A stretch of 64,000 bases of DNA from Herbaspirillum sp. 3R11 (GTDB lineage: Bacteria > Pseudomonadota > Gammaproteobacteria > Burkholderiales > Burkholderiaceae_D). The stretch is from NCBI RefSeq assembly GCF_004563925.1, contig NZ_SPNJ01000003.1, positions 186,001 through 250,000 on the forward strand, in the 5' to 3' direction. Both the position numbers and the translations under genes were made by a program. The notes under the pieces are model-generated. The model searched no databases. It saw nothing but the letters and a program-made list of their open reading frames with translations, and had not been told where the DNA came from. Positions 1 through 64,000 of the stretch are shown one piece after another; the first letter of the stretch is position 1, and every line of letters starts with the position of its first letter.

Positions 1-711
1 GAAATTCTGCTGTGCGCTGGCGGCCTTGCGGATGTTTTCCAGCAGGCTGTTGATCGCGCCGATCACCGGCGACAGCTCTTCGGCGGTCTCCTTGAATTCG
101 ATCGGCGTGAGATTGTCGTGATTGCGCTGGTCCAGGTTCTGACGCAATTCACGCAGCGGGCTCAAGCCCTTGTTGACCGCGATCATCACGATCGCGATCG
201 AGAAGAACGTCAGCGCACCGTCCAGCAGCAGCAGCGAAATCAGGATTACGTAGTGGGTCTGGTTGCGCTTGCGGAAGGTCTCGGCGATGCCGATGTAGAT
301 CGGCGTGCGTTCGATGCTGACATACAGTGCAGCGATGCGCACCTGCTCGCCGTTCATCACACCGTCATAGGTGACCGGTTCGTTGGGCTCGGCGACCTGG
401 TTGACCGAGGGGAAATTGTGATCGCCGGCGAGGGTCTCGCCGTTGGAGTCGCGCACCACGAAATACATGGTGTCGAAATGGTCCGAGCGCAGCATCTGTT
501 CGGCCTGCTTGGTCAGCTCCAGCGAGGTCTTGCCGCGTACGCGCTTGATCTGCGAAGTCAGCGCCCATGCGGCATCGGTGATGCTCTGGTCGAACGCGTC
601 CTGCGCCGGCAGCCATGCCAGCCAGTAGGTCAGGCCGGCGCCGATCAGGTTGACCGCAAGCAGCGGCGCGATCAGCCATTTGAGGAGATTGATTTTGATG
701 CTGGGGCGCAT
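1..711 (-). CDS. Sensor histidine kinase, TctE-like, N-terminal part (cut by window edge)
   Basis: Inner-membrane sensor kinase, of which the first 237 residues are visible. The rest, including the phosphoacceptor His and ATPase domain, lies beyond base 1. The start is the ATG at 709-711 (MRPSIKINLL). One membrane helix lies at about residues 8-30 and a second at about 155-175 (LISLLLLDGALTFFSIA). Between them is a periplasmic sensor region of TctE N-terminal type. After the second helix comes a linker (LSPLRELRQNL) leading towards the dimerisation domain. It follows the response regulator at 775-1443 on the same strand after 63 bases, so the two form a regulator-kinase operon. The signal sensed cannot be read from the sequence. 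Confidence 0.85.
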   Translation of the reverse strand, partial: MRPSIKINLLKWLIAPLLAVNLIGAGLTYWLAWLPAQDAFDQSITDAAWALTSQIKRVRGKTSLELTKQAEQMLRSDHFDTMYFVVRDSNGETLAGDHNFPSVNQVAEPNEPVTYDGVMNGEQVRIAALYVSIERTPIYIGIAETFRKRNQTHYVILISLLLLDGALTFFSIAIVMIAVNKGLSPLRELRQNLDQRNHDNLTPIEFKETAEELSPVIGAINSLLENIRKAASAQQNF

Positions 712-774
712 GACGATCTCAGGCCCTCAGCCGGCGCGGCGGAAAAAAGACGGGCCGACTTGTCGCCGCATTCC

Positions 775-1443
775 TCAGGCTTCGCTCTTTTCCAGCATGT
801 AGCCGAAGCCGCGAATGGTGCGGATGGCGACGCCCGAGCCGGCGGTCTTGGTGCGGATGCGCGAGACGTAGACTTCCACCGCGTTGAGTGTGACGTCTTC
901 GCCCCACGGCAACACGGCGTCGATGATCTGCTGCTTGGACACCACGCGCGAGGCTTGCTGCATGAGGTATTCCAGCACAGTCCATTCGCGCACCGAGAAA
1001 TCGACTTTCTTGCCGTCGATGGTGGCGCGCTTGGAGGAGGTATCGAGCGACAGGCCGCCGATGGTCAGTTGCGTCGGCTGCGGACTGCTGCGGCGGATCA
1101 ATGCCTTGATGCGCGCCACCAGCTCCGGCGTCGCGAACGGCTTGACGAGGTAATCGTCGGCGCCCAGCTCAAGGCCGTGCACGCGATCGGGAATGGTGTC
1201 GCGCGCCGTCAGCAACAGCACCGGCATGTTGCTGCCGCGTGCGCGCAGGCGACGCACCACTTCAAAACCGTCGAGGCCGGGCAAGCCGATGTCGAGCACC
1301 AGCACGGTCGCGGTGTAACGCTGCAGCAGCGCGTCGGCGTCGGTGCCGTTGTTGACCGTGTTGACACTCAGACCATGCGACTTGAGCATGCGCGACAAAC
1401 CGTCGGCCAGCACCAGATCGTCTTCCACCAGCAGAACGTTCAT
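775..1443 (-). CDS. OmpR/PhoB-family response regulator
   Basis: DNA-binding response regulator of 222 residues. The receiver domain occupies about residues 1-115: acidic pocket E7/D8/D9, phosphoacceptor D51 (VLVLDIGLPG) and conserved K101 (LVKPF). A winged-helix output domain covers about 125-220, with the characteristic ending RTIRGFGYMLEK. I chose MNVLLVEDD as the start. An open frame continues upstream to 1506, but that extension has no family counterpart. The partner kinase is the gene immediately downstream. Upstream, the 345-base gap to the siderophore receptor is shared by the two divergent units, but nothing directly shows that this regulator controls the receptor. Confidence 0.9.
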   Translation of the reverse strand: MNVLLVEDDLVLADGLSRMLKSHGLSVNTVNNGTDADALLQRYTATVLVLDIGLPGLDGFEVVRRLRARGSNMPVLLLTARDTIPDRVHGLELGADDYLVKPFATPELVARIKALIRRSSPQPTQLTIGGLSLDTSSKRATIDGKKVDFSVREWTVLEYLMQQASRVVSKQQIIDAVLPWGEDVTLNAVEVYVSRIRTKTAGSGVAIRTIRGFGYMLEKSEA

Positions 1444-1675
1444 ATATCGGGACCAGATTAGTAAAGCAAGTTGTGTCAGGAGAAATATACGTGCCTCGGG
1501 AGGCATGCCGAATCTCGTATTTTCCGGACATGAAGATCGTATTGTAGCCCCGGCAACACCGCTACAAAGGCACTTTGAGCCGCTTCATCGTTTTATTTTA
1601 GCCACAGTCAGCATAATGTCAGCAAGTCGTCAGCACATCGACAGCACACCGCTTTAGTCTAGCGCACAAGCAATT

Positions 1676-1700
1676 GGAATGAGAATCGCAATCAATTATT
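1676..1700. promoter_or_regulatory. Probable Fur box upstream of the siderophore receptor
   Basis: The AT-rich stretch GAATGAGAATCGCAATCAAT (from 1677) resembles the repeated GAGAAT/AATGAGAAT units of proteobacterial Fur boxes. It lies about 90 bases before a TonB-dependent receptor, the expected place for iron repression. The rest of the 1444-1788 gap shows no further gene. Confidence 0.6.
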
Positions 1701-1788
1701 TCCATCTGCATCCAGCCAGCCAGACGGCCCTTCCGCCCTCATCGCCAGCCGACCTTCATGTGACTAAACCAGACAGAAAAACGCCCAA

Positions 1789-4023
1789 ATGAACCGTCTT
1801 ACGCCGATCGCCGCTGCACTTGTCGCCGTGTTTGCCGCGCCAGTTGCCGTGCATGCGCAACAAACTTCCGCCCCCGCTTCTTCTACTGCGCCTTCCTCCT
1901 CGCTCAAGGAAGTCGTCGTTGAAGGCAAGCGCGATGATTTCAACACTGCGACGACCGCGTTGACCAAACTCCCCGCTGATCTGCACGACGTGCCGCAATC
2001 GGTGGTGGTGGTCAATAAGGCCCTGCTGCAGTCGCAAGGAGCGACCTCGCTGTCAGATGCGCTTCGTAACGTCGCCGGCATCACGCTGGGCGGCGCAGAA
2101 GGTGGTCAGATCGGCAACAACATCAACCTGAACGGCTTCTCGGCGCGCACCGATATTTACCTGGACGGCTTCCGCGACCGCGGCCAGTACTTCCGCGACA
2201 CCTTCGCGATGGAAGAGATCGAAGTCCTGATGGGACCATCATCCATGCTGTTCGGCCGCGGTTCAACCGGCGGCATCATCAACCAGGTCACCAAGAAGGC
2301 CAACCTGAAGCAATCGACCGAGGTCTCCGCTTCCGTGACCACCAACGGTCTGGTGCGCACTACCGCCGACTACAATCACCCGCTGTCGGAGACATCCGCT
2401 GTACGCGTTTCCGTGATGGCGCAAGACGGCGCCGCGACCACGCGCAACCAGAGCAATGTGCAGGACTTCGGTCTGGCCGCTTCCTACGTGACCGGCATCG
2501 GCACCGCAACGGAAATCACCCTGTCGACGCTGATCCAGCACAACCACGATCAACCCGACTACGGCCTGCCGGCGCTGAACGGCCGTCCGGTCGGCGTCGA
2601 CCGCGACACCGCTTACGGCCTCAACACCGACCGCACCGATCAGGACGTGGTCTCGCTGAACGCCGGCATCAAGCATAAGATCACGCCGGACGTGACGCTG
2701 CGCAACCAGACGCAATTCAACTACGTGCGCACCAACGCCGTCGAAACTGCACCGCAAGGCATCGGCACCGTCGGCGCCGGCGGCTATACGGCATTGACCG
2801 GCGGTGTCAGCGCCCTGCCGCTGTCGAGCCTGTTCGTGCAAGCACAGAGCCACGACCGCACGATTCGCGATTACTCGATCTTCAACCAGACCGAGCTGTC
2901 GGGCAAAGGCACTTTCCTGGGCTTCAAGCACGATGCGCTGGTCGGTCTGGAAGTGGGTCACGATGGCTACGACGTGCAAAACTACTATCGCAACGGTAGT
3001 TGTAATGGTGTCGCGTTGACCGGTGCAGCGACTCCGACTTCGGGTTTCGCCGACTGTATTCCTCTGGTCAATCCAACCTATAGCGCAGCGGGCACTGGCG
3101 TAACCAGTTCGATCGGCAACCATCAGGGCGGCAGCTCCAACACCATCGCGACCTATGTCGGCGATACGCTGGAACTGACCCCGCAAGTCAAGCTGGTCGG
3201 CGGCTTGCGTTATGACAAGTTTGTCGCGCAGATCAGCAACTCGATCAACTCCAGCAACATGCCGGCAGTAGCCAAGAACACTGCGCTGGCCTACGCCAAT
3301 CAAAGCGTCAATTTCCTGAGCGTACGCGCCGGCGCCATCTGGCAACCGACCGCAGCGCAGTCTTACTATGTGTCCTACGGCACCTCGTTCAATCCTTCGC
3401 TGGAACAACTGACCGGCACCGTCGGCCAGACCAACCTCGATCCGGAAAAGAACAAGTCGTATGAACTGGGCGGCAAATGGGATTGGGCGGAAAACCTGTC
3501 GCTCAATGCCGCCGTGTTCCAGATCGACAAGCAAAATGCGCGCAGCCTGATTTCGACCGGCGTGTACGCATTGTCGGGCGATGTGCGCGTCAAGGGCGCG
3601 CGTGCCGGGGCAACAGGCCGCATCAACAAGCAATGGCAGGTCGCGGCAGGCTATACCTATCTGGATGCGCAGGTCCTGAGCGGCGCTGCGGGAGACACCG
3701 CGGTCGGCAAGATCCCGACCAACACCCCAAAGCACACGCTGACCACCTGGACAACGTATGACATCGTGTCGCACTGGCAAGTCGGCGGCGGCGCGACGTA
3801 CATGTCGCAACGCTACGCCAATCCGACCAATACGGTGCAGGTCGGCGGTTACGTACGCTGGGATACGACCCTGGCTTATATCCAAAAAGACTACGACATT
3901 CGTCTGAACATCCTCAACCTGACGAACAAAATGTATTACGATGCGCTGATCCAATCCGACGGCGGACGCTCGGTGCCCGGCACCGGTCGCACCGGCATGA
4001 TCTCGGTCAACTATCGTATGTAA
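1789..4023 (+). CDS. fiu: TonB-dependent catecholate siderophore receptor (Fiu-like)
   Basis: Outer-membrane receptor of 744 residues that would import ferric catecholate siderophores or their breakdown products using TonB energy. It has a signal peptide at residues 1-23 (cleavage after VHA), then a plug domain at about 45-170 (DLHDVPQSVVVV, GFSARTDIYLDGFRDRGQY, MGPSSMLFGRGSTGGIINQV) and a 22-strand type barrel to the end. The YLDGFRDRGQY stretch and the partnership with a PKHD hydroxylase 25 bases downstream match the Fiu/PiuA subfamily. The last residue is Met (ISVNYRM) rather than the usual aromatic residue of outer-membrane barrels, a small oddity. A Fur-like site lies upstream. The exact substrate is inferred. 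Confidence 0.88.
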   Translation: MNRLTPIAAALVAVFAAPVAVHAQQTSAPASSTAPSSSLKEVVVEGKRDDFNTATTALTKLPADLHDVPQSVVVVNKALLQSQGATSLSDALRNVAGITLGGAEGGQIGNNINLNGFSARTDIYLDGFRDRGQYFRDTFAMEEIEVLMGPSSMLFGRGSTGGIINQVTKKANLKQSTEVSASVTTNGLVRTTADYNHPLSETSAVRVSVMAQDGAATTRNQSNVQDFGLAASYVTGIGTATEITLSTLIQHNHDQPDYGLPALNGRPVGVDRDTAYGLNTDRTDQDVVSLNAGIKHKITPDVTLRNQTQFNYVRTNAVETAPQGIGTVGAGGYTALTGGVSALPLSSLFVQAQSHDRTIRDYSIFNQTELSGKGTFLGFKHDALVGLEVGHDGYDVQNYYRNGSCNGVALTGAATPTSGFADCIPLVNPTYSAAGTGVTSSIGNHQGGSSNTIATYVGDTLELTPQVKLVGGLRYDKFVAQISNSINSSNMPAVAKNTALAYANQSVNFLSVRAGAIWQPTAAQSYYVSYGTSFNPSLEQLTGTVGQTNLDPEKNKSYELGGKWDWAENLSLNAAVFQIDKQNARSLISTGVYALSGDVRVKGARAGATGRINKQWQVAAGYTYLDAQVLSGAAGDTAVGKIPTNTPKHTLTTWTTYDIVSHWQVGGGATYMSQRYANPTNTVQVGGYVRWDTTLAYIQKDYDIRLNILNLTNKMYYDALIQSDGGRSVPGTGRTGMISVNYRM

Positions 4024-4048
4024 TCTGAAGTAGGAAAGAAATTCACCC

Positions 4049-4735
4049 ATGCTGATCGCCATTCCCAAGCTGCTCGACGCGCAACAACTCAACGCCGTGC
4101 GTCAGATCTTGGAACAGGCCGGTCCGGCATGGGTGGATGGTCGTGCGACCGCCGGCTATCAAGGTGCGCCGGTCAAGTACAACCAGCAGATCGATGAGCG
4201 TTCGGAAGTCGCTGCGCAATGCCAGCACATCATCCTGTCGGCGTTGGAACGCAACCCGCGCTTCATCAGCGCCGCCTTGCCGAATACGGTCTACCCGCCG
4301 ATGTTCAATCGTTACAGCGAAGGCATGACCTTCGGTGCACATGTGGACGGCAGCGTGCGCATCGATCCGCATACCGGTCGCAAACTGCGCACCGATATTT
4401 CCGCCACCTTATTCCTGTCCGATCCGTCGACTTACGACGGCGGCGAATTGCAGATCCACGATACCTACGGCGTGCATACCGCCAAGCTGGAAGCCGGCGA
4501 CCTGCTGGTCTACCCTGCCACCAGCCTGCATCAGGTGACGCCGGTGACGCGCGGCGTGCGCACCGCGTGTTTCTTCTGGGTGCAAAGCCTGGTGCGCGAC
4601 GACGGCCAGCGCAGCATGCTGTTCGACATGGACAACGCCATTCAAAAGCTCAACCAGACCGGCGCCGATGAAACTGCACGGCGCACTTTGGTAGGCTGTT
4701 ATCACAACATTCTTCGTCAGTGGACGGACACCTGA
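4049..4735 (+). CDS. piuC: PKHD-type Fe(II)/2-oxoglutarate hydroxylase (PiuC/YbiX family)
   Basis: Cytosolic non-haem iron dioxygenase of 228 residues, the usual family length. The metal ligands are visible as H98-x-D100 (FGAHVDGSV) and H161 (SLHQVTPVTRG), and R171 is placed to bind 2-oxoglutarate. The start ATG follows an AGGAAAG ribosome-binding site. It lies 25 bases after the Fiu-like receptor and surely shares its transcript. This pairing recurs widely in iron-regulated loci (ybiX-fiu, piuC-piuA). The physiological substrate of PiuC proteins is not settled; a role in siderophore handling is inferred from context. It ends 21 bases from the stop of the convergent efflux gene. Confidence 0.9.
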   Translation: MLIAIPKLLDAQQLNAVRQILEQAGPAWVDGRATAGYQGAPVKYNQQIDERSEVAAQCQHIILSALERNPRFISAALPNTVYPPMFNRYSEGMTFGAHVDGSVRIDPHTGRKLRTDISATLFLSDPSTYDGGELQIHDTYGVHTAKLEAGDLLVYPATSLHQVTPVTRGVRTACFFWVQSLVRDDGQRSMLFDMDNAIQKLNQTGADETARRTLVGCYHNILRQWTDT

Positions 4736-4756
4736 TCTGATGGCGGTGCCTGAAGT

Positions 4757-6124
4757 TCAATTGAAGTAACGCGCATCCATCCGGCGAAACACCAGCGCAG
4801 ACAACAAAGTCACCACGCCGACGCAGACGAAGGTCAGCGTAAAGCTCCAGTCCCTCGCCCACGCCACACCGTCGAGCCCGCTCAGCATCGAGCCGGCAAT
4901 CGTCACGCCCAGACCCAGCGCCAGCATCTGCACCATCGAGAACAGGCTGTTGCCGCTGCCGGCGTCCTTGCTATTGAGTCCCTTGAGCGTAACGCTGTTC
5001 ATCGCCGCGAACTGCATCGAGTTGCACACGCCGAAGACCGCCAGTTGCACGATGCCGATCCAGATCGGCCAGGCCGGTGTAATCAACGCGAATGACACGA
5101 TCGCCGCGCCGACCATGACCGTGTTCACCAGCAGGAAATTCTCATAGCCGTAGCGACGCACCAGCGGCGCGATCCACGGCTTGGCGATAGTGCCTGCAAC
5201 CGCCGCAGGCAGCAGCACCAGCCCGGCATGCAAGGGCGAGAAGCCGAGCTTGACCTGCAACAGCAGCGGCAACAGGAACGGCACCGCCGACGAGCCGATG
5301 CGGCAGATCAGGTTGCCGATCAGGCCGACGCTGAAATTGGGTTCATTGAACAGCCCAAGCCGGAACAGCGGCTGTTCGTCGCGCCGCGCGTGGACCACAT
5401 ACCACCACACCGTCAGCACTGAAATCCCCAACAAGCCTGCGCTCCACCACCCGCGATGCTCGTCCATCGGCACATCCAGCGCCAGCGAAAACGTCACCAT
5501 GCAGGTCGACAGCAGCGCGCAGCCGAGCATGTCGAAACGCGGCGGCGAAACGATTTCTTCAGCCGGCAGGAAGCGATGCACGGCAAACATGCCGACCACG
5601 CCGACCGGTACGTTGATCAGGAAAATCCAGTGCCAGCCGATGGTCTGCGACAACCAGCCGCCCGTCACCGGGCCCACTACCGGCCCGAGCTGCCCGGCAA
5701 TCGAAATGAAGGCCAGCGCCGAAATGTACTGCGCCCCCGGCACGCTGCGCAGCACGGCAAGACGGCCGATCGGCAGCAGCATGGAACCGCCCACGCCCTG
5801 CACCACGCGCGCCAATAACAGTTGCGACAGTGAATGCGCATTGGCGCACAGCAGCGAGCCGAGCACGAAGATGAGAATTGCAAGGAAGTAGACGCGGCGT
5901 GTGCCGAAACGGTCAGCCAGCCAACCGGATGCCGGCGTCAGCGACGCCATTGCCAGCGTATAAGACACCACCACCGGGTGCATCGCCAGCACCGGTTCGC
6001 CGAGACTGGCCGCCATGGAAGGCAAGGCGGTGTTGACGATGGTGGTGTCCAGCGTCTGCATGAAAAAGCCCGATGCGACGATCCACAACAGGGCTTTTTG
6101 AGAACGGGAAGAGTTAAGGGACAT
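4757..6124 (-). CDS. mdtD: MFS efflux transporter, MdtD-like (DHA2 type)
   Basis: Inner-membrane drug/proton antiporter of 455 residues with about 13-14 hydrophobic helices. The first helix carries the DHA2 signature LDTTIVNTALPSMA. The cytoplasmic loop GWLADRFGTRR is the MFS motif A, and GPVVGPVTGGWL is the antiporter motif C. The sequence FFMQTLDTTIVNTALPSM closely follows E. coli MdtD. It stands alone here, without the mdtABC/RND genes it accompanies in E. coli. Recent work links MdtD-type proteins to export of citrate or iron-chelating metabolites. Its position beside an iron-uptake pair is suggestive, but substrate assignment is inference. Confidence 0.85.
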   Translation of the reverse strand: MSLNSSRSQKALLWIVASGFFMQTLDTTIVNTALPSMAASLGEPVLAMHPVVVSYTLAMASLTPASGWLADRFGTRRVYFLAILIFVLGSLLCANAHSLSQLLLARVVQGVGGSMLLPIGRLAVLRSVPGAQYISALAFISIAGQLGPVVGPVTGGWLSQTIGWHWIFLINVPVGVVGMFAVHRFLPAEEIVSPPRFDMLGCALLSTCMVTFSLALDVPMDEHRGWWSAGLLGISVLTVWWYVVHARRDEQPLFRLGLFNEPNFSVGLIGNLICRIGSSAVPFLLPLLLQVKLGFSPLHAGLVLLPAAVAGTIAKPWIAPLVRRYGYENFLLVNTVMVGAAIVSFALITPAWPIWIGIVQLAVFGVCNSMQFAAMNSVTLKGLNSKDAGSGNSLFSMVQMLALGLGVTIAGSMLSGLDGVAWARDWSFTLTFVCVGVVTLLSALVFRRMDARYFN

Positions 6125-6164
6125 GGAAGAAGATTCTATCGTCCCTTGGGAGCCGGCAACAAGA

Positions 6165-7019
6165 TCAGAATGCCGCCGGACGCCATTTCAGCAAGCGCTT
6201 CTCCAGCGATGTCAGCAGGTAATCCGCCAGCAAGGCCACCACCGCCAGCACGATCATCGCCGCAAACACGCCGCTGGCGTTGAACGCGCCCTGGGCTGTG
6301 GAGATCAGCAAGCCGATACCCTGCTTGGAACCGAGGAACTCGCCCACCACGGCGCCGACCAGCGCGAAGCCGAAGCTCACATGCAAGCTCGCCAGGATCC
6401 AGCTCAGCGCCGAGGGAATCACCACCGCCATCGTCACCTGGCGACGCGAGGCGCCGAGGATCTGCGCATTGGCGATCATGTAGCGGTCGGCTTCACGCAC
6501 GCCCTGGAAGGCGTTGCCGAACACCACGAAGAACACCATCACCACCGCCAGCGCCACCTTGGACGCCATGCCCAGGCCCAGCGCGATGACGAAGATGGAG
6601 CCCAGCACCACGCGTGGAATCGAGTTGGCGATCTGAATGTACAGGCTGAACACGTCCGACATCAGCTTGTTGCGGCCGAGCGCGATGCCGGCAATGATGC
6701 CCGCGACGGAACCGATCAGGAAGCCCAGCACGGTTTCCTCCAGCGTGACCATGACCTGCACCCACAGCGGGCCTTGCGAGGTGCCTTCCATGATCCAGTC
6801 ATAGATCTGGATCACGATCAGCGACGGCTGCGAAAAGAAGAAAGGATCGATCCATTGCATCGTGGCGGACAATTCCCAGCCGCCGAGGATGATGACCAGA
6901 ATCGCCAGGCGCAGTGAAATCACCAGCCAGTAGCGTTGTTTGATCTTGCGTTGCGCTTCGCGTTCGACTTCGGCGATCGCTTCCGGACTCATGGCGCGGC
7001 TTGTATTTACTTGTGTCAT
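6165..7019 (-). CDS. ABC transporter permease, SsuC/TauC/NrtB family
   Basis: Inner-membrane permease of 284 residues, with about six helices, for a nitrate/sulfonate/taurine-type importer. The binding-protein-dependent transport loop is seen in the last third (the EAA-like region around EADRYMIANAQILGASRRQ). I chose the ATG at 7017-7019 because AGGTGAG lies just upstream. A GTG nine bases earlier (7028) is an alternative. Together with the ATPase at 7083 and the two binding proteins at 8066 and 9113 it forms one minus-strand operon, last in order. Only one permease gene is present, so the membrane channel should be a homodimer. Confidence 0.88.
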   Translation of the reverse strand: MTQVNTSRAMSPEAIAEVEREAQRKIKQRYWLVISLRLAILVIILGGWELSATMQWIDPFFFSQPSLIVIQIYDWIMEGTSQGPLWVQVMVTLEETVLGFLIGSVAGIIAGIALGRNKLMSDVFSLYIQIANSIPRVVLGSIFVIALGLGMASKVALAVVMVFFVVFGNAFQGVREADRYMIANAQILGASRRQVTMAVVIPSALSWILASLHVSFGFALVGAVVGEFLGSKQGIGLLISTAQGAFNASGVFAAMIVLAVVALLADYLLTSLEKRLLKWRPAAF

Positions 7020-7082
7020 GTTGCTCACCTGTCTTGTCGTTGGTGTGGTGTAAAGAGCAGAAACTGTTTCTGTAAAAAACGT

Positions 7083-7904
7083 CTATTTGATTTGGACTTC
7101 TTCACGCAGATCCGACCAGATTTTTCTGGAGATATCGATGAAGCGCTGCTCATAGCGCACTTCTTCCATCACGCGCGGACGCGGCAGATCGATCTGGTAA
7201 GTGCTCTTCAAGGTCGCCGGACGCGCGGTCAGCACATACACCTTGTCGGCCAGCGCGATCGCTTCTTCCAGGTCATGGGTGACGAACACGACGGAGCCGG
7301 AATGGGCCGACCACAATTGCAGCAGCTCGTCCTGCATCAGTGTGCGGGTCTGCATGTCGAGCGCGCTGAACGGCTCGTCCATCAGCAGGATTTCCGGGCT
7401 GTTGATGAAGGTCTGCGCCAGCGCCACGCGCTTGCGCATGCCGCCTGACAATTGATGCGGATAGTGGTCGCCGAACTTGTCGAGGCCGACGCGGCGGATC
7501 CATTCGTTGGCCAGTTCATAGGCCTGGTCCTTCGGCTTGCCGCGGAACAGCGGGCCGGCGGCGACGTTGTCGCGCACGCTGCGCCACGGGAACACGGCGT
7601 CGTTTTGGAACACGAAACCGATGCGCGGGTCGATGCCGTTGACCGGCTCGCCCATCACGCGCACTTCGCCGATGGTCGGTTTCAGCAGGCCGGTGATCAG
7701 GCTCAGCGTGGTCGACTTGCCGCAGCCGGTAGGGCCGACCACGGCGACGAATTCACCGCGCGCGACGCTCATGGAAAAATCGCGCAAGGCGACGGTGACA
7801 TTGCCGTCGGCGGTGATGAAGCGGCATGACACGTTGTCCAGCTCGATGGCCGGCGTGTCGAGCTTGTTGGCCGGTTTTGCAGAAGCGGTGGCGGTTTGAT
7901 TCAT
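7083..7904 (-). CDS. ABC transporter ATP-binding protein, SsuB/TauB/NrtD family
   Basis: Cytosolic ATPase of 273 residues. Walker A is GPTGCGKSTT, the Q-loop is GFVFQNDAVFPW, the ABC signature is LSGGMRKRVALAQ, Walker B is ILLMDEPFSALD, and the switch His lies in FVTHDLEEA. The family imports nitrate, taurine, aliphatic sulfonates or thiamine-precursor pyrimidines. It lies 63 bases upstream of the permease and 161 bases downstream of the first binding protein. The substrate cannot be decided from this subunit. Confidence 0.92.
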   Translation of the reverse strand: MNQTATASAKPANKLDTPAIELDNVSCRFITADGNVTVALRDFSMSVARGEFVAVVGPTGCGKSTTLSLITGLLKPTIGEVRVMGEPVNGIDPRIGFVFQNDAVFPWRSVRDNVAAGPLFRGKPKDQAYELANEWIRRVGLDKFGDHYPHQLSGGMRKRVALAQTFINSPEILLMDEPFSALDMQTRTLMQDELLQLWSAHSGSVVFVTHDLEEAIALADKVYVLTARPATLKSTYQIDLPRPRVMEEVRYEQRFIDISRKIWSDLREEVQIK

Positions 7905-8065
7905 GGAGACTCTCTCGTCTGTTTTTTGGATTGCTGGCCGCGAAGCGTCCCGCCGAGGGCGTTCCGTAGAACGTCCACGTCAGGTGTTTGTATTCGCGCT
8001 TGGGTGAAACAGGCTCGCCCGGTTGATGCAAACGGGCGAGCCAGTGAACCGGTCTCGGTTGCTAC

Positions 8066-9079
8066 TTACTTGACCAGGTTCACAAACTCATTGGTGTAAG
8101 TCTTGGACAGATCGATGTGCTTGCCCTTGACGTTCGGATTGAAACCGGCCAGCACCGACAGCACGGTTTCAGGTCCGCCTACCGGCATCTTGCCGTCGGC
8201 CGAATACATCGGCAGCGAATTTTCCAGCGCCTGGATGTACAGCGGCTTGTTGTTGCCGTAGTAGTCCTTCGGCATCTTGTCGGCGATCTCGGCGGCGCTG
8301 TGAGTCTTGATGAACTTGAGCGTCTTCACAAAGGCGCGCGCCAACTTGGCGGCGTCATCCTTGTGGCCGTTCAGCCAGTTGCGTTGCACGTACAGGCTGG
8401 ATGCCGGATACAGGCCGCCGAGCGCCTTCACGGTGCCTTCCACCGAGCGCATGTCGACCAGCACCTTGGCTTCGCCGGTCTTGAGCATCTGCGACACGGT
8501 CGGTTCGGTAGTCATGCCGGCGTCGATGCGGCCCTGCTTCATGGCGGCGATGAAGGTGTTGTCGGCGCCGACCGGCAGCACCGAATACTCCTTGGAGCTG
8601 ATGTTGTAGCGCGACGCCAGGTACTGCGTCAGGAAGTTGGTCGACGAGCCGAGACCGGTCACGCCCAGTGTCTTGCCCTTGACGTCGCCCATGTTCTTGA
8701 TCGTGGCGGAAGCCTTGGTCGAGACCAGTTCCACTTCGCCCGGCACCTGGCCGAAGATCACGATGGCGGTGATTTCCTTGCCCTTGCTTTGCAGGTCGAT
8801 GGAGTGGTCGTAGAAACCAACCACTGCCTGCACCGCGCCGGCCAGCAATTCATTCTCGGCGTCGACGCCGGCCGGCTGCGATTGCAGCTCGACGTCCAGG
8901 CCTTCTTCCTTGAAGTAGCCCAGTTGCTCGGCCAGCTTGGCCGGCAGGTAAACCATCTTGGTGATGCCGCCGACCATGATGGTGATCTTGCCTGCGGCGG
9001 AAGCCGTACCCGGCAAAGCCATCATGGTGGCGCCGGCAACGGCCAGCGAAATCAGCGTACGACGGATATTCTTGTTCAT
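8066..9079 (-). CDS. Periplasmic substrate-binding protein, NMT1/SsuA-like (paralogue 1)
   Basis: Secreted binding protein of 337 residues with a signal peptide at about 1-28 (MALPGTASAA). The mature part begins with KITIMVGGITKMVYLPAKLA and has the NMT1/THI5-like fold (LGYFKEEGLDVEL, GVTGLGSS). It is a close paralogue of the next gene upstream: the two align end to end and share long blocks such as GVDAENELLAGAVQAVVG and IDLSKTYTNEFVN. The ligand is presumably a small anion or sulfonate-like molecule, but the sequence does not name it. The gene lies between its paralogue and the ATPase gene in the same operon. Confidence 0.88.
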   Translation of the reverse strand: MNKNIRRTLISLAVAGATMMALPGTASAAGKITIMVGGITKMVYLPAKLAEQLGYFKEEGLDVELQSQPAGVDAENELLAGAVQAVVGFYDHSIDLQSKGKEITAIVIFGQVPGEVELVSTKASATIKNMGDVKGKTLGVTGLGSSTNFLTQYLASRYNISSKEYSVLPVGADNTFIAAMKQGRIDAGMTTEPTVSQMLKTGEAKVLVDMRSVEGTVKALGGLYPASSLYVQRNWLNGHKDDAAKLARAFVKTLKFIKTHSAAEIADKMPKDYYGNNKPLYIQALENSLPMYSADGKMPVGGPETVLSVLAGFNPNVKGKHIDLSKTYTNEFVNLVK

Positions 9080-9112
9080 GGAGTCTCCTGAATGTTTGTA
9101 GTTGTGAAGTTC

Positions 9113-10150
9113 TTATTTCACCTGATTGACGAATTCGTTGGTGTAGGTCTTGGACAAGTCGATTTTCTTGCCCTTGATGTTGGGGTTGAACGCCGCCATC
9201 ACCTTGAGCACCACTTCGGGACCTTCGGCCGGCATCTTGCCGTCCGGCGAATACATCGGCAGCGAGGCCTTCAGGGCCTGCACGTACAGCGCCTTGTTGC
9301 CGCCGTAATAATCGGCCGGCATCTTGGCGGCGATTTCTTCCGCGCTGTGGGTCTGGATGTATTGCAGTGTACGGACAAATGCGCGCGCCAGCTTGGCGGC
9401 TTCAGGCTTGTGCGTCTTCAGCCAGGCGCCCTGAACATACACCGCCGAGGCCGGATACAGGCCGCCCAGCGCAGCGCGCGTACCGGCGGCGCTGTTCATG
9501 TCGACCAGCACCTTGGCTTCGCCGCTGGCCAGCAGCATCGAGGTGGTGGGTTCGGTGGTCCAGACCACGTCAACGCGCTTCTGCTTGAGCGCAGCGATCA
9601 GCGTATTGCCGGCGCCGACCGGCAGCATCGAGTAATCGCTGGTCTTGAGGCCGTTGCGGCTGGCCAGGTATTGCGCCAGGAAACTCGACGACGAACCGAG
9701 ACCGGTCACGCCCAGCGTACGGCCCTTGAGGTCGGCCATGCTGCGTACTTGCGTTGCGAGGTCGCTGCGCACCATTTCCATGCCGCCCGGCACCACCAGC
9801 AACTGGGTGATGGACTGGACTTCCTTGCCCTTGCTCTGCAGGTCGATGGAGTGATCGTAGTAGCCGACCACGGCCTGGACGGCGCCGGCCAGCAGTTCAT
9901 TCTCGGCGTCCACACCGGCCTGCTGCGACTGCAGCTCGACGTCGAGGCCTTCGTCCTTGAAATAGCCGAGGTTTTCCGCCAGCTTGGGCGGCAGGTAGAT
10001 CAGCTTGTTGATGCCGCCGACCATGATGGTGATCTTGTTGTCGGCAGCCTGGGCTGCCGGTGCCGTGACTGTCAGAACGGCTGCGCTGATGAGAGCGGTG
10101 GAAAATAACGTGCCGATGACATAAGCACACACATTGAAGCGTTGACGCAT
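9113..10150 (-). CDS. Periplasmic substrate-binding protein, NMT1/SsuA-like (paralogue 2)
   Basis: First gene of the ABC operon, 345 residues. I placed the start at the ATG 10148-10150 (MRQRFNVCAYV) because AGGAGG lies 7 bases before it, although the open frame continues to 10198. A signal peptide ends near AQAADNK. It differs from paralogue 1 mainly in ligand-lobe loops (LLVVPGGMEMV here, IFGQVPGEVELV there; VVWTTEPTTSMLL here, AGMTTEPTVSQML there). This hints at altered specificity after tandem duplication. It is divergent from the TctD-like regulator, with a 171-base shared promoter region. Confidence 0.88.
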   Translation of the reverse strand: MRQRFNVCAYVIGTLFSTALISAAVLTVTAPAAQAADNKITIMVGGINKLIYLPPKLAENLGYFKDEGLDVELQSQQAGVDAENELLAGAVQAVVGYYDHSIDLQSKGKEVQSITQLLVVPGGMEMVRSDLATQVRSMADLKGRTLGVTGLGSSSSFLAQYLASRNGLKTSDYSMLPVGAGNTLIAALKQKRVDVVWTTEPTTSMLLASGEAKVLVDMNSAAGTRAALGGLYPASAVYVQGAWLKTHKPEAAKLARAFVRTLQYIQTHSAEEIAAKMPADYYGGNKALYVQALKASLPMYSPDGKMPAEGPEVVLKVMAAFNPNIKGKKIDLSKTYTNEFVNQVK

Positions 10151-10215
10151 TATGATGCCTCCTGAATGAGATGGAAGACTGCCGCACGATGTCAGCATGC
10201 AAGCAGCCAGCTCAA

Positions 10216-10249
10216 GTTCTTATTAATATAGTGCCGCTATTCTAAGAAC
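10216..10249. promoter_or_regulatory. Inverted repeat in the divergent promoter region
   Basis: Perfect 7-base arms GTTCTTA (10216-10222) and TAAGAAC (10243-10249), with an inner ATAG/CTAT pair. They are centred between the divergent ABC operon and the two-component genes. This is a candidate operator for the response regulator at 10322 or a bidirectional promoter element. Nothing else is seen in this short gap. Confidence 0.45.
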
Positions 10250-10321
10250 CGGAAACCTTCATCCAGCTTTCCAAATCCGGTGTTTCTTCTGTGCACCGCA
10301 ACAAAAATATGGGCCTTTTGC

Positions 10322-10996
10322 ATGAAATTGCTGCTGATCGAAGACAACCCGCCGCTGGCGCATTGGCTCACGCAGATCCTCAGGGAGAACAAGTTCAGCG
10401 TCGACGTCGCCAGCGACGGCGAGATGGCCGATCACGTGCTGCATACGGAAAACTACGACGTCGTGCTGCTCGACCTGATGCTGCCCAAGATGCACGGCAA
10501 GAACGTGCTGCGCCGTCTGCGCGAGCGCCACAACGCGGTGCCGGTGATGATCCTGACCGCCAGCGGCTCCATCGACGAGAAGGTCGAATGCCTGGGCGCC
10601 GGCGCCGACGACTACCTGGTCAAACCCTTTGAAGTGCGCGAACTGGTCGCCCGCATCAAGGTGCTGATCCGCCGCCAGACGCCCGACAAGGCCGCCGAAA
10701 TCCATTGCGGCGACCTCAGCTACGACAGCAACACGCGTCAGTTCGCCATCGCCGGCAAGACGCTGGCGCTGCCTGCACGCGAACACGACGTACTCGAAAT
10801 CCTCATGCTCAAGCAGGGCAAGACGGTGTCCAAGAATGCACTGGTGAACGGCATCTTCAGTTTGTCCGACGAGCCCAGCGCCGACGCCATCGAAATCTAC
10901 ATCTCGCGCCTGCGCAAGAAACTGGAACCGTCGCAGGCAGCCATCATGACGCTGCGCGGCCTCGGCTACCTGCTAAAACAAAAAGATGATAGTTAG
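10322..10996 (+). CDS. Response regulator, TctD-like (OmpR family)
   Basis: DNA-binding regulator of 224 residues: receiver domain with acidic residues E7/D8, phosphoacceptor near D51 (VVLLDLMLPK) and Lys near 101 (LVKPF), then a winged helix ending MTLRGLGYLLKQK. The start MKLLLIEDN is the family start; the open frame to 10280 adds a non-homologous extension. Its kinase starts 15 bases downstream. The pair is divergent from the ABC operon, so it is the most likely regulator of that transporter. This is inferred from position, by analogy with TctDE next to the citrate-uptake genes it controls. Confidence 0.9.
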   Translation: MKLLLIEDNPPLAHWLTQILRENKFSVDVASDGEMADHVLHTENYDVVLLDLMLPKMHGKNVLRRLRERHNAVPVMILTASGSIDEKVECLGAGADDYLVKPFEVRELVARIKVLIRRQTPDKAAEIHCGDLSYDSNTRQFAIAGKTLALPAREHDVLEILMLKQGKTVSKNALVNGIFSLSDEPSADAIEIYISRLRKKLEPSQAAIMTLRGLGYLLKQKDDS

Positions 10997-11022
10997 AGAT
11001 GATCGTCAAAGATGATAGTTAG
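10982..11022. repeat. 15-base direct repeat spanning the regulator stop and the kinase start
   Basis: AAAGATGATAGTTAG occurs at 10982-10996 and again at 11008-11022, 26 bases apart. The first copy supplies the regulator's last codons and TAG stop. The second supplies the kinase ATG in another frame. It looks like a small tandem duplication at the gene junction. Confidence 0.8.
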
Positions 11023-12406
11023 CCTGCGACTGCGGCTGCTGCTGTGGCTGCTGATTCCGCTTACCGTCTATGTCGGCGTCAGCGCCAGCTTCACGCACGA
11101 CAGCGCGGTCACCAGCGCCGACCTGGTGCAGGATCGTGCGCTGCTGGCCTCGGCACGCATGATGGCCGGCCAGGTGACGTGGGAAGACGGCGCGCCGGTG
11201 GTCAACATCCCGCCGGCTGCGCTGGAAATGTTCGCTTCGCCCGATCACGACGAGGTCTATTACCAGGTCCTGATGGACGACAACACGCTGCTGGCCGGGC
11301 GTCCGGACTTCCCGGTCGACGTCGACTTTGCGCTGGTCGCACCGGCTTACGCCACCACGTATTTCAACAACCAGCCGCTACGCGTGGTCAGCTACGTACG
11401 CGCGCTCTACGACAACGGCACGCTGCGCATGGTCGCCGTGTCGGTGGGCCAGACCATGCGCGGCCACGCGCAACTGCTGGATGAATTGTGGCGCCCCGCC
11501 CTGCACCGCCAGATCATCATGCTGCTGCTGGCGATCGCACTGGTGGTGGTCGGTCTGACGATGGAGCTGCGCCCCATCCTGCGCGTCAAGGACGAGCTCG
11601 CCACGCGTGAACCCAACTCGCTCACGCCCCTGCGCGCCGGTGAACTCCAGGTGGAACTGCGTCCCATCGTGGTCGCCATCAACCAGTACATCCAGCGCCT
11701 CAACACCCAGGTCGCGGTGCAGAAGCGCTTCATCGCCGACGCCGCGCACCAGTTGCGCACGCCGCTGACGCTGATCGATTCGCAGATCCAGTTTGCCCGC
11801 CAGCTCAACGATCCGCAGCGCCTGCCGCAAGTCTTGCAGGCCTTGCAGGACAGCAGCCGCAACATGACCGACCTGACCAACAAGCTGTTGCAACTGTCAC
11901 AGGCGGAGGCGTCCAACAGCACCGCGTTCCCGCGCCAGCCGATCGAGCTGGTAGGACTGGCGGCGACCGTGCTGGAAGAACTGGTCAGCCTGGCCCAACG
12001 CAAGCACATCGACCTCGGCATGGAAACCGCCGTCGACGAAGCCTGGGCCATGGGCAGCCAGGCGCTGTTCTCGGGCATGCTGATGAACCTGATCGACAAC
12101 GCGCTGCGCTATACGCCGGAACACGGCAAGGTGACGGTGGGTGTGGCGCTGGAAGACAACAAGGAAGTAGTGATCACCGTGGCCGACAACGGACCGGGCA
12201 TTCCCGCCGAAGTGCGCGAGCGCGTGTTCGAACGCTTCTACCGGAACGCTGCACCGGATCAGCACGGCGCCGGCCTCGGCATGGCGATCGTAAAGGAAAT
12301 CGTGCAGGCGGCGCAGGGGACGATTACGCTGGGGACGGACCGGGACGGCAAGGGATTGACGGTGACCGTCAGACTGCCGGCGTGGAAGGCGCCGTCGCCG
12401 AAATGA
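11012..12406 (+). CDS. Sensor histidine kinase, TctE-like
   Basis: Membrane kinase of 464 residues. The N-terminal helix is at about 5-22, followed by a periplasmic TctE-type sensor domain at about 25-165 and a second helix near 170-190. The dimerisation domain carries the phosphoacceptor His at about residue 248 (DAAHQLRTPLT). The ATPase domain has the N box (LMNLIDNALRYTPEHG), G1 (VADNGPGIP) and G2 (GAGLGMAIVKEIV). The start ATG lies inside a 15-base direct repeat shared with the end of the regulator gene. The gene is followed by an intrinsic terminator. Confidence 0.92.
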   Translation: MIVSLRLRLLLWLLIPLTVYVGVSASFTHDSAVTSADLVQDRALLASARMMAGQVTWEDGAPVVNIPPAALEMFASPDHDEVYYQVLMDDNTLLAGRPDFPVDVDFALVAPAYATTYFNNQPLRVVSYVRALYDNGTLRMVAVSVGQTMRGHAQLLDELWRPALHRQIIMLLLAIALVVVGLTMELRPILRVKDELATREPNSLTPLRAGELQVELRPIVVAINQYIQRLNTQVAVQKRFIADAAHQLRTPLTLIDSQIQFARQLNDPQRLPQVLQALQDSSRNMTDLTNKLLQLSQAEASNSTAFPRQPIELVGLAATVLEELVSLAQRKHIDLGMETAVDEAWAMGSQALFSGMLMNLIDNALRYTPEHGKVTVGVALEDNKEVVITVADNGPGIPAEVRERVFERFYRNAAPDQHGAGLGMAIVKEIVQAAQGTITLGTDRDGKGLTVTVRLPAWKAPSPK

Positions 12407-12410
12407 AAAA

Positions 12411-12435
12411 AGCCAGCGCGAACGCTGGCTTTTTT
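12411..12435. terminator. Intrinsic terminator after the TctE-like kinase
   Basis: Stem AGCCAGCG/CGCTGGCT with loop CGAA and a run of T. It starts 5 bases after the kinase stop. A-rich flanking makes it usable from the opposite strand for the tRNA gene too. Confidence 0.9.
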
Positions 12436-12441
12436 GAATTC

Positions 12442-12516
12442 TGGTGGAAAGTCGCAGTTTCGAACTGCGGACCCCTGCAGTGTGAATGCAGTGCTCTACC
12501 CCTGAGCTAACCTTCC
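12442..12516 (-). tRNA. tRNA-Val (anticodon CAC)
   Basis: Folds as a full cloverleaf on the minus strand. Acceptor stem GGAAGGT/ACTTTCC has one G-T pair, followed by D-arm GCTC/GAGC, anticodon stem CTGCA/TGCAG with loop TTCACAC (anticodon CAC, reading GUG), T-arm CGCAG/CTGCG with TTCGAAA, and discriminator A. The 3' CCA is encoded. A promoter lies upstream at 12564-12593. Confidence 0.93.
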
Positions 12517-12563
12517 ATTTTGCTGTCGCCACCGACCGCGAGGGTTGGTGTGAAGCGGCCCGA

Positions 12564-12593
12564 ATTATGACACAGAATTGACGACACGGGCAA
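12564..12593 (-). promoter_or_regulatory. Sigma-70 promoter of tRNA-Val
   Basis: On the minus strand, TTGCCC (12588-12593) and CATAAT (12564-12569) are separated by 18 bases, about 48 bases before the tRNA 5' end. Confidence 0.6.
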
Positions 12594-12640
12594 GCTGCTC
12601 TTCATTTCTTCCCAATTCCCTGTCATTTTCCTCAAACAAT

Positions 12641-13366
12641 TTACGCCGGCGGCGCTTCCGCCTCGGGTTCCTTGCGCCATACGCAGGTGCCGCGCACTTC
12701 CTTGTCGAGCGCGTTCAGGACGGTTTCGTGCAGGCCCAGTTCGGCTTCGCTGGCGGCCACCACGATGACGTCGGCGAGCGGCGCCAGTTCGAGTTTGACG
12801 GCGCCGTCTTCATCATCGCCGCCGGCGGCCAGGTCCATGGTCAGGCTGTTCTGGCCACGCGTCATGGCCAGGTACACCTCAGCCAGCAGGGCGGCATCGA
12901 GCAAGCCGCCGTGCAAGGTGCGGTGGGCGTTGGAGATGCCGTAGCGGTCGCACAGCGCGTCGAGCGAGTTGCGGCGGCCGGGATGCTGCTCCTTGGCCAT
13001 TTGCAGCGAGTCGATGACGTTGTCGACGTGTTCCTTGAACGGCGGCAGGCCGAGCAGCTTGAACTCGGCGTCGAGGAAGCCGACGTCGAAGGGCGCGTTG
13101 TGGATAATGATTTCGGCGTCGCGCACGTAGTCGCGGAACTCGTCGACGATGGCCGCGAACTTGGGCTTGTCGCTGAGGAACTCGGTGGTCAGTCCGTGCA
13201 CCGCCAGCGCGCCTTCTTCTGAGTCGCGCTCGGGGTTGATGTAGAAGTGCAGGTTGTTGCCGGTCAACTGGCGGTTGAGCAGTTCAACGCAGCCGATTTC
13301 AATGACGCGGTCGCCGGTGCGGGGGTTCAGGCCGGTGGTTTCGGTGTCGAGGACGATTTGTCGCAT
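12641..13366 (-). CDS. dnaQ: DNA polymerase III epsilon subunit (3'-5' proofreading exonuclease)
   Basis: Proofreading exonuclease of the replicative polymerase, 241 residues, the usual length. ExoI is LDTETTGL (two catalytic acids, residues 6 and 8), ExoII is HNAPFDVGFLD, and ExoIII-epsilon is HGGLLDAALLAEVYL with His and Asp. The C-terminal tail that binds the alpha subunit follows a low-complexity stretch. The reading frame stays open upstream of the ATG through a 12-base repeat array, so an extended form is formally possible. The ATG at 13364-13366 is nevertheless the conserved start (MRQIVLDTETTG). It sits 68 bases downstream of rnhA on the same strand. In E. coli the same two genes are divergent neighbours. 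Confidence 0.95.
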   Translation of the reverse strand: MRQIVLDTETTGLNPRTGDRVIEIGCVELLNRQLTGNNLHFYINPERDSEEGALAVHGLTTEFLSDKPKFAAIVDEFRDYVRDAEIIIHNAPFDVGFLDAEFKLLGLPPFKEHVDNVIDSLQMAKEQHPGRRNSLDALCDRYGISNAHRTLHGGLLDAALLAEVYLAMTRGQNSLTMDLAAGGDDEDGAVKLELAPLADVIVVAASEAELGLHETVLNALDKEVRGTCVWRKEPEAEAPPA

Positions 13367-13380
13367 GATAATTCCGTTAG

Positions 13381-13428
13381 CTGGTGCTGAGTCGGGTGCT
13401 GAGTCTGATGCTGACTCTGATGCTGACT
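13381..13428. repeat. 12-base tandem repeat between rnhA and dnaQ
   Basis: Four consecutive 12-mers of the form CTGGTGCTGAGT / CTGATGCTGACT (two variants, two copies each, one copy with a single change) fill the spacer between the rnhA stop and the dnaQ start. Being a multiple of three, the array keeps the upstream dnaQ frame open (it would encode Ser-Ala/Glu/Asp repeats). Confidence 0.85.
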
Positions 13429-13434
13429 CTGAGG

Positions 13435-13899
13435 TCAGAGGACGGTTTCAACGCCGCGGTTGGCGAGCTGGTCGGCGCGCTCGTTGCCGGGATGGCCGGA
13501 GTGGCCCTTGACCCAGCGCCATTCGATCTTGTGCTGCGCCTGGGCGGCGTCGAGCGCCTGCCACAGGTCGACGTTCTTGACCGGTTCACGCGCCGCGGTT
13601 TTCCAGCCGCGCGCCTTCCAGCCGTGGATCCATTCGCTGATGCCTTTTTGCACGTACTGGCTGTCGGTGTAGACGGTGACGTCGCAGCGGCGGGTCAAGG
13701 CGCCGAGCGCTTCGATCACGGCCTTGAGTTCCATGCGGTTGTTGGTGGTGTTGCGTTCGCCGCCGCACAATTCCTTCTCGCGGCCACCCGCGATCAGCAG
13801 CGCGCCCCAGCCGCCGGTGCCGGGATTGCCCTTGCAGGCGCCGTCGGCGTAAATCTCTACACGTTCCAACTCGTCTTTGTTCATGCTTGCGTCTGTCAT
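13435..13899 (-). CDS. rnhA: Ribonuclease HI
   Basis: Degrades the RNA strand of RNA-DNA hybrids. The protein has 154 residues, as usual. Catalytic acids are visible in [34 protein letters not shown] and [12 protein letters not shown], with the conserved basic helix [12 protein letters not shown]. The ATG at 13897-13899 gives [20 protein letters not shown]; the second Met, 15 bases on, is a possible alternative start. It is transcribed toward dnaQ and away from gloB, after the methyltransferase gene (69-base gap). Confidence 0.95.
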
Positions 13900-13968
13900 T
13901 TCCTGATTACTTTGTTCGTTGATGTTGATCGTTGATGATGCCCCGCTTTTTTGCGGAGAGGCGGCATT

Positions 13969-14760
13969 CTATTCCTTATGGATGCGATTGGTCGCGGGCA
14001 TGCCCTTGGGCACCTTGACCTTTTGCTTGCTCCAGGCCGGGCCGATCAGGCGCATGCCCTTGACGCGCTTGATCGCCTGCACGATGTAGACCGCGCCGAA
14101 ATACGGCCACCAGCGGTCGCCGGCTTTTTCCATGAAGTTGAAACGGTCCAGCCATTTGTCGGTGGCGCACGGCGGCGCATAGCAGCCGAAATGGCCGCGA
14201 TTGACTTCCATGTTGAGCAGCTTGAGCCAGTCCTTCAGGCGCGGCAGGCGGATGAATTCGCCGTCCTGCGGCAGGAAGTGCGCGCCGGTCAGCCGTCCTG
14301 CGGCCTGGCGTGCACCCCACAGGCTGGTCGGGTTGAAGCCGCAGATGATGACCTGGCCTTCGGGGATCAGCACGCGCTCGACTTCGCGCAGCACCTGATG
14401 CGGCTCGGCGCTGAACTCCAGCACGTGCGGCAGCACCACCAGGTCGAGGCTTTGCGTGGCGAACGGCAGCTCGGAAAAATCATGCGCCACCACCAGCGGG
14501 ATCTCGCGGCCTTCCTGCATGCCGGCCGAGGCTTCGATCGGCAGGCAGTTGTCGGTGAGCCAGCGGTAAGGCATGCGATTGGCCTGCAGTGCGTTGATCT
14601 GCGGCATGCCGATCTGCACCGCGTTGAATCCGAAGATGTCGGCCGTGAGCGCGTCCAGGTGCTTCTGTTCCCAGGCGCGAACGTAGTTGCCCATCGGCGT
14701 ATGCAGCCAGTCGTCGAGGGCTATAATGGCCTTTCCCGAATCCGTATCGACTTCCGCCAT
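13969..14760 (-). CDS. Class I SAM-dependent methyltransferase (YafS-like)
   Basis: Predicted cytosolic methyltransferase of about 263 residues. The start at 14758-14760 ([11 protein letters not shown]) avoids overlap with gloB; in-frame ATGs further upstream are less likely. The Rossmann-fold region contains [33 protein letters not shown], reported here only by its key [11 protein letters not shown] part (motif IV, methyltransferase 11 type) and [13 protein letters not shown]. The substrate is unknown. The same family (yafS) sits between gloB and rnhA in E. coli, and the order is preserved here, head to head with gloB. Confidence 0.82.
14722..14727 (+). promoter_or_regulatory. Possible -10 element for gloB inside the methyltransferase gene
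   Basis: A perfect TATAAT lies 52 bases before the gloB ATG, within the first codons of the opposite-strand gene. No convincing -35 element is present, so this call is tentative. Confidence 0.4.
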
Positions 14761-14779
14761 CACGCGCACCCATCCAGCC

Positions 14780-15607
14780 ATGTCAGCCATCCCGCCAGCA
14801 GCATCGTCCGATTCATCCACATCCTTGAGTGTCCTGACTGTTCCTGCATTTGACGATAATTACCTGTGGTTGATTCATGACGGCGTCAATGCGGCGGTCG
14901 TCGATCCCGGCGATGCGGCTCCGGTCCTGGCAGCGCTCAAGGCACATGGCCTGACGCTGGCCGCTATTCTACTGACTCATCATCATGCTGACCATGTCGG
15001 CGGTGTTCCGGCCTTATTGCAACATGGACAAGTTCCGGTCTACGGCCCCGCCGGTGAAGCGATTCCGACGATTACCCAGCCCTTGTGGGAAGACGATCTG
15101 GTGCACCTGGCGGCCCTCGGCCTCGACCTCAAGGTGATCGATGTGCCCGGCCACACCAAGGGCCATATCGCCTACTACGCCGCGCGCCAGGGCTGGCTGT
15201 TCTGCGGCGACACGCTGTTTGCGGGCGGCTGCGGCCGCCTGTTCGAAGGCACGCCGCAGCAGATGGTGGCCTCGCTCAACAAGCTGACCGCCCTGCCGGC
15301 CGACACCAAAGTCTACTGCGCCCACGAATATACCCTGTCCAACCTGCGCTTCGCGCGTGAAATCGAACCGGGCAACGCCGCGCTGGCCGCACGCATCGGT
15401 GTGGAACAGGCCAAGCGCGCCCGCAACGAGCCGACCGTGCCCACCACCATCGGACTCGAAATCGCCACCAACCCTTTCCTCCGTTACAAGGAAAGCGCCG
15501 TCATCGCCCGCCTGCAAGAAGCCGGCCGTTTACCTGCCTCAGGGAAACTAGTTGATCCGGCAGAAACATTCGGCGCGTTGCGCGAATGGAAGAATACCTA
15601 CAAATAG
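14780..15607 (+). CDS. gloB: Hydroxyacylglutathione hydrolase (glyoxalase II)
   Basis: Hydrolyses S-lactoylglutathione to lactate and glutathione, completing methylglyoxal detoxification in the cytosol. The protein has 275 residues from MSAIPPAAS; an open frame extends back to 14687 but crosses the divergent gene. The metallo-beta-lactamase metal site THHHADH is at residues 66-72. Further metal ligands lie in VPGHTKGH and [11 protein letters not shown], and the substrate-binding C-terminal part has [10 protein letters not shown] and NPFLRY. The N-terminal Ala/Ser-rich extension (about 17 residues) is longer than usual. Confidence 0.94.
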
Positions 15608-15936
15608 AGGGTGTATAGGCCTTTTTTCGGACAAATACCAAACGAATCAAGGGCTTAAGCTTTGTAACATAAGTGAATTTTTACTTGACGAGTGAAAAGG
15701 GGCTTACGTACACTCCGTCTAGTCTCCAAATCCACCGGCTTGCAAGCCGTTTTTAGATAAACGGGCGCTTTTGTTGTTTTTTAATAACAGAACCGTCGGA
15801 TGCTTCATTATTTCCGTTCGGACACATACTTCCTGGCAGGAGGTGCTGTCCATCCGAGACGACCGGTGAATTTGCAACGCGAATGTAAACGCGAAGCTCA
15901 ACTTTTCTTCAGCCTCAGGCACAGGATCACGTACCC
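15608..15936 (+). promoter_or_regulatory. mltD promoter and long 5' leader
   Basis: TTGACG (15685-15690) and TACACT (15709-15714) with 18-base spacing form a good promoter. Transcription from about 15721 leaves a leader of about 215 bases before mltD. It contains the hairpin CGGCTTGCAAGCCG followed by TTTTT (about 15735-15753), which looks like an early terminator or attenuator. No convincing ORF was found in the leader. Confidence 0.55.
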
Positions 15937-17463
15937 ATGCAGCTAACATTTCGGAAATTGGCGATCGCAACGCTTTTCTCTCTCGGTACTCCACTCCTGG
16001 CCCACGCCAACGACATCTCGATTTATCCCGCCGCCTTCAACGCCATCAATCCAAACGATCCTTCGTCCGCGCTGCCGGGCATGGAAGACATCGATATCTG
16101 GGCACGCATCCGCAAAGGCTTCGGCATTCCGAATCTGGAAAACCCGCTGGTCGACAACCAGACCCAGTGGTACAGCTCGCGTCCCGACTATATTCAGCGC
16201 ACCACCGTGCGCGCTTCGCGCTATCTGTTCCACGTCGTGCAGGAACTCGAAAAGCGCGGCATGCCGACCGAACTGGCGCTGCTGCCGTTCATCGAATCCG
16301 CCTTCAATCCGCAAGCGCTGTCGACCGCCAAAGCGGCCGGCATGTGGCAGTTCATCCCATCGACCGGGCGCGACTACAACCTGAAGCAGAACCTGTTCAC
16401 CGACGAGCGCCGCGACGTGCTGGCCTCGACCGATGCGGCGCTGACCTACCTGCAGAAGCTGTATGGCATGTTCGGCGACTGGCAACTGGCGCTGGCAGCG
16501 TATAACTGGGGCGAAGGCTCGGTGCAGCGCGCCGTCAACCGCAACCTGGCCGCCGGCCTGCCGATCGACTTCAACACGCTGTCGGCGCAGATGCCGAATG
16601 AAACGCGTAACTATGTGCCGAAGCTGCAAGCCGTCAAGAACATCATCGCCGTGCCGGGAGAATTCGGCATCGAGCTGCCCAAGGTCGACAACCAGCCCTA
16701 CTTCGTCACCATCGGCAAGACCCGCAACATCGACGTGAAGGTGGCGGCGCAACTGGCCGAATTGTCGCTCGACGAATTCAAGGCGCTCAATCCGCAGTTC
16801 AACCGCCCGGTCATCATCGGCGGCGACGACACCAAGATCCTGCTGCCGGAAAGCAATGCCGAGAAATTCAAGACCAACATGTCCAAGTTCACGCAAGCGC
16901 TGACCTCGTGGACTTCGCATACCGTGTCGAGCGCACGGGAACGCATCGAAACCATCGCCAGCCGCTTCGGCACCACGCCGGACGTGATCCGCAGCGTCAA
17001 CCAGATCCCGCCGAAGATGGTCCTGAAAGCCGGCTCCATGATCCTGGTGCCGAAGACCGAAACCTCGATGGAAGCAGACATCACGCCGGAAATGGCCAAC
17101 AGCGCCCGCCTGGCCGTGGCGCCGGACGTGCCCGACTTCAAGCGCATCTACGTGAAGGCCGGCAAGCGCGACACGCTGGCCTCGATCGCCGGCCGTTACC
17201 GCGTGAGCGTGGTCCAGATCAAGCAATGGAACAGCCTGCATCACGACACCCTGGCCAATGGTCAGAGCCTGCAGCTGCAAGTGCCTTACCAGACGCCTTC
17301 TGCAGCGCCGGTACGCGTACGCCAGGTAATCCATGCACCGGCCAAGCCGATCCGCAAGGCGCCTGCCGTGGTGGCGAAGAACACCCGCGCGGCACCAGCG
17401 CAGGCGCGCAAGGGTTCGGCGCCGATCACGCTGGCATCGGAAAGCGGCAACCGCCGCCGCTGA
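15937..17463 (+). CDS. mltD: Membrane-bound lytic murein transglycosylase D-like, with LysM repeats
   Basis: Periplasmic enzyme that cleaves peptidoglycan glycan strands, forming 1,6-anhydro ends. It has 508 residues. The signal peptide is at about 1-24 (LLAHA); no lipobox Cys is obvious, unlike E. coli MltD, so the protein may be soluble or secreted. The SLT domain spans about 85-230: catalytic Glu in LLPFIESAFNPQA, then AAGMWQFIPSTGRDY and ALAAYNWGEG. Two LysM-type peptidoglycan-binding repeats follow at about 325-375 and 400-450. The C-terminus is basic and Ala/Pro-rich. The gene lies beside gloB, as in E. coli. Confidence 0.9.
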   Translation: MQLTFRKLAIATLFSLGTPLLAHANDISIYPAAFNAINPNDPSSALPGMEDIDIWARIRKGFGIPNLENPLVDNQTQWYSSRPDYIQRTTVRASRYLFHVVQELEKRGMPTELALLPFIESAFNPQALSTAKAAGMWQFIPSTGRDYNLKQNLFTDERRDVLASTDAALTYLQKLYGMFGDWQLALAAYNWGEGSVQRAVNRNLAAGLPIDFNTLSAQMPNETRNYVPKLQAVKNIIAVPGEFGIELPKVDNQPYFVTIGKTRNIDVKVAAQLAELSLDEFKALNPQFNRPVIIGGDDTKILLPESNAEKFKTNMSKFTQALTSWTSHTVSSARERIETIASRFGTTPDVIRSVNQIPPKMVLKAGSMILVPKTETSMEADITPEMANSARLAVAPDVPDFKRIYVKAGKRDTLASIAGRYRVSVVQIKQWNSLHHDTLANGQSLQLQVPYQTPSAAPVRVRQVIHAPAKPIRKAPAVVAKNTRAAPAQARKGSAPITLASESGNRRR

Positions 17464-17483
17464 TATCGGCAGTTTTGGATTGT

Positions 17484-17516
17484 AAAAAAGGCCGGGATGC
17501 GTTCCCGGCCTTTTTT
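17484..17516 (+). terminator. Intrinsic terminator of mltD
   Basis: Stem GGCCGGGA/TTCCCGGCC, loop TGCG, then six T. It lies 26 bases after the mltD stop. Confidence 0.9.
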
Positions 17517-17691
17517 ATTTCGGCGGATTTTCCCGCACTGCAAAACGGCAGGCTTCAGCGCGCCTTTGCCCACGCATGCCCATCAACCCGATGTGTTTTC
17601 TTGAGAATGTATCAACAAGCCAGCGCATCGCCTGCCGCATCGCCGCATGAATCCTTATGTTCAGCGCCTTCATTTTCCCGAAATCCGGTGC

Positions 17692-17720
17692 TATGATTCA
17701 GTCGCGCAAACGTTTGCGCG
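17692..17720 (+). promoter_or_regulatory. rbs promoter and RbsR operator
   Basis: TATGAT (17692-17697) is followed directly by the perfect 18-base palindrome CGCGCAAACGTTTGCGCG (17703-17720), the classic LacI-family half-site arrangement around a central CG. It covers the expected start point, so binding of RbsR (encoded in the same operon) would block initiation. The -35 region (TTCATT) is poor. The rest of the 17464-17822 gap holds only the mltD terminator and an untranslated leader. Confidence 0.8.
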
Positions 17721-17822
17721 CATAAGTAAATTGTCGTAAATCGCAAGCAAAACACACCAATAACAGCATGCCGATCCACACGAATTGCTGCTCACCCCGA
17801 ATATCTGGAATCTGGAGACATC

Positions 17823-18785
17823 ATGAATAAACGTATCCGCCTCAAGCTGATTGCCGCCGCCGTCCTGGCCTGCGCCCTGCCGGCCCTGCCCGTGCTGGCA
17901 CAAGCCCAAACAGCCGCCAAGCCCAAGGTCGCGCTGGTGATGAAGTCGCTGGCCAATGAATTCTTCCTGACCATGGAAAACGGCGCCAAGGAACACCAGA
18001 AAGCCCACGCCGCGCAATACGACCTGATCGCCAACGGCATCAAGGACGAGCAGGACACCGCCAACCAGATCAAGATCGTCGAACAGATGATCGTCTCCAA
18101 GGTCAGCGGCCTGGTGATCGCACCGGCTGACTCCAAGGCGCTGGTGCCAGTCATCAAGAAGGCCATCGACGCCGGCATCATCGTGGTCAACATCGACAAC
18201 AAGTTCGACGATGCCGCACTGAAGGAAAAGGGCATCACGGTGCCGTTCGTCGGTCCTGACAACCGCAAGGGCGCCAAGCTGGTCGGCGACTTCCTGGCCA
18301 AGCAGATCAAGAGCGGCGACAAGGTCGCGATCATCGAAGGCGTCTCGACCACCTTCAATGCGCAGCAACGCACGCTGGGCTTCCAGGACGCCATGGGCGC
18401 GGCCGGCGCCAAGGTAGTGTCGGTACAATCGGGCCAATGGGAAATCGATCCGGGCAACAAGGTCGCCGCCTCGATGCTGAACGCCAATCCTGACATCAAG
18501 GCGATCCTGGCCGGCAACGACAACATGGCGCTGGGCGCGGTTGCCGCGGTCAAGGCGGCAGGCAAGGCCGGCAAGGTGCTGGTGGTCGGCTACGACAACA
18601 TCAACGCCATCAAGCCGATGCTCAAGGATGGCCGCGTGCTGGCGACCGCCGATCAGTTCGCTTCGCAGCAAGCCGTGTTCGGCATCGAAACCGTGCTGAA
18701 GGCGTTGACCGACAAGAAGAAGCAAAGCAGCCTGAGCGGTGCGGTTGAAACCAAGGTCCAGCTGGTGACCAAGGACAGCAAGTAA
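17823..18785 (+). CDS. rbsB: Ribose ABC transporter periplasmic binding protein
   Basis: Periplasmic sugar-binding protein of 320 residues. The signal peptide is at about 1-28 (LPVLAQA), followed by a type I periplasmic-binding fold starting KVALVMKSLANEFF. Ligand-contact stretches include IVNIDNKFDD and ILAGNDNMALG. It is the first gene of the operon and is separated from rbsA by a strong mRNA hairpin, which usually lets the binding protein be made in excess. Ribose is inferred from the linked rbsK and rbsD; related proteins also bind other pentoses. Confidence 0.92.
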   Translation: MNKRIRLKLIAAAVLACALPALPVLAQAQTAAKPKVALVMKSLANEFFLTMENGAKEHQKAHAAQYDLIANGIKDEQDTANQIKIVEQMIVSKVSGLVIAPADSKALVPVIKKAIDAGIIVVNIDNKFDDAALKEKGITVPFVGPDNRKGAKLVGDFLAKQIKSGDKVAIIEGVSTTFNAQQRTLGFQDAMGAAGAKVVSVQSGQWEIDPGNKVAASMLNANPDIKAILAGNDNMALGAVAAVKAAGKAGKVLVVGYDNINAIKPMLKDGRVLATADQFASQQAVFGIETVLKALTDKKKQSSLSGAVETKVQLVTKDSK

Positions 18786-18801
18786 TCCATAGAGAAGCAT
18801 C

Positions 18802-18827
18802 GGGCGGGACGCGTGTGCGTTCCGCCC
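18802..18827 (+). other. mRNA hairpin between rbsB and rbsA
   Basis: GGGCGGGACGC and GCGTTCCGCCC pair over 11 positions (one G-T) around a GTGT loop, without a T run. This is typical of a processing or stabilising stem that favours the binding-protein message. Confidence 0.7.
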
Positions 18828-18875
18828 TTCCCGCAACACCGAATTTCTGAACCACACCTTCACGGTGGAGACTGC

Positions 18876-20414
18876 ATGTCCAATCCATCATCCCCGGCTT
18901 TGCTGTCGCTCAGCGGCATCGGCAAGACCTATGTCGAACCGGTGCTCAGCGACGTCGCGCTGGAAATCCGTCCCGGCCAGATCCTCGCGCTGACCGGCGA
19001 AAACGGCGCCGGCAAGAGCACGCTGTCGAAGATCGTCTGCGGCCTGGTGCAATCCACCACGGGCGCCATGCTGCTCGACGGCCTGCCTTACCAGCCGCGC
19101 TCGCGCACGGAAGCGGAACAGCTCGGCATCCGCATGGTGATGCAGGAGCTGAACCTGATCCCGACACTGAGCATCGCCGAAAACCTGTTCCTGAACCAGC
19201 TGCCGCAACGCTTCGGCTGGATCGACCGGCCGAAACTGGCAGCGCTGGCGCAAGCGCAAATGGCGGCGGTCGGCCTGACCGACATCGATCCGTGGACGCC
19301 GGTCGGCGAGCTCGGCGTGGGCCATCAGCAGATGGTGGAAATCGCACGCAACCTGATCGGCAGCTGCCGCCTGTTGGTGCTGGACGAACCGACCGCCATG
19401 CTGACCAGCCGCGAAGTGGAATTGCTGTTCGCGCAGATCGCGCGCCTGCAATCGGAAGGCGTGGCGATCATTTACATCTCGCATCGCCTGGAAGAATTGA
19501 AACAGGTCGCCGACCGCATCGCCGTGCTGCGTGACGGCAAACTGGTCTGCGACGACGCCATCGGCGGCTACAGCAGCGACGCGCTGGTGCAACTGATGGT
19601 GGGCCGCGCGGCAGAAGCGGAACTCGATCTCGGCCATCGCGAGATCGGTGCACCGCTGCTGCGCGTACGCGGTCTCGGTCGCGGCGACGTCGTGGCGCCG
19701 GCTTCCTTCGATTTGCGCGCCGGGGAAATCCTCGGCATCGCCGGCCTCATCGGCTCGGGCCGCACCGAACTGCTGCGCCTGATCTTCGGCGCCGACCACG
19801 CCGACCAAGGTGAAGTCTTCATCGGCGACCGGACGCAAGCCGCCGACATCCGCTCGCCCAAACACGCGATCGCAGCCGGCATCGCCATGATCACCGAAGA
19901 CCGCAAGAGCCAGGGCTTGTTGCTACCGCAGTCGATCGCCGTCAACACCACATTGGCCAAACTAGGTGACGTCAGCAAGATGGGCCTGCTTGACGGCGAC
20001 GCCGAAAGCGCGGTCGCCGCCGACTACATCAAGCGCCTGCGCATCCGCTCGCGCGACGGCGCGCAGGCAGCGGGCGAACTGTCCGGCGGCAACCAGCAGA
20101 AAGTCGTGATCGCGCGCTGGCTCTACCGCGATTGCCCGATCATGCTGTTCGACGAGCCGACGCGCGGCATCGACATCGGCGCAAAATTCGACATCTACAA
20201 ACTGCTGGCCGACCTCTCGCGCCAGGGCAAGGGCCTGCTGATCGTGTCCAGCGACCTGCGCGAACTGATGCTGATCTGCGACCGCATCGCCGTGATGAGC
20301 GCAGGCAAGCTGGTCGATACTTTCGAGCGCGGCCAGTGGAGCCAGGAAGCGATCCTTGCCTCGGCGTTCAGCGGCTACATGAACTCGCCGGCTACAGCTA
20401 CTCAAGCCGCCTGA
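18876..20414 (+). CDS. rbsA: Ribose ABC transporter ATPase (two-domain)
   Basis: Energises ribose import. It has 512 residues with two ABC domains. The first has Walker A GENGAGKST, signature VGHQQMVEIARNL and Walker B LLVLDEPTAML. The second starts near 265, has a relaxed P-loop (GLIGSGRTELL) and signature LSGGNQQKVVIARW. This asymmetry is normal for the CUT2 family. The start ATG at 18876 follows GGTGGAG; an open frame upstream to 18813 has no homologous sequence. The stop is 2 bases before the rbsC start. Confidence 0.95.
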   Translation: MSNPSSPALLSLSGIGKTYVEPVLSDVALEIRPGQILALTGENGAGKSTLSKIVCGLVQSTTGAMLLDGLPYQPRSRTEAEQLGIRMVMQELNLIPTLSIAENLFLNQLPQRFGWIDRPKLAALAQAQMAAVGLTDIDPWTPVGELGVGHQQMVEIARNLIGSCRLLVLDEPTAMLTSREVELLFAQIARLQSEGVAIIYISHRLEELKQVADRIAVLRDGKLVCDDAIGGYSSDALVQLMVGRAAEAELDLGHREIGAPLLRVRGLGRGDVVAPASFDLRAGEILGIAGLIGSGRTELLRLIFGADHADQGEVFIGDRTQAADIRSPKHAIAAGIAMITEDRKSQGLLLPQSIAVNTTLAKLGDVSKMGLLDGDAESAVAADYIKRLRIRSRDGAQAAGELSGGNQQKVVIARWLYRDCPIMLFDEPTRGIDIGAKFDIYKLLADLSRQGKGLLIVSSDLRELMLICDRIAVMSAGKLVDTFERGQWSQEAILASAFSGYMNSPATATQAA

Positions 20415-20416
20415 CC

Positions 20417-21427
20417 ATGACGACACCCACACAAGCAAAACAGACAAAGATCATGACCCATCCCACCCGCACCTTCTCCGTCTACGGCCTGTCCGCCGTC
20501 AAGAACTACCTCGGCCTGATCGGCGCCCTGCTCGCGATGTGCGTGCTGTTCTCCTTCCTGAGCGAAAACTTCCTCACGCTGGGGACCTTCAGCACCTTGT
20601 CCAACGACATCCCGACGCTGGTGGTGATGGCGGTCGGCATGACCTTTGTGCTGATCGTCGGCGGCATCGATCTGTCGGTGGGCTCGGTGATGGCATTGGC
20701 GGCATCGATCCTGTCGATGGCGATGGTGCGCTGGGGCTGGCCGCTGTTTGCCGCCGGCTTGCTCGGCATCCTCGTAGCTAGCTTGTGCGGCATGCTGACC
20801 GGCCTGATTTCGGTGGGCTGGCGCATCCCCTCCTTCATCGTCTCGCTGGGCGTGCTGGAAATGGCGCGCGGCATGGCCTACCAGGTCACCAACTCACGCA
20901 CCGAATACATCGGCAGCGCCGTCGACGGCATCAGCTCGCCGATCTTCCTCGGCCTGTCGCCTGCCTTCATTGCATCGATTGCGGTCGTGGTCATCGGCCA
21001 CCTGGTGCTGACGCGCACGGTGTTGGGACGCCACTGGATCGGCATCGGCACCAATGAAGAGGCGGTGCGTCTGGCGGGCATCAATCCGCGTCCAAGCAAG
21101 ATTCTGGTATTTGCACTGATGGGCTTGCTGGCCGGCGTAGGCGCGCTGTTTCAGGTGTCGCGTCTGGAAGCGGCCGATCCCAACGGCGGCGTCGGCATGG
21201 AGCTGCAGGTGATCGCAGCCGTAGTCATCGGCGGCACCAGCCTGATGGGTGGACGCGGCTCGGTCATCAGCACCTTCATCGGCGTGCTGATCATCTCGGT
21301 GCTGGAAGCCGGCCTGGCCCAGATCGGCGTGTCCGAACCGATGAAGCGCATCATTACCGGCCTGGTGATTGTCGCCGCCGTGGTGCTCGATACCTATCGC
21401 CGTCGCGGCGAACGAAACACTCACTAA
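20417..21427 (+). CDS. rbsC: Ribose ABC transporter permease
   Basis: Inner-membrane permease of about 336 residues with 8-10 helices. The CUT2 permease signature is seen in GIDLSVGSVMALAASI and in the late loop AAVVIGGTSLMGGRGS. It begins 2 bases after rbsA. MTHPTRTFSVYG, 36 bases in, is an alternative start. It forms the membrane channel as a homodimer with RbsA. Confidence 0.94.
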   Translation: MTTPTQAKQTKIMTHPTRTFSVYGLSAVKNYLGLIGALLAMCVLFSFLSENFLTLGTFSTLSNDIPTLVVMAVGMTFVLIVGGIDLSVGSVMALAASILSMAMVRWGWPLFAAGLLGILVASLCGMLTGLISVGWRIPSFIVSLGVLEMARGMAYQVTNSRTEYIGSAVDGISSPIFLGLSPAFIASIAVVVIGHLVLTRTVLGRHWIGIGTNEEAVRLAGINPRPSKILVFALMGLLAGVGALFQVSRLEAADPNGGVGMELQVIAAVVIGGTSLMGGRGSVISTFIGVLIISVLEAGLAQIGVSEPMKRIITGLVIVAAVVLDTYRRRGERNTH

Positions 21428-21455
21428 TCAACGAACATTCAGCGATAAGAAAAAT

Positions 21456-22463
21456 ATGGCAACCATCAAGGATGTAGCGCGCCACGCCGGTGTTTCGTAC
21501 ACCACCGTGTCGCACGTGCTGAACAAGACCCGCCCGGTCAGCGCCGAGGCGCGCGACCGCGTGCTGGTGGCGGTCGAGGCGCTGGCCTATGTGCCCAGCG
21601 CACTTGCCCGCTCGCTGCGCAGCAACGCCACCGGCAGTATCGGCCTGATCATCCCGAACAACACCAATCCGTACTTTTCGGAAGTCGCGCGCGGCATCGA
21701 AGACAGCTGCTACGAGGCGGGTTATAGCGTGATCTTGTGCAATTCCGACGACGATCCGGCCAAGCAGCGCGACTATCTCAACGTGCTGCTGACCAAGCGC
21801 TGCGATGGCCTGATCGTGGCAACGCTGGCGCAGACCGACGGCGAACTGCTGCGCAAGATGAAGGTGCCGACCGTGCTGCTCGACCGCGCGCCGAAAGACA
21901 TGGCGATCGACCTGGTGGCGGTCGACAATGCCGCCGGCGGAGTGCTGGCGGCAGAACATTTGCTCACGCTTGGTCGCCGTCGCATCGCCTGTATCGGCGG
22001 TCCGGAGAGTCTGGATATTTCCGCCGAACGGATCGCCGGCCTGCGCGGCAAACTGAAAACCGCCGGCATCACGATTGCACCGGAGCTGCTGGCCTACGCC
22101 GACTTCACCAGCGCAGGCGGTTATGCCGCAGCGCGCGCGTTGCTCTCTGCCGCGCAGCCGCCTGACGCCATTTTCTGCTGCAACGACCTGATGGCGATCG
22201 GCGCCCTGCGCGCCGCCGCCGAGCGCGGCATCGACGTGCCGGACCAGTTGTCGGTGATCGGCTTCGACGATATCGACCTGGCCCAGTTCGTGCATCCGCC
22301 GCTGACCAGCGTCTCGCAGAACACGCGCACGCTGGGCCAGCTGACTGCGCAATGTCTGCTCGAACGCATCGCCGATCCGACCCGCCCCGTGCAACGCCAG
22401 ACCATCACGCCGCAATTGCATGTGCGCGGTTCTACCGTACGTTCGTCGGACGTAGGCACGTGA
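21456..22463 (+). CDS. rbsR: Ribose operon repressor, LacI family
   Basis: Transcriptional repressor of 335 residues. The N-terminal helix-turn-helix and hinge are TIKDVARHAGVSYTTVSHVL and the following RPVSAEARDRVL. A type I periplasmic-binding-like effector domain covers about 60-330. The start is the ATG at 21456; the longer open frame overlaps rbsC. Lying inside the operon it controls gives autoregulation through the palindrome at 17703. The effector is presumably ribose, as for E. coli RbsR. Confidence 0.92.
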   Translation: MATIKDVARHAGVSYTTVSHVLNKTRPVSAEARDRVLVAVEALAYVPSALARSLRSNATGSIGLIIPNNTNPYFSEVARGIEDSCYEAGYSVILCNSDDDPAKQRDYLNVLLTKRCDGLIVATLAQTDGELLRKMKVPTVLLDRAPKDMAIDLVAVDNAAGGVLAAEHLLTLGRRRIACIGGPESLDISAERIAGLRGKLKTAGITIAPELLAYADFTSAGGYAAARALLSAAQPPDAIFCCNDLMAIGALRAAAERGIDVPDQLSVIGFDDIDLAQFVHPPLTSVSQNTRTLGQLTAQCLLERIADPTRPVQRQTITPQLHVRGSTVRSSDVGT

Positions 22464-22506
22464 CGACAACCGTTCAACAATTCACTTCATCAACCGTCGG
22501 AAACAC

Positions 22507-23421
22507 ATGATAGTTATCATCGGCAGCATCAACATGGATCTGGTCTTGCGCGTGCCGCGCATGCCGCTCCCGGGCGAAACCATCACCGGCGGCCAGTTCC
22601 GCACCATCCCCGGCGGCAAGGGCGCCAACCAGGCGGTGGCCTGTGCGCGCCTGAGCGCCGACGACGTCAAGGTCGCGATGGTGGCCTGCCTGGGCGATGA
22701 CGCCTTCGGTGCAGAGCTGCGTACGGCGCTGCGCAAAGACGGCATCGACGACAGCCATGTGACGACGATACCCGGCACGGCGTCCGGCATCGCCTCCATC
22801 CTGGTGGACGACAGCGGCCAGAACAGCATCGTGCTGGCGTCCGGCGCCAATGCCGAGCTCAGCCCGGCCCACATCGACGCTGCGCGCAGCCTGATCGAAC
22901 AGGCGCGCATCGTGGTCCTGCAGTTGGAGTCGCCGCTACCGACCGTGATCCACGCCATCAAACTGGCGCATGCGCTGGGCAAGACCGTGGTGCTCAATCC
23001 GGCGCCGGCGCAAGCCTTGCCGACCGAGTTGCTGGGACAAATCGATTACCTGGTGCCCAACGAAATCGAAGCCGCAATGCTGGCCGGCATGCCCGCAAGT
23101 GGCATTGACAATGACGAACAGATTGCCGCCGTGATCGGCAAGTTGCGCGCGGCCGGCTCGACCAACGTGCTGGTCACGCTGGGAGACAAAGGCGTCTACG
23201 CGGCGCTGGAATCAGGCTCCGCGCATTTCGCAGCGCAAGCCGTCAAGGCGGTCGACACCACCGCCGCCGGCGACACCTTCATCGGCGGCTTTGTCGCCGC
23301 GCTGGCGGAAGGCCGCAGCGAAGCCGACGCCATCGCGCTGGGTCAGCGCGCGGCCGCCATCAGCGTGGCACGCATGGGTGCACAGACTTCCATTCCTTTC
23401 CGCCGGGAAGTCGCGGACTGA
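22507..23421 (+). CDS. rbsK: Ribokinase
   Basis: Phosphorylates D-ribose to ribose 5-phosphate. It is a PfkB-family kinase of 304 residues. The N-terminal motif is GGKGANQAVACARL, with the substrate region GSINMDLVLRVPRMPLPGET. The C-terminal catalytic motif is DTTAAGDTFIGGF, with the catalytic Asp and anion-hole glycine in the AAGD form typical of ribokinases. It is followed by rbsD after 15 bases. Confidence 0.95.
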   Translation: MIVIIGSINMDLVLRVPRMPLPGETITGGQFRTIPGGKGANQAVACARLSADDVKVAMVACLGDDAFGAELRTALRKDGIDDSHVTTIPGTASGIASILVDDSGQNSIVLASGANAELSPAHIDAARSLIEQARIVVLQLESPLPTVIHAIKLAHALGKTVVLNPAPAQALPTELLGQIDYLVPNEIEAAMLAGMPASGIDNDEQIAAVIGKLRAAGSTNVLVTLGDKGVYAALESGSAHFAAQAVKAVDTTAAGDTFIGGFVAALAEGRSEADAIALGQRAAAISVARMGAQTSIPFRREVAD

Positions 23422-23436
23422 GCAAGGAGAACCGAC

Positions 23437-23829
23437 GTGAAAAAGACACCACTACTCAACATCGCGCTGTCGCAACTGATTGCTTCGCTCGGCCACGGCG
23501 ACAGCATCGTGATCGGCGACGCCGGCCTACCGGTGCCGCCCGGCGTGCCGCTGATAGACCTGGCGCTGACGCGCGGCATCCCCGGTTTCATGGATACGTT
23601 GCAGACGGTGCTGGCTGAAATGCACGTCGAACATCACTTGCTGGCCGATGAACTGGCTGAACGCAGCCCGCAGTTGGCGCAGCAAGTCGGGCAGCTCGGA
23701 CTGGCCGGCAAGCAGACCCTGTCGCATGAGGAATTCAAGCGCCGCACGCAACAGGCGCGGGCGGTGATTCGCACCGGCGAGTTCACGCCGTATGCGAACA
23801 TCATCCTGATTGCCGGCGTGACGTTCTGA
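23437..23829 (+). CDS. rbsD: D-ribose pyranase
   Basis: Interconverts beta-pyranose and beta-furanose forms of ribose so that ribokinase can use them. The protein has 130 residues; the family is about 130-140. The catalytic His is in LGHGDSIVIGDAGLPVP (near residue 20) and the C-terminal motif is RTGEFTPYANIILIAGV. It has a good AAGGAGA ribosome-binding site. It is last in the rbs operon and convergent with yejF, with no clear terminator in the 40-base gap. Confidence 0.95.
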   Translation: MKKTPLLNIALSQLIASLGHGDSIVIGDAGLPVPPGVPLIDLALTRGIPGFMDTLQTVLAEMHVEHHLLADELAERSPQLAQQVGQLGLAGKQTLSHEEFKRRTQQARAVIRTGEFTPYANIILIAGVTF

Positions 23830-23869
23830 GTCAGACCCGGCGAAGCAATCTCAATTAAAGGCAGACTCC

Positions 23870-25462
23870 TCACGTCCCTGCTACGTTGTCAGCCGCATAA
23901 GTTGCCGCCGCCAGCAGGCGCTGGGTGTAAGCATGCGAGGGCTGCTGCAGGACGTCGGCAACTGCGCCACCTTCCACCACCTTGCCGTCCTTCATCACCA
24001 GCACCTGATGCGCCATGGCGCGGATGACGGCGAGGTCGTGGCTGATGAACAGATACGCCAGGCCATGCTTGCGCTGCAATTGCGCCAGCAGTTGCAAGAC
24101 CTGCTGCTGCACGGTGACGTCGAGCGCCGAGGTCGGCTCGTCCAGCAATAACAGATCCGGCTTCAACACCACCGCACGCGCAATCGCAATGCGCTGGCGC
24201 TGCCCACCGGAGAATTCGTGCGGATAGCGTTGCAGCATGTCTTCCGACATGCCGACTTCGTGCAGCGCCGCGACTACTTCGGCGCGCTGCTGTTGCGCGC
24301 TCAGCTGAGGCTGATGCAAGGCCAGTCCTTCGCCGACAATCTGGGCGACCGTGCGACGCGGCGACAGCGAAGCGAACGGATCCTGGAACACCACCTGCAT
24401 GCGTGCACGCAGAGGGCGCACGGCGGCCGAACTCATGGCGCTGACCGGCTGGCCGTCGAAACGGATATCGCCTTCGACCGTGGCCGTCGACAAGCGCAGC
24501 AAGGCCATGCCCAGCGTCGACTTGCCGGAACCCGACTCGCCCACGATGCCGAGCGTTTCACCCTTGCGCAGCGTCAGGCTGACGTCGTCGACGGCGGCGA
24601 ATTTTTTCTTGCGCAGCCAGCCTTGTTTGATCGAAAAGGTGCAACGCACATTGGTGCCGGTCAGCAGCACCGGCGCATCCGGCGCGATCTCGTCGACATT
24701 GCGCTGCGGCTGGCTGGCCAGCAGCTTGCGCGTATAAGCCTGCTGCGGCGCTGCGAACAAATCAGCGGTGGCGGCGGTCTCGACCAGCTTGCCTTTTTCC
24801 ATCACGCCGACACGGTCGGCAAAGTGGCGCACCAGGTTGAGATCGTGCGAGATCAGCAGCACGGCCATGTTTTCATCGCGCTGCAATTGATTGAGCAACT
24901 CCAGGATCTGCACCTGGATCGTCACGTCCAGTGCGGTAGTCGGCTCATCGGCGATCAGCAGCTTGGGATGGCATGCCAGCGCCATCGCAATCATCGCGCG
25001 CTGGCGCTGGCCGCCGGACAATTGATGCGGGTAAGCCAATGCGCGTCGGGCAGGCTCGGGAATGCCGGTCTTTTCCAGCAAGGCCACGGTGCGTTGTGCA
25101 GCCGCCCTGGCGTTCAGGCCTTCGTGCAGCATCAGCACTTCGGCGATCTGGTTGCCGATGGTGAACAAGGGGTTCAGGGCTGTCATCGGCTCCTGGAAAA
25201 TCATCGCCGCATCCATGCCGCGCACGCCGCGCATGGCCGCTTCACTCTTTTGCAGGATGTCTGCGCCGTTGAACAGAATCTGACCGTCGTAGCGCGCATC
25301 CTGGTTCAGGCGCAGCACCGACAAGGCGCTGACCGTCTTGCCGGAACCGGATTCGCCGACCAGCGCAAATTTTTCACCGGGCTCGATGCCGAAGCTGACG
25401 TCGTCGACTACCGTGGCGTCGCCGAAGCGCACCGAGAGATTGCGAATATCGAGCAGGCTCAT
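23870..25462 (-). CDS. yejF: Peptide ABC transporter ATPase, two-domain (YejF)
   Basis: Cytosolic ATPase of 530 residues made of two fused OppD/OppF-type domains. Domain 1 has [12 protein letters not shown] and [15 protein letters not shown]. Domain 2 has [14 protein letters not shown] and [15 protein letters not shown]. The start [14 protein letters not shown] (ATG 25460-25462) overlaps the yejE stop by 4 bases (ATGA). It drives import of oligopeptides through YejBE. In E. coli this system takes up microcin C, and in other bacteria it is linked to resistance to antimicrobial peptides. The native substrate here is unknown. Confidence 0.93.
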
Positions 25463-26520
25463 GCTTTCCTCCGCACGTCGAGGGCATTGCGCAAGGCGTC
25501 GCCGATATTGGTCAGCAGCAGCAAGGTGATGGTCAGCACGAGAAAGGTCGACAAGGCAATCCACCAGGCATCGAGATTGTTCTTGCCCTGCGCCAGCAGC
25601 TCACCGAGGCTGGGCGTCGAAGGCGGCACGCCGAGACCGAGGAAGTCGAGGCTGGTCAGCGCCAGGATCGATGCACTCATGCGGAACGGCAGGAAAGTGA
25701 CCACCGGCGTCAGGCTGTTGGGCAGCACATGGCGCCAGATGATCTGCATGTTCGACAGGCCGAGCGCGCGCCCCGCCTGCACATATTCAAGATTGCGGTT
25801 GCGCAGGAAATCGGCGCGCACGTAATCCGACAAACCCATCCAGCCGAACAGTGACAACAGCACCAGCAGCAGGCTGATGCTGGGCTCGAAGATGGAGGAA
25901 AAAATGATCAGCAGGTACAGCTCCGGCATCGAGCCCCAGATTTCCAGGATGCGTTGCATGAACAAGTCGGTGCGGCCGGCAAAGTAACCCTGCACCGCGC
26001 CCGCCAGCAAACCCAGCACCACGCCGGTGACCGTCAGCGCCAGGCCGAACAGGATGGAAATGCGGAAGCCGTACAGCAAGCGCGCAAACACGTCACGACC
26101 GCGGTCGTCGGTGCCCAGCCAGTTCTCCGCAGACGGCGGCGCCGGATTCGGTTGTTTGGCGAAATAGTTGAGCGTATCGAAGCGATAGTGGTTGGGCGGA
26201 TAGATCGCCCAATTGCCGTCCTTCTTGAACTGATCCTGGATGAAGGGATCGAGGTAGTCGGCCGGCGATTCGAAGTCGCCGCCGAAGGTCTTCTCCGAAT
26301 AATCATGTGCAATCGGGAACAGGATCTTGCCGTGATAGCTCGCCACCAGCGGCTTGTCGTTGGAGACCAGTTCTGCGCCGAGGCTGATCACGAACAGGAT
26401 CAGGAAAAGGATCAAGCTCACGTAGCCGTTGCGGTTCTGGCGGAAGCGCAGCCAGATACGGCGACCCGGAGAAATCGAAGGAGCGGAAGAAAGAGAAGCA
26501 GTCACAATGGTCGCGCTCAT
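25459..26520 (-). CDS. yejE: Peptide ABC transporter permease YejE
   Basis: Inner-membrane permease of 353 residues: one N-terminal helix (about 35-55), a periplasmic segment, then five helices with the DppC/OppC-type loop (GRALGLSNMQIIWRHVLPNS). The periplasmic insert with FGGDFESPADYLDPFI and WLGTDDRGRDVFARLLYG is characteristic of YejE. It overlaps its neighbours by 4 bases on both sides, implying translational coupling. Confidence 0.93.
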   Translation of the reverse strand: MSATIVTASLSSAPSISPGRRIWLRFRQNRNGYVSLILFLILFVISLGAELVSNDKPLVASYHGKILFPIAHDYSEKTFGGDFESPADYLDPFIQDQFKKDGNWAIYPPNHYRFDTLNYFAKQPNPAPPSAENWLGTDDRGRDVFARLLYGFRISILFGLALTVTGVVLGLLAGAVQGYFAGRTDLFMQRILEIWGSMPELYLLIIFSSIFEPSISLLLVLLSLFGWMGLSDYVRADFLRNRNLEYVQAGRALGLSNMQIIWRHVLPNSLTPVVTFLPFRMSASILALTSLDFLGLGVPPSTPSLGELLAQGKNNLDAWWIALSTFLVLTITLLLLTNIGDALRNALDVRRKA

Positions 26521-27575
26521 TTGGCCAGACTTTCAAACTGGACGCGCGGGTCGGCCCAGACATAACAGAGATCGCCGAGCAGCTTCACCACCAGCCCGAT
26601 CAGCGTGAACAGGTACAGCGTACCCATGACGACCGGATAATCACGCCGGATCACCGACTCATACGACAGCAGACCCAGGCCGTCGAGAGAGAACAGTGTC
26701 TCGATCAGCAGGCTGCCGGCGAAGAAGGCGCCGATGAAGGCCGCCGGAAAACCGGTCACCAGCGGGATCAGCGCATTGCGGAACACGTGCTTGTAGAGCA
26801 CCTTGTTTTCGGAGAGGCCCTTGGCGCGCGCGGTCAGCACGTATTGCTTGCGAATTTCTTCGAGGAAGGTGTTCTTGGTCAGCATGGTCATGACCGCAAA
26901 CGAACCGGCCACGGAAGCAATCACCGGCAAGGTGATATGCCACAGGTAATCCTTGACCTTGCCCACCAGCGACAGCGTGGCCCAGTCATCCGAAGTCAGT
27001 CCGCGCAGCGGGAACCACTGCACAAAACTGCCGCCGCCGAACACCACCAGCAGGAACACACCCAGCACAAAACCGGGGATCGAATAGCCGACCAGCACCA
27101 GCGCGCTGGTGGCCGAATCGAAGCCGCTGCCCTCGCGCACCGCTTTGGCGATGCCCAGCGGCACCGAGATCAGGTAAGTCAGGAAAAAGGTCCACAGGCC
27201 GATCGTGATCGACACCGGCATCTTGGATTTCACCAGTTGCCAGACATCGCCGTGATGGTAAAAACTCTTGCCCAGGTCGAAGGTGGCGAAGCCCTTGAGC
27301 ATTTGCCAGAAACGCTCGACCGGCGGCTTGTCGAAGCCGTACAGCGCCTTGATCTCGTTGACGCGCTCGGCGTCGATGCCCTGGCGCCCGCGGTATTGCG
27401 AGGCGCCGCCGCCGGAGGCTTCACCGCCGCCGCCGAGGCCTTTCATTTCGATCAGCGCCTGCTCGACCGGGCCGCCCGGCACGAACTGGATCACGGCGAA
27501 CGTGATCACGACGACGCCCAGCAATGTCGGCAACATCAGCAGGATGCGTTTGAGGATATAGGACCAGATATTCAT
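26517..27575 (-). CDS. yejB: Peptide ABC transporter permease YejB
   Basis: Inner-membrane permease of 352 residues, DppB/OppB type, with a first helix at about 8-30 (LLMLPTLLGVVVITFAVIQF) and five more after residue 130. A Gly-rich insert (GLGGGGEASGGGASQYRG, about 46-63) follows the first helix, as in YejB relatives. It pairs with YejE to form the channel. Confidence 0.93.
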   Translation of the reverse strand: MNIWSYILKRILLMLPTLLGVVVITFAVIQFVPGGPVEQALIEMKGLGGGGEASGGGASQYRGRQGIDAERVNEIKALYGFDKPPVERFWQMLKGFATFDLGKSFYHHGDVWQLVKSKMPVSITIGLWTFFLTYLISVPLGIAKAVREGSGFDSATSALVLVGYSIPGFVLGVFLLVVFGGGSFVQWFPLRGLTSDDWATLSLVGKVKDYLWHITLPVIASVAGSFAVMTMLTKNTFLEEIRKQYVLTARAKGLSENKVLYKHVFRNALIPLVTGFPAAFIGAFFAGSLLIETLFSLDGLGLLSYESVIRRDYPVVMGTLYLFTLIGLVVKLLGDLCYVWADPRVQFESLAK

Positions 27576-27612
27576 GGCAGCGCCGGCAGGTTAAAAATAG
27601 TAATCACGACAT

Positions 27613-29430
27613 TCATTTCGGCGACACTTCCCACCAGCTTGAGATCACGTAAGGATCGGCCTGGTAGTACAGCGGCGCCACGGCGGGAATGCCGAAGCGG
27701 TTGCGATAGGCCACGCGGTGCGTCGACGAATACCACTGCGGCACCACGATGTATTTGTGCAGCAAGACGCGGTCCAGCCCGCGCGCGGCCGCGACCAGGT
27801 CCTTGCGCGTTTCGGCGGCGACCAGCGCTTCGACCAGTTTGTCGACGGCCTTGTCCTTCAGGCCCCACACATTGTTGGAGCCTTTTTCATCGGCCGCCTT
27901 GGAGCCGAACATGTCGAACATTTCATTGCCGGGGCTGCTGACGTCGGGGAAGCGGATACTGGTCATGTCGTAATCGAACTCGTCCATGCGCTTGGCTACC
28001 AGGGCGAAATCGGCGGTGCGCTGCGTCACCTGGATGCCCAGCTTTTGCAGGTTGCGGACGTAGATGCTGATCACGCGCGACAGCGCCGACTGATCATCCA
28101 GGACCTCGAACGCGAACACTTCACCCTTGGCGTTGCGCAGGGCGCCGTCGCGGTATTCCCAGCCGGCCTGACGCAGCAGCTCACGCGCCTGCAGCAGGTT
28201 GGCGCGCAGCGAGCCGGGCGGATTGGTGTTGGGTGGCACCGGGGCCGGACCGAACACGGCCGGATCGATCTTCGTGCCGGAAGCCTGGATCGACTCCAGC
28301 AATTTGAGCTCGTCGCCTTCCGGTGCGCCGGTGGCGGCAAGCGTGCTGTTGTTGAAGAAGGAATAGATGCGCGAATACTGACCGTAAAACAGTTGCCGGT
28401 TCATCCATTCGTAGTCGAGCGCAAGTCCCAGCGCCTGGCGCACGCGGGCATCCTTGAACTGGTCGCGGCGCAGGTTCATCACGAAGCCCTGCATGCCGGC
28501 GCCGTTGGAGTGCTTGAGTTCGCGCTTGACGATTTCACCGCTGACGAATTTGGGACCGTTGTAGTTGCGCACCCAGTTCTTGGCGCTGTATTCCACCACC
28601 ACGTCGAACTCGCCGGCCTTGAAGGCTTCCAGCCGCGCCACATCGTCCTTGTAGAAGCGATAGGCGATGCGTTCGAAATTGAAGCTGCCCTTGCGCGTCG
28701 GGATATCCGTGCCCCAATAGGCCGGATTGCGCTTGTAGGTAATGTTGCGGCCGACATCGTAGGTGTCGATCAGATACGGGCCGCTGGTGATCGGCGGCGT
28801 CAGCTGGATGTTGTCGAACGCCGTACCGGCCGCCCATTTTTTGGAGAACACCGGTACGCCGCCGACGATCAGCGGCAGCTCGTGGTTCCTGGTCTTGAAT
28901 TCGAAGCGCACGGTCTGTGCATCGACCACCACGCATTGTTTGACGTCGGCGAACATCGACTTGAACTGCGGCGCGCCTTTGGCCAGCAGTGTGTCGTAGG
29001 AATATTTGACGTCGGCCGCGGTGACCGGGTCGCCGTTGTTGAAGCGCGCCTTCGGGTTCAGATGGAAAGTCATCGCCATGCGATCCGGCGCCAGCGTCAT
29101 GTCGTCGGCCAGCAGGCCGTACATGGTGGCGACTTCATCGGACGAGCCGACCGCCAGGGTCTCGAACATCAGCGTGGACACGCCCGCCGCCGCCACGCCC
29201 TTGAGCGAGAACGGATTGAACTTGTCGAAGCTGGTGCGGCGATCCGGATTGGCCAGGTACAGCGTGCCGCGTTTGGGCGCGTCGGGATTGAAATAATCGA
29301 AGTGGGTGAAACCGGCGGGATACTTGGGGGTGTCGTACAGCGAGAAAGCGTGGTCGGCGAAGGCCGGGCCGCTGAATCCGAGTGTTGCCGCGAAGCTCAG
29401 GAGCAATGTGGAGAGGGTGAATTTACGCAT
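27613..29430 (-). CDS. yejA: Peptide-binding periplasmic protein YejA
   Basis: Periplasmic family-5 binding protein of 605 residues that delivers peptides to YejBEF. The signal peptide is at 1-25 (SGPAFA). The mature start HAFSLYDTPKYPAGFTHFDY and the stretch KRGTLYLANPDRRTSFDKFN are the usual YejA opening. The long C-terminal lobe includes DVSSPGNEMFDMFGS. It is first in the yejABEF operon, 37 bases before yejB, and divergent from fabI across 288 bases. Confidence 0.93.
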   Translation of the reverse strand: MRKFTLSTLLLSFAATLGFSGPAFADHAFSLYDTPKYPAGFTHFDYFNPDAPKRGTLYLANPDRRTSFDKFNPFSLKGVAAAGVSTLMFETLAVGSSDEVATMYGLLADDMTLAPDRMAMTFHLNPKARFNNGDPVTAADVKYSYDTLLAKGAPQFKSMFADVKQCVVVDAQTVRFEFKTRNHELPLIVGGVPVFSKKWAAGTAFDNIQLTPPITSGPYLIDTYDVGRNITYKRNPAYWGTDIPTRKGSFNFERIAYRFYKDDVARLEAFKAGEFDVVVEYSAKNWVRNYNGPKFVSGEIVKRELKHSNGAGMQGFVMNLRRDQFKDARVRQALGLALDYEWMNRQLFYGQYSRIYSFFNNSTLAATGAPEGDELKLLESIQASGTKIDPAVFGPAPVPPNTNPPGSLRANLLQARELLRQAGWEYRDGALRNAKGEVFAFEVLDDQSALSRVISIYVRNLQKLGIQVTQRTADFALVAKRMDEFDYDMTSIRFPDVSSPGNEMFDMFGSKAADEKGSNNVWGLKDKAVDKLVEALVAAETRKDLVAAARGLDRVLLHKYIVVPQWYSSTHRVAYRNRFGIPAVAPLYYQADPYVISSWWEVSPK

Positions 29431-29718
29431 GCGTACTTGTCATGTCGAATTTCTGGTTCCTGAAAGTGATGTGCTAAGTGATGTGCTTTATGAGCTATTT
29501 GAAAGCAATTCGATCATTTTACAGAATAAATTTTTACACAATGGCAATAACAGGCAGCCGTAAAAACGCCAGAAGTTGCCCCCGCCGTCGCAAGCCCCTA
29601 CAATCTTGCCCAGTTCAAGCGCAAATATACTGCATAGAACCGGAATCCCCCTTATTTCGCCTGTTCCGGCGCGGCTTTCAGCCTGCTGCCGCTGCACGGC
29701 GAATCACTCGGAGTCAAC

Positions 29719-30501
29719 ATGGCATTTCTGCAAGGCAAAAAAATCCTGATCACAGGTTTGTTATCGAATCGTTCCATCGCCTACGGCATCGCCACGGCAT
29801 GCAAGCGCGAAGGCGCGGAACTGGCGTTCACCTATGTCGGCGAGCGTTTCAAGGACCGCATCACCAAGTTTGCGGAAGAATTCGACACCAAGCTGATTTT
29901 CGATTGCGACGTCGGCAGCGATGAGCAGATCAACGCCCTGTTCGCCGACCTCGGCAAGTCCTGGGATCAACTCGACGGCCTGGTGCACGCGATCGGCTAT
30001 GCGCCGGCCGATGCGATTGCCGGCGACTTCCTGGAAGGCTTCTCGCGCGAAGGCTTCAAGATCGCCCACGATATCTCGGCCTACAGCTTCCCGGCCATGG
30101 CCAAGGCTGCCCTGCCGCTGCTGCGCCCAAACTCGGCGCTGCTGACGCTGACGTATCTCGGCTCCGAGCGCGTCGTCCCGAACTACAACACCATGGGCCT
30201 GGCCAAGGCATCGCTGGAAGCCAGCGTGCGCTATCTGGCCGAATCGCTGGGTCCCAAGGGCGTGCGCGTCAACGGCGTTTCCGCCGGCCCGATCAAGACC
30301 CTGGCAGCCAGCGGCATCAAGGGCTTCGGCAAGATCCTCGGCTTCGTCTCCGATCACGCTCCGTTGCGCCGCAACGTAACTATCGAGGACGTTGGCAATG
30401 CATCGGCCTTCCTGCTGTCGGACCTGGCCGGCGGCATTACCGGTGAAATCACCTACGTGGACGGCGGCTTCTCGCGTGTCGTCGGTGGTATCTCGGAGTA
30501 A
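29719..30501 (+). CDS. fabI: Enoyl-ACP reductase (NADH), FabI
   Basis: Catalyses the last reduction of each fatty-acid elongation round and is the target of triclosan and isoniazid-like inhibitors. The protein has 260 residues. The nucleotide-binding start is [20 protein letters not shown], the FabI form of the SDR glycine motif. The catalytic Tyr-x6-Lys is in [13 protein letters not shown], and the substrate loop is [15 protein letters not shown]. It is monocistronic. A TATACT at 29626-29631 is a possible -10, and a hairpin lies after the stop. Confidence 0.96.
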
Positions 30502-30909
30502 GACGCATTAAAGTTCAGGGCTTGTTCGAGGCAAATCTCCGAACAAGTCCTAGTGCCAACTTCGACATTTTCCTGTATGATTCGGTTTGTGCGTTGCAAT
30601 ACGACGTACAAACCGTCATCCGGTCTACCGGATTACTCAGTAGCTTCGCAAGCCCTAATTGTCGCGCTAGACAGTCGACAGTACGTAGTAAAAGCCCTCC
30701 CGCCTTGAGTGTCCTTACTTTTTAAGCGACACCGTCCCGGCGCAAAGCTTTTGTGCCGAAATTTCTTTGTTTTTCATAGTCATTTCGTTGGTTGGCGTTG
30801 CTTTTTTGCGTTCACCGCTTTTGCTGTGCGCTCGTTGCGTTCGTTCAAACCGACGCAATCGTTGCGCTGCATAGCATTTGTCTGGCGCTCATACTAAACG
30901 AAAGAAAAC
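30502..30909 (+). promoter_or_regulatory. fabI end hairpin and long structured leader of the DEAD-box gene
   Basis: No credible gene lies here. CTTGTTCG/CGAACAAG (30521-30528 and 30540-30547) is a strong stem near the fabI end. TATGAT at 30576-30581 is a possible -10. It is followed at once by the stem CGGTTTGT/ACAAACCG (30583-30590, 30608-30615) and then ATCCGG-TCTA-CCGGAT (30618-30633). The remaining roughly 270 bases are T-rich with CGTTGCG-like repeats. If that promoter is real, the helicase mRNA has a leader of about 320 bases. Confidence 0.5.
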
Positions 30910-32352
30910 ATGACTTTTGAATCACTAGGCCTGCACCCATCGATCATCAAAGCCTTGACCGACTCCGGCTACACCGCGCCGACTTCGGTCCAGGAACAGG
31001 CGATCCCTGCCGCCATCGCCGGCAAGGATCTGCTGGTGTCGTCGCAGACCGGCTCCGGCAAGACCGCAGCATTCATGCTGCCGGCGCTGCACAAATTCGC
31101 CTCTATGCCGCCTGCCGCTCCCGGCGCCAAGACGCCTAACCAGGAATCGCAAGCCGCCAAGGCTCGCGGTGACCGTCCACGTTTCCGTCCTGCACAGCCA
31201 AAGATGCTGGTGCTGACGCCAACTCGCGAACTGGCCCTGCAAGTGACCACCGCGACCGACAAGTACTGCGCCCACATGCGCCGTCTGAAGGCCGTGTCGA
31301 TCCTGGGCGGCATGCCTTATCCGAAGCAGATGCAATTGCTGTCGCGCAATCCTGAAATCCTGGTGGCGACACCTGGCCGTCTGATCGACCATATGGATTC
31401 GGGCAAGATCGATTTCTCCGAACTGGAAATCCTGGTTCTGGACGAAGCCGACCGCATGCTGGACATGGGCTTCATCGAAGACATCGAAAAGATCGTCGCC
31501 GCTACACCGGCAACGCGTCAGACCATGCTGTTCTCGGCAACGCTGGACGGCGTCGTCGGCAACATGGCCAAGCGCATCACCAATGCACCGCAGATCATCC
31601 AGATCGCCGGTTCCGCCACCAAGCATGAAAACATCGCCCAGCGCGTTCACTTCGTCGACGACCTGTCGCACAAGAATCGCCTGCTCGACTTCCTGCTGCG
31701 CGACGTGACCATGGATCAGGCCGTTGTGTTCACCGCCACCAAGCGTGACGCCGACACCATCGCCGACCGTCTGAACATCGCCGGTTTCGCTGCCGCCGCT
31801 CTGCATGGCGACATGCATCAAGGCGCACGTAACCGTACACTGGACGGCATGCGCCGCGGCCAGGTGCGCGTGCTGGTGGCAACCGACGTTGCCGCCCGCG
31901 GCATCGACGTGCCAGGCATCACCCACGTGTTCAACTACGATCTGCCGAAATTCCCGGAAGACTACGTTCACCGCATCGGCCGCACCGGTCGTGCCGGCCG
32001 TAACGGCGTTGCCATCTCGTTGGTCAACCATGCTGAAGGCATGCACGTCAAACGTATCGAGCGCTTCACCAAGCAACCGATTCCTATCGACGTCGTTGAA
32101 GGCTACGAGCCAAAGAAGACAGCAGCTCCTGCACGCGCCGCGCGCAAGCCGGGCGGCTGGCGTCCAGGCGACAACCGCAGCGGTCCTGCTCGTCCTGCCG
32201 GCAACGGTAATGGCAATGGCGGCGGTCGCAGCTTCGGCGGCAAGCCTGCCGGTAGCGGTGGTCCACGCAAAGAAGGCGGCGGTGGCGGCTACAAGGGTAC
32301 TGGCGCACGTTCTTCCGACGGCGGCGCACGTCGCTCGTACGGCGATCGCTGA
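30910..32352 (+). CDS. rhlE: DEAD-box ATP-dependent RNA helicase, RhlE-like
   Basis: RNA helicase of 480 residues acting in ribosome assembly and RNA turnover, often cold-induced. The Q motif is TSVQEQAIPAAIAGKD, Walker A is SQTGSGKTAAF, DEAD is LVLDEADRMLDMGF, and the SAT motif is FSATL. The second domain has ARGIDVPGITHV and HRIGRTGRAGR. An insertion of about 30 residues (around AAPGAKTPNQESQAAKARGD) lies between motifs I and Ia. The C-terminal tail after about 400 is Gly/Arg-rich (GGGGGYKGTGARS) and should bind RNA non-specifically. Its leader is long and folded, and its third-codon bases are more T-rich than those of neighbours, as in highly expressed genes. Confidence 0.94.
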   Translation: MTFESLGLHPSIIKALTDSGYTAPTSVQEQAIPAAIAGKDLLVSSQTGSGKTAAFMLPALHKFASMPPAAPGAKTPNQESQAAKARGDRPRFRPAQPKMLVLTPTRELALQVTTATDKYCAHMRRLKAVSILGGMPYPKQMQLLSRNPEILVATPGRLIDHMDSGKIDFSELEILVLDEADRMLDMGFIEDIEKIVAATPATRQTMLFSATLDGVVGNMAKRITNAPQIIQIAGSATKHENIAQRVHFVDDLSHKNRLLDFLLRDVTMDQAVVFTATKRDADTIADRLNIAGFAAAALHGDMHQGARNRTLDGMRRGQVRVLVATDVAARGIDVPGITHVFNYDLPKFPEDYVHRIGRTGRAGRNGVAISLVNHAEGMHVKRIERFTKQPIPIDVVEGYEPKKTAAPARAARKPGGWRPGDNRSGPARPAGNGNGNGGGRSFGGKPAGSGGPRKEGGGGGYKGTGARSSDGGARRSYGDR

Positions 32353-32403
32353 TCTGCATTAAAGACTGACCGTACCGGTGATGTTTGCCGGTGCAGCAAA
32401 ACA

Positions 32404-32430
32404 AAAGGCCGCTTCGATGAAGCGGCCTTT
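32404..32430. terminator. Bidirectional intrinsic terminator between rhlE and pqiC
   Basis: Twelve-base perfect stem AAAGGCCGCTTC/GAAGCGGCCTTT with a 3-base loop. It serves the convergent genes on both sides. Confidence 0.88.
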
Positions 32431-32461
32431 GTCATTTCCGGCAGGGTAAAACTGCGCAGTG

Positions 32462-33085
32462 TCAGCGGCTGCAGACTCCCGTCTTCCCTGCACGCAAGGC
32501 CGTCACGTCGGCGGCGATGGCGTCGGCGGCATTGCCCACCGCGCGCTGCATTCCTTGCACTACGCCATCCACGCTCAATCCCGATGCCGGCTCCACCACC
32601 GTCAGGCGGCACACCGCGCTGTTGGTGTTGTCGCTGCGCGTGATGGTCCAGCCGAACGTGGCATCGACCTTGCCGCCCTTCACCGCATCGAGCTGGCGCA
32701 ATTCGACCACGATGCGATAGACCGGCTGGTTGTTGGGACGGCCGCCGCGCGTCACGTCGACCGCGCCGAGCCGGTTGGCCACACCACTCGCCAGTGCGTC
32801 GCGCAACTCATTGTTGAACGGCGCCGACCAGCGATCCTGCTCCAGAATATCCACGCGCGTGGCGTCGGTGCGCACCACGATTTGCGGTCGCGCCAGGCGT
32901 TCCGGCACGCTGACCGGGGCGACCTCGATGAAGGTCTGTCCGGCCGCTGCAGTTGCTGCTGCCGCAGGTGTGGCAGCGTCAGCCAGCGTGTAGAAGCGCG
33001 TCGGCGCCGATGCGCAGGCGCTCAGCAGCACCGCTGCTGCTGTTGCTGCTGTTGCCGTCGAGATGAGAGTGAAACTGCGCTGCAT
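32462..33085 (-). CDS. pqiC: Outer-membrane lipoprotein PqiC
   Basis: Lipoprotein of 207 residues with a lipobox near residues 21-24 (LLSACAS; acylated Cys 24). It contains the ABC-transport auxiliary (DUF330/PqiC) domain opening PTRFYTLADAA. It should anchor the PqiB channel at the outer membrane and take part in lipid trafficking across the envelope. Its start ATG overlaps the pqiB stop region (shared base 33085). It is last in the four-gene pqi operon. An Ala-rich stretch follows the lipobox. Confidence 0.9.
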   Translation of the reverse strand: MQRSFTLISTATAATAAAVLLSACASAPTRFYTLADAATPAAAATAAAGQTFIEVAPVSVPERLARPQIVVRTDATRVDILEQDRWSAPFNNELRDALASGVANRLGAVDVTRGGRPNNQPVYRIVVELRQLDAVKGGKVDATFGWTITRSDNTNSAVCRLTVVEPASGLSVDGVVQGMQRAVGNAADAIAADVTALRAGKTGVCSR

Positions 33086-34728
33086 TATTTATCCTCCTGC
33101 TTGCCGCGAATCAGCGATTCCGGATGTTGCTGCAAATAATCGGTGAGCACGCGGATTGATCCCGCCGCGCGTGACAGCTCCTGCATGGTCTGACGTACAT
33201 CCTGCTGCAACGGCGCGTCTTCGGACAACGTCCGTTCGGCGGCGCTGAGCGTCTTGCGTGCATCGCGCATGGCGGCGGTGATTTCCGGCGCGACGTCGTT
33301 GTTGAGCTTGTTCATGGTCTGCTCGGCGCTGGTCAGGGTGCGGTTGAGCGTCGCCAGCGTCTTGCGCAGGTCGTCGCCGATCTTGTCGAACGGCACCTTG
33401 CTGAGCTTGCGCGTGATGTCGCCGATCTGGTTCTGGATCTCGTCAAGGCTGTTCGGTATCGTCGGGAACACCAGCGGCGTCCTCTCGATATCGATCTGCG
33501 TCGGCGCTGCGTTCGGGAAGAAGTCCAGCGCCACGTACACCTGCCCGGTCAACAGGCTGCCGCTGCGCAGCTGTGCACGCAGGCCGCGCGAGACCAGATA
33601 CTTCAAGCGTTGACGCGGTGTATAGCGCGACTCCTGCTGCTCGTTGAACTTGCGGCCGAGGCGATCCGGATACAGCTGCACCACCACCGGCATCACGAAC
33701 TCGCGGGTCTTGTCGTCGTACTCGATGCCGATCGACTTGACCTCGCCCAGCACCACGCCGCGGAAGTCCACCACTGCACCCGGCTCCAGGCCGCGCAAGG
33801 ACTGGTTGAAGTACAGCAGCACGGTTTGCGAGCGGCCGTCGGGTTCCTTCATCGCCGCCGCTTCGTCTTCGGCCAGGCGGAAGCTCGTGTTTTCCTTGGC
33901 GGGCGTCGGCGAATCGAGATCGTCGATGCTCTTGAACGCAATGCCGCCGAGCACCACCGTCGCCAGAGACTGGGTATGCAGCTTGAATCCGCTGGCGTTG
34001 ATCTGCATGTCGAAGCCACTCGCGTGCCAGAAGCGCGAACTGATGCCGACGAACTTGTCGTACGGTGCATTGATGAAGATGCGCAGCGTCACGCCGCGGC
34101 CATCCTGGTCGAGGTCATACGCCGCGACCTGGCCGACCTTGATACGGCGATAGAACACAGGCGAACCGATGTCGACCGAGCCGAGGTCGGAAGCATGCAG
34201 TACGAACTGCTTGCCCGAGGTGTCGCGCGTGATGATGGGGGGTTGCTCGAGGCCGGCGAATTCTTTCTTGGTTTCTTCCGACTTGCCGGCGTCGGCGCCG
34301 ATGTAGGCGCCCGACAGCAAGGTGTTCAAGCCGGAAATGCCCGATGCCGCCACGCGCGGACGCACCACCCAGAAGCGGGTATCGTCGGCGGTGAAGCTTT
34401 CCGCTTCCTTGGTCAGCTGCACAGTGGTGATGACGTGCGAGCGATCCTTGCTGAGCGTGATCGACTGCACCTGGCCGATGTCGACGTCCTTGTACTTGAC
34501 TTTGGTCTTGCCGGCTTCGAGGCCTTCGGCCGAGACAAAGCTGATGGTGATGATCGGGCCGCGTTCGACCAGGATCTTGGCCACCAGCGTCAGGCCGACC
34601 ACGGCGGCGACGATGGGAATCAGCCAGACCAGCGAAGGCAGCCAATTACGGCGGCGCTCGCGTTTCGGTTCCGGCCGGTGTGAAGGTGAAGGCGACGGTG
34701 GCGATGTCGGCGTCGTTGGTTCAGTCAT
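33085..34728 (-). CDS. pqiB: MCE-domain lipid transport protein PqiB
   Basis: Inner-membrane-anchored, periplasm-spanning protein of 547 residues, the E. coli PqiB length. The cytoplasmic N-terminus is Pro/Ser- and Arg-rich, with one helix at about 28-50 (SLVWLIPIVAAVVGLTLVAK). Three MCE domains follow (about 55-145, 170-275, 295-400; signature TKVKYKDVDIGQV in the first). A long coiled-coil C-terminal needle runs from about 430. It overlaps pqiA2 by 8 bases. It forms a tube for lipid transfer. The paraquat link is by family name only. Confidence 0.92.
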   Translation of the reverse strand: MTEPTTPTSPPSPSPSHRPEPKRERRRNWLPSLVWLIPIVAAVVGLTLVAKILVERGPIITISFVSAEGLEAGKTKVKYKDVDIGQVQSITLSKDRSHVITTVQLTKEAESFTADDTRFWVVRPRVAASGISGLNTLLSGAYIGADAGKSEETKKEFAGLEQPPIITRDTSGKQFVLHASDLGSVDIGSPVFYRRIKVGQVAAYDLDQDGRGVTLRIFINAPYDKFVGISSRFWHASGFDMQINASGFKLHTQSLATVVLGGIAFKSIDDLDSPTPAKENTSFRLAEDEAAAMKEPDGRSQTVLLYFNQSLRGLEPGAVVDFRGVVLGEVKSIGIEYDDKTREFVMPVVVQLYPDRLGRKFNEQQESRYTPRQRLKYLVSRGLRAQLRSGSLLTGQVYVALDFFPNAAPTQIDIERTPLVFPTIPNSLDEIQNQIGDITRKLSKVPFDKIGDDLRKTLATLNRTLTSAEQTMNKLNNDVAPEITAAMRDARKTLSAAERTLSEDAPLQQDVRQTMQELSRAAGSIRVLTDYLQQHPESLIRGKQEDK

Positions 34729-35452
34729 TGCGATCCTTTTCTTGTTGCTCTATATCTGTAACCTGCTCGTCTTGCGGATCGACCTCATCCCAGATCAGGC
34801 GCGGGTCGAAGCTCAGCGACGCCAGCATGGTAAACACCACCACCGAGCCGAACGCCGCCACACCGATGCCGGCGGTAATCTTGGCAAATCCTTCTATCTG
34901 CACCAGTCCGGTCAGCAGCGACACGACGAAGACGTCCAGCATGGACCAGCGGCCGATGGTTTCCACCACCCGGTACAGCTTGGCGCGCTGCAGGCGCTGC
35001 CAGCTGCTGCGACGGCGCGCGCTGACGGTCAGGATGATCAGCGCCACCAACTTGAACAGCGGCACCATGAAACTGGCGACGAACACCACGATGGCCAGCT
35101 CCCATGAACCCGACGCCCAGAAATAGACGATGCCGCTCATGATGGTGTCGCGCTGCTCATCGAGCAGCGTCGAAGTGATCATCACCGGCATCAGATTGGC
35201 CGGGATATACATGATGCAGGCGGCGATAAGAAACGCCCAGGTGCGATTGAGGCTGTCGATACGGCGCCGGTGCAGCGGCGCATGGCAGACGCCGCATTGT
35301 TCATCCTGCTGCGCGCCCTGCCAGACCGTGCCGCAGTGGTGGCAGGGGAAAATATCGGTGCCGATGGCGCTGTCGAGCTGAGGTACGGCCGCGACTGGTT
35401 GCGACGCATCGTCCATCCCGTCAACGCCGGCGTTGTGCGTACCCGCGCTCAT
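34721..35452 (-). CDS. pqiA: PqiA-domain inner-membrane protein (second half)
   Basis: Integral membrane protein of 243 residues with four helices and an N-terminal CxxC pair motif (PCHHCGTVW and CGVCHAPL), matching one half of E. coli PqiA (which has two such halves in one chain). It overlaps the preceding half by 4 bases and pqiB by 8. It presumably works with PqiB/PqiC to move lipids. The Zn/haem-like role of the cysteines is not established. Confidence 0.88.
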   Translation of the reverse strand: MSAGTHNAGVDGMDDASQPVAAVPQLDSAIGTDIFPCHHCGTVWQGAQQDEQCGVCHAPLHRRRIDSLNRTWAFLIAACIMYIPANLMPVMITSTLLDEQRDTIMSGIVYFWASGSWELAIVVFVASFMVPLFKLVALIILTVSARRRSSWQRLQRAKLYRVVETIGRWSMLDVFVVSLLTGLVQIEGFAKITAGIGVAAFGSVVVFTMLASLSFDPRLIWDEVDPQDEQVTDIEQQEKDRND

Positions 35453-36090
35453 CGCACCGGCTCCCCGCTATTGCGGCGTTCGCTGACCAGGATGCGCCAC
35501 AGGTAACGCGGGTTGAACGACACCACCACCGTCAGCAGGATGGTCAGCGCGCCAAACGCCCACAAGGCAACGCCCGGCACCACGGCCGCCATATTGGACA
35601 GTTTCACCAGCGCCACCAGCACGCCGAGCAGGAATACTTCGACCATGCCCCAGGGCCGCACTATCTGCATCAGGCGCAGCAATATCTTCACGCCGGGACG
35701 ATGTCCATCGTGCACGTCATGCGCGAACGGTAGCAGCAGGTAAAGCAACACCAGCATCTGCATCAGCGGGAACAGAATGGTCGTCGCCAGCACCAGCATC
35801 GCCACCAGCGACATGCCCTCGCCGCTGAGCACCATCACCGCGCCGAACAGCGTGGTGTCGCTGGTCAGGCCTTGCAGCTCGATCTGCACGATGGGAAAGC
35901 TGTTGGCGATCACGAACATGATCAGGCTCGCCACCGTCAGCGGCAGCAAGCGCTCCAGGCGGCTGCCGGTATCGCGCTCGAGCTCGGCGCCGCAGCGCAG
36001 GCAGCGGGCGATCTCGGCATGTGCGAGCACCGGCCGGCGATGGACGGCATCGCACTCTTCGCAAACGATCAGGTCGGTGCGCTCTTGCAT
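35449..36090 (-). CDS. pqiA: PqiA-domain inner-membrane protein (first half)
   Basis: First gene of the pqi operon, 213 residues. The N-terminal zinc-ribbon-like cysteines (CEECDAVH and CLRCGAEL) are followed by four helices, including SLIMFVIANSFPIV. It corresponds to the N-terminal half of the usual two-domain PqiA, so this operon encodes PqiA as two coupled polypeptides. An ATGA overlap joins it to the second half. Confidence 0.88.
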   Translation of the reverse strand: MQERTDLIVCEECDAVHRRPVLAHAEIARCLRCGAELERDTGSRLERLLPLTVASLIMFVIANSFPIVQIELQGLTSDTTLFGAVMVLSGEGMSLVAMLVLATTILFPLMQMLVLLYLLLPFAHDVHDGHRPGVKILLRLMQIVRPWGMVEVFLLGVLVALVKLSNMAAVVPGVALWAFGALTILLTVVVSFNPRYLWRILVSERRNSGEPVR

Positions 36091-36215
36091 GGAGAGGGAG
36101 AGAGGTTCAAATTGATGACTTATTGGTTAATTAGGCAAACTTGGATTCTAACAACAAAAAATGACCGGATCGGCTCGCTTTCCGGGGATATTGGGCCTGA
36201 CCGGGCGAATAAAGC

Positions 36216-36245
36216 TTGACAATTCAAACGGCAATCTTCTAAAGT
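36216..36245 (+). promoter_or_regulatory. leuA leader promoter
   Basis: Perfect -35 TTGACA (36216-36221) and -10 TAAAGT (36240-36245), 18 bases apart. The predicted transcription start is at or within a base or two of the A of the leader ORF ATG at 36252. Confidence 0.7.
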
Positions 36246-36251
36246 GGCCTA

Positions 36252-36347
36252 ATGAACTCCGCAACACAATTCTCCCTGACACTATCGCACTTCGCTGGCG
36301 CCCTGCTAGCGTTGCTACTAGTGACGCTACTACCAGCTTCGCGCTGA
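36252..36347 (+). CDS. Leucine-rich leader peptide of leuA (31 residues)
   Basis: Short ORF starting MNSATQFSLTLSHFAGALLA and continuing with a Leu run (LLLVTLLPAS). Nine of 31 residues are Leu and six of these are CTA codons, which are otherwise very scarce in the surrounding genes (CTG and TTG dominate). Four of the six occur within 18 bases. This is the pattern of an amino-acid-sensing attenuator peptide. There is no Shine-Dalgarno sequence and the promoter places the mRNA start at the ATG, so translation is probably leaderless. It is too short for ordinary gene callers. Function is inferred from composition and position 353 bases before leuA. Confidence 0.72.
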   Translation: MNSATQFSLTLSHFAGALLALLLVTLLPASR

Positions 36348-36363
36348 TCCAACGCTGATCCAA
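36342..36363. repeat. 11-base tandem repeat at the leader ORF stop
   Basis: CGCTGATCCAA is repeated back to back. The first copy contains the leader peptide's TGA stop. Either AACGCT copy can pair with AGCGTT within the leader ORF. Confidence 0.8.
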
Positions 36364-36700
36364 GTTTCTCCCCTGGTTTTTGCAGTTTCCTCGCTGGTCA
36401 TGGTCTGAAAAGCATCCGAAATGGGTCTTCAGGCACACATGGCGGCACAATTAAAAAGTTGTAAATTTTTCCTGAAAAGCCGTCCATGCATTTCACGTCC
36501 ATCACTGCATTCCTGATTTCCGGCGAATTGATCGCTGCGATGGTCATTGCACGTGCGCCGGCGCGTTTGCTGCTAAAACTACCGATCGGTCGCCTGGCCT
36601 TGCGTTAGTGGCAGTCAGGCGGCCCTACTTCCAGCCACATCAGATGATTTCCCCAGTTACGTTTCTCTGTACAGCAGTGACCAATTAAAGAGGTTCCACC
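36348..36700 (+). other. Untranslated remainder of the leuA leader, with a possible 40-codon ORF
   Basis: This stretch joins the leader ORF to leuA. A 40-codon ORF (36486-36608, MHFTSITAFLISGE...) contains LLLKLP with two CTA codons. It lacks a clear ribosome-binding site and may be part of the control region or chance. GGTCGCC and GGCGGCC (about 36588-36625) can form a stem over its stop. No GC-rich hairpin with a T run was found, so the termination mechanism is not visible. From 36091 to 36215 nothing is seen beyond the pqi promoter region. Confidence 0.4.
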
Positions 36701-38404
36701 ATGATGTTAAGCAACCCGGCAGCAAAATACCGCGCATTCCCGACGATCCCGTTATCTGATCGCACCTGGCCCAATCAGTTCATTTCCAAGCCGCCGATCT
36801 GGATGAGCACCGACCTGCGCGATGGCAACCAGGCGCTGATCGAGCCGATGAGCCCGGAACGCAAGCTGCGCTTCTTTGAAATGCTCCTGCAAATCGGCCT
36901 GAAGGAAATCGAAGTCGGCTTCCCTTCCGCCTCGCAAACCGATTTCGATTTCGTGCGCAAGCTGATCGAAGAAAACCGCATCCCGGACGACGTCACCATC
37001 ATCGTGCTGACCCAGTCGCGCGAAGAACTGATCCGCCGCACCGTCGATTCGCTGGCCGGCGCCAAGCAAGCCATCGTCCACCTGTACAACTCGGTCGCAC
37101 CGGCTTTCCGCAAGATCGTCTTCAACATGTCGCGCGACGAAATCAAGAACATCGCCGTCACCGGCACCCAATTGGTCAAGGAATTGACTGATGCGCGTCC
37201 GGAAACCCAATGGCGCTATGAATATTCGCCGGAGTCCTTCAGCACCACCGAACTCGACTTCTCCAAGGAAATCTGCGACGCCGTCTGCGAAACCTGGGGC
37301 GCGACTCCGGAACGCAAGGTCATCCTCAATCTGCCGTCGACCGTCGAATGCAGCACCCCGAACGTCTACGCCGACCAGATCGAATGGATGTGCCGCAACC
37401 TGAAATACCGCTCGTCCTCCATCATCTCGGTGCACCCGCATAACGACCGTGGCACCGCCGTCGCCTCCGCCGAACTGGCCGTCATGGCCGGCGCCGATCG
37501 CGTCGAAGGCTGCCTGTTCGGCAACGGCGAACGCACCGGCAACGTCGACCTGGTCACGCTGGCATTGAACCTGTACACGCAAGGCGTCAACCCAGGCCTG
37601 GACTTCTCCGACATCGACACCGTGCGTCAATGCGTCGAAGAGTGCAACCAGATCCCGGTCCACCCGCGCCATCCTTACGTCGGCGACCTGGTCTTCACGG
37701 CCTTCTCCGGCTCGCACCAGGACGCGATCAAGAAGGGTTTCGCCAAGCAGCAAGCCGACGCCATCTGGGAAGTGCCTTACCTGCCGATCGATCCGGCCGA
37801 CCTGGGCCGCAGCTACGATGCAGTGATCCGCGTCAACAGCCAGTCCGGCAAGGGCGGCATGGCTTACCTGCTGGAACAGGAATACGGCCTGGCCCTGCCG
37901 CGCCGCCTGCAGATCGAGTTCAGCCGCGCGATCCAGCGCGAAGCCGACGCCAGCGGCAAGGAAATCGTCGCCACCGACATCTACACGATCTTCAAGACCG
38001 AGTACCTGGACCGCAGTGCCCCGTACGTCTACCGCGCGCACCGCATGTCGGAAGACACCTCGCATGAAGAATCGATCAAGATCGAAGTCGACATTGAGCG
38101 CAACGGCGAAAAGACCACCGTGCGCGGCACCGGCAACGGTCCTATCGACGCCTTCGTCAATGCGCTGGGCCTGGACATCAAGCTGATGGATTTCCACGAA
38201 CACGCCATCGGCGCCGGCGCCAACGCGCAAGCCGCCAGCTACATCGAACTGCGCTTGAACGAAGCGCCGACCGGTTTCGGCGTGGGCATCGACGCCAACA
38301 TCGTTACCGCCTCGTTCAAAGCCGTCCTCAGCGCCGTCAATCGCCAGATCGCGATCGACCAGAGCGCAAATCAGCCGTCTTCGCCAAAAGCGAAAGCCGC
38401 CTGA
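36701..38404 (+). CDS. leuA: 2-isopropylmalate synthase (long type)
   Basis: Condenses acetyl-CoA with 2-oxoisovalerate, the first committed step of leucine synthesis. It has 567 residues, the long LeuA form. The DRE-TIM barrel has DLRDGNQAL (metal Asp), [11 protein letters not shown] (metal His pair) and [14 protein letters not shown]. The C-terminal allosteric domain from about 420 ([24 protein letters not shown]) binds leucine for feedback inhibition. The start follows AGAGG. It stands alone here, driven by a leader with a Leu-codon ORF, so it may be controlled at both the enzyme and transcript level. Confidence 0.96.
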
Positions 38405-38417
38405 TTCGGGATCACGC

Positions 38418-38455
38418 AAAAAAAGCCGCCGGTTTATCCAACCGGCGGCTTTTTT
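38418..38455. terminator. Intrinsic terminator of leuA
   Basis: AGCCGCCGGTT/AACCGGCGGCT, 11-base stem, loop TATCC, T run on one side and A run on the other. It can serve egtB in the opposite direction. Confidence 0.92.
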
Positions 38456-38476
38456 ATTTGTACTTCAGCGTCGTCG

Positions 38477-39700
38477 TTACAGCGATCGCGCCAATCGAAT
38501 CCCGCTGTACTGCCAGCAAGCCGTGGCCGGGAAGAAGTTGCGATAACTCATGCGCGAATGCCCGAGCGGCGTCGCACCCGACGAGCCGCGCAAGACGTAT
38601 TGATTGACCATGAACTTGCCGTTGTACTCGCCCACCGCACCGTCGGGAATCGCATAGCCCGGATACGGCGCATAGCTGCTCGAAGTCCACTGCCACGCCG
38701 TGCCGAAGAACTGCCGCCCCTCGTTGCCCAACTCGCCGGCGGCATATTCCCACTCCGCCTCAGTCGGCAAGCGCGCACCGGCCCAGCGTGCGAACGCATC
38801 AGCTTCGTAATAGGACAAATGCAGCACCGCCGCATGCGGGTCCAGCGGCAGCATGCCGTGCAGCGTGAACTCGCGCCAGGCGCCATCCTCCTGGCGCTGC
38901 CAGTACAGCGGATGCGTGATGTGATTGCTGCTGCGCCAGTCCCAGCCGGCCGACAGCCAATAAGCGGGATTCTCGTAACCGCCCTGCTCGACGAACATCA
39001 GGTACTCGATATTGCTGATCAGGCGCGAGCCGATCGCGAATGCTTCGACGAACTGGCGATGCGACGGCAGCTCGTTGTCAAAACAGAATCCGCCACGTTC
39101 CTTATTTCCGTAACCGATTTCCACCACGCCGGCGTCGAAGGTATTCCACTCCAGCTCGGTCTGCACCGGCATGGCCTGCAAGGCGCGCGGCAGGTAAGCG
39201 GGCTTGAGCGGATTGAGCGACAGCAAATGCTTGAGGTCGGTCAGTATCAGTTCCTGATGCTGCTGCTCGTGCTGCATGCCCAGTTCCAGCAGGCGCAGGC
39301 AATTGTCATCGCACACATCCGACAGCAGTAGGGCTTGCATGCGCAGGTCGATGTTGGCGCGATAGGCGCGGACCTCGGCCAGCGACGGGCGCGTCAGCAT
39401 GCCGCGCTGCGGACGCGGATGCTTGTCGCCGACGCCTTCGTAATACGAATTGAACAGCACCCGGAAGGCCGGATGAAACGGCGCAAAGTCGGGCTCGTAC
39501 GTTTCGAGGATGAAGGTTTCAAAGAACCAGCTGGTGTGCGCCAGGTGCCACTTGACCGGACTGGCGTCCGGCATCGACTGTGCACCGCAATCCTCGTCGG
39601 ACAAAGGCGTTGCGAGGATCATCGAATATTCGCGCGTGCGCAGAAAATCGTCGACGATGGCCGCATTCGTTGCCGCCAGTACTGCCGTCTCGTTATGCAT
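38477..39700 (-). CDS. egtB: Ergothioneine synthase EgtB (iron-dependent sulfoxide synthase)
   Basis: Joins trimethylhistidine (hercynine) to a thiol donor using O2 and Fe(II). It has 407 residues. The DinB_2-type N-terminal half supplies the three iron-binding His: H52 (KWHLAHTSWFF), H144 and H148 (HEQQHQELILTDL). The C-terminal half is an FGE-sulfatase (formylglycine-generating type) fold (AGARLPTEAEWEYAAG, GNEGRQFFGTAWQWTSS). The donor (gamma-Glu-Cys or Cys) is not clear from sequence. It lies downstream of egtD (48-base gap); no egtA, egtC or egtE is nearby. Confidence 0.92.
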   Translation of the reverse strand: MHNETAVLAATNAAIVDDFLRTREYSMILATPLSDEDCGAQSMPDASPVKWHLAHTSWFFETFILETYEPDFAPFHPAFRVLFNSYYEGVGDKHPRPQRGMLTRPSLAEVRAYRANIDLRMQALLLSDVCDDNCLRLLELGMQHEQQHQELILTDLKHLLSLNPLKPAYLPRALQAMPVQTELEWNTFDAGVVEIGYGNKERGGFCFDNELPSHRQFVEAFAIGSRLISNIEYLMFVEQGGYENPAYWLSAGWDWRSSNHITHPLYWQRQEDGAWREFTLHGMLPLDPHAAVLHLSYYEADAFARWAGARLPTEAEWEYAAGELGNEGRQFFGTAWQWTSSSYAPYPGYAIPDGAVGEYNGKFMVNQYVLRGSSGATPLGHSRMSYRNFFPATACWQYSGIRLARSL

Positions 39701-39748
39701 GCTGCTTATCTCCTTTTGTAGCTCTTCGCCCGTGAGGCCAAGGTCTGC

Positions 39749-40717
39749 TTACACCGGTCGCGCGTAACATAGCATGAACCATTTCTGCGGGTCGAACCAC
39801 ATCTTGGCCTGACCGAAACCGGCCTGGTGCAACAGGTCGCTGAAACCGTCCGGTGTGAATTTATGGCTATTTTCGGTATGGATGCGTTCGCCCTGGCGGA
39901 AGGTCCGCTCGCCGCCGCACCAGGTCACCGTCAGGTCGCGGCGCGCTTCCAGGTGCATCTCGATACGCGACAGTTCCGGATTGAAGAAACCGCGATGCTG
40001 CCAGTCAGCGACCACGAAATCGCTGCCGAGCAGGCGATTGACGTGCAACAGCGCGTTGCGGTTGAACGCCGCCGTCACGCCCAGCGCGTCGTCGTAGGCC
40101 GCGTCGAGCACCGCCTTTTCCTTGACCAGGTCAATGCCCAGCAAGATGCCGCCGCCTTCGCCCAGTTGCAAGCCATGACGCATGCGACGGAGGAATTGCA
40201 GCGCCTCTTCCGGCGCGAAATTGCCGAGCGATGAGCCGGGATAAAAGAACAGGCGATTCTCGCGTCCGACCGTCGACGGCAATTGCAGCGAGGCGGAAAA
40301 ATCCATCGCGATTTCCTGCATCGGAATCGCCGGGAATTTTTGCCGCAAGCCGTTCACCGCCTCGCGCAGGAATTCCGTCGAGATATCGATCGGCACATAT
40401 TGGCGCGGCTGCAGCGAAGGGAACAGACGCGCCGCCTTGGCGCAATTGCCGGCGCCGAGGTCGATCATCGTCACGCCCTTGCCGACCGTCGCGGCAATGT
40501 CGTCGGCATGCTGCTCGAAGATTTGCGCCTCGGTGCGGGTCGGATAGTATTCCGGCAGCGCGCAGATCGCCTCGAACAAGGTGGAGCCGAGCGCGTCGTA
40601 AAAATATTTGGGAGAAATGCTGGCAACGTCGGCCATCAGGCCGTCTTGCAATTCACTCCGGATGGGACAGGGTTCTGACCAATCGTCCTGCATGCCCTGC
40701 AACAATCGTTGAGCCAA
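39749..40717 (-). CDS. egtD: L-histidine N-alpha-methyltransferase EgtD
   Basis: Trimethylates histidine to hercynine with SAM. I placed the start at a TTG (40715-40717, translated MAQRLLQGMQDD) because AGGAG lies 6 bases before it and the resulting 322 residues match the family length. The next ATG would lose eight residues, and a GTG at 40789 would add 24 unrelated ones. SISPKYFYDALGSTLFEAIC is the conserved N-terminal block, DLGAGNCAKA is the SAM site, and the end is FDPQKWFMLCYARPV. First of the egtD-egtB pair; divergent from the ABC exporter. Confidence 0.9.
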   Translation of the reverse strand: MAQRLLQGMQDDWSEPCPIRSELQDGLMADVASISPKYFYDALGSTLFEAICALPEYYPTRTEAQIFEQHADDIAATVGKGVTMIDLGAGNCAKAARLFPSLQPRQYVPIDISTEFLREAVNGLRQKFPAIPMQEIAMDFSASLQLPSTVGRENRLFFYPGSSLGNFAPEEALQFLRRMRHGLQLGEGGGILLGIDLVKEKAVLDAAYDDALGVTAAFNRNALLHVNRLLGSDFVVADWQHRGFFNPELSRIEMHLEARRDLTVTWCGGERTFRQGERIHTENSHKFTPDGFSDLLHQAGFGQAKMWFDPQKWFMLCYARPV

Positions 40718-40996
40718 TTTGCTCTCCTGGTTGAAACAGCATGAAACATCATGAACGCGATCGGCACGGTAGCCGCGCATGCAATACACTAGATCGCGTT
40801 TAAAGAACCAGATATGGCGTGCACCCTGCGCATTTCAAGCTCTGCGCCAGGAAAAGAACAGCGGCTTGCATATCTGATGAATGCATATACTTATGCATTC
40901 TATCGACTTGCAATCAATCGCGTGGTTCACCGCCCGATAAAAAATCCGACATCCAGCCGCCAAAGTTGCTTCATCAACATCAAGAATCTTGCTAAC

Positions 40997-42802
40997 ATGT
41001 CATCAAGCGTCAAACCAGAACCAGCCAAAGGCAGCATCAAAACCCTGATCGGCCTGCTCCCCTTCCTGAAACCCTACAAGCGTCAATTCATGCTGGCCGG
41101 CCTGGCGCTGATCGTCGCTGCCGCGGCGACACTGGCAATCCCCTACGCCTTCCGGCAAATGATCGATCTGGGCTTCGGCAGTAGCGGCATCGGCGGCGCC
41201 GACGCGGCCGCCAGCACGCTGCACATCGATCTCTATTTCCTCGCCCTGTTCGGCGTTGCCTGCGTCCTCGGCGTAGCGACGGCGGCGCGCTTCTACATGG
41301 TGTCGTGGCTGGGTGAACGCGTCACGGCGGATCTGCGCAGCGCGGTCTACGCGCACGTGGTCACGCAAAGCCCGCAGTTCTTCGAAACCACCAAGACCGG
41401 CGAAGTGCTGTCGCGCCTGACCACCGACACCACGCTGATCCAGACCCTGGTCGGCACCAGCATTTCGATGGCGCTGCGGAACGGATTGCTCTTCATCGGC
41501 GGCATGGTCATGCTGTTCATCACCAGCGTCAAACTGTCCTCCATCATCATCGTGATGCTGGCGGCGGTGGTGCTGCCGATCGTGTTCTACGGCCGCCGCG
41601 TGCGCAAGCTGTCGCGCGAATCGCAGGATCGCGTGGCCGACGCCTCGGCGCTGGCCGGCGAAATCCTCAACGCCATGCCGACCGTGCAAGCGTTCACGCA
41701 TGAAGAGATCGAGGCCAAGCGTTTCGGCACCTCGGTGGAGCGCGCTTTCCACACCGCCATGCAGCGCATCCGCGCGCGTTCGGTGCTGACCATGATGGCG
41801 ATCCTGCTGGTGTTCGGCGCCATCGTGTTCGTATTGTGGCTGGGCGCGCATGCGGTCGTGCAAGGCAGCATGAGCGGCGGCCAGCTCGGCCAGTTCATCC
41901 TGTACGCCTCGCTGGTGGCCGGCTCCATCGGTGCCCTGTCGGAAGTGCTGGGCGACACCCAGCGCGCCGCCGGCGCCACCGAACGCCTGCTCGACCTGCT
42001 GGCGGCACAGTCGCCGGTGCAATCGGTGCTGCTGCCGGAGACATTGCCGCCGCGCACCGCCAACGGCGCCGCCCTGCGACTGGACGACGTGGTGTTCCAC
42101 TATCCGTCGCGCCCCGACAGCAACGCGCTGATGCATTTGTCGCTGGACATCAAACCCGGCGAAACGATTGCCGTGGTCGGCCCGTCCGGCGCCGGCAAGA
42201 CCACGCTGTTCCAGCTGCTGCTGCGCTTCTACGATCCGCAACACGGCAAGATCACGCTGGACGGCGTCGACATCCGTTTCTTGACCTTGCCGGCGCTGCG
42301 CAACGCCATCGGCATCGTGCCGCAGGACACCATGATCTTTTCCGAGAACGCGCTGGAGAACATCCGCTTCGGCCGCGCCGACGCCAGCGATGAAGAAGTC
42401 ATTGCGGCCGCGAAGATGGCCGCCGCGCATGAATTCATCGAGCGCCTGCCGCAGGGTTACCAGTCCTTCCTCGGTGAGCGTGGCGTGCGCCTCTCGGGCG
42501 GCCAGCGCCAGCGCATCGCAATCGCCCGCGCCCTGCTGAAGAATCCGCCGCTGCTGTTGCTCGACGAAGCCACCAGCGCGCTCGACGCCGAATCGGAGCG
42601 ACTCGTGCAAATGGCGCTGGAGGCGGCCATGGTCGGCCGCACCACGCTGGTCATCGCGCATCGCCTTGCGACCGTGCAGCGCGCCGATCGCATCGTGGTG
42701 GTCGAACACGGTCGCATCGTCGAGACCGGTACGCATACCGAGCTGATCGCGCAGGATGGCCTTTACGCCAGCCTGGCGGCGTTGCAGTTCAATACCGACT
42801 GA
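40997..42802 (+). CDS. ABC exporter, MsbA/LmrA-like half-transporter
   Basis: Inner-membrane ABC exporter half-molecule of 601 residues: a six-helix membrane domain at about 30-330, then an ATPase domain. Walker A is GPSGAGKTTLFQ, the signature is [15 protein letters not shown], Walker B is LLLLDEATSALD, and the H-loop is VIAHRLATVQ. The start MSSSVKPEPAKG is chosen because it precedes the first helix. A longer open frame reaches 40814 but reads through apparent promoter sequence. The exported substrate is unknown; lipids, drugs or peptides are all possible for this subfamily. A 177-base gap separates it from the reductase downstream. Confidence 0.9.
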   Translation: MSSSVKPEPAKGSIKTLIGLLPFLKPYKRQFMLAGLALIVAAAATLAIPYAFRQMIDLGFGSSGIGGADAAASTLHIDLYFLALFGVACVLGVATAARFYMVSWLGERVTADLRSAVYAHVVTQSPQFFETTKTGEVLSRLTTDTTLIQTLVGTSISMALRNGLLFIGGMVMLFITSVKLSSIIIVMLAAVVLPIVFYGRRVRKLSRESQDRVADASALAGEILNAMPTVQAFTHEEIEAKRFGTSVERAFHTAMQRIRARSVLTMMAILLVFGAIVFVLWLGAHAVVQGSMSGGQLGQFILYASLVAGSIGALSEVLGDTQRAAGATERLLDLLAAQSPVQSVLLPETLPPRTANGAALRLDDVVFHYPSRPDSNALMHLSLDIKPGETIAVVGPSGAGKTTLFQLLLRFYDPQHGKITLDGVDIRFLTLPALRNAIGIVPQDTMIFSENALENIRFGRADASDEEVIAAAKMAAAHEFIERLPQGYQSFLGERGVRLSGGQRQRIAIARALLKNPPLLLLDEATSALDAESERLVQMALEAAMVGRTTLVIAHRLATVQRADRIVVVEHGRIVETGTHTELIAQDGLYASLAALQFNTD

Positions 42803-42979
42803 GGACGCCGGCCGGACTCCGGCATCCGGCCTCCTCGTACGCGGTTTCAAAAAATAAAATAGACTTTCGGGTTGAGGCCAGATTCTGGCCACATTCAGCC
42901 CGCAACCACTTCCGTCATTTCCCCATCCGCGAAGACGCGCCTTCATCCCAGGCGCGCCGCGCACAACCAGGAGTTTCCG

Positions 42980-44095
42980 ATGAGCAGCAAACTGTTTTCT
43001 CCGTTCACCTTGCGCGGACTGACTCTGCCCAACCGCATCGTCGTCTCGCCGATGTGCCAGTACTCGTCACAAGACGGCTTCATCAATGACTGGCACCTGG
43101 TGCATCTGGGCAGCCGCGCCGTCGGCGGCGCCGGGCTGGTGATCGTGGAAGCCGCCGGCGTGCTGGCCGAAGGCCGCATCACGCCGGAAGACGTCGGCAT
43201 CTGGAAAGACGAACACATCGAACCGCTGCAACGCCTCACGCGTTTCATCGAAACCCAGGGCTCGTTCGCCGGCATCCAGCTGGCCCATGCCGGCCGCAAG
43301 GCCAGCGCATGGCGTCCATGGGCCGGCAAAGCCGGCACCGTCCCCGCAGCAGAAGGCGGCTGGGAAACCGTCGGTCCGTCCGCGCTGCCGTTCGACGCAA
43401 CATTCAAAGCGCCGGTCGAGCTGAGCGTCGCCGCCATCGCCGAACGCGTGCAGGCATTTGCGGATGCTGCCCAGCGCGCGCTCAAGGCCGGTTTCAAGGT
43501 GGTCGAAGTGCATGCCGCGCACGGTTACCTGCTGCATGAATTCCTGTCGCCGCTGAGCAACCAGCGCACCGACCAATACGGCGGCACCCTGGAAAACCGC
43601 GCACGCTTCCTGCTGGAAGTCGTCGCCGCCGTGCGCAAGGTATGGCCAGCCGACCTGCCGCTGTTCGTGCGCGTCTCGGCCACCGACTGGACCGAGGGCG
43701 GCCTGACGCCGGACGATATCGTCGCCGTCTCGCGCCTGCTGCGCGAGGCAGAGGTCGATCTGGTGGACGTCTCCAGCGGCGGCAATGTCGCCACTGCGGT
43801 GATCCCGACCGGGCCGGGCTATCAGACTGCATTCTCGGCGCGCGTGCGCAACGAAGCGAAGATCGCCACCGGCACCGTCGGCATGATCACCGACGCCACC
43901 CAGGCTGAACACGTATTGCGCACGGAACAAGCCGACCTCGTGCTGCTGGCGCGCGAACTGTTGCGCGATCCGTACTGGCCGCTGCACGCCGCCGACGAAC
44001 TCAAGGAAAACGTCGCCTGGCCGCCGCAATACGTGCGCGCCGCATCGAGCAAGACGCCGCTGCGCGAGAACGTCGACTACAGCGATCTGGATTGA
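42980..44095 (+). CDS. Old yellow enzyme family NADPH:flavin ene-reductase (XenA/YqjM-like)
   Basis: FMN-dependent oxidoreductase of 371 residues that reduces activated C=C bonds and nitro or xenobiotic compounds. It has the thermophilic-like/YqjM-type TIM barrel. The FMN-tuning Cys is in SPMCQYSS, the substrate-binding His pair is in [14 protein letters not shown], and [10 protein letters not shown] and [16 protein letters not shown] are family motifs. The start is the ATG at 42980 with CCAGGAG just upstream. The physiological substrate is unknown. It is followed by an intrinsic terminator. Confidence 0.92.
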
Positions 44096-44103
44096 TTACT
44101 CCC

Positions 44104-44135
44104 CTGCGCCGGCCTGCCGGGTCGGCGCAGTTTTT
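44104..44135 (+). terminator. Intrinsic terminator of the ene-reductase gene
   Basis: CTGCGCCG/CGGCGCAG stem with an 11-base loop and five T. Confidence 0.85.
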
Positions 44136-44260
44136 GATGGCGTGGTATAAATGACGCCTGCCTTTCATTTCCGCATTGAGCCGTCGCCGGCTGTGAATTA
44201 AAGCCGCTGCACTGCTTCAAGCCGACACCTTTCACCCACCCGATCTGCAAAGAGATATCC

Positions 44261-45694
44261 ATGTATAAAGACGTCCAACTCTTCATCGACGGTCGCTGGA
44301 CCGCCAGCGTTTCCGACCGCACCATTGCGGTCGTCAATCCGGCCACCGAAGAAGTCATCGGCCACATCGCCCACGCCAACAAGCAAGACCTCGACGCCGC
44401 GCTGGCTTCCGCGCAAAAAGGTTTTGAAACCTGGCGCAAGGTCTCCGCTTTCGAGCGCTCCAAGATCATGCGCAAGGCCGCCAACATCCTGCGCGAACGC
44501 GCTGATGAAGTGGCGCTGCTGATGACGCTGGAACAAGGCAAGCCGCTGGCCGAAGCCAAGGCTGAAACCTTGGGCGCCGCCGACACCATCGACTGGTTCG
44601 CCGAAGAAGCCCGCCGCACCTACGGCCGCCTGGTGCCGGCACGTGTGCCGAACGCGTATCAGATGGTGATCAAGGAGCCGGTCGGTCCGGTCGCTGCGTT
44701 CACGCCATGGAACTTCCCTCTGAACCAGGTCGTACGCAAACTCTCCGCCGCACTGGCTGCAGGCTGCTCGATCATCGTCAAGGCGCCGGAAGAAACCCCG
44801 GCCTCGCCGGCCGAACTGATCCGTGCGTTTGCCGATGCCGGCATCCCTGACGGCGTGGTCAACCTGGTCTACGGCGTGCCGTCGGAAATCTCCGAATACC
44901 TGATCCCGCATCCGATCATCAAGAAGATTTCCTTCACCGGCTCGACCCCGGTCGGCAAGCAACTGGCCGCACTGGCCGGCACGCACATGAAGCGCGCCAC
45001 CATGGAACTGGGCGGTCACGCACCGGCCATCGTGTTCGACGACGCCGACATCGACGCCGCCGCCAAGCAACTGGCAACGGCCAAGTTCCGCAATGCCGGC
45101 CAGGTGTGCGTGTCGCCGACCCGCTTCCTGGTGCAAAAGAATGTGTTCGACGCCTTCGTCGAGAAGTTCATCGCCGTCGCCAGCCAGCTCAAGGTGGGCG
45201 ACGGCACGGTTACCGGCACCACCATGGGCCCGGTCGCCAACAAGCGCCGCATCCCGGCGCTGGAGGCATTGATCAGCGATGCGGTTGAACAAGGCGCGCA
45301 ACTGCGCTTCGGCGGCAAGCGCGTCGGCGACAAGGGTTACTTCTTCGAGCCGACCGTGCTGACCAACGTGCCGCTGTCGGCGCGCGCGATGAATGAAGAA
45401 CCGTTCGGCCCGCTGGCGCTGATCAACTCGTTCGACACATTGGATGAAGTGATCGCCGAAGCCAACCGCCTGCCGTTCGGCCTCGCTGCCTATGCCTACG
45501 CCAAGTCGGCGCAGACCAAGCACGCGCTGTCGTCACGCGTCGAAAGCGGCATGATCACCATCAACCATCTCGGCCTGGCGCTGCCGGAAGTCCCGTTCGG
45601 CGGCATCAAGGACAGCGGCTACGGTTCCGAAGGCGGCACCGAAGCGATCGAAGCTTACGTCAACACCAAGTTCGTTTCGCAGCTGGACGTGTAA
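44261..45694 (+). CDS. gabD: NAD(P)-dependent succinate-semialdehyde dehydrogenase family protein
   Basis: Oxidises an aldehyde to its acid, probably succinate semialdehyde to succinate. It has 477 residues. The cofactor loop is [10 protein letters not shown] and [12 protein letters not shown]. The general base Glu is in [12 protein letters not shown], the catalytic Cys in [11 protein letters not shown], and [11 protein letters not shown] is the C-terminal motif. Family members with this start ([12 protein letters not shown]) also act on other semialdehydes, so the substrate is a family-level guess. It is monocistronic, with its own terminator. Confidence 0.82.
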
Positions 45695-45710
45695 GCACTT
45701 CGTACGGCGA

Positions 45711-45748
45711 AAAAAAGCCCGCGCTCTTCAAAGGAGCGCGGGCTTTTT
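45711..45748. terminator. Bidirectional intrinsic terminator between the aldehyde dehydrogenase and tag
   Basis: AGCCCGCGCTC/GAGCGCGGGCT stem with A run and T run on either side. Confidence 0.92.
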
Positions 45749-45771
45749 CCATTGCGGCAAATGCGGCGGTG

Positions 45772-46353
45772 TTACTTGGGCTGCTTGTGTTTGCGACCGT
45801 GGCAGTGGCAGTCGACGACGTGGTCATCAATGACACCGATGCCTTGCAGATAGGCGTAAATGATCGTCGATCCGACGAACTTGAAGCCGCGCTTGAGCAG
45901 GTCTTTGGACACCTGATCCGACAGCGCCGTCTTGGCCGGAGCTTCGCCCAGGCTTTTCCATTTGTTGCGAAGCGGCTTGCCGTCCACATACGCCCACAGG
46001 AAAGGATCGAGGCCGCCGACTTCGTCGCGCAGGCGCAGATAACTCTGCGCATTGGTGATGGTCGCCGCCACCTTGAGGCGATTGCGGACGATACCCGGAT
46101 CGGCCAGCAGCTTGGCCACCTTGGCGTCGGTGTAGCGCGCGATCTTTTCCGGATTCCATTGATCGAAGGCGGCGCGGTAAGTCTCGCGCTTGTTGAGCAC
46201 GGTCTCCCAGCTGAGGCCGGCTTGCGCACCTTCCAGGTTGAGCATTTCAAACAGGCGCGTCTCGTCGTGGCAAGGCACGCCCCATTCTTCGTCGTGGTAA
46301 GTCACGTAGCGCGGGTTGGCGAGATTGACCCAGGCGCAGCGTTGTACGCTCAT
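45772..46353 (-). CDS. tag: DNA-3-methyladenine glycosylase I
   Basis: Removes 3-methyladenine from alkylated DNA. It has 193 residues from MSVQRCAWVN. The zinc site uses Cys in QRCAWVN, His in TYHDEEWGVP and the C-terminal HVVDCHCH. The aromatic damage pocket lies in LNLEGAQAGLSWETVL. An upstream frame to 46404 overlaps srkA and is unlikely. It is downstream of srkA on the same strand (25 bases). Confidence 0.94.
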   Translation of the reverse strand: MSVQRCAWVNLANPRYVTYHDEEWGVPCHDETRLFEMLNLEGAQAGLSWETVLNKRETYRAAFDQWNPEKIARYTDAKVAKLLADPGIVRNRLKVAATITNAQSYLRLRDEVGGLDPFLWAYVDGKPLRNKWKSLGEAPAKTALSDQVSKDLLKRGFKFVGSTIIYAYLQGIGVIDDHVVDCHCHGRKHKQPK

Positions 46354-46378
46354 TGCTTCCTCACTTGTTTTCCAAGAA

Positions 46379-47374
46379 TCACAAAGGCCATAAAGGCGGT
46401 TCATCCATCAGCGCGATCTGCTCGCGCAATTCCAGAATTCGGTCCTGCCAGTAACGCTGGGTATTGAACCACGGGAAAGCTTGCGGGAACGCCGGATCTT
46501 CCCAGCGCCGCGCCAGCCATGCCGAATAATGGATCAAACGCAGCGTGCGCAAAGCTTCGATCAGATACAGCTCGCGCTGCTCGAATTCACAGAAACTTTC
46601 ATAGCCGGCCAGCAGATCGGACAGCTGGCGCACCATCTCGCCGCGCTCGCCCGACAACAGCATCCACAAATCCTGAATCGCCGGACCGCTGCGGCTGTCG
46701 TCGAAGTCGACGAAATGCGGACCGGCATCGGTCCACAAGACGTTGCCGACGTGGCAGTCGCCATGCAGGCGTAACTGCTTGATGTCGCCGGCACGGTCGA
46801 AGCAGCGACGCACGCCGTCCAGCGCCAGATCGACGGTGCTCTTGTACGAAGTCAGTACATCCATCGGAATGAAATCATTAGCCAGCAAATAATCGCGCGG
46901 CTCTTCACCGAAGGTCGCGATAGTAAGCGCGGGCCGATGCTCGAAGGGACGCGGCATCCCGACCGCGTGGATGCGACCGATGAAGCGGCCCAGCCATTCC
47001 AGCGTGTCGGGATTATCGAGCTCAGGCGCGCGGCCGCCGTGACGTGTGAAGGCGGCAAAGCGGAAGCCCTGGAATTCCTGCAGGCTGCGGCCGTTGGGGA
47101 GCAGCATCGCCGGCACGACCGGGATTTCCTGCTCGACCAGTTCGCTGACGAAAGCGTGCTCTTCGAGGATTGCTTCATCGCTCCAGCGCTGCGGCCGGTA
47201 GAACTTTGCGACGATGGGAGGCCCGTCTTCCATGCCGACCTGGTAGACGCGATTTTCATAGCTGTTGAGCGCCAGCAGGCGACCGTCGCCGTAGAGGCCG
47301 ACGCTGTCGAGTGCATCGAGCACGGTGTCCGGCGACAGCCCGGCGAAGTTGAATACGGTGGTGGAATCGGTCAT
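46379..47374 (-). CDS. srkA: Stress response kinase A (YihE/SrkA, APH-fold Ser/Thr kinase)
   Basis: Cytosolic APH-fold kinase that dampens stress-induced cell death in E. coli. It has about 331 residues, the family length. The start MTDSTTVFNF aligns with the family start; an ATG nine bases upstream is possible. ALNSYENRVYQVG, the ATP Lys in IVAKFYRPQRW, catalytic LHGDCHVGNVLW and metal site FVDFDDSRSGP are all present. It forms a unit with tag and is divergent from the UPF0149 gene across 99 bases. Confidence 0.92.
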   Translation of the reverse strand: MTDSTTVFNFAGLSPDTVLDALDSVGLYGDGRLLALNSYENRVYQVGMEDGPPIVAKFYRPQRWSDEAILEEHAFVSELVEQEIPVVPAMLLPNGRSLQEFQGFRFAAFTRHGGRAPELDNPDTLEWLGRFIGRIHAVGMPRPFEHRPALTIATFGEEPRDYLLANDFIPMDVLTSYKSTVDLALDGVRRCFDRAGDIKQLRLHGDCHVGNVLWTDAGPHFVDFDDSRSGPAIQDLWMLLSGERGEMVRQLSDLLAGYESFCEFEQRELYLIEALRTLRLIHYSAWLARRWEDPAFPQAFPWFNTQRYWQDRILELREQIALMDEPPLWPL

Positions 47375-47473
47375 GGCTGCCATTGTACGTGCCCGGGGGG
47401 AGCTGCGGTAATCCTCGCCTCCGTAGCCAATAGCAATTAAACTGCGGTTTTATTCGCAACACGGACGCACATC

Positions 47474-48166
47474 ATGCAACTTGACCAACCTCTCTCCGAC
47501 GAAGAGTTCGACGAACTCGACGATTTCCTGCTGTCCGACCGCTGCGCGGAAGACGCCATGACCATGGATACGCTGCATGGCTTCCTCACCGCACTGGTGA
47601 TCGGCCCGCAGGAAATCCTCATGGCCGAATGGCTGCCGCGCGTCTGGGGCAGTCAGCCGGAGGACACGCCCAAGTTCAAGAACCCCAAGGAAGCCGAACG
47701 CATCACCGGCCTGATCGCGCGCTCGATGAACGAAATCGCCATCACGCTGGAAGTGGCGCCCAAGGAATACGAGCCGCTGTTCTGCGAACGCGAACACGAA
47801 GGCAAGAGCCTGCTCGACGGCGAAGCCTGGTCGTGGGGATTCTGGGAAGGCATCCAGATGCGCGCCAAGGAGTGGGATCCGATTTTCCATTCCAACCTGG
47901 CCGAGCTGATGCGCCCGATTTACCTGCTCGGCTCGGATGAACTGGAAGAGGAAGAAATCGCCCTGGTCGAAGATCCGGTCAAGACGCACAAGCTGGCGGT
48001 GGAAGTGGAATCGGCGATTCCGCACATCTACAAATACTGGCTGCCGCATCGCAAGTCGGCGGTGGAAACCGTGCGCCGCGACGGCCCCAAGGCCGGCCGC
48101 AATGATGACTGTCCATGCGGCAGCGGCAAGAAATACAAGAAGTGCTGCGGCGCCGACCAGGCCTAA
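47474..48166 (+). CDS. UPF0149 (YecA-like) protein with SEC-C zinc motif
   Basis: Cytosolic protein of 230 residues. The UPF0149 helical domain (about 8-180) has the acidic start [13 protein letters not shown] and [18 protein letters not shown]-terminal SEC-C motif ([19 protein letters not shown]), the same zinc module as at the end of SecA, may bind the ribosome or SecB. The function of such YecA-like proteins is not settled. It is a single gene, followed by a convergent transporter; the stem CCGG.GCTTATC/GATAAGC.CCGG (48182-48208) lies at the junction. Confidence 0.88.
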
Positions 48167-48188
48167 GCAAGGCTCTCAATACCGGGGC

Positions 48189-48950
48189 TTATCCCAGATA
48201 AGCTCCGGCAGCATCCCATAATAATTTACAGCCCGCCACGAACAAGGCCGCAATGGTGATCTGGTAGAAGCGCACCTGATCCACCTTCATCAGCAATTTC
48301 AATCCCAGCCAATACCCGACCGGCGCCAGCGGCAATAGAGCCAGCGAGGTTGTCAGGTTGCGCGCGTCGAACAGGCCGAGCAGCACGAACGGCACGACTT
48401 TCACCGCATTGATGACCGAAAAGAAAATCACCGAGGTGCCGACGAAGACCAGCTTGTCGAGTTGCTGAGGCGCAAGATAGATCACGAACGGCGGTCCGCC
48501 CGCATTGGCGATGAAACTGGTGAAGCCGGACATGGTTCCCCACACCGATCCGCGCACCACGCTGGGCGACGTGGGCTGCAACACGCGGCCGCGGCCAAGC
48601 AGGCGCTGCGCCACGAAACCAATCGACAGCATGCCGATCAGGCCGCGCAGCATGGCGTCGGAGGTGAAACGGAAGGTCAGCGCGCCGATGGCGATGCCGA
48701 CCAGCGCGGCGGGAATCAGGATGCGCAGATTGCGCAGGTCGCCTTTGCCGCGAAACGTGATCAGTCCCATGATGTCCATGGCGATCAGCAAGGGCAGCAT
48801 GATTGCCGCGCCGACCGAGGGCGAGGCAACCAGCGACAGGATGGGAATGGAAAGGATGCCGAGCGAGCCGCCGCCCAGCCCGGACTTGGAAATGCCGACG
48901 ATCAGCACCGCGGGGATCGCCGCTGCGTAGAACAGCGGATCCTGGATCAA
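48189..48950 (-). CDS. TauE/SafE family permease (sulfite/sulfur compound exporter family)
   Basis: Integral membrane protein of 253 residues with about eight helices and Gly-rich turns (GISKSGLGGGSLGILSIPIL, ANAGGPPFVIYL). Relatives export sulfite, sulfoacetate or similar anions; no substrate can be assigned. The stop lies close to the convergent UPF0149 gene. It is downstream of orn on the same strand (46 bases). Confidence 0.85.
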   Translation of the reverse strand: MIQDPLFYAAAIPAVLIVGISKSGLGGGSLGILSIPILSLVASPSVGAAIMLPLLIAMDIMGLITFRGKGDLRNLRILIPAALVGIAIGALTFRFTSDAMLRGLIGMLSIGFVAQRLLGRGRVLQPTSPSVVRGSVWGTMSGFTSFIANAGGPPFVIYLAPQQLDKLVFVGTSVIFFSVINAVKVVPFVLLGLFDARNLTTSLALLPLAPVGYWLGLKLLMKVDQVRFYQITIAALFVAGCKLLWDAAGAYLG

Positions 48951-48996
48951 GGCAAGGTCCCCGGCCGCAATCCCGTCGTCGGCATGGTCATCAGGA

Positions 48997-49587
48997 TTAC
49001 TCCTTGATGAAATGCTCGCGGTAGTACTTCAGCTCTTCGATCGATTCGATGATGTCGGCCAGCGCGGTGTGCTTCTGATGCTTCTTGAAACCGCTTGCCA
49101 GCTCGGGTTTCCAGCGACGGCACAGTTCCTTGAGTGTGGACACGTCGAGGTTGCGGTAGTGGAAGAAGGTTTCCAGCTTGGGCATGCCGCGCGCCATGAA
49201 GCGGCGATCCTGGCAAATCGAATTGCCGCACATCGGCGACTTGCCGACCGGCACGAAAGGCTTGAGGAAAGCGATCAGCGCCGCCGAGGCTTCTTCTTCG
49301 GTCACGGTCGAGGCCTTGACGCGCTCGATCAGGCCGGAGCGGCCGTGCGTGCCCTTGTTCCAGGCGTCCATGCCGTCGAGGATCTCATCGGACTGGTGAA
49401 TCGCGAACACCGGGCCTTCGGCCAGCACATTGAGCTCAGGATCTGTTACCACAACGGCAACTTCGATGATGCGGTCGTTGTCCGGATCCAGGCCGGTCAT
49501 TTCCATATCGACCCAGATCAGGTTGAACTCGTTTGGACGCGCCGGTATCGTATACGGAGCGGCGTTGGTGTCGGTGGCTTGTGACAT
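48997..49587 (-). CDS. orn: Oligoribonuclease
   Basis: DEDD-type 3'-5' exonuclease that degrades RNA dinucleotides and pGpG. It has 196 residues, with a short N-terminal extension. ExoI is [11 protein letters not shown], ExoII is [16 protein letters not shown], and ExoIII is [20 protein letters not shown]. It is essential in many proteobacteria. The gene is divergent from the M48 protease, with a 111-base gap. Confidence 0.96.
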
Positions 49588-49698
49588 AATCGTTCTTTCT
49601 TCATATTCTGCTTGAATCGGCCGCTCCCCCCATTCGATTCGCCATTTTCATCGAATTTTTTGAGCGGTCTTGATCCGCCATTTTCGCACAGGGAAAGA

Positions 49699-50973
49699 AT
49701 GTATTCACTCACGTTTTCAGTTTTGTTTGTCGGTTTTCTGCTGGTGACGCTGCTCGTCCGGTTCTGGCTCAGCTCGCGCCACATCCGCCACGTGCTGGCG
49801 CATCGCAGCGCAGTGCCGGCTGAATTCGCCGAAAAAATCCCGCTCGCGGCGCATCAGAAAGCCGCCGATTACACCGTCGCGCGCACCAAGTTCGGCATCC
49901 TTGCGCTGCTCGTGAATGCCGCCGTGCTGATCGGCTTTACCCTGCTGGGCGGACTGCAACTGCTGTCGACCCTGCTGCTGCAATGGCTGGGCGGTCCCGG
50001 CATGGTGTACCAGTTGTGCCTGATCGGCTCCTTCGCGGTGATCTCCGGTCTGATCGATTTGCCGTTCGACTATTACCGCCAGTTCGTGCTGGAAGCGTAC
50101 TTCGGTTTCAACAAGATGACGCGCACGCTGTTCTTCGTTGACGCCGTCAAGACCGGCCTGATCGGCGCCGCCATCGGCCTGCCGCTGCTGTGGGTGATCC
50201 TGCTGCTGATGGACCAGGCCGGCGCGCTGTGGTGGTTCTATGCATGGCTGGTGTGGAGCGGCTTCCAGCTGCTGATGCTGGTGCTGTATCCGACCGTGAT
50301 CGCACCGCTGTTCAACAAGTTCACGCCGCTCGACGACGACAGCCTGCGGGCGCGTATCGAGAGCCTGATGCAGCGCGTCGGCTTTGCGTCCAAAGGCTTG
50401 TTCGTGATGGACGGCTCCAAGCGCAGCGCGCACGGCAACGCTTACTTCTCGGGCTTCGGCGCGGGCAAGCGCATCGTGTTTTTCGACACGCTGCTGGCGC
50501 GTCTGGCGCCGCAGGAAATCGAAGCGGTGCTGGCGCATGAACTGGGCCATTTCAAACTCAAGCACATCGTCAAGCGCATCAGCGTGATGTTCGCGATTTC
50601 GCTGGCTTTCCTGGCGCTGCTGGGCTATCTCAAGGGCCAGGCCTGGTTCTATACCGGTCTCGGCGTGAACCCGCTGCTGTTCGGCAACAACGATGCGATG
50701 GCGCTGATCCTGTTCATGCTGGCGCTGCCGATTTTCACTTTCCTGCTGTCGCCGTTGTCGTCGCTGTCGTCGCGCAAGCACGAGTTCGAAGCCGACGCCT
50801 TCGCCGCCCAGCACACCAATGCACAGGACCTGGTGTCGGCGCTGGTCAAGCTGTATGAAGACAATGCCTCGACGCTGACGCCGGATCCGCTGCATTCCGC
50901 GTTCTACGATTCGCATCCTCCCGCCTCGCTGCGGATAGGAAAACTGCACGACAAACTGAACGCGGCACACTGA
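49699..50973 (+). CDS. M48 family zinc metalloprotease, Ste24/CAAX-protease-like
   Basis: Integral membrane protease of 424 residues with about seven helices. The HExxH zinc motif is LAHELGHFKLKH, with the third ligand Glu in HEFEADAFAAQ. An N-terminal M48 helical region precedes the catalytic domain. The start at MYSLTFSVLF follows GGGAAAG; the frame is open further up to 49612. It may act in membrane protein quality control, but the substrate is unknown. It lies upstream of phhB (10-base gap) and rsgA, forming a three-gene unit. Confidence 0.9.
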   Translation: MYSLTFSVLFVGFLLVTLLVRFWLSSRHIRHVLAHRSAVPAEFAEKIPLAAHQKAADYTVARTKFGILALLVNAAVLIGFTLLGGLQLLSTLLLQWLGGPGMVYQLCLIGSFAVISGLIDLPFDYYRQFVLEAYFGFNKMTRTLFFVDAVKTGLIGAAIGLPLLWVILLLMDQAGALWWFYAWLVWSGFQLLMLVLYPTVIAPLFNKFTPLDDDSLRARIESLMQRVGFASKGLFVMDGSKRSAHGNAYFSGFGAGKRIVFFDTLLARLAPQEIEAVLAHELGHFKLKHIVKRISVMFAISLAFLALLGYLKGQAWFYTGLGVNPLLFGNNDAMALILFMLALPIFTFLLSPLSSLSSRKHEFEADAFAAQHTNAQDLVSALVKLYEDNASTLTPDPLHSAFYDSHPPASLRIGKLHDKLNAAH

Positions 50974-50983
50974 GGAGCACACC

Positions 50984-51337
50984 ATGACACTGACAACCCA
51001 AACCCTGCTGACACAAAAGAGCCAGCATCAGGTCGCCGCCTTCAACGATGCCGACATCCAGCAATACCTGCCGCTGGTGCCGGGCTGGACGCTGGAACAA
51101 GGCAAGCTGGTCAAATCGTATGCCTTCGAGGATTACCATGAGACGCTGGCGTTCGTAAATGCCATTGCCTATGTCATCCATGCCGAAGACCATCATCCGG
51201 AACTGGTCGTGACCTACAACCGCTGTGTCGCCAAGTTCGACACGCACAGCGTCAACGAAGGACGCGGCGGCTTGTCGATAAACGATTTCATCTGCGCCGC
51301 CAAGGTGGATGCGATTTTCCACCAGACTTTTTCCTGA
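50984..51337 (+). CDS. phhB: Pterin-4a-carbinolamine dehydratase
   Basis: Dehydrates 4a-hydroxytetrahydropterin so that the cofactor of phenylalanine hydroxylase can be recycled. It has 117 residues. The active-site His run is [13 protein letters not shown], followed by FDTHSV and [16 protein letters not shown]. It carries an N-terminal extension of about 15 residues. No phhA lies in the window. It is followed 2 bases later by rsgA. Confidence 0.9.
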
Positions 51338-51339
51338 GC

Positions 51340-52245
51340 ATGAGCGCACCCAAAAACAATACTGAAGTCGGCACCGTCATCGCCGCCCACGGCCGCCACT
51401 ATCTGGCGCAAGTAGGCGAAGAAAAACTGCAATGCGTCACCCGCGGCAAGAAGAGCGACGTCGCCGTCGGCGACAAGATCAACCTCAAGCGCACTTCGCT
51501 CAACCAGGCCGTGATCGAATCCATTGCCGAGCGCAAGACTTTGCTGTATCGCTCGGACCAATACAAATCCAAACTGCTGGCCGCCAACGTCACCCAATTG
51601 TTCATCGTGGTGGCGACCGAACCGGGTTTTACCGACGACCTGATTTCACGCTCGCTGGTGGCAGCGGAGTCCGCCGGTGTCGCCGCCCACATCATCCTCA
51701 ACAAGACCGACATCGAAGCAGCGCTGCCGCGCACGCGTGAACGTCTTGAGGTGTACCGCAAGCTGGGCTACCCGATCCACGAAGTGTCGGCAACGGCGCA
51801 ACCCGAGGCGACCCACGCCACCATCATGCCCTTGCTGCAAGGCCAGACCACGATCCTGATCGGTCAATCCGGCATGGGCAAATCATCGATCATCAACCTG
51901 ATCGTGCCGGACGCCGACATCGCCGTGCGCGAAATCTCCGCCGCACTCGACACCGGCAAGCACACCACCACCTTCACGCGGCTGTATGTGATGACGGACG
52001 ATACGGCGATCATCGATTCACCGGGCTTTCAAGAGTTCGGCCTGTATCAGTTGAGCGAAGGCATGCTGGAGCGCGCCTTCCGCGAATTCGCGCCGCATCT
52101 CGGCCACTGCAAGTTCTACAACTGCCATCACCTGAGCGAGCCCGCTTGTGCGGTGCTGGCAGCAGTGGAAAGCGGCGAGATTGCGCGCATGCGGCATCAG
52201 TTGTACGTGCAATTGCTGCATGAGTCGTCGCAGAAGCTGTACTGA
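51340..52245 (+). CDS. rsgA: Ribosome small-subunit assembly GTPase RsgA
   Basis: Circularly permuted GTPase that matures the 30S subunit and is stimulated by it. It has 301 residues. The OB-fold is at about 8-65. G4 NKTD (121-124) comes before G1 GQSGMGKS (175-182) and G3 DSPG (226-229), the hallmark of the permuted order. The C-terminal zinc site uses C257, C262, H264 and C270 ([10 protein letters not shown]). In many gammaproteobacteria the orn gene also neighbours rsgA. It is followed by a terminator. Confidence 0.96.
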
Positions 52246-52263
52246 TTCCGATCAGCTCAACAT

Positions 52264-52295
52264 AAAAAAAGCCGCTCAATCCTGAGCGGCTTTTT
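52264..52295. terminator. Bidirectional terminator between rsgA and the receptor gene
   Basis: GCCGCTCA-ATCC-TGAGCGGC stem followed by TTTTT, preceded by seven A. Confidence 0.9.
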
Positions 52296-52313
52296 GCTTT
52301 TTCCGATGACAGT

Positions 52314-54485
52314 TCAGAACTTGTAAACCGCCGACAAGAATCCGCTTCGCGGCGAACCGGGCATGATTTGCGTCAACGAAGTGGAAGTATCGTAGTAGCG
52401 GCGATTGGTCAAGTTGGTGACCGCGAACGTCAACTCTACCTTGGGCAGGCGATAGCCAACCTTGCCGTCCCAACGGGTATAGGCGGGCAAATCAAATTGA
52501 TTGGCGACGTCTGCATAGCGAGAACCTTCGTAGACCAAACCGAGTTCGGAGAAGAATCCCTGCGCCGGGGCAAAGCTGACGAACACGCTGCCATTAGCGC
52601 TGGATACGCCCGTCGAACGTTTCCCCTGAAGTGCCGGGATTGTACAGGTAGCGCAACGAGGCGCCTCAACGATACGCGCGCGCTGAATCGTAAAACCACT
52701 GCGGATAAACCAGTTGTTAGCTACTTGACCATTGAGTGCCAACTCCACTCCACGATTGCGCTCCAAGCCGTTGACGATGAACAGACTCGGATCGCGTTGG
52801 ATCTGAGTTCGACGATTGTAGAGATCCAGTTGGAACACCGACAGGGTGGAACTAATTTTCTTGTCCAGCCAATCGCTCTTCACACCGACTTCAAACTGCC
52901 TACTGAATTGCGGCGACAAACTATTGTTGGAAACGGTACTCGTGCCTGTATCCAGATTCACCGTGTCGGCGCCGCCGGAAGGAATAAAGCTTTTGCTGTA
53001 CGAAGCATAAATACTGTGATCGACCAGTGGCGACCAGACAACGCCAACCCTGGGGCTCAACGCAGACGTCGTACGCTCGACTCGGTTAAAGCTGTTCCGG
53101 CTTGTAGGCCGACTGGTGGAGTCGGCCGCAAAACGATCCCAGCGCAGCCCCAACAGCACCTTCCACTCCGGTGAAAATGTCATTTGGTCCTGCGCATACA
53201 AGGCGATGCCATCGGCGCGATGCAGGCTGCTGCTAAATAAGCCTGGTTGTGACGAGGAGCCGGCCGCCTTGGAAGGGTTAAGCAACGCTACGTCGTTGGA
53301 TGCGATTGTATAAAGAGTCGGCTGACGGCGGACCACGCTGTATTCGACGCCAGCGAGCATCTCATGCCTGACTGGCCCGGTATCGAATCTTCCTTCCAAC
53401 TCCAGGTTGTTTTGCCAGTTGCGTTGATGCAGATTCTGCTGCCAGCGTACGCGCGAGACACTCTTGTTGTCTGCCGTCCAGTTGTTCGCGTAGGTATTGT
53501 CGAAGATGCTGTTCAAGCTCAGCATGCTGAGCACATAGCGTAGCTTCCAGTCCTGATCGAATTTGTGTTCCAACGTCGAGCGCAGATAAAGATTGCTGTC
53601 TTTAATGTAATCACGGCTCGGTACGCCGTAAGTAGTGCCGATGGCTGCCGGTGGCAAGTAGTAGCTGTATGTAGCGGAGCTGCTGCCACGACGCCCGGCT
53701 GGCATGCCGCGATCGGGAGTTCGGTCGTACTCGGAGAGTTCCGTCTGCAATAACCAACTGGTGCGACCATCGTCCCATTTCAGCGAGGGAGCAAGGTATT
53801 GGCGCGAACTATTGACGCCGTCACGGAAGCTGTTGCCATGCTCGCGCCCGGCGTTGACGCGCATGGCCCACTCTTCGGACAATACTTGATTGATGTCCAC
53901 CGCTGCGCCAATCTGGCTATAGCTCCCGGCCGTGAGACTGACGCTACTCTGCACGTCATGTCCTGGCTGCTTGCTGATGCGATTGATGACTCCACCCCCG
54001 CTGCCACGACCGTATAGCACCGCAGCCGGCCCTTTGAGCACTTCTACTCTTTCAATGTTGCCGAGGCTGCGAACATATTGCGCGTCGTCGCGTACACCAT
54101 CCAGAAAGACGTCACCGGCACTCGAGAAACCGCGAATACGGAAAGAATCGAAACGGGTATCCGAAGCATTCGAAACCCCCGGTACGCCGCGCAACGCATC
54201 GGCCAGCGTCCGACCACCGTACGAGGCGATGTCTTCGACTTTGATGCTGTTGATCGTCTGCGGTACATCGTGCGGATCGCTATCCGTTTTGGTTGCCGTG
54301 CTGATGGAAGCCGGACGCGGATCGTAGTGGCTGCGCTTGCTGCGGATCTCGATGGCAGGCAAATCGACGGCTTCGCTCTCGGAGCCATCGGCCGCGTAAG
54401 CGTAGTCAAAGGAAGAAACGATGGAACAAATGGCGATGGCAAGGGGCCGGAGCCGTGCGCCGCGACGGACAGGAAAAAAAGGCAT
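52314..54485 (-). CDS. TonB-dependent siderophore receptor (FhuA/FoxA-like)
   Basis: Outer-membrane receptor of about 723 residues for a ferric siderophore. The signal peptide (about 1-30) ends near AYAADGS. The plug domain has DPHDVPQTINSIKVEDI, GFSSAGDVFLDGVRDDAQY and GPAAVLYGRGSGGGVINRIS. A 22-strand barrel then ends in YKF, the usual aromatic end. A Cys pair (RCATC) lies in a late external loop. The start is the ATG at 54485; a GTG nine bases upstream is an alternative. Codon third positions are visibly less GC-rich than in neighbours, which suggests acquisition from elsewhere. A Fur-like palindrome lies 48 bases upstream. The substrate is unknown. Confidence 0.85.
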   Translation of the reverse strand: MPFFPVRRGARLRPLAIAICSIVSSFDYAYAADGSESEAVDLPAIEIRSKRSHYDPRPASISTATKTDSDPHDVPQTINSIKVEDIASYGGRTLADALRGVPGVSNASDTRFDSFRIRGFSSAGDVFLDGVRDDAQYVRSLGNIERVEVLKGPAAVLYGRGSGGGVINRISKQPGHDVQSSVSLTAGSYSQIGAAVDINQVLSEEWAMRVNAGREHGNSFRDGVNSSRQYLAPSLKWDDGRTSWLLQTELSEYDRTPDRGMPAGRRGSSSATYSYYLPPAAIGTTYGVPSRDYIKDSNLYLRSTLEHKFDQDWKLRYVLSMLSLNSIFDNTYANNWTADNKSVSRVRWQQNLHQRNWQNNLELEGRFDTGPVRHEMLAGVEYSVVRRQPTLYTIASNDVALLNPSKAAGSSSQPGLFSSSLHRADGIALYAQDQMTFSPEWKVLLGLRWDRFAADSTSRPTSRNSFNRVERTTSALSPRVGVVWSPLVDHSIYASYSKSFIPSGGADTVNLDTGTSTVSNNSLSPQFSRQFEVGVKSDWLDKKISSTLSVFQLDLYNRRTQIQRDPSLFIVNGLERNRGVELALNGQVANNWFIRSGFTIQRARIVEAPRCATCTIPALQGKRSTGVSSANGSVFVSFAPAQGFFSELGLVYEGSRYADVANQFDLPAYTRWDGKVGYRLPKVELTFAVTNLTNRRYYDTSTSLTQIMPGSPRSGFLSAVYKF

Positions 54486-54532
54486 GTTGATCACTCGACT
54501 GGTCTTTGAAAGAGGCGCAGTCTAATGATTTA

Positions 54533-54553
54533 TGTTGAGAACAATTCTCAACA
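54533..54553. promoter_or_regulatory. Probable Fur-type palindrome of the siderophore receptor
   Basis: TGTTGAGAA-CAA-TTCTCAACA is a perfect 9-base inverted repeat just upstream of an iron receptor. It is palindromic and similar in composition to Fur boxes (GAGAA/TTCTC cores), though not the standard 19-mer. Confidence 0.55.
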
Positions 54554-54803
54554 AGTGCGAAAATCCTGAGAAAATCGCTGAGTACCGATCATCTCGTCGC
54601 GAATCTGAAAATGCCAACTGGAATTGATTTCAATAAATGTCAAAATAACAATTTAATTTACCCAGTCGCGATCCCACACTTGGACAGTCGCCGACATGCT
54701 CCCTGTCCCCCTTTTCCGCGACGGCCGTCATGCCATAGAGCGACACCCTGCCATCCCGCCCTCGACATGCCTGCTTTTGGGTATCTTTTTGGCCCGAATC
54801 CCT

Positions 54804-54858
54804 TATAATCTAAGCAGTTACAACAATCGGCGGCAGGCGCCCCCTGGCCGCCGTTTTT
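54804..54858 (+). promoter_or_regulatory. argF -10 element and terminator-like leader hairpin
   Basis: TATAAT (54804-54809) predicts transcription from about 54816. The message then folds CGGCGGC/GCCGCCG (54828-54834, 54847-54853), followed by TTTTTATTT that runs directly into the argF ATG (54863). There is no room for a ribosome-binding site. A good -35 was not found. Confidence 0.55.
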
Positions 54859-54862
54859 ATTT

Positions 54863-55777
54863 ATGGCAATCAAACACTACCTGCAGTTTTCCGACTTTAC
54901 GCTTGATGAGTATGAGTACGTGATCGAGCGGTCGCGTGTGATTAAACGCAAATTCAAAAACTACGAGCCGCATCACTCGCTGGCCGATCGCACGCTGGTC
55001 ATGGTCTTCGAAAAGAATTCCACACGTACACGCCTGTCTTTCGAAGCCGGCATGCACCAGCTCGGCGGCGCCGCGATCTACCTCAACACCCGCGACAGCC
55101 AGCTCGGCCGCGGCGAGCCGATCGAAGACGCCGCCCAGGTGATGTCGCGCATGTGCGACGTGATCATGATCCGCACCTTCGGCCAGGAAATCATCGACCG
55201 ATTCGCCGCCTATTCGCGCGTGCCGGTCATCAACGGCCTGACCAACGAACACCATCCCTGCCAGGTGCTGGCGGATGTCTTCACCTACATCGAACAGCGT
55301 GGCTCGATCAAGGACAAGGTCGTGGCCTGGATCGGCGACGCCAACAACATGCTGTACTCGTGGCTGCAAGCCGCCGAAGTGTTCGGCTTCCACGTCAACG
55401 TCTCGACGCCCAAGGGTTACGACATCGACCAGAAGCTGGTCAGCCCCGGCCACCAGCGCTACACCTTCTTCGCCAATCCGGCCGACGCCTGCCAGGACGC
55501 CGACCTGGTCACGACCGACGTCTGGACCAGCATGGGTTACGAGGACGAAAACGCCGCCCGCCTGAAGGCCTTCGACGGCTGGATCGTCGACCAGGCCAAG
55601 ATGGCGCGCGCCCGCAAGGATGCCTTGTTCATGCACTGCCTGCCGGCGCATCGCGGCGAGGAAGTGTCCGCCGAAGTCATCGACGGTCCCCAATCGGTGG
55701 TTTGGGAAGAAGCTGAAAACCGCCTGCACGTGCAAAAGGCCTTGCTCGAATATCTCGTCCTGGGGAAAGTGGCATGA
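54863..55777 (+). CDS. argF: Ornithine carbamoyltransferase
   Basis: Forms citrulline from ornithine and carbamoyl phosphate in arginine synthesis. It has 304 residues. The carbamoyl-phosphate loop is FEKNSTRTRLSFE, the substrate segment is HPCQVLAD, and the catalytic Cys motif is MHCLPAHRGEE. The start MAIKHYLQFSDF is the family start; no Shine-Dalgarno sequence precedes it because a hairpin plus T run abuts the ATG. It is followed, with a 4-base overlap, by a VOC gene and then argG. Confidence 0.96.
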   Translation: MAIKHYLQFSDFTLDEYEYVIERSRVIKRKFKNYEPHHSLADRTLVMVFEKNSTRTRLSFEAGMHQLGGAAIYLNTRDSQLGRGEPIEDAAQVMSRMCDVIMIRTFGQEIIDRFAAYSRVPVINGLTNEHHPCQVLADVFTYIEQRGSIKDKVVAWIGDANNMLYSWLQAAEVFGFHVNVSTPKGYDIDQKLVSPGHQRYTFFANPADACQDADLVTTDVWTSMGYEDENAARLKAFDGWIVDQAKMARARKDALFMHCLPAHRGEEVSAEVIDGPQSVVWEEAENRLHVQKALLEYLVLGKVA

Positions 55778-56172
55778 TCGACCATACCGGCTTTACACCC
55801 TCCGACTACGACCGCACCAAGGCGTTTTATACGCAGGCATTGGCGCCCATCGGCTACACCTTGCTGATGGAGCTGTCCGCTTCGGTCACCGGCGGCACCG
55901 ACGTTGCCGGTTTCGGCGAAGCGCCCAAGCCCGATTTCTGGCTAGCGCGCGCCACCGCCGACAAGCCGGCGCACAGCCCGACGCTGCATTTCGCCTTCCG
56001 CGTGAACTCACGCGGCGCGGTGGATGCGTTCTACCAGGCAGCCCTGCAGGACGGCGGCAAAGACAACGGCGCTCCCGGCATCCGCGCGCATTACCATCCT
56101 GATTACTACAGCGCCTTCGTCCGCGATCCGGACGGGCACAACATTGAAGTTGTCTGCCACGACCCTGCATAA
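55774..56172 (+). CDS. VOC-fold (glyoxalase/bleomycin-resistance/dioxygenase) family protein
   Basis: Small protein of 132 residues with a single vicinal-oxygen-chelate domain: N-terminal MIDHTGFTPSDYDRTKAFYT and C-terminal HPDYYSAFVRDPDGHNIEVVCH with the metal-type Glu. It starts in an ATGA overlap with argF, implying coupled translation. Its substrate and any link to arginine synthesis are unknown. argG follows 52 bases later. Confidence 0.82.
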   Translation: MIDHTGFTPSDYDRTKAFYTQALAPIGYTLLMELSASVTGGTDVAGFGEAPKPDFWLARATADKPAHSPTLHFAFRVNSRGAVDAFYQAALQDGGKDNGAPGIRAHYHPDYYSAFVRDPDGHNIEVVCHDPA

Positions 56173-56206
56173 CTACGCGCAAGTAAATTCAATCCATCCG
56201 TCATAA

Positions 56207-57565
<1,359 letters not shown>

Positions 57566-57596
57566 TCACGCAACCAATCAACGAAAACCAGACAAC

Positions 57597-57911
57597 ATGA
57601 CGACTCAATTCGACAACGTTACCGTCCTGAAAAAGGGCAATGTTTATTTTGACGGCAAGTGCGTTTCGCACACCGTGATTTTTGCCGACGGCACCAAGAA
57701 GACGCTGGGCGTGATCCTGCCTTCCTCGTTGGTCTTCAACACCGGCGCACCGGAAATCATGGAAATCAACGGCGGCAGCTGCAACGTTCGCCTGAAGGGT
57801 GAAGAAGCCTGGAAGACCTATGCAGCCGGCACCAGCTTCAACGTCCCGGGCGACTCCAGCTTCGAGATCGAAGTGACCGAGACTGTGGATTACGTCTGCC
57901 ACTTCGGTTAA
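57597..57911 (+). CDS. ppnP: Pyrimidine/purine nucleoside phosphorylase (PpnP, DUF1255)
   Basis: Single-domain cupin protein of 104 residues that phosphorolyses a range of nucleosides. Conserved stretches are [27 protein letters not shown] and [16 protein letters not shown]. It lies 31 bases downstream of argG and before a terminator, so it is probably co-transcribed. The arginine-pathway context is not explained by its activity. Confidence 0.9.
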
Positions 57912-57930
57912 TCGCCGGAACGCAGCAAAC

Positions 57931-57966
57931 AAAAACGCGGCCAGGGAAACTTGGCCGCGTTTTTTA
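57931..57966. terminator. Bidirectional terminator after ppnP
   Basis: ACGCGGCCA/TGGCCGCGT, 9-base stem with A-rich and T-rich flanks; shared with convergent murB. Confidence 0.92.
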
Positions 57967-57996
57967 TTGTGCGTCGATTTATCTCCGCAAGGCAGA

Positions 57997-59022
57997 TCAG
58001 ATGAACACCGGCTCCGGTTCCAGCTTGACGCCGAACTTGGCCTGCACATCCGCCTGAATCGCCTGCGCCAATGCAGCGATTTCCTTGCCGGTGGCGCCGC
58101 CTTTGTTGACCAATACCAGCGCCTGTTTTTCATACACGCCGGCCGCACCCAGCGACCTGCCCTTCCAGCCGCATTGATCGATCAGCCAGCCGGCCGCCAG
58201 CTTGTAACCGCCGTCGGGCTGCACATAGCTCACCAGTTGCGGATGCTGTGCCAGCAAGGACTCGCGCTGCTGCGCCGGCACGACGGGGTTCTTGAAGAAG
58301 CTGCCGGCGTTGCCGATCTGCACCGGATCGGGCAGCTTGCGCGTGCGGATCGCAATCACCGCATCGGCAATGTCACGCGGCGACGGCGTGGTGATTTGTC
58401 GCAGCGACAATTCCTGCATGACGTCGGCATAGTTCATGTCGGGCTGCCATTGCTTGGGCAAAGCGAAGGTCACATCGAGCACCACGGCGCGATCGCGCAG
58501 CGTCTGCTTGAAGATGCTGTCGCGATAGCCGAAGCGGCAGGCCGCAGCATCCAGCATGATCGTCTTGCCGTCGATGAAATCGAAAGCGGTCAGACTGTGG
58601 AAACGGTCTTTCACTTCGATGCCGTAGGCGCCGATGTTCTGGATCGGCGCTGCGCCGACACTGCCGGGAATCAGGGACAGATTCTCCAGTCCGCCGAGGC
58701 CGAGGTCCAGCGACCATTGCACGAAACGATGCCAATTTTCACCGGCGGCGGCGGTCACGTAGACGAAGTCGTCATCCTCATTGACGATACGCATGCCGGC
58801 GCTGCGCATGTGCAGCACCAGGCCGGCGAAATCCTGGGTCAGCAGCAAATTGCTGCCGCCGCCGAGGATCAGGCGTGGAAGTACCGACAATTCCTTGTCG
58901 TTTTTTACCGCGAGCAAGGTATCGACGTCGTCGACCGGCAAATAGGCGGCGGCCCTGGCGTCGATGCCGAAGGTATTGAGATGGCGCAGGGAGAAATCGC
59001 GCTGTACTGGAATGGGAAACAT
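57997..59022 (-). CDS. murB: UDP-N-acetylenolpyruvoylglucosamine reductase
   Basis: NADPH/FAD enzyme that makes UDP-MurNAc in peptidoglycan synthesis. It has 341 residues, the type I length. FAD binding is seen in [15 protein letters not shown] and [13 protein letters not shown], the proton-donor Ser in [11 protein letters not shown], and the C-terminal Glu in [15 protein letters not shown]. The start [12 protein letters not shown] is preferred over an open frame reaching 59061. It is divergent from the yajQ-like gene. Confidence 0.95.
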
Positions 59023-59163
59023 AAGCGCAGGATTATAGCCTGCGCCATGTGGCTGCGGCACGGGCGTAGCCGCAAACGCGGTTGTCCGTTAAAATCACGT
59101 CTTTCGGGTGCAAGCGCCTTATCTTCGCTTTGCGCGCGCCCACAGGATATAAAGGAAATCGCC

Positions 59164-59649
59164 ATGCCCTCATTTGATACCGTCTCCGAAGCCAATCTGG
59201 TCGAAGTCAAGAATGCCGTCGAGCAGTCCAACAAGGAAATCACCACCCGCTTCGACTTCAAGGGCAGCGATGCCCGCGTCGAACAAAAGGAACGCGACCT
59301 GACCGCTTACGCCGACTCCGAATTCCAGCTCGGCCAGGTGCGCGACGTGCTGACCAACAAGATGACCAAGCGCAACGTCGACGTGCGTTTCCTCGACCAC
59401 GGCAAGATTGAAAAAATCGGCGGCGACAAGGTCAAGCAGGTCATCAAGGTCAAGAATGGCATCGAGACCGAAGACGCCAAGAAGATCGTGCGCGTCATCA
59501 AGGACAGCAAGATGAAGGTGCAAGCCAGCATCCAGGGCGACGCCGTGCGCGTGACCGGCACCAAGCGCGACGACCTGCAAGCCGCCATGGCGATGCTGCG
59601 TAAGGAAATCAAGGACTTGCCGCTGGAATTCAACAACTTCCGCGACTAA
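59164..59649 (+). CDS. YajQ-family nucleotide-binding protein
   Basis: Protein of 161 residues made of two UPF0234/YajQ-type domains with RNP-like folds. [20 protein letters not shown] is the family start, and RFDFKGSDA and [10 protein letters not shown]-type repeats (here [13 protein letters not shown]) follow. Members bind tRNA, GTP or cyclic di-GMP in different species, so its precise role is unclear. The ATG at 59164 is the family start; an upstream open frame belongs to the murB antisense strand. Confidence 0.93.
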
Positions 59650-59678
59650 CGGTCAATAACGGTCATTGTCAGGACGAA

Positions 59679-59717
59679 TAAAAAACGCCGGCACATCATG
59701 ATGTGCCGGCGTTTTTT
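59679..59717. terminator. Bidirectional terminator between yajQ and the VOC gene
   Basis: Perfect 28-base palindrome centred on CATCATGATG (59685-59712), with flanking A and T runs. Confidence 0.92.
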
Positions 59718-59743
59718 ATTTCTGCGCGCTTTCTCTCGCGCGA

Positions 59744-60241
59744 TCAGCCGCATTGCAGCTTCTGTTCCTTGCTCATGTTTTCCATCGCCTCCTTGATTTC
59801 GGCAGGCGACAGGTCTCGCTGATGCGTGGCGACCGACCAGCGATGGCCGAACGGATCCTCGAGCTGGCCGTAGCGGTCGCCCCAGAACATGTCAGCCAAG
59901 GGCACCACGACTTTCGCGCCGGCAGACTGCGCCTGGGCAAACACGGCGTCGGCATCCTCGACGTAGAGATGAACGACGACCGGAGAACCACCCAGCAGAT
60001 GCGGACCGCGCGAGCCCGCGCCCCATTGAGGCATTTCATCGACCAGCATCAACGGCGAATCGCCGATTCGCAAGAGCGCGTGCATGATCTTGCCATCCGG
60101 CCCCGGCAGCCGCGCCAGTTCAATGGCGCCGAACGCCTGTTTGTAAAATTCGATGGCTTGCGCGGCTCCGGCACAGATGAGGTACGGCGTCAGCGTATGC
60201 ATGCCGTCCGGCACCGCTTTAACTTGGGAAGAAGTGGCCAT
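59744..60241 (-). CDS. PhnB-like VOC-family protein
   Basis: Protein of 165 residues with a single glyoxalase-like fold: TLTPYLICAGAAQAIEFYKQ, then DSPLMLVDEMP and GDRYGQLEDPFGHRWSVATH, typical of the PhnB/YdhA-type VOC group. No metal or substrate is assigned. It lies alone between terminators, with a GGAGACA ribosome-binding site before the start. Confidence 0.85.
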   Translation of the reverse strand: MATSSQVKAVPDGMHTLTPYLICAGAAQAIEFYKQAFGAIELARLPGPDGKIMHALLRIGDSPLMLVDEMPQWGAGSRGPHLLGGSPVVVHLYVEDADAVFAQAQSAGAKVVVPLADMFWGDRYGQLEDPFGHRWSVATHQRDLSPAEIKEAMENMSKEQKLQCG

Positions 60242-60341
60242 GCTTGTCTCCTTTTGATGAAATCAGGAGGCTCATTGTGCGCTCTGCATCTCAAAAATCA
60301 AGTTGGCGAACGGACAAGCCCGGATATGGCGCCGGGATGAA

Positions 60342-60368
60342 AAAAAGCCCCGCATGCGGGGCTTTTTC
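60342..60368 (-). terminator. Intrinsic terminator of aroG
   Basis: AGCCCCGCATGCGGGGCT palindrome, read toward lower coordinates into TTTTTTT. It lies 33 bases after the aroG stop. Confidence 0.9.
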
Positions 60369-60400
60369 CTGTCTGCAAAGACGCTGCAAACCGAGCGGGA

Positions 60401-61465
60401 TTACTCCTTGTCGCCAATCAGACGGCGTTGCTTGACCGCATCCGCCAGACCTTGCAGCACGCCCAGGCTTTCTTCCCAGTCGATGCAGCCGTCGGTGACG
60501 GATTGACCGTAGGTCAGCTCCTTGCCCGGCACCAGGTCCTGGCGTCCTGCCACCAGGTTGGACTCGACCATCACGCCGACGATGCGCGTGTCGCCGCCGG
60601 CGATCTGGCCGGCGATGTCGGCGCAAACCGGGATTTGATTCTCCGGCTTCTTCGAGCTGTTGGCGTGCGAGGCATCGATCATCAGGCGCGCCGCCAGGCC
60701 GCTCTTGGCGATGTCCTGGCAGGCTGCTTCCACGTTGGCGGCGTCATAATTCGGCGCCTTGCCGCCGCGCAGGATGATGTGGCAATCCTCATTGCCGGCG
60801 GTCGAGACGATGGCCGAGTGGCCGCCCTTGGTGACCGACAGGAAATGGTGAGGCTGCGAGGCCGCCTTGATCGCATCGACGGCGATCTTGATGTTGCCGT
60901 CGGTGCCGTTCTTGAAACCGACCGGGCACGACAGGCCCGAAGCCAGTTCGCGGTGCACCTGCGATTCGGTGGTGCGCGCGCCGATGGCGCCCCAGCTGAT
61001 CAGGTCGGCGATGTATTGCGGGCTGATCACGTCGAGGAACTCGGTGCCGGCCGGCAGGCCCAGTTCGTTGATGTTGAGCAGCAGCTCGCGCGCGGTGCGC
61101 AGGCCGTCATTGATGCGGAAGCTGTTGTCCATGTAGGGATCGTTGATCAGGCCCTTCCAGCCGACTGTGGTGCGCGGCTTTTCGAAGTAGACGCGCATGA
61201 CGATTTCCAGCTCGCCTTTGAAGCGCTCGCGCTCGACCACCAGACGGCGGGCATATTCCATCGCGGCCTTGGTGTCGTGGATCGAGCAAGGGCCGATCAC
61301 GACCATGACGCGGTCGTCCTGGCCGTGCAGGATGCGATGCAGGGCCGTACGGCATTCTGCGGTGGTGCTCTCGACTTTTTCGCTGCCGCCGAATTCACGG
61401 ATCAGGTGCGAGGGGGGTGTCAGTTCTTTCATTTCTCGGATGCGTAGATCGTCGGTGCGCGGCAT
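60401..61465 (-). CDS. aroG: 3-deoxy-7-phosphoheptulonate synthase (DAHP synthase)
   Basis: Joins phosphoenolpyruvate and erythrose 4-phosphate, the first step to all aromatic amino acids. It is a type I enzyme of 354 residues. MVVIGPCSIHD (metal Cys), MRVYFEKPRTTVGWKG, VGFKNGTDGNI and ASHANSSKKP are the active-site blocks. An AGGAG ribosome-binding site lies 7 bases before the start. Which amino acid feedback-inhibits it cannot be read here. A Phe/Tyr-codon leader and terminator upstream argue for transcriptional attenuation by Phe and Tyr. Confidence 0.95.
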   Translation of the reverse strand: MPRTDDLRIREMKELTPPSHLIREFGGSEKVESTTAECRTALHRILHGQDDRVMVVIGPCSIHDTKAAMEYARRLVVERERFKGELEIVMRVYFEKPRTTVGWKGLINDPYMDNSFRINDGLRTARELLLNINELGLPAGTEFLDVISPQYIADLISWGAIGARTTESQVHRELASGLSCPVGFKNGTDGNIKIAVDAIKAASQPHHFLSVTKGGHSAIVSTAGNEDCHIILRGGKAPNYDAANVEAACQDIAKSGLAARLMIDASHANSSKKPENQIPVCADIAGQIAGGDTRIVGVMVESNLVAGRQDLVPGKELTYGQSVTDGCIDWEESLGVLQGLADAVKQRRLIGDKE

Positions 61466-61510
61466 TTTTTTCTCCTGATTGCAATCTGAATTGGATGAAT
61501 TCGAATGGGT

Positions 61511-61540
61511 AAAAAAAAACCGCCATCACTGGCGGTTTTT
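61511..61540 (-). terminator. Attenuator terminator in the aroG leader
   Basis: On the minus strand, ACCGCC-AGTGAT-GGCGGT is flanked by A6 and followed by nine T, ending 45 bases before aroG. It lies after the leader ORF's stop. Its 5' arm can instead pair with GGCGGT in codons 19-21 of the leader ORF, which would prevent termination. Confidence 0.85.
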
Positions 61541-61563
61541 TAGAAATTCGGTTTGGTCTCTAC

Positions 61564-61647
61564 TTACGAACGCTTACCGCTTTTCACCGCCGTGGGGCTG
61601 GAATAGCTAAAGTAAAAATAAAAGAAGTAAGCGCGGGCGAAAGACAT
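61564..61647 (-). CDS. Phe/Tyr-rich leader peptide of aroG (27 residues)
   Basis: ORF read toward aroG: MSFARAYFFYFYFSYSSPTA followed by VKSGKRS. Seven aromatic codons in a row (residues 7-13) plus F3 and Y15 give five Phe and four Tyr in 27 residues. CGCTTAC at codons 5-7 is complementary to GTAAGCG near its end (codons 24-26), and GGCGGT at codons 19-21 is complementary to the terminator's 5' arm. A ribosome paused on Phe/Tyr codons would mask the first and free the second, giving antitermination. No Shine-Dalgarno is evident. The peptide itself is probably not functional. Confidence 0.85.
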   Translation of the reverse strand: MSFARAYFFYFYFSYSSPTAVKSGKRS

Positions 61648-61689
61648 GGTGTGATCTATGCGAATAGTCGTTAGTTACAACAGAAAACG

Positions 61690-61718
61690 ATAATGCAACA
61701 ATTTCCCGGCTTTGGCAA
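61690..61718 (-). promoter_or_regulatory. Promoter of the aroG leader
   Basis: On the minus strand, TTGCCA (61713-61718) and CATTAT (61690-61695) are 17 bases apart. The start should be near 61683, giving about 36 bases before the leader ATG. The remaining gap to tldD shows nothing else. Confidence 0.6.
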
Positions 61719-61803
61719 CAGCGGTCATTAATTTTTCACAAAAACCGCATTGAATGACGTTTTTTTGCATTTAAACCGTCACTCAATGCCTACAACGCAC
61801 AAT

Positions 61804-63264
61804 TTATGCCGTACCACCCACCGTGACGCCATCGATGCGCAAGGTCGGCTGACCGACGCCGACCGGGACGCTCTGGCCTTCCTTGCCGCACACGCCGACG
61901 CCGGAATCGAGCTTCATGTCGTTGCCGATCAGCGAAACGCGGTTCAGCACGTCAGGACCGTTGCCGATCAGCGTGGCGCCCTTGACCGGGTAGGAAATCT
62001 TGCCGTTCTCGATCATGTAGGCCTCGCTCGCCGAGAAGACGAACTTGCCGTTGGTGATGTCGACCTGGCCGCCGCCGAAGTTGACGGCGTACAAACCGTT
62101 CTTCACCGAAGCCAGGATTTCTGCAGGATCCTTGTCGCCGGCCAGCATGTAGGTGTTGGTCATGCGCGGCATCGGCAGGTGCGCAAACGATTCGCGACGG
62201 GCGTTGCCGGTCACCGGCATCTTCATCAGGCGCGCGTTCATGGTGTCCTGGATGTAGCCCTTCAGGATGCCGTCTTCGATCAGCGTGGTGCACTGGGTCG
62301 GGTTGCCTTCGTCGTCAATGTTGAGCGAACCGCGGCGATCGGCGATGGTGCCGTCATCGACCACGGTGACGCCCTTGGCGGCGACGCGCTCGCCGATGCG
62401 GCCGGAGAAGGTGCTCGAGCCCTTGCGGTTGAAGTCGCCTTCGAGGCCGTGGCCGATGGCTTCGTGCAGCAGGATGCCCGGCCAGCCCGGTCCGAGCACG
62501 ACGGTCATCGGACCGGCTGGCGCAGGACGCGCGTCCAGATTGACCAATGCGGTGGAGACCGCTTCGGACGCATATTTTTCCAGCAACTCGTCGCTGAAGT
62601 AAGCATAGCTGTAGCGACCGCCGCCACCGCTGCTGCCCATTTCGCGGCGACCGTTCTGTTCGGCGATGACGGTGATCGACACGCGCACCAGCGGACGGAT
62701 ATCGGCGGCGATGATGCCGTCGCTGCGCGCCACCAGCACCACGTCGTATTCGCCGGCCAGGCTGGCCATGACTTGCACGACGCGCGGATCCTTGGCGCGG
62801 GCGATGCGTTCGATGCGTTCCAGCAGATTGACCTTGGCGGTCGCGTCCAATGAAGTCAGCGGATCATGCGGCAGGTACAGCGAACGACCGCCGTTGGGCT
62901 GCATGCTGCCGGCAATCTTGACGCGACCGGCGCCCTGGCGACCGATGGTGCGGGTTGCTGCAGCGGCGTCGAGCAGAATGGATTCCGAGATTTCATCCGA
63001 ATACGAGAACGCGGTCTTGTCGCCCGACACGGCGCGTACGCCCACGCCCTGGTCGATGGAGAAGCTACCGGTCTTGACGATGCCCTCTTCCAGGCTCCAG
63101 CCTTCGCTCTTGGTGAACTGGAAATACAGGTCGGCGTAATCGACCTTGTGCGTAAACATGGTGCCCAGTGTTTTCAGCAACTTGGCTTCGTCCAGGCCGA
63201 ACGGCGTGAGCAGGACGTCGCGTGCAATACCGAGCGCGCTGAGATTGGGTTCGAATGTTTTCAT
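61804..63264 (-). CDS. tldD: Metalloprotease TldD
   Basis: Subunit of the TldD/TldE (PmbA) zinc peptidase, which processes modified peptides and antitoxins. It has 486 residues. The metal motif is LLHEAIGHGLEGDFNRKG (HExxxH) near residue 260, and GGQVDITNGKFVFSASEAYM and the Gly-rich C-terminal region GDMKLDSGVGVCGKEGQ-type sequences follow. No tldE lies nearby. It lies 46 bases downstream of the nitrilase-family gene, the same pairing seen in many proteobacteria after yhdP. Confidence 0.95.
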   Translation of the reverse strand: MKTFEPNLSALGIARDVLLTPFGLDEAKLLKTLGTMFTHKVDYADLYFQFTKSEGWSLEEGIVKTGSFSIDQGVGVRAVSGDKTAFSYSDEISESILLDAAAATRTIGRQGAGRVKIAGSMQPNGGRSLYLPHDPLTSLDATAKVNLLERIERIARAKDPRVVQVMASLAGEYDVVLVARSDGIIAADIRPLVRVSITVIAEQNGRREMGSSGGGGRYSYAYFSDELLEKYASEAVSTALVNLDARPAPAGPMTVVLGPGWPGILLHEAIGHGLEGDFNRKGSSTFSGRIGERVAAKGVTVVDDGTIADRRGSLNIDDEGNPTQCTTLIEDGILKGYIQDTMNARLMKMPVTGNARRESFAHLPMPRMTNTYMLAGDKDPAEILASVKNGLYAVNFGGGQVDITNGKFVFSASEAYMIENGKISYPVKGATLIGNGPDVLNRVSLIGNDMKLDSGVGVCGKEGQSVPVGVGQPTLRIDGVTVGGTA

Positions 63265-63310
63265 AAATTATTTATTTAATTACAGCAACTATTGGGCGCC
63301 TTCCCGGCGC

Positions 63311-64000
63311 CTAGAGCTTGCGATGCTTGAGCGCAGGCAGGCTTTCACGTACGTATTGTAGACGATGGGGGTCGATGTCGCCGATAACAAGGCCTTCGCC
63401 TTCCGGCAGCACGCTGACGATTTCACCCCACGGGTCGATCAGCATGCTGTGGCCCCAGGTGCGGCGACCGTTGATGTGCTTGCCGCCTTGCGCCGACGCC
63501 AGGATGTAGCACTGGTTCTCGATGGCTCGCGCACGCAGCAGGGTTTCCCAGTGCGCCTGGCCGGTGGTGTGGGTGAATGCCGCCGGAACCACGATCAGCG
63601 CGCAGTCTCCCATGGCCCGGTACAGCTCGGGGAAACGCAGGTCGTAGCAGATCGACAGGCCGACCTTGCCGAACGGCGCGGTGAAGCCCCCGACTTCGTT
63701 GCCGAAGACGATGGTGCGCGCTTCGTCATAAGCTTCTTCGCCGCGCACGAAACTGAACAGGTGGATCTTGTCGTAGCGCGCCACGCGGCGACCGGCCGGG
63801 TCGTAGACCATCGTCGTGTTGAGCACCTTGTCGGCTTCATCGGAGGCCATCGGCAAGGTGCCGCCGATCAGCCAGACCTTGAACTCGCTGGCCAGCGCCA
63901 CCATGAAATCCTGAATTTTGCCGACATCGGCCTGTTCGGCGTGCGCAAGCTTGGCTTTTTCGTGCATGCCCATGATGGGCCAGTATTCCGGCAGCAGCAC
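63311..64000 (-). CDS. Carbon-nitrogen hydrolase (nitrilase) family protein, C-terminal part (cut by window edge)
   Basis: Amidase-fold protein of which 229 residues are visible. The start lies past base 64000. The catalytic Lys is in RYDKIHLFSF and the nucleophile Cys in GLSICYDLRFPELYRAM; the catalytic Glu should be in the missing N-terminus. HTTGQAHWETLLRARAIENQ is typical of the Nit1/YafV-like group acting on deaminated glutathione or small amides. It precedes tldD on the same strand. Confidence 0.9.
   Translation of the reverse strand: MLLPEYWPIMGMHEKAKLAHAEQADVGKIQDFMVALASEFKVWLIGGTLPMASDEADKVLNTTMVYDPAGRRVARYDKIHLFSFVRGEEAYDEARTIVFGNEVGGFTAPFGKVGLSICYDLRFPELYRAMGDCALIVVPAAFTHTTGQAHWETLLRARAIENQCYILASAQGGKHINGRRTWGHSMLIDPWGEIVSVLPEGEGLVIGDIDPHRLQYVRESLPALKHRKL

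Follow-up and report, generated by a model that had tools for sequence, protein, structure and literature searches.

A putative ribosome-mediated attenuator with a phenylalanine- and tyrosine-rich leader upstream of aroG in Herbaspirillum and related bacteria

Introduction

The aroG gene of Herbaspirillum is very probably controlled by a ribosome-mediated transcription attenuator. The case is built from sequence, folding and comparison: upstream of the gene lie a promoter, a short leader open reading frame (ORF) crowded with aromatic codons, a set of alternative RNA pairings and an intrinsic terminator, the arrangement is conserved in relatives, and RNA strands 2, 3 and 4 of the pairing scheme covary. 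The ORF is rich in codons for the products of the pathway, the terminator lies between the ORF and the gene, and an antiterminator can form that excludes the terminator. From these features we infer the transcription start, translation of the ORF, ribosome stalling, the protecting role of the 1:2 pairing, termination in vivo and the identity of the relevant amino acids. The mechanism would be that of the trpL and pheL attenuators, placed here at 3-deoxy-7-phosphoheptulonate (DAHP) synthase, the enzyme whose reaction commits the cell to making aromatic amino acids. The aroG gene of E. coli is TyrR-controlled. As a group, the DAHP synthase genes of that organism are described as being under TyrR and TrpR (PMC11802643, accessible sections).

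The locus and its genome

The window, by which we mean the whole 64-kb stretch of Herbaspirillum DNA that was analysed and to which all coordinates refer, places the attenuator region on the minus strand between tldD (ORF 61804-63264) and aroG (Table 1). The aroG product scores 591.2 bits against the NCBIfam AroG model, whose cut-off is 568, and the gene has a ribosome site of its own, AGGAGA. A single AroG-type match is present in the 5.2-Mb genome; no type II DAHP synthase was found there, and the one further PF00793 protein is a KDO8P synthase. So far as these searches show, the leader heads the sole DAHP synthase gene of the genome. The helix-turn-helix model of TyrR (TIGR04381) has zero matches in the same genome, and among 14 control genomes it matches E. 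coli alone; in this respect the locus differs from the TyrR-controlled aroG of enteric bacteria. Many genera of the family carry AroG paralogues, with two or three matches in genomes such as G003, G111 and G148.

Two neighbouring hairpins were read by eye. Just past tldD and directly before the aroG promoter, a 13-bp inverted repeat at 61789-61739 (GCATTGAGTGACG and CGTCATTCAATGC, with one G.U pair and a 17-nt loop) is followed by GGTTTTTG, and is probably the tldD terminator. On the 3′ side of aroG, a GC-rich hairpin with a T tract (60367-60340) suggests that aroG is transcribed alone; a gene of the VOC/glyoxalase family follows at 59744-60241.

Table 1. Features of the aroG leader region in window coordinates
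Feature	Coordinates	Strand	Basis or content
Promoter	61690-61718	minus	-35 TTGCCA 61718-61713; 17-nt spacer; -10 CATTAT 61695-61690
Leader ORF, 27 codons, MSFARAYFFYFYFSYSSPTAVKSGKRS	61564-61647	minus	Conceptual translation of the sequence; aromatic run conserved
Strand 1	61620-61634	minus	Minimum-free-energy (MFE) pairing with 61584-61570; holds CGCTTAC 61633-61627 and the first aromatic codons
Strand 2, GGCGGTGAAAAGCGGT	61576-61591	minus	Antiterminator 5′ arm, with GGCGGT, GAAA and CGGT paired, in folds without the 5′ part
Strand 3	61530-61552	minus	Antiterminator 3′ arm: ACCG 61552-61549, TTTC 61546-61543, ACCGCCA 61536-61530
Intrinsic terminator	61511-61536	minus	ACCGCCA - GTGA - TGGCGGT; nine T 61519-61511
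aroG, DAHP synthase	60401-61465	minus	NCBIfam NF006723 AroG; Pfam PF00793

Leader ORF, promoter and predicted start of translation

The leader ORF stands apart from the rest of the window. Its putative sensing codons, 7 to 13, spell YFFYFYF (61629-61609), and with F3 and Y15 they bring the count to nine aromatics in 27 codons, as a preliminary description made from the letters of the window had stated and as we confirm; five of the nine are Phe and four are Tyr. None of the other 723 ORFs of 10-60 amino acids counted in the window, this one included in the total, exceeds five F, Y or W residues in eight, and the leader ORF has seven. That the window's leader would respond to Phe and Tyr is suggested by these codons only.

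The promoter named in the same description (TTGCCA and CATTAT at 17-base spacing) is borne out, and would start transcription near 61683. A generic promoter scan found one promoter against 1.1 in shuffled sequences, no excess over chance. In the window's family, a -35 element with at least five of the six bases of TTGCCA was found in 97 of 106 leaders and a spacer of 17 in 72 or 18 in 29 of the 106, counts that are biased upward because the best match was searched for; the -10 element, from the same search, is mostly CACTAT or TATAGT.

How the ribosome would enter the leader ORF is a more curious matter. No clear Shine-Dalgarno (SD) site precedes the ORF in the window, and an SD-like motif stands before only 6 of 107 leader ATGs in the family and 8 of 56 leaders from other families of the order. 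With 42 nt between the -10 element and the leader ATG, the window's leader RNA is predicted to begin with an untranslated stretch of about 35 nt that lacks an SD site, and most of the family likewise has a longer, SD-less untranslated stretch. Among the leaders from other families of the order, by comparison, 25 of 55 have an extended -10 element (TGnTAnnnT) ending 6-8 nt before the leader ATG, against a mean of 0.23 and a maximum of 3 in 500 trials with shuffled DNA, for which the wider range of 4-9 nt was allowed. These leaders belong to five families (f4, f22, f49, f43 and f39; examples are L124, L131, L231 and L238), and at such a distance their transcripts would start at or next to the ATG, so that the attenuator RNA is probably leaderless there.

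At its other end, the ORF of the window's lineage stops nine bases further 3′ than in most relatives, and a ribosome at the stop may therefore leave part of GGCGGT uncovered.

Alternative RNA structures and the proposed mechanism

The folding energy of the leader RNA is -43.9 kcal/mol; shuffled sequences give -34.2 +/- 3.6 kcal/mol (z -2.66), and 5 of the 200 do as well. In the MFE structure of the window's naked RNA, the 1:2 helix (61634-61620 with 61584-61570) coexists with the 3:4 terminator, whose arms are ACCGCCA and TGGCGGT (61525-61519); ACCGCCA doubles as part of strand 3 and as the 5′ arm of the terminator. The terminator stem and its nine T are found as the preliminary description had them, and so are two further elements that it had named: the complementary pair CGCTTAC and GTAAGCG (61577-61571), and GGCGGT (61591-61586), whose RNA form GGCGGU pairs in the folds with the ACCGCC of the terminator. 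A generic terminator scan does not list the 61536-61511 terminator, probably because A:U pairs extend the stem into the T tract.

It had also been proposed that these elements yield mutually exclusive 1:2, 2:3 and 3:4 structures. The alternative pairings stand, but the exclusion does not arise from the elements as first given, since GGCGGT shares no base with CGCTTAC/GTAAGCG. It lies inside the hairpin that those two segments form, where the MFE structure pairs GGCGG locally with CC.GCC (61601-61596). Both helices, though, are longer than first described. The MFE 1:2 helix exceeds seven pairs and takes in aromatic codons; the antiterminator is also longer and overlaps the 1:2 arm, in that 61584-61576 of strand 2 pairs with strand 1 as well, and because this segment is part of the 3′ arm of 1:2, the 1:2 helix and the antiterminator would exclude each other.

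Leaders from ten species were folded as well. With the 5′ part left out, as a mimic of a stalled ribosome, RNA ending at strand 3 forms GGCGGU-ACCGCC in 10 of 10 species. The inner antiterminator helices vary by species; those of the window pair GAAA with UUUC and CGGU with an ACCG that is conserved some 12 nt ahead of the terminator. When strand 4 is added, all ten switch to the terminator. In naked RNA up to strand 3, the 1:2 helix is absent from two of the ten folds (L066 and L101). At this length L066 has the antiterminator already, and the partner of strand 3 in L073 is a second GGCGG.

We can thus sketch a sequence of events that would couple tRNA charging to aroG transcription. RNA polymerase would start near the predicted site and make the leader RNA, on which a ribosome would translate the 27-codon ORF. 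If both Phe-tRNA and Tyr-tRNA are charged, the ribosome would pass the aromatic run and reach the stop codon, where strand 2 would be either covered or caught by strand 1; the 3:4 terminator would then form and transcription would stop near 61511. Lack of charging of either tRNA would stall the ribosome on codons 7-13, where it covers strand 1, and would leave strand 2 (GGCGGTGAAAAGCGGT) free to form the antiterminator with strand 3 (ACCG..TTTC..ACCGCC) ahead of the synthesis of strand 4; the terminator would be blocked and aroG would be transcribed. Since 1:2 and 3:4 form together without a translating ribosome, termination would be the default.

Another conceivable use of such structures is to gate the aroG ribosome site, or to leave an untranslated leader on which Rho acts. 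The aroG start lies only 45 nt past the T tract and, in 105 of 107 family members, has an SD-like site in front of it, as translational control would have it; yet nearly all of the family members listed have a T-rich tract behind the GC stem, and by eye strands 2-4 have no complementarity to the AGGAG site. We regard translational or Rho-mediated control as exceedingly improbable next to the attenuator.

Conservation in the window's family

An aroG match at E <= 1e-100 is present in 192 of the 195 genomes of the family. Upstream regions were taken for 110 of the matches, a non-random set made of the 30 best and of 80 chosen from the listed ones for genus spread, and in 107 of these 110 an aromatic ORF occurs together with a GGCGG-like strand 2 and a terminator of the form CCGCC..GGCGG-T. 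The misses are L084, which has no terminator, L109, and L097, which comes from the same genome as L098 and in which one differing base shifts the frame. In a set of 80 named loci, partly from the same genomes, all three elements are present in 78 (the failures are L166 and L192), and the loci that pass include Herbaspirillum, Collimonas, Janthinobacterium, Massilia, Undibacterium, Burkholderia, Paraburkholderia, Caballeronia and Cupriavidus. Conservation in relatives, to which the preliminary description had looked for a decision on its proposal, thus does not refute it.

The exceptions are of some interest in their own right. Two family aroG copies are without a leader, L084 (G013, 2.2 Mb) and L109 (G187, a genome with two aroG matches). 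In Candidatus Burkholderia humilis (L192) a frame shift after FYFYF carries the ORF past its usual stop, and the attenuator looks decayed, judging by its sequence. In L110, from a 1.7-Mb genome (G102, genus g28), the ORF is shortened, strand 2 reads GGTGG and the terminator is intact, possibly an eroding copy in a small genome.

At the nucleotide level, GGCGG is kept in 68 of the 69 aligned family leaders and is GGTGG in the remaining one, and AAACCGAA.TTC is the consensus in the family alignment A1. In some leaders the frame past the aromatic run is shifted (SSPRRW.. versus SSPTAVE..) while GGCGGT, the aromatic codons and the terminator stay; that GGCGGT is kept despite the shift argues that RNA rather than peptide is conserved there. 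Between -20 and -5 from GGCGG, the stretch TTTAGCNATTCCARCC is more conserved in the 69 leaders than codon needs would explain: TTT is kept at 0.96/1.00/0.97 and CC at 0.93/0.97. In an NAT codon, the first base varies, which turns Tyr into Asn, His or Asp, and the other bases mostly stay.

This extra conservation raises the thought that the region is a small RNA or small-protein gene whose transcript or peptide acts in trans, the terminator being its 3′ end and aroG being served by constitutive leak. A precedent of a sort is the Sinorhizobium trp attenuator RNA rnTrpL, leaderless and called a dual-function sRNA in the accessible sections of PMC10117765. The local CC.GCC/GGCGG hairpin seen in the MFE fold may, however, explain part of the excess; a trans-acting peptide would sit poorly with the frame shifts after the aromatic run; in the families read, the gene that follows encodes a DAHP synthase, as suits aromatic sensing in cis; and strands 2 and 3 covary (see below). 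A trans-acting gene in place of the attenuator is therefore very unlikely in our estimate, though slightly less so than gating of the ribosome site. In view of the conservation before GGCGG, the terminated RNA of an attenuator may also act in trans, like rnTrpL.

Covariation of the pairing strands

For the stems, in which the preliminary description had called for a search for compensatory changes, covariation is found among strands 2, 3 and 4 in two sets of leaders described below. All of the permutation and shuffle figures in this section are to be read with the relatedness of the leaders still in them. Since the GGCGG/CCGCC/GGCGG core is nearly invariant, the family alignment says little on pairing: RNAalifold finds little covariation in it (-0.39 kcal/mol), and the consensus structure lacks 1:2.

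A 1:3 control was significant in covariation tests on overlapping regions, and the comparison was therefore repeated with separate regions and more controls. In the redone family test, 1:2 complementarity beats 5000 of 5000 permuted partner sets (z -3.6), but the 1:3 control is equally significant (z -3.9), so that relatedness or composition contributes to the 1:2 result. The flanks of 2:3 give a stronger signal than 1:2 (z -7.8), and six other controls range from z -1.6 to +4.0. Because the 1:3 control was significant again, the covariation case rests on strands 2, 3 and 4. The 1:2 signal is not significant when only the 18 nt adjoining GGCGGT are used, and for the median leader 21% of the strand 2s of other genera pair better than its own. 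By eye, single lineages show compensation in 1:2, namely ACCTG/CAGGT (L066), ACCGG/CCGGT (L083 and L101), ACCCG/CGGGT (L103) and CGTTCAC/GTGAGCG (L035).

Outside the family, the bases beside the core were compared in 55 leaders (56 less L139, in which strand 2 was not found). Across strands 2, 3 and 4 they read C-G-C in 18 and T-A-T in 14 of the 55. Strands 2 and 3 are paired at this position, with G.U allowed, in 41 of 55 leaders against 31.7 on permutation, a count that none of 10000 permutations reached; one base further from the core, pairing is no commoner than on permutation (37 of 55 against 37.7). In alignment A2, which holds 59 leaders, 10 of them from the window's family, 98.5% of the 3:4 cells and 87.9% of the 2:3 cells are paired. 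For each of the two helices the A2 covariation score is reached by 0 of 500 shuffles and falls sharply when the partners are slid, and pairs changed on both sides do not rise above the shuffles (203 and 231 of 500). The GGCGG of strand 2 is nearly invariant across families as well.

Reach beyond the family and tryptophan-containing leaders

At E <= 0.01, a covariance model built from the window's family (R1) has matches in 137 of the 399 genomes searched in the order, and many of these matches extend over no more than the terminator part. Of the R1 loci read outside the family, all 18 that were fetched automatically and 38 of 40 chosen full-length ones are aromatic leaders before an aroG-type start. 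The motif GPCS.HD lies downstream in 16 of the 18 automatically fetched loci; the other two, L124 and L126, lack it, and their next ORF contains SHNTDDLRIREIKELSPPAHVMREF. Downstream of the leader in L259, MSPRTDDVR is visible in the sequence.

A second covariance model (R2), partly trained on leaders that it then matches, finds matches at E <= 1e-6 in 92 of 349 genomes of the order, in 15 families; with these strict filters the other 257 genomes have none. One family outside its training, f12, yielded genuine leaders at 4 of 4 loci read. Setting aside the R2 match in f21, leaders were read in 14 families of the order, the window's own and 13 others. Within the class but in other orders they were read in all four matching genomes of f63 and in the single one of f68. 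Outside the class, matches come from 6 genomes of f253, 8 of f256 and 1 of f260; leaders were read in 3, 3 and 1 of these, respectively, and we infer that these families are Alphaproteobacteria; f241 gave one weak partial match outside the class, apart from the loci read. In the later reading of 12 loci the AroG N-terminus is present in 11, and in L299 (f253) another frame had been picked. Many weak matches of either model (E about 1e-4 to 1e-2) cover only its terminator part; L247, L262 and the class-level loci inspected beyond f63 and f68 are not aroG leaders and are excluded from the counts.

Between families the aromatic codons stay while the surrounding nucleotides change, and this bears on whether the element might instead be a ligand-binding riboswitch or a protein-binding leader with an incidental ORF. 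Strong conservation at the RNA level and alternative structures are what such an element would also show, but the persistence of the aromatic codons speaks against it. In the window, moreover, tRNA alone reaches an Rfam gathering score; membership in Rfam Phe_leader (RF01859) was rejected at 23.4 bits against a gathering score of 55. An incidental ORF in a riboswitch or protein-binding leader is accordingly a reading to which we give hardly any credence. A weak hit to the alphaproteobacterial sRNA BjrC1505 (26.5 bits, cut-off 50), which hinted that Rfam might cover the element under that name, was dropped, since 11 leader loci from other families have no Rfam match at E <= 0.5.

The identity of the aromatic codons is itself lineage-specific. 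Trp codons occur within the densest 12 residues in 8 of 8 leaders of f22, 7 of 7 of f49, 4 of 5 of f3, 4 of 7 of f9 and 2 of 5 of f31, and in none of the 8 leaders of f4 or the 5 of f19. All 7 leaders read outside the class contain them. Going by these codons, leaders elsewhere perhaps sense all three aromatic amino acids.

Relation to known systems

The mechanism is known already, and a DAHP synthase gene preceded by a Phe/Tyr leader is no novelty either. What appears to be undescribed in the open-licence literature searched is the element of the Proteobacteria, together with its wide distribution, its Trp-containing forms and its SD-less or leaderless ORF; no description of a proteobacterial aroG attenuator was found there, which agrees with the earlier remark that none was known for aroG in betaproteobacteria. 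The studies of Vitreschak et al. 2004 and Panina et al. 2001 are said to treat mainly the gamma and alpha groups. Papers cited below by PMC number for their content were available in part, and the statements taken from them hold for the accessible sections.

The aroR-aroF leader of Corynebacterium glutamicum, the most similar system for which a response has been reported, resembles the present one in architecture only, as a Phe/Tyr leader before a DAHP synthase gene. Its transcript is reportedly leaderless, a point credited to Neshat et al. 2014. The published aroR leader carries Phe-Tyr-Phe, and transcription is reported to increase when limiting Phe makes the ribosome stall (PMC11802643, PMC4046766); it is reported to be responsive to Phe and not to Tyr (PMC11802643). 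C. glutamicum belongs to another phylum, it has a second DAHP synthase gene besides aroF, and the motif has only three aromatic codons, whereas the window's leader has a longer aromatic run, a GGCGG/CCGCC/GGCGG core common to many proteobacterial families, and the only DAHP synthase gene found in its genome downstream.

The phe attenuators of E. coli follow the same hairpin logic. Both pheL-pheA and pheM-pheST have a Phe-rich leader ORF and attenuation by tRNA charging (PMC11802643), which they share with the system proposed here, and their target genes differ. A motif upstream of Acholeplasma aroF, uORFC-13-1, is likened here by description and not by sequence: it too lies before a DAHP synthase gene and combines a predicted upstream ORF holding one or more Phe codons with a terminator, but its 24 representatives come from one genus and environmental sequences, and at least one Phe residue is all that defines the ORF (PMC8632094). 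In two Vibrio species, attenuators were predicted before aroA-Ialpha-Y > tyrA (Merino database; Table 7, PMC1173090), again at a DAHP synthase gene in Proteobacteria, but in a different operon and lineage and with no leader peptide described in the accessible sections. The leader RNA of Sinorhizobium meliloti trpE (trpL, rnTrpL) shares with the probably leaderless members the property of being a leaderless proteobacterial attenuator RNA, and is a Trp leader instead (PMC10117765); this likeness, too, is by description.

As for regulators, a survey of 196 genomes reports TyrR and TrpR as absent outside the gammaproteobacteria, and mentions attenuation of trpEDCBA and pheA in gammaproteobacteria besides the TyrR and TrpR regulons (PMC5343134). 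The main text of a survey of premature terminators makes no mention of aroG, aroF or DAHP (PMC2965389).

Outlook

Several implications follow, of unequal firmness. Tentatively, and with the balance of probability tilted somewhat against it, one may picture a single module of ancient origin that has been inherited along with aroG in Alpha-, Beta- and Gammaproteobacteria. In one leader, often translated from a leaderless transcript, it would sense how far the tRNAs for Phe and Tyr, and in many lineages also for Trp, are charged, and it would set entry into the whole aromatic pathway in bacteria that resemble this one in having no detectable TyrR. The Trp-codon and likely leaderless forms pose the question of whether one leader integrates three amino acids. 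The leader could also serve as an aromatic-responsive part for engineering.

Existing physiological data may find an explanation here. The leader is carried by Cupriavidus agavae (L220), which we take to be a near relative of Ralstonia. In Ralstonia solanacearum, loss of one of the two genes aroG1 and aroG2 raises a lacZ fusion to the other 10-20 fold, and 1 mM Phe lowers the fusions 2-3 fold in single-aroG backgrounds and about 1.2 fold in the wild type, as reported in the accessible sections of a paper whose main text does not contain the words attenuat- or leader (PMC6379268). If the leader is present there, it may explain this repression of aroG by Phe. More broadly, the literature searched held no answer to how betaproteobacteria control the DAHP synthase step, and a conserved attenuator offers a simple one.
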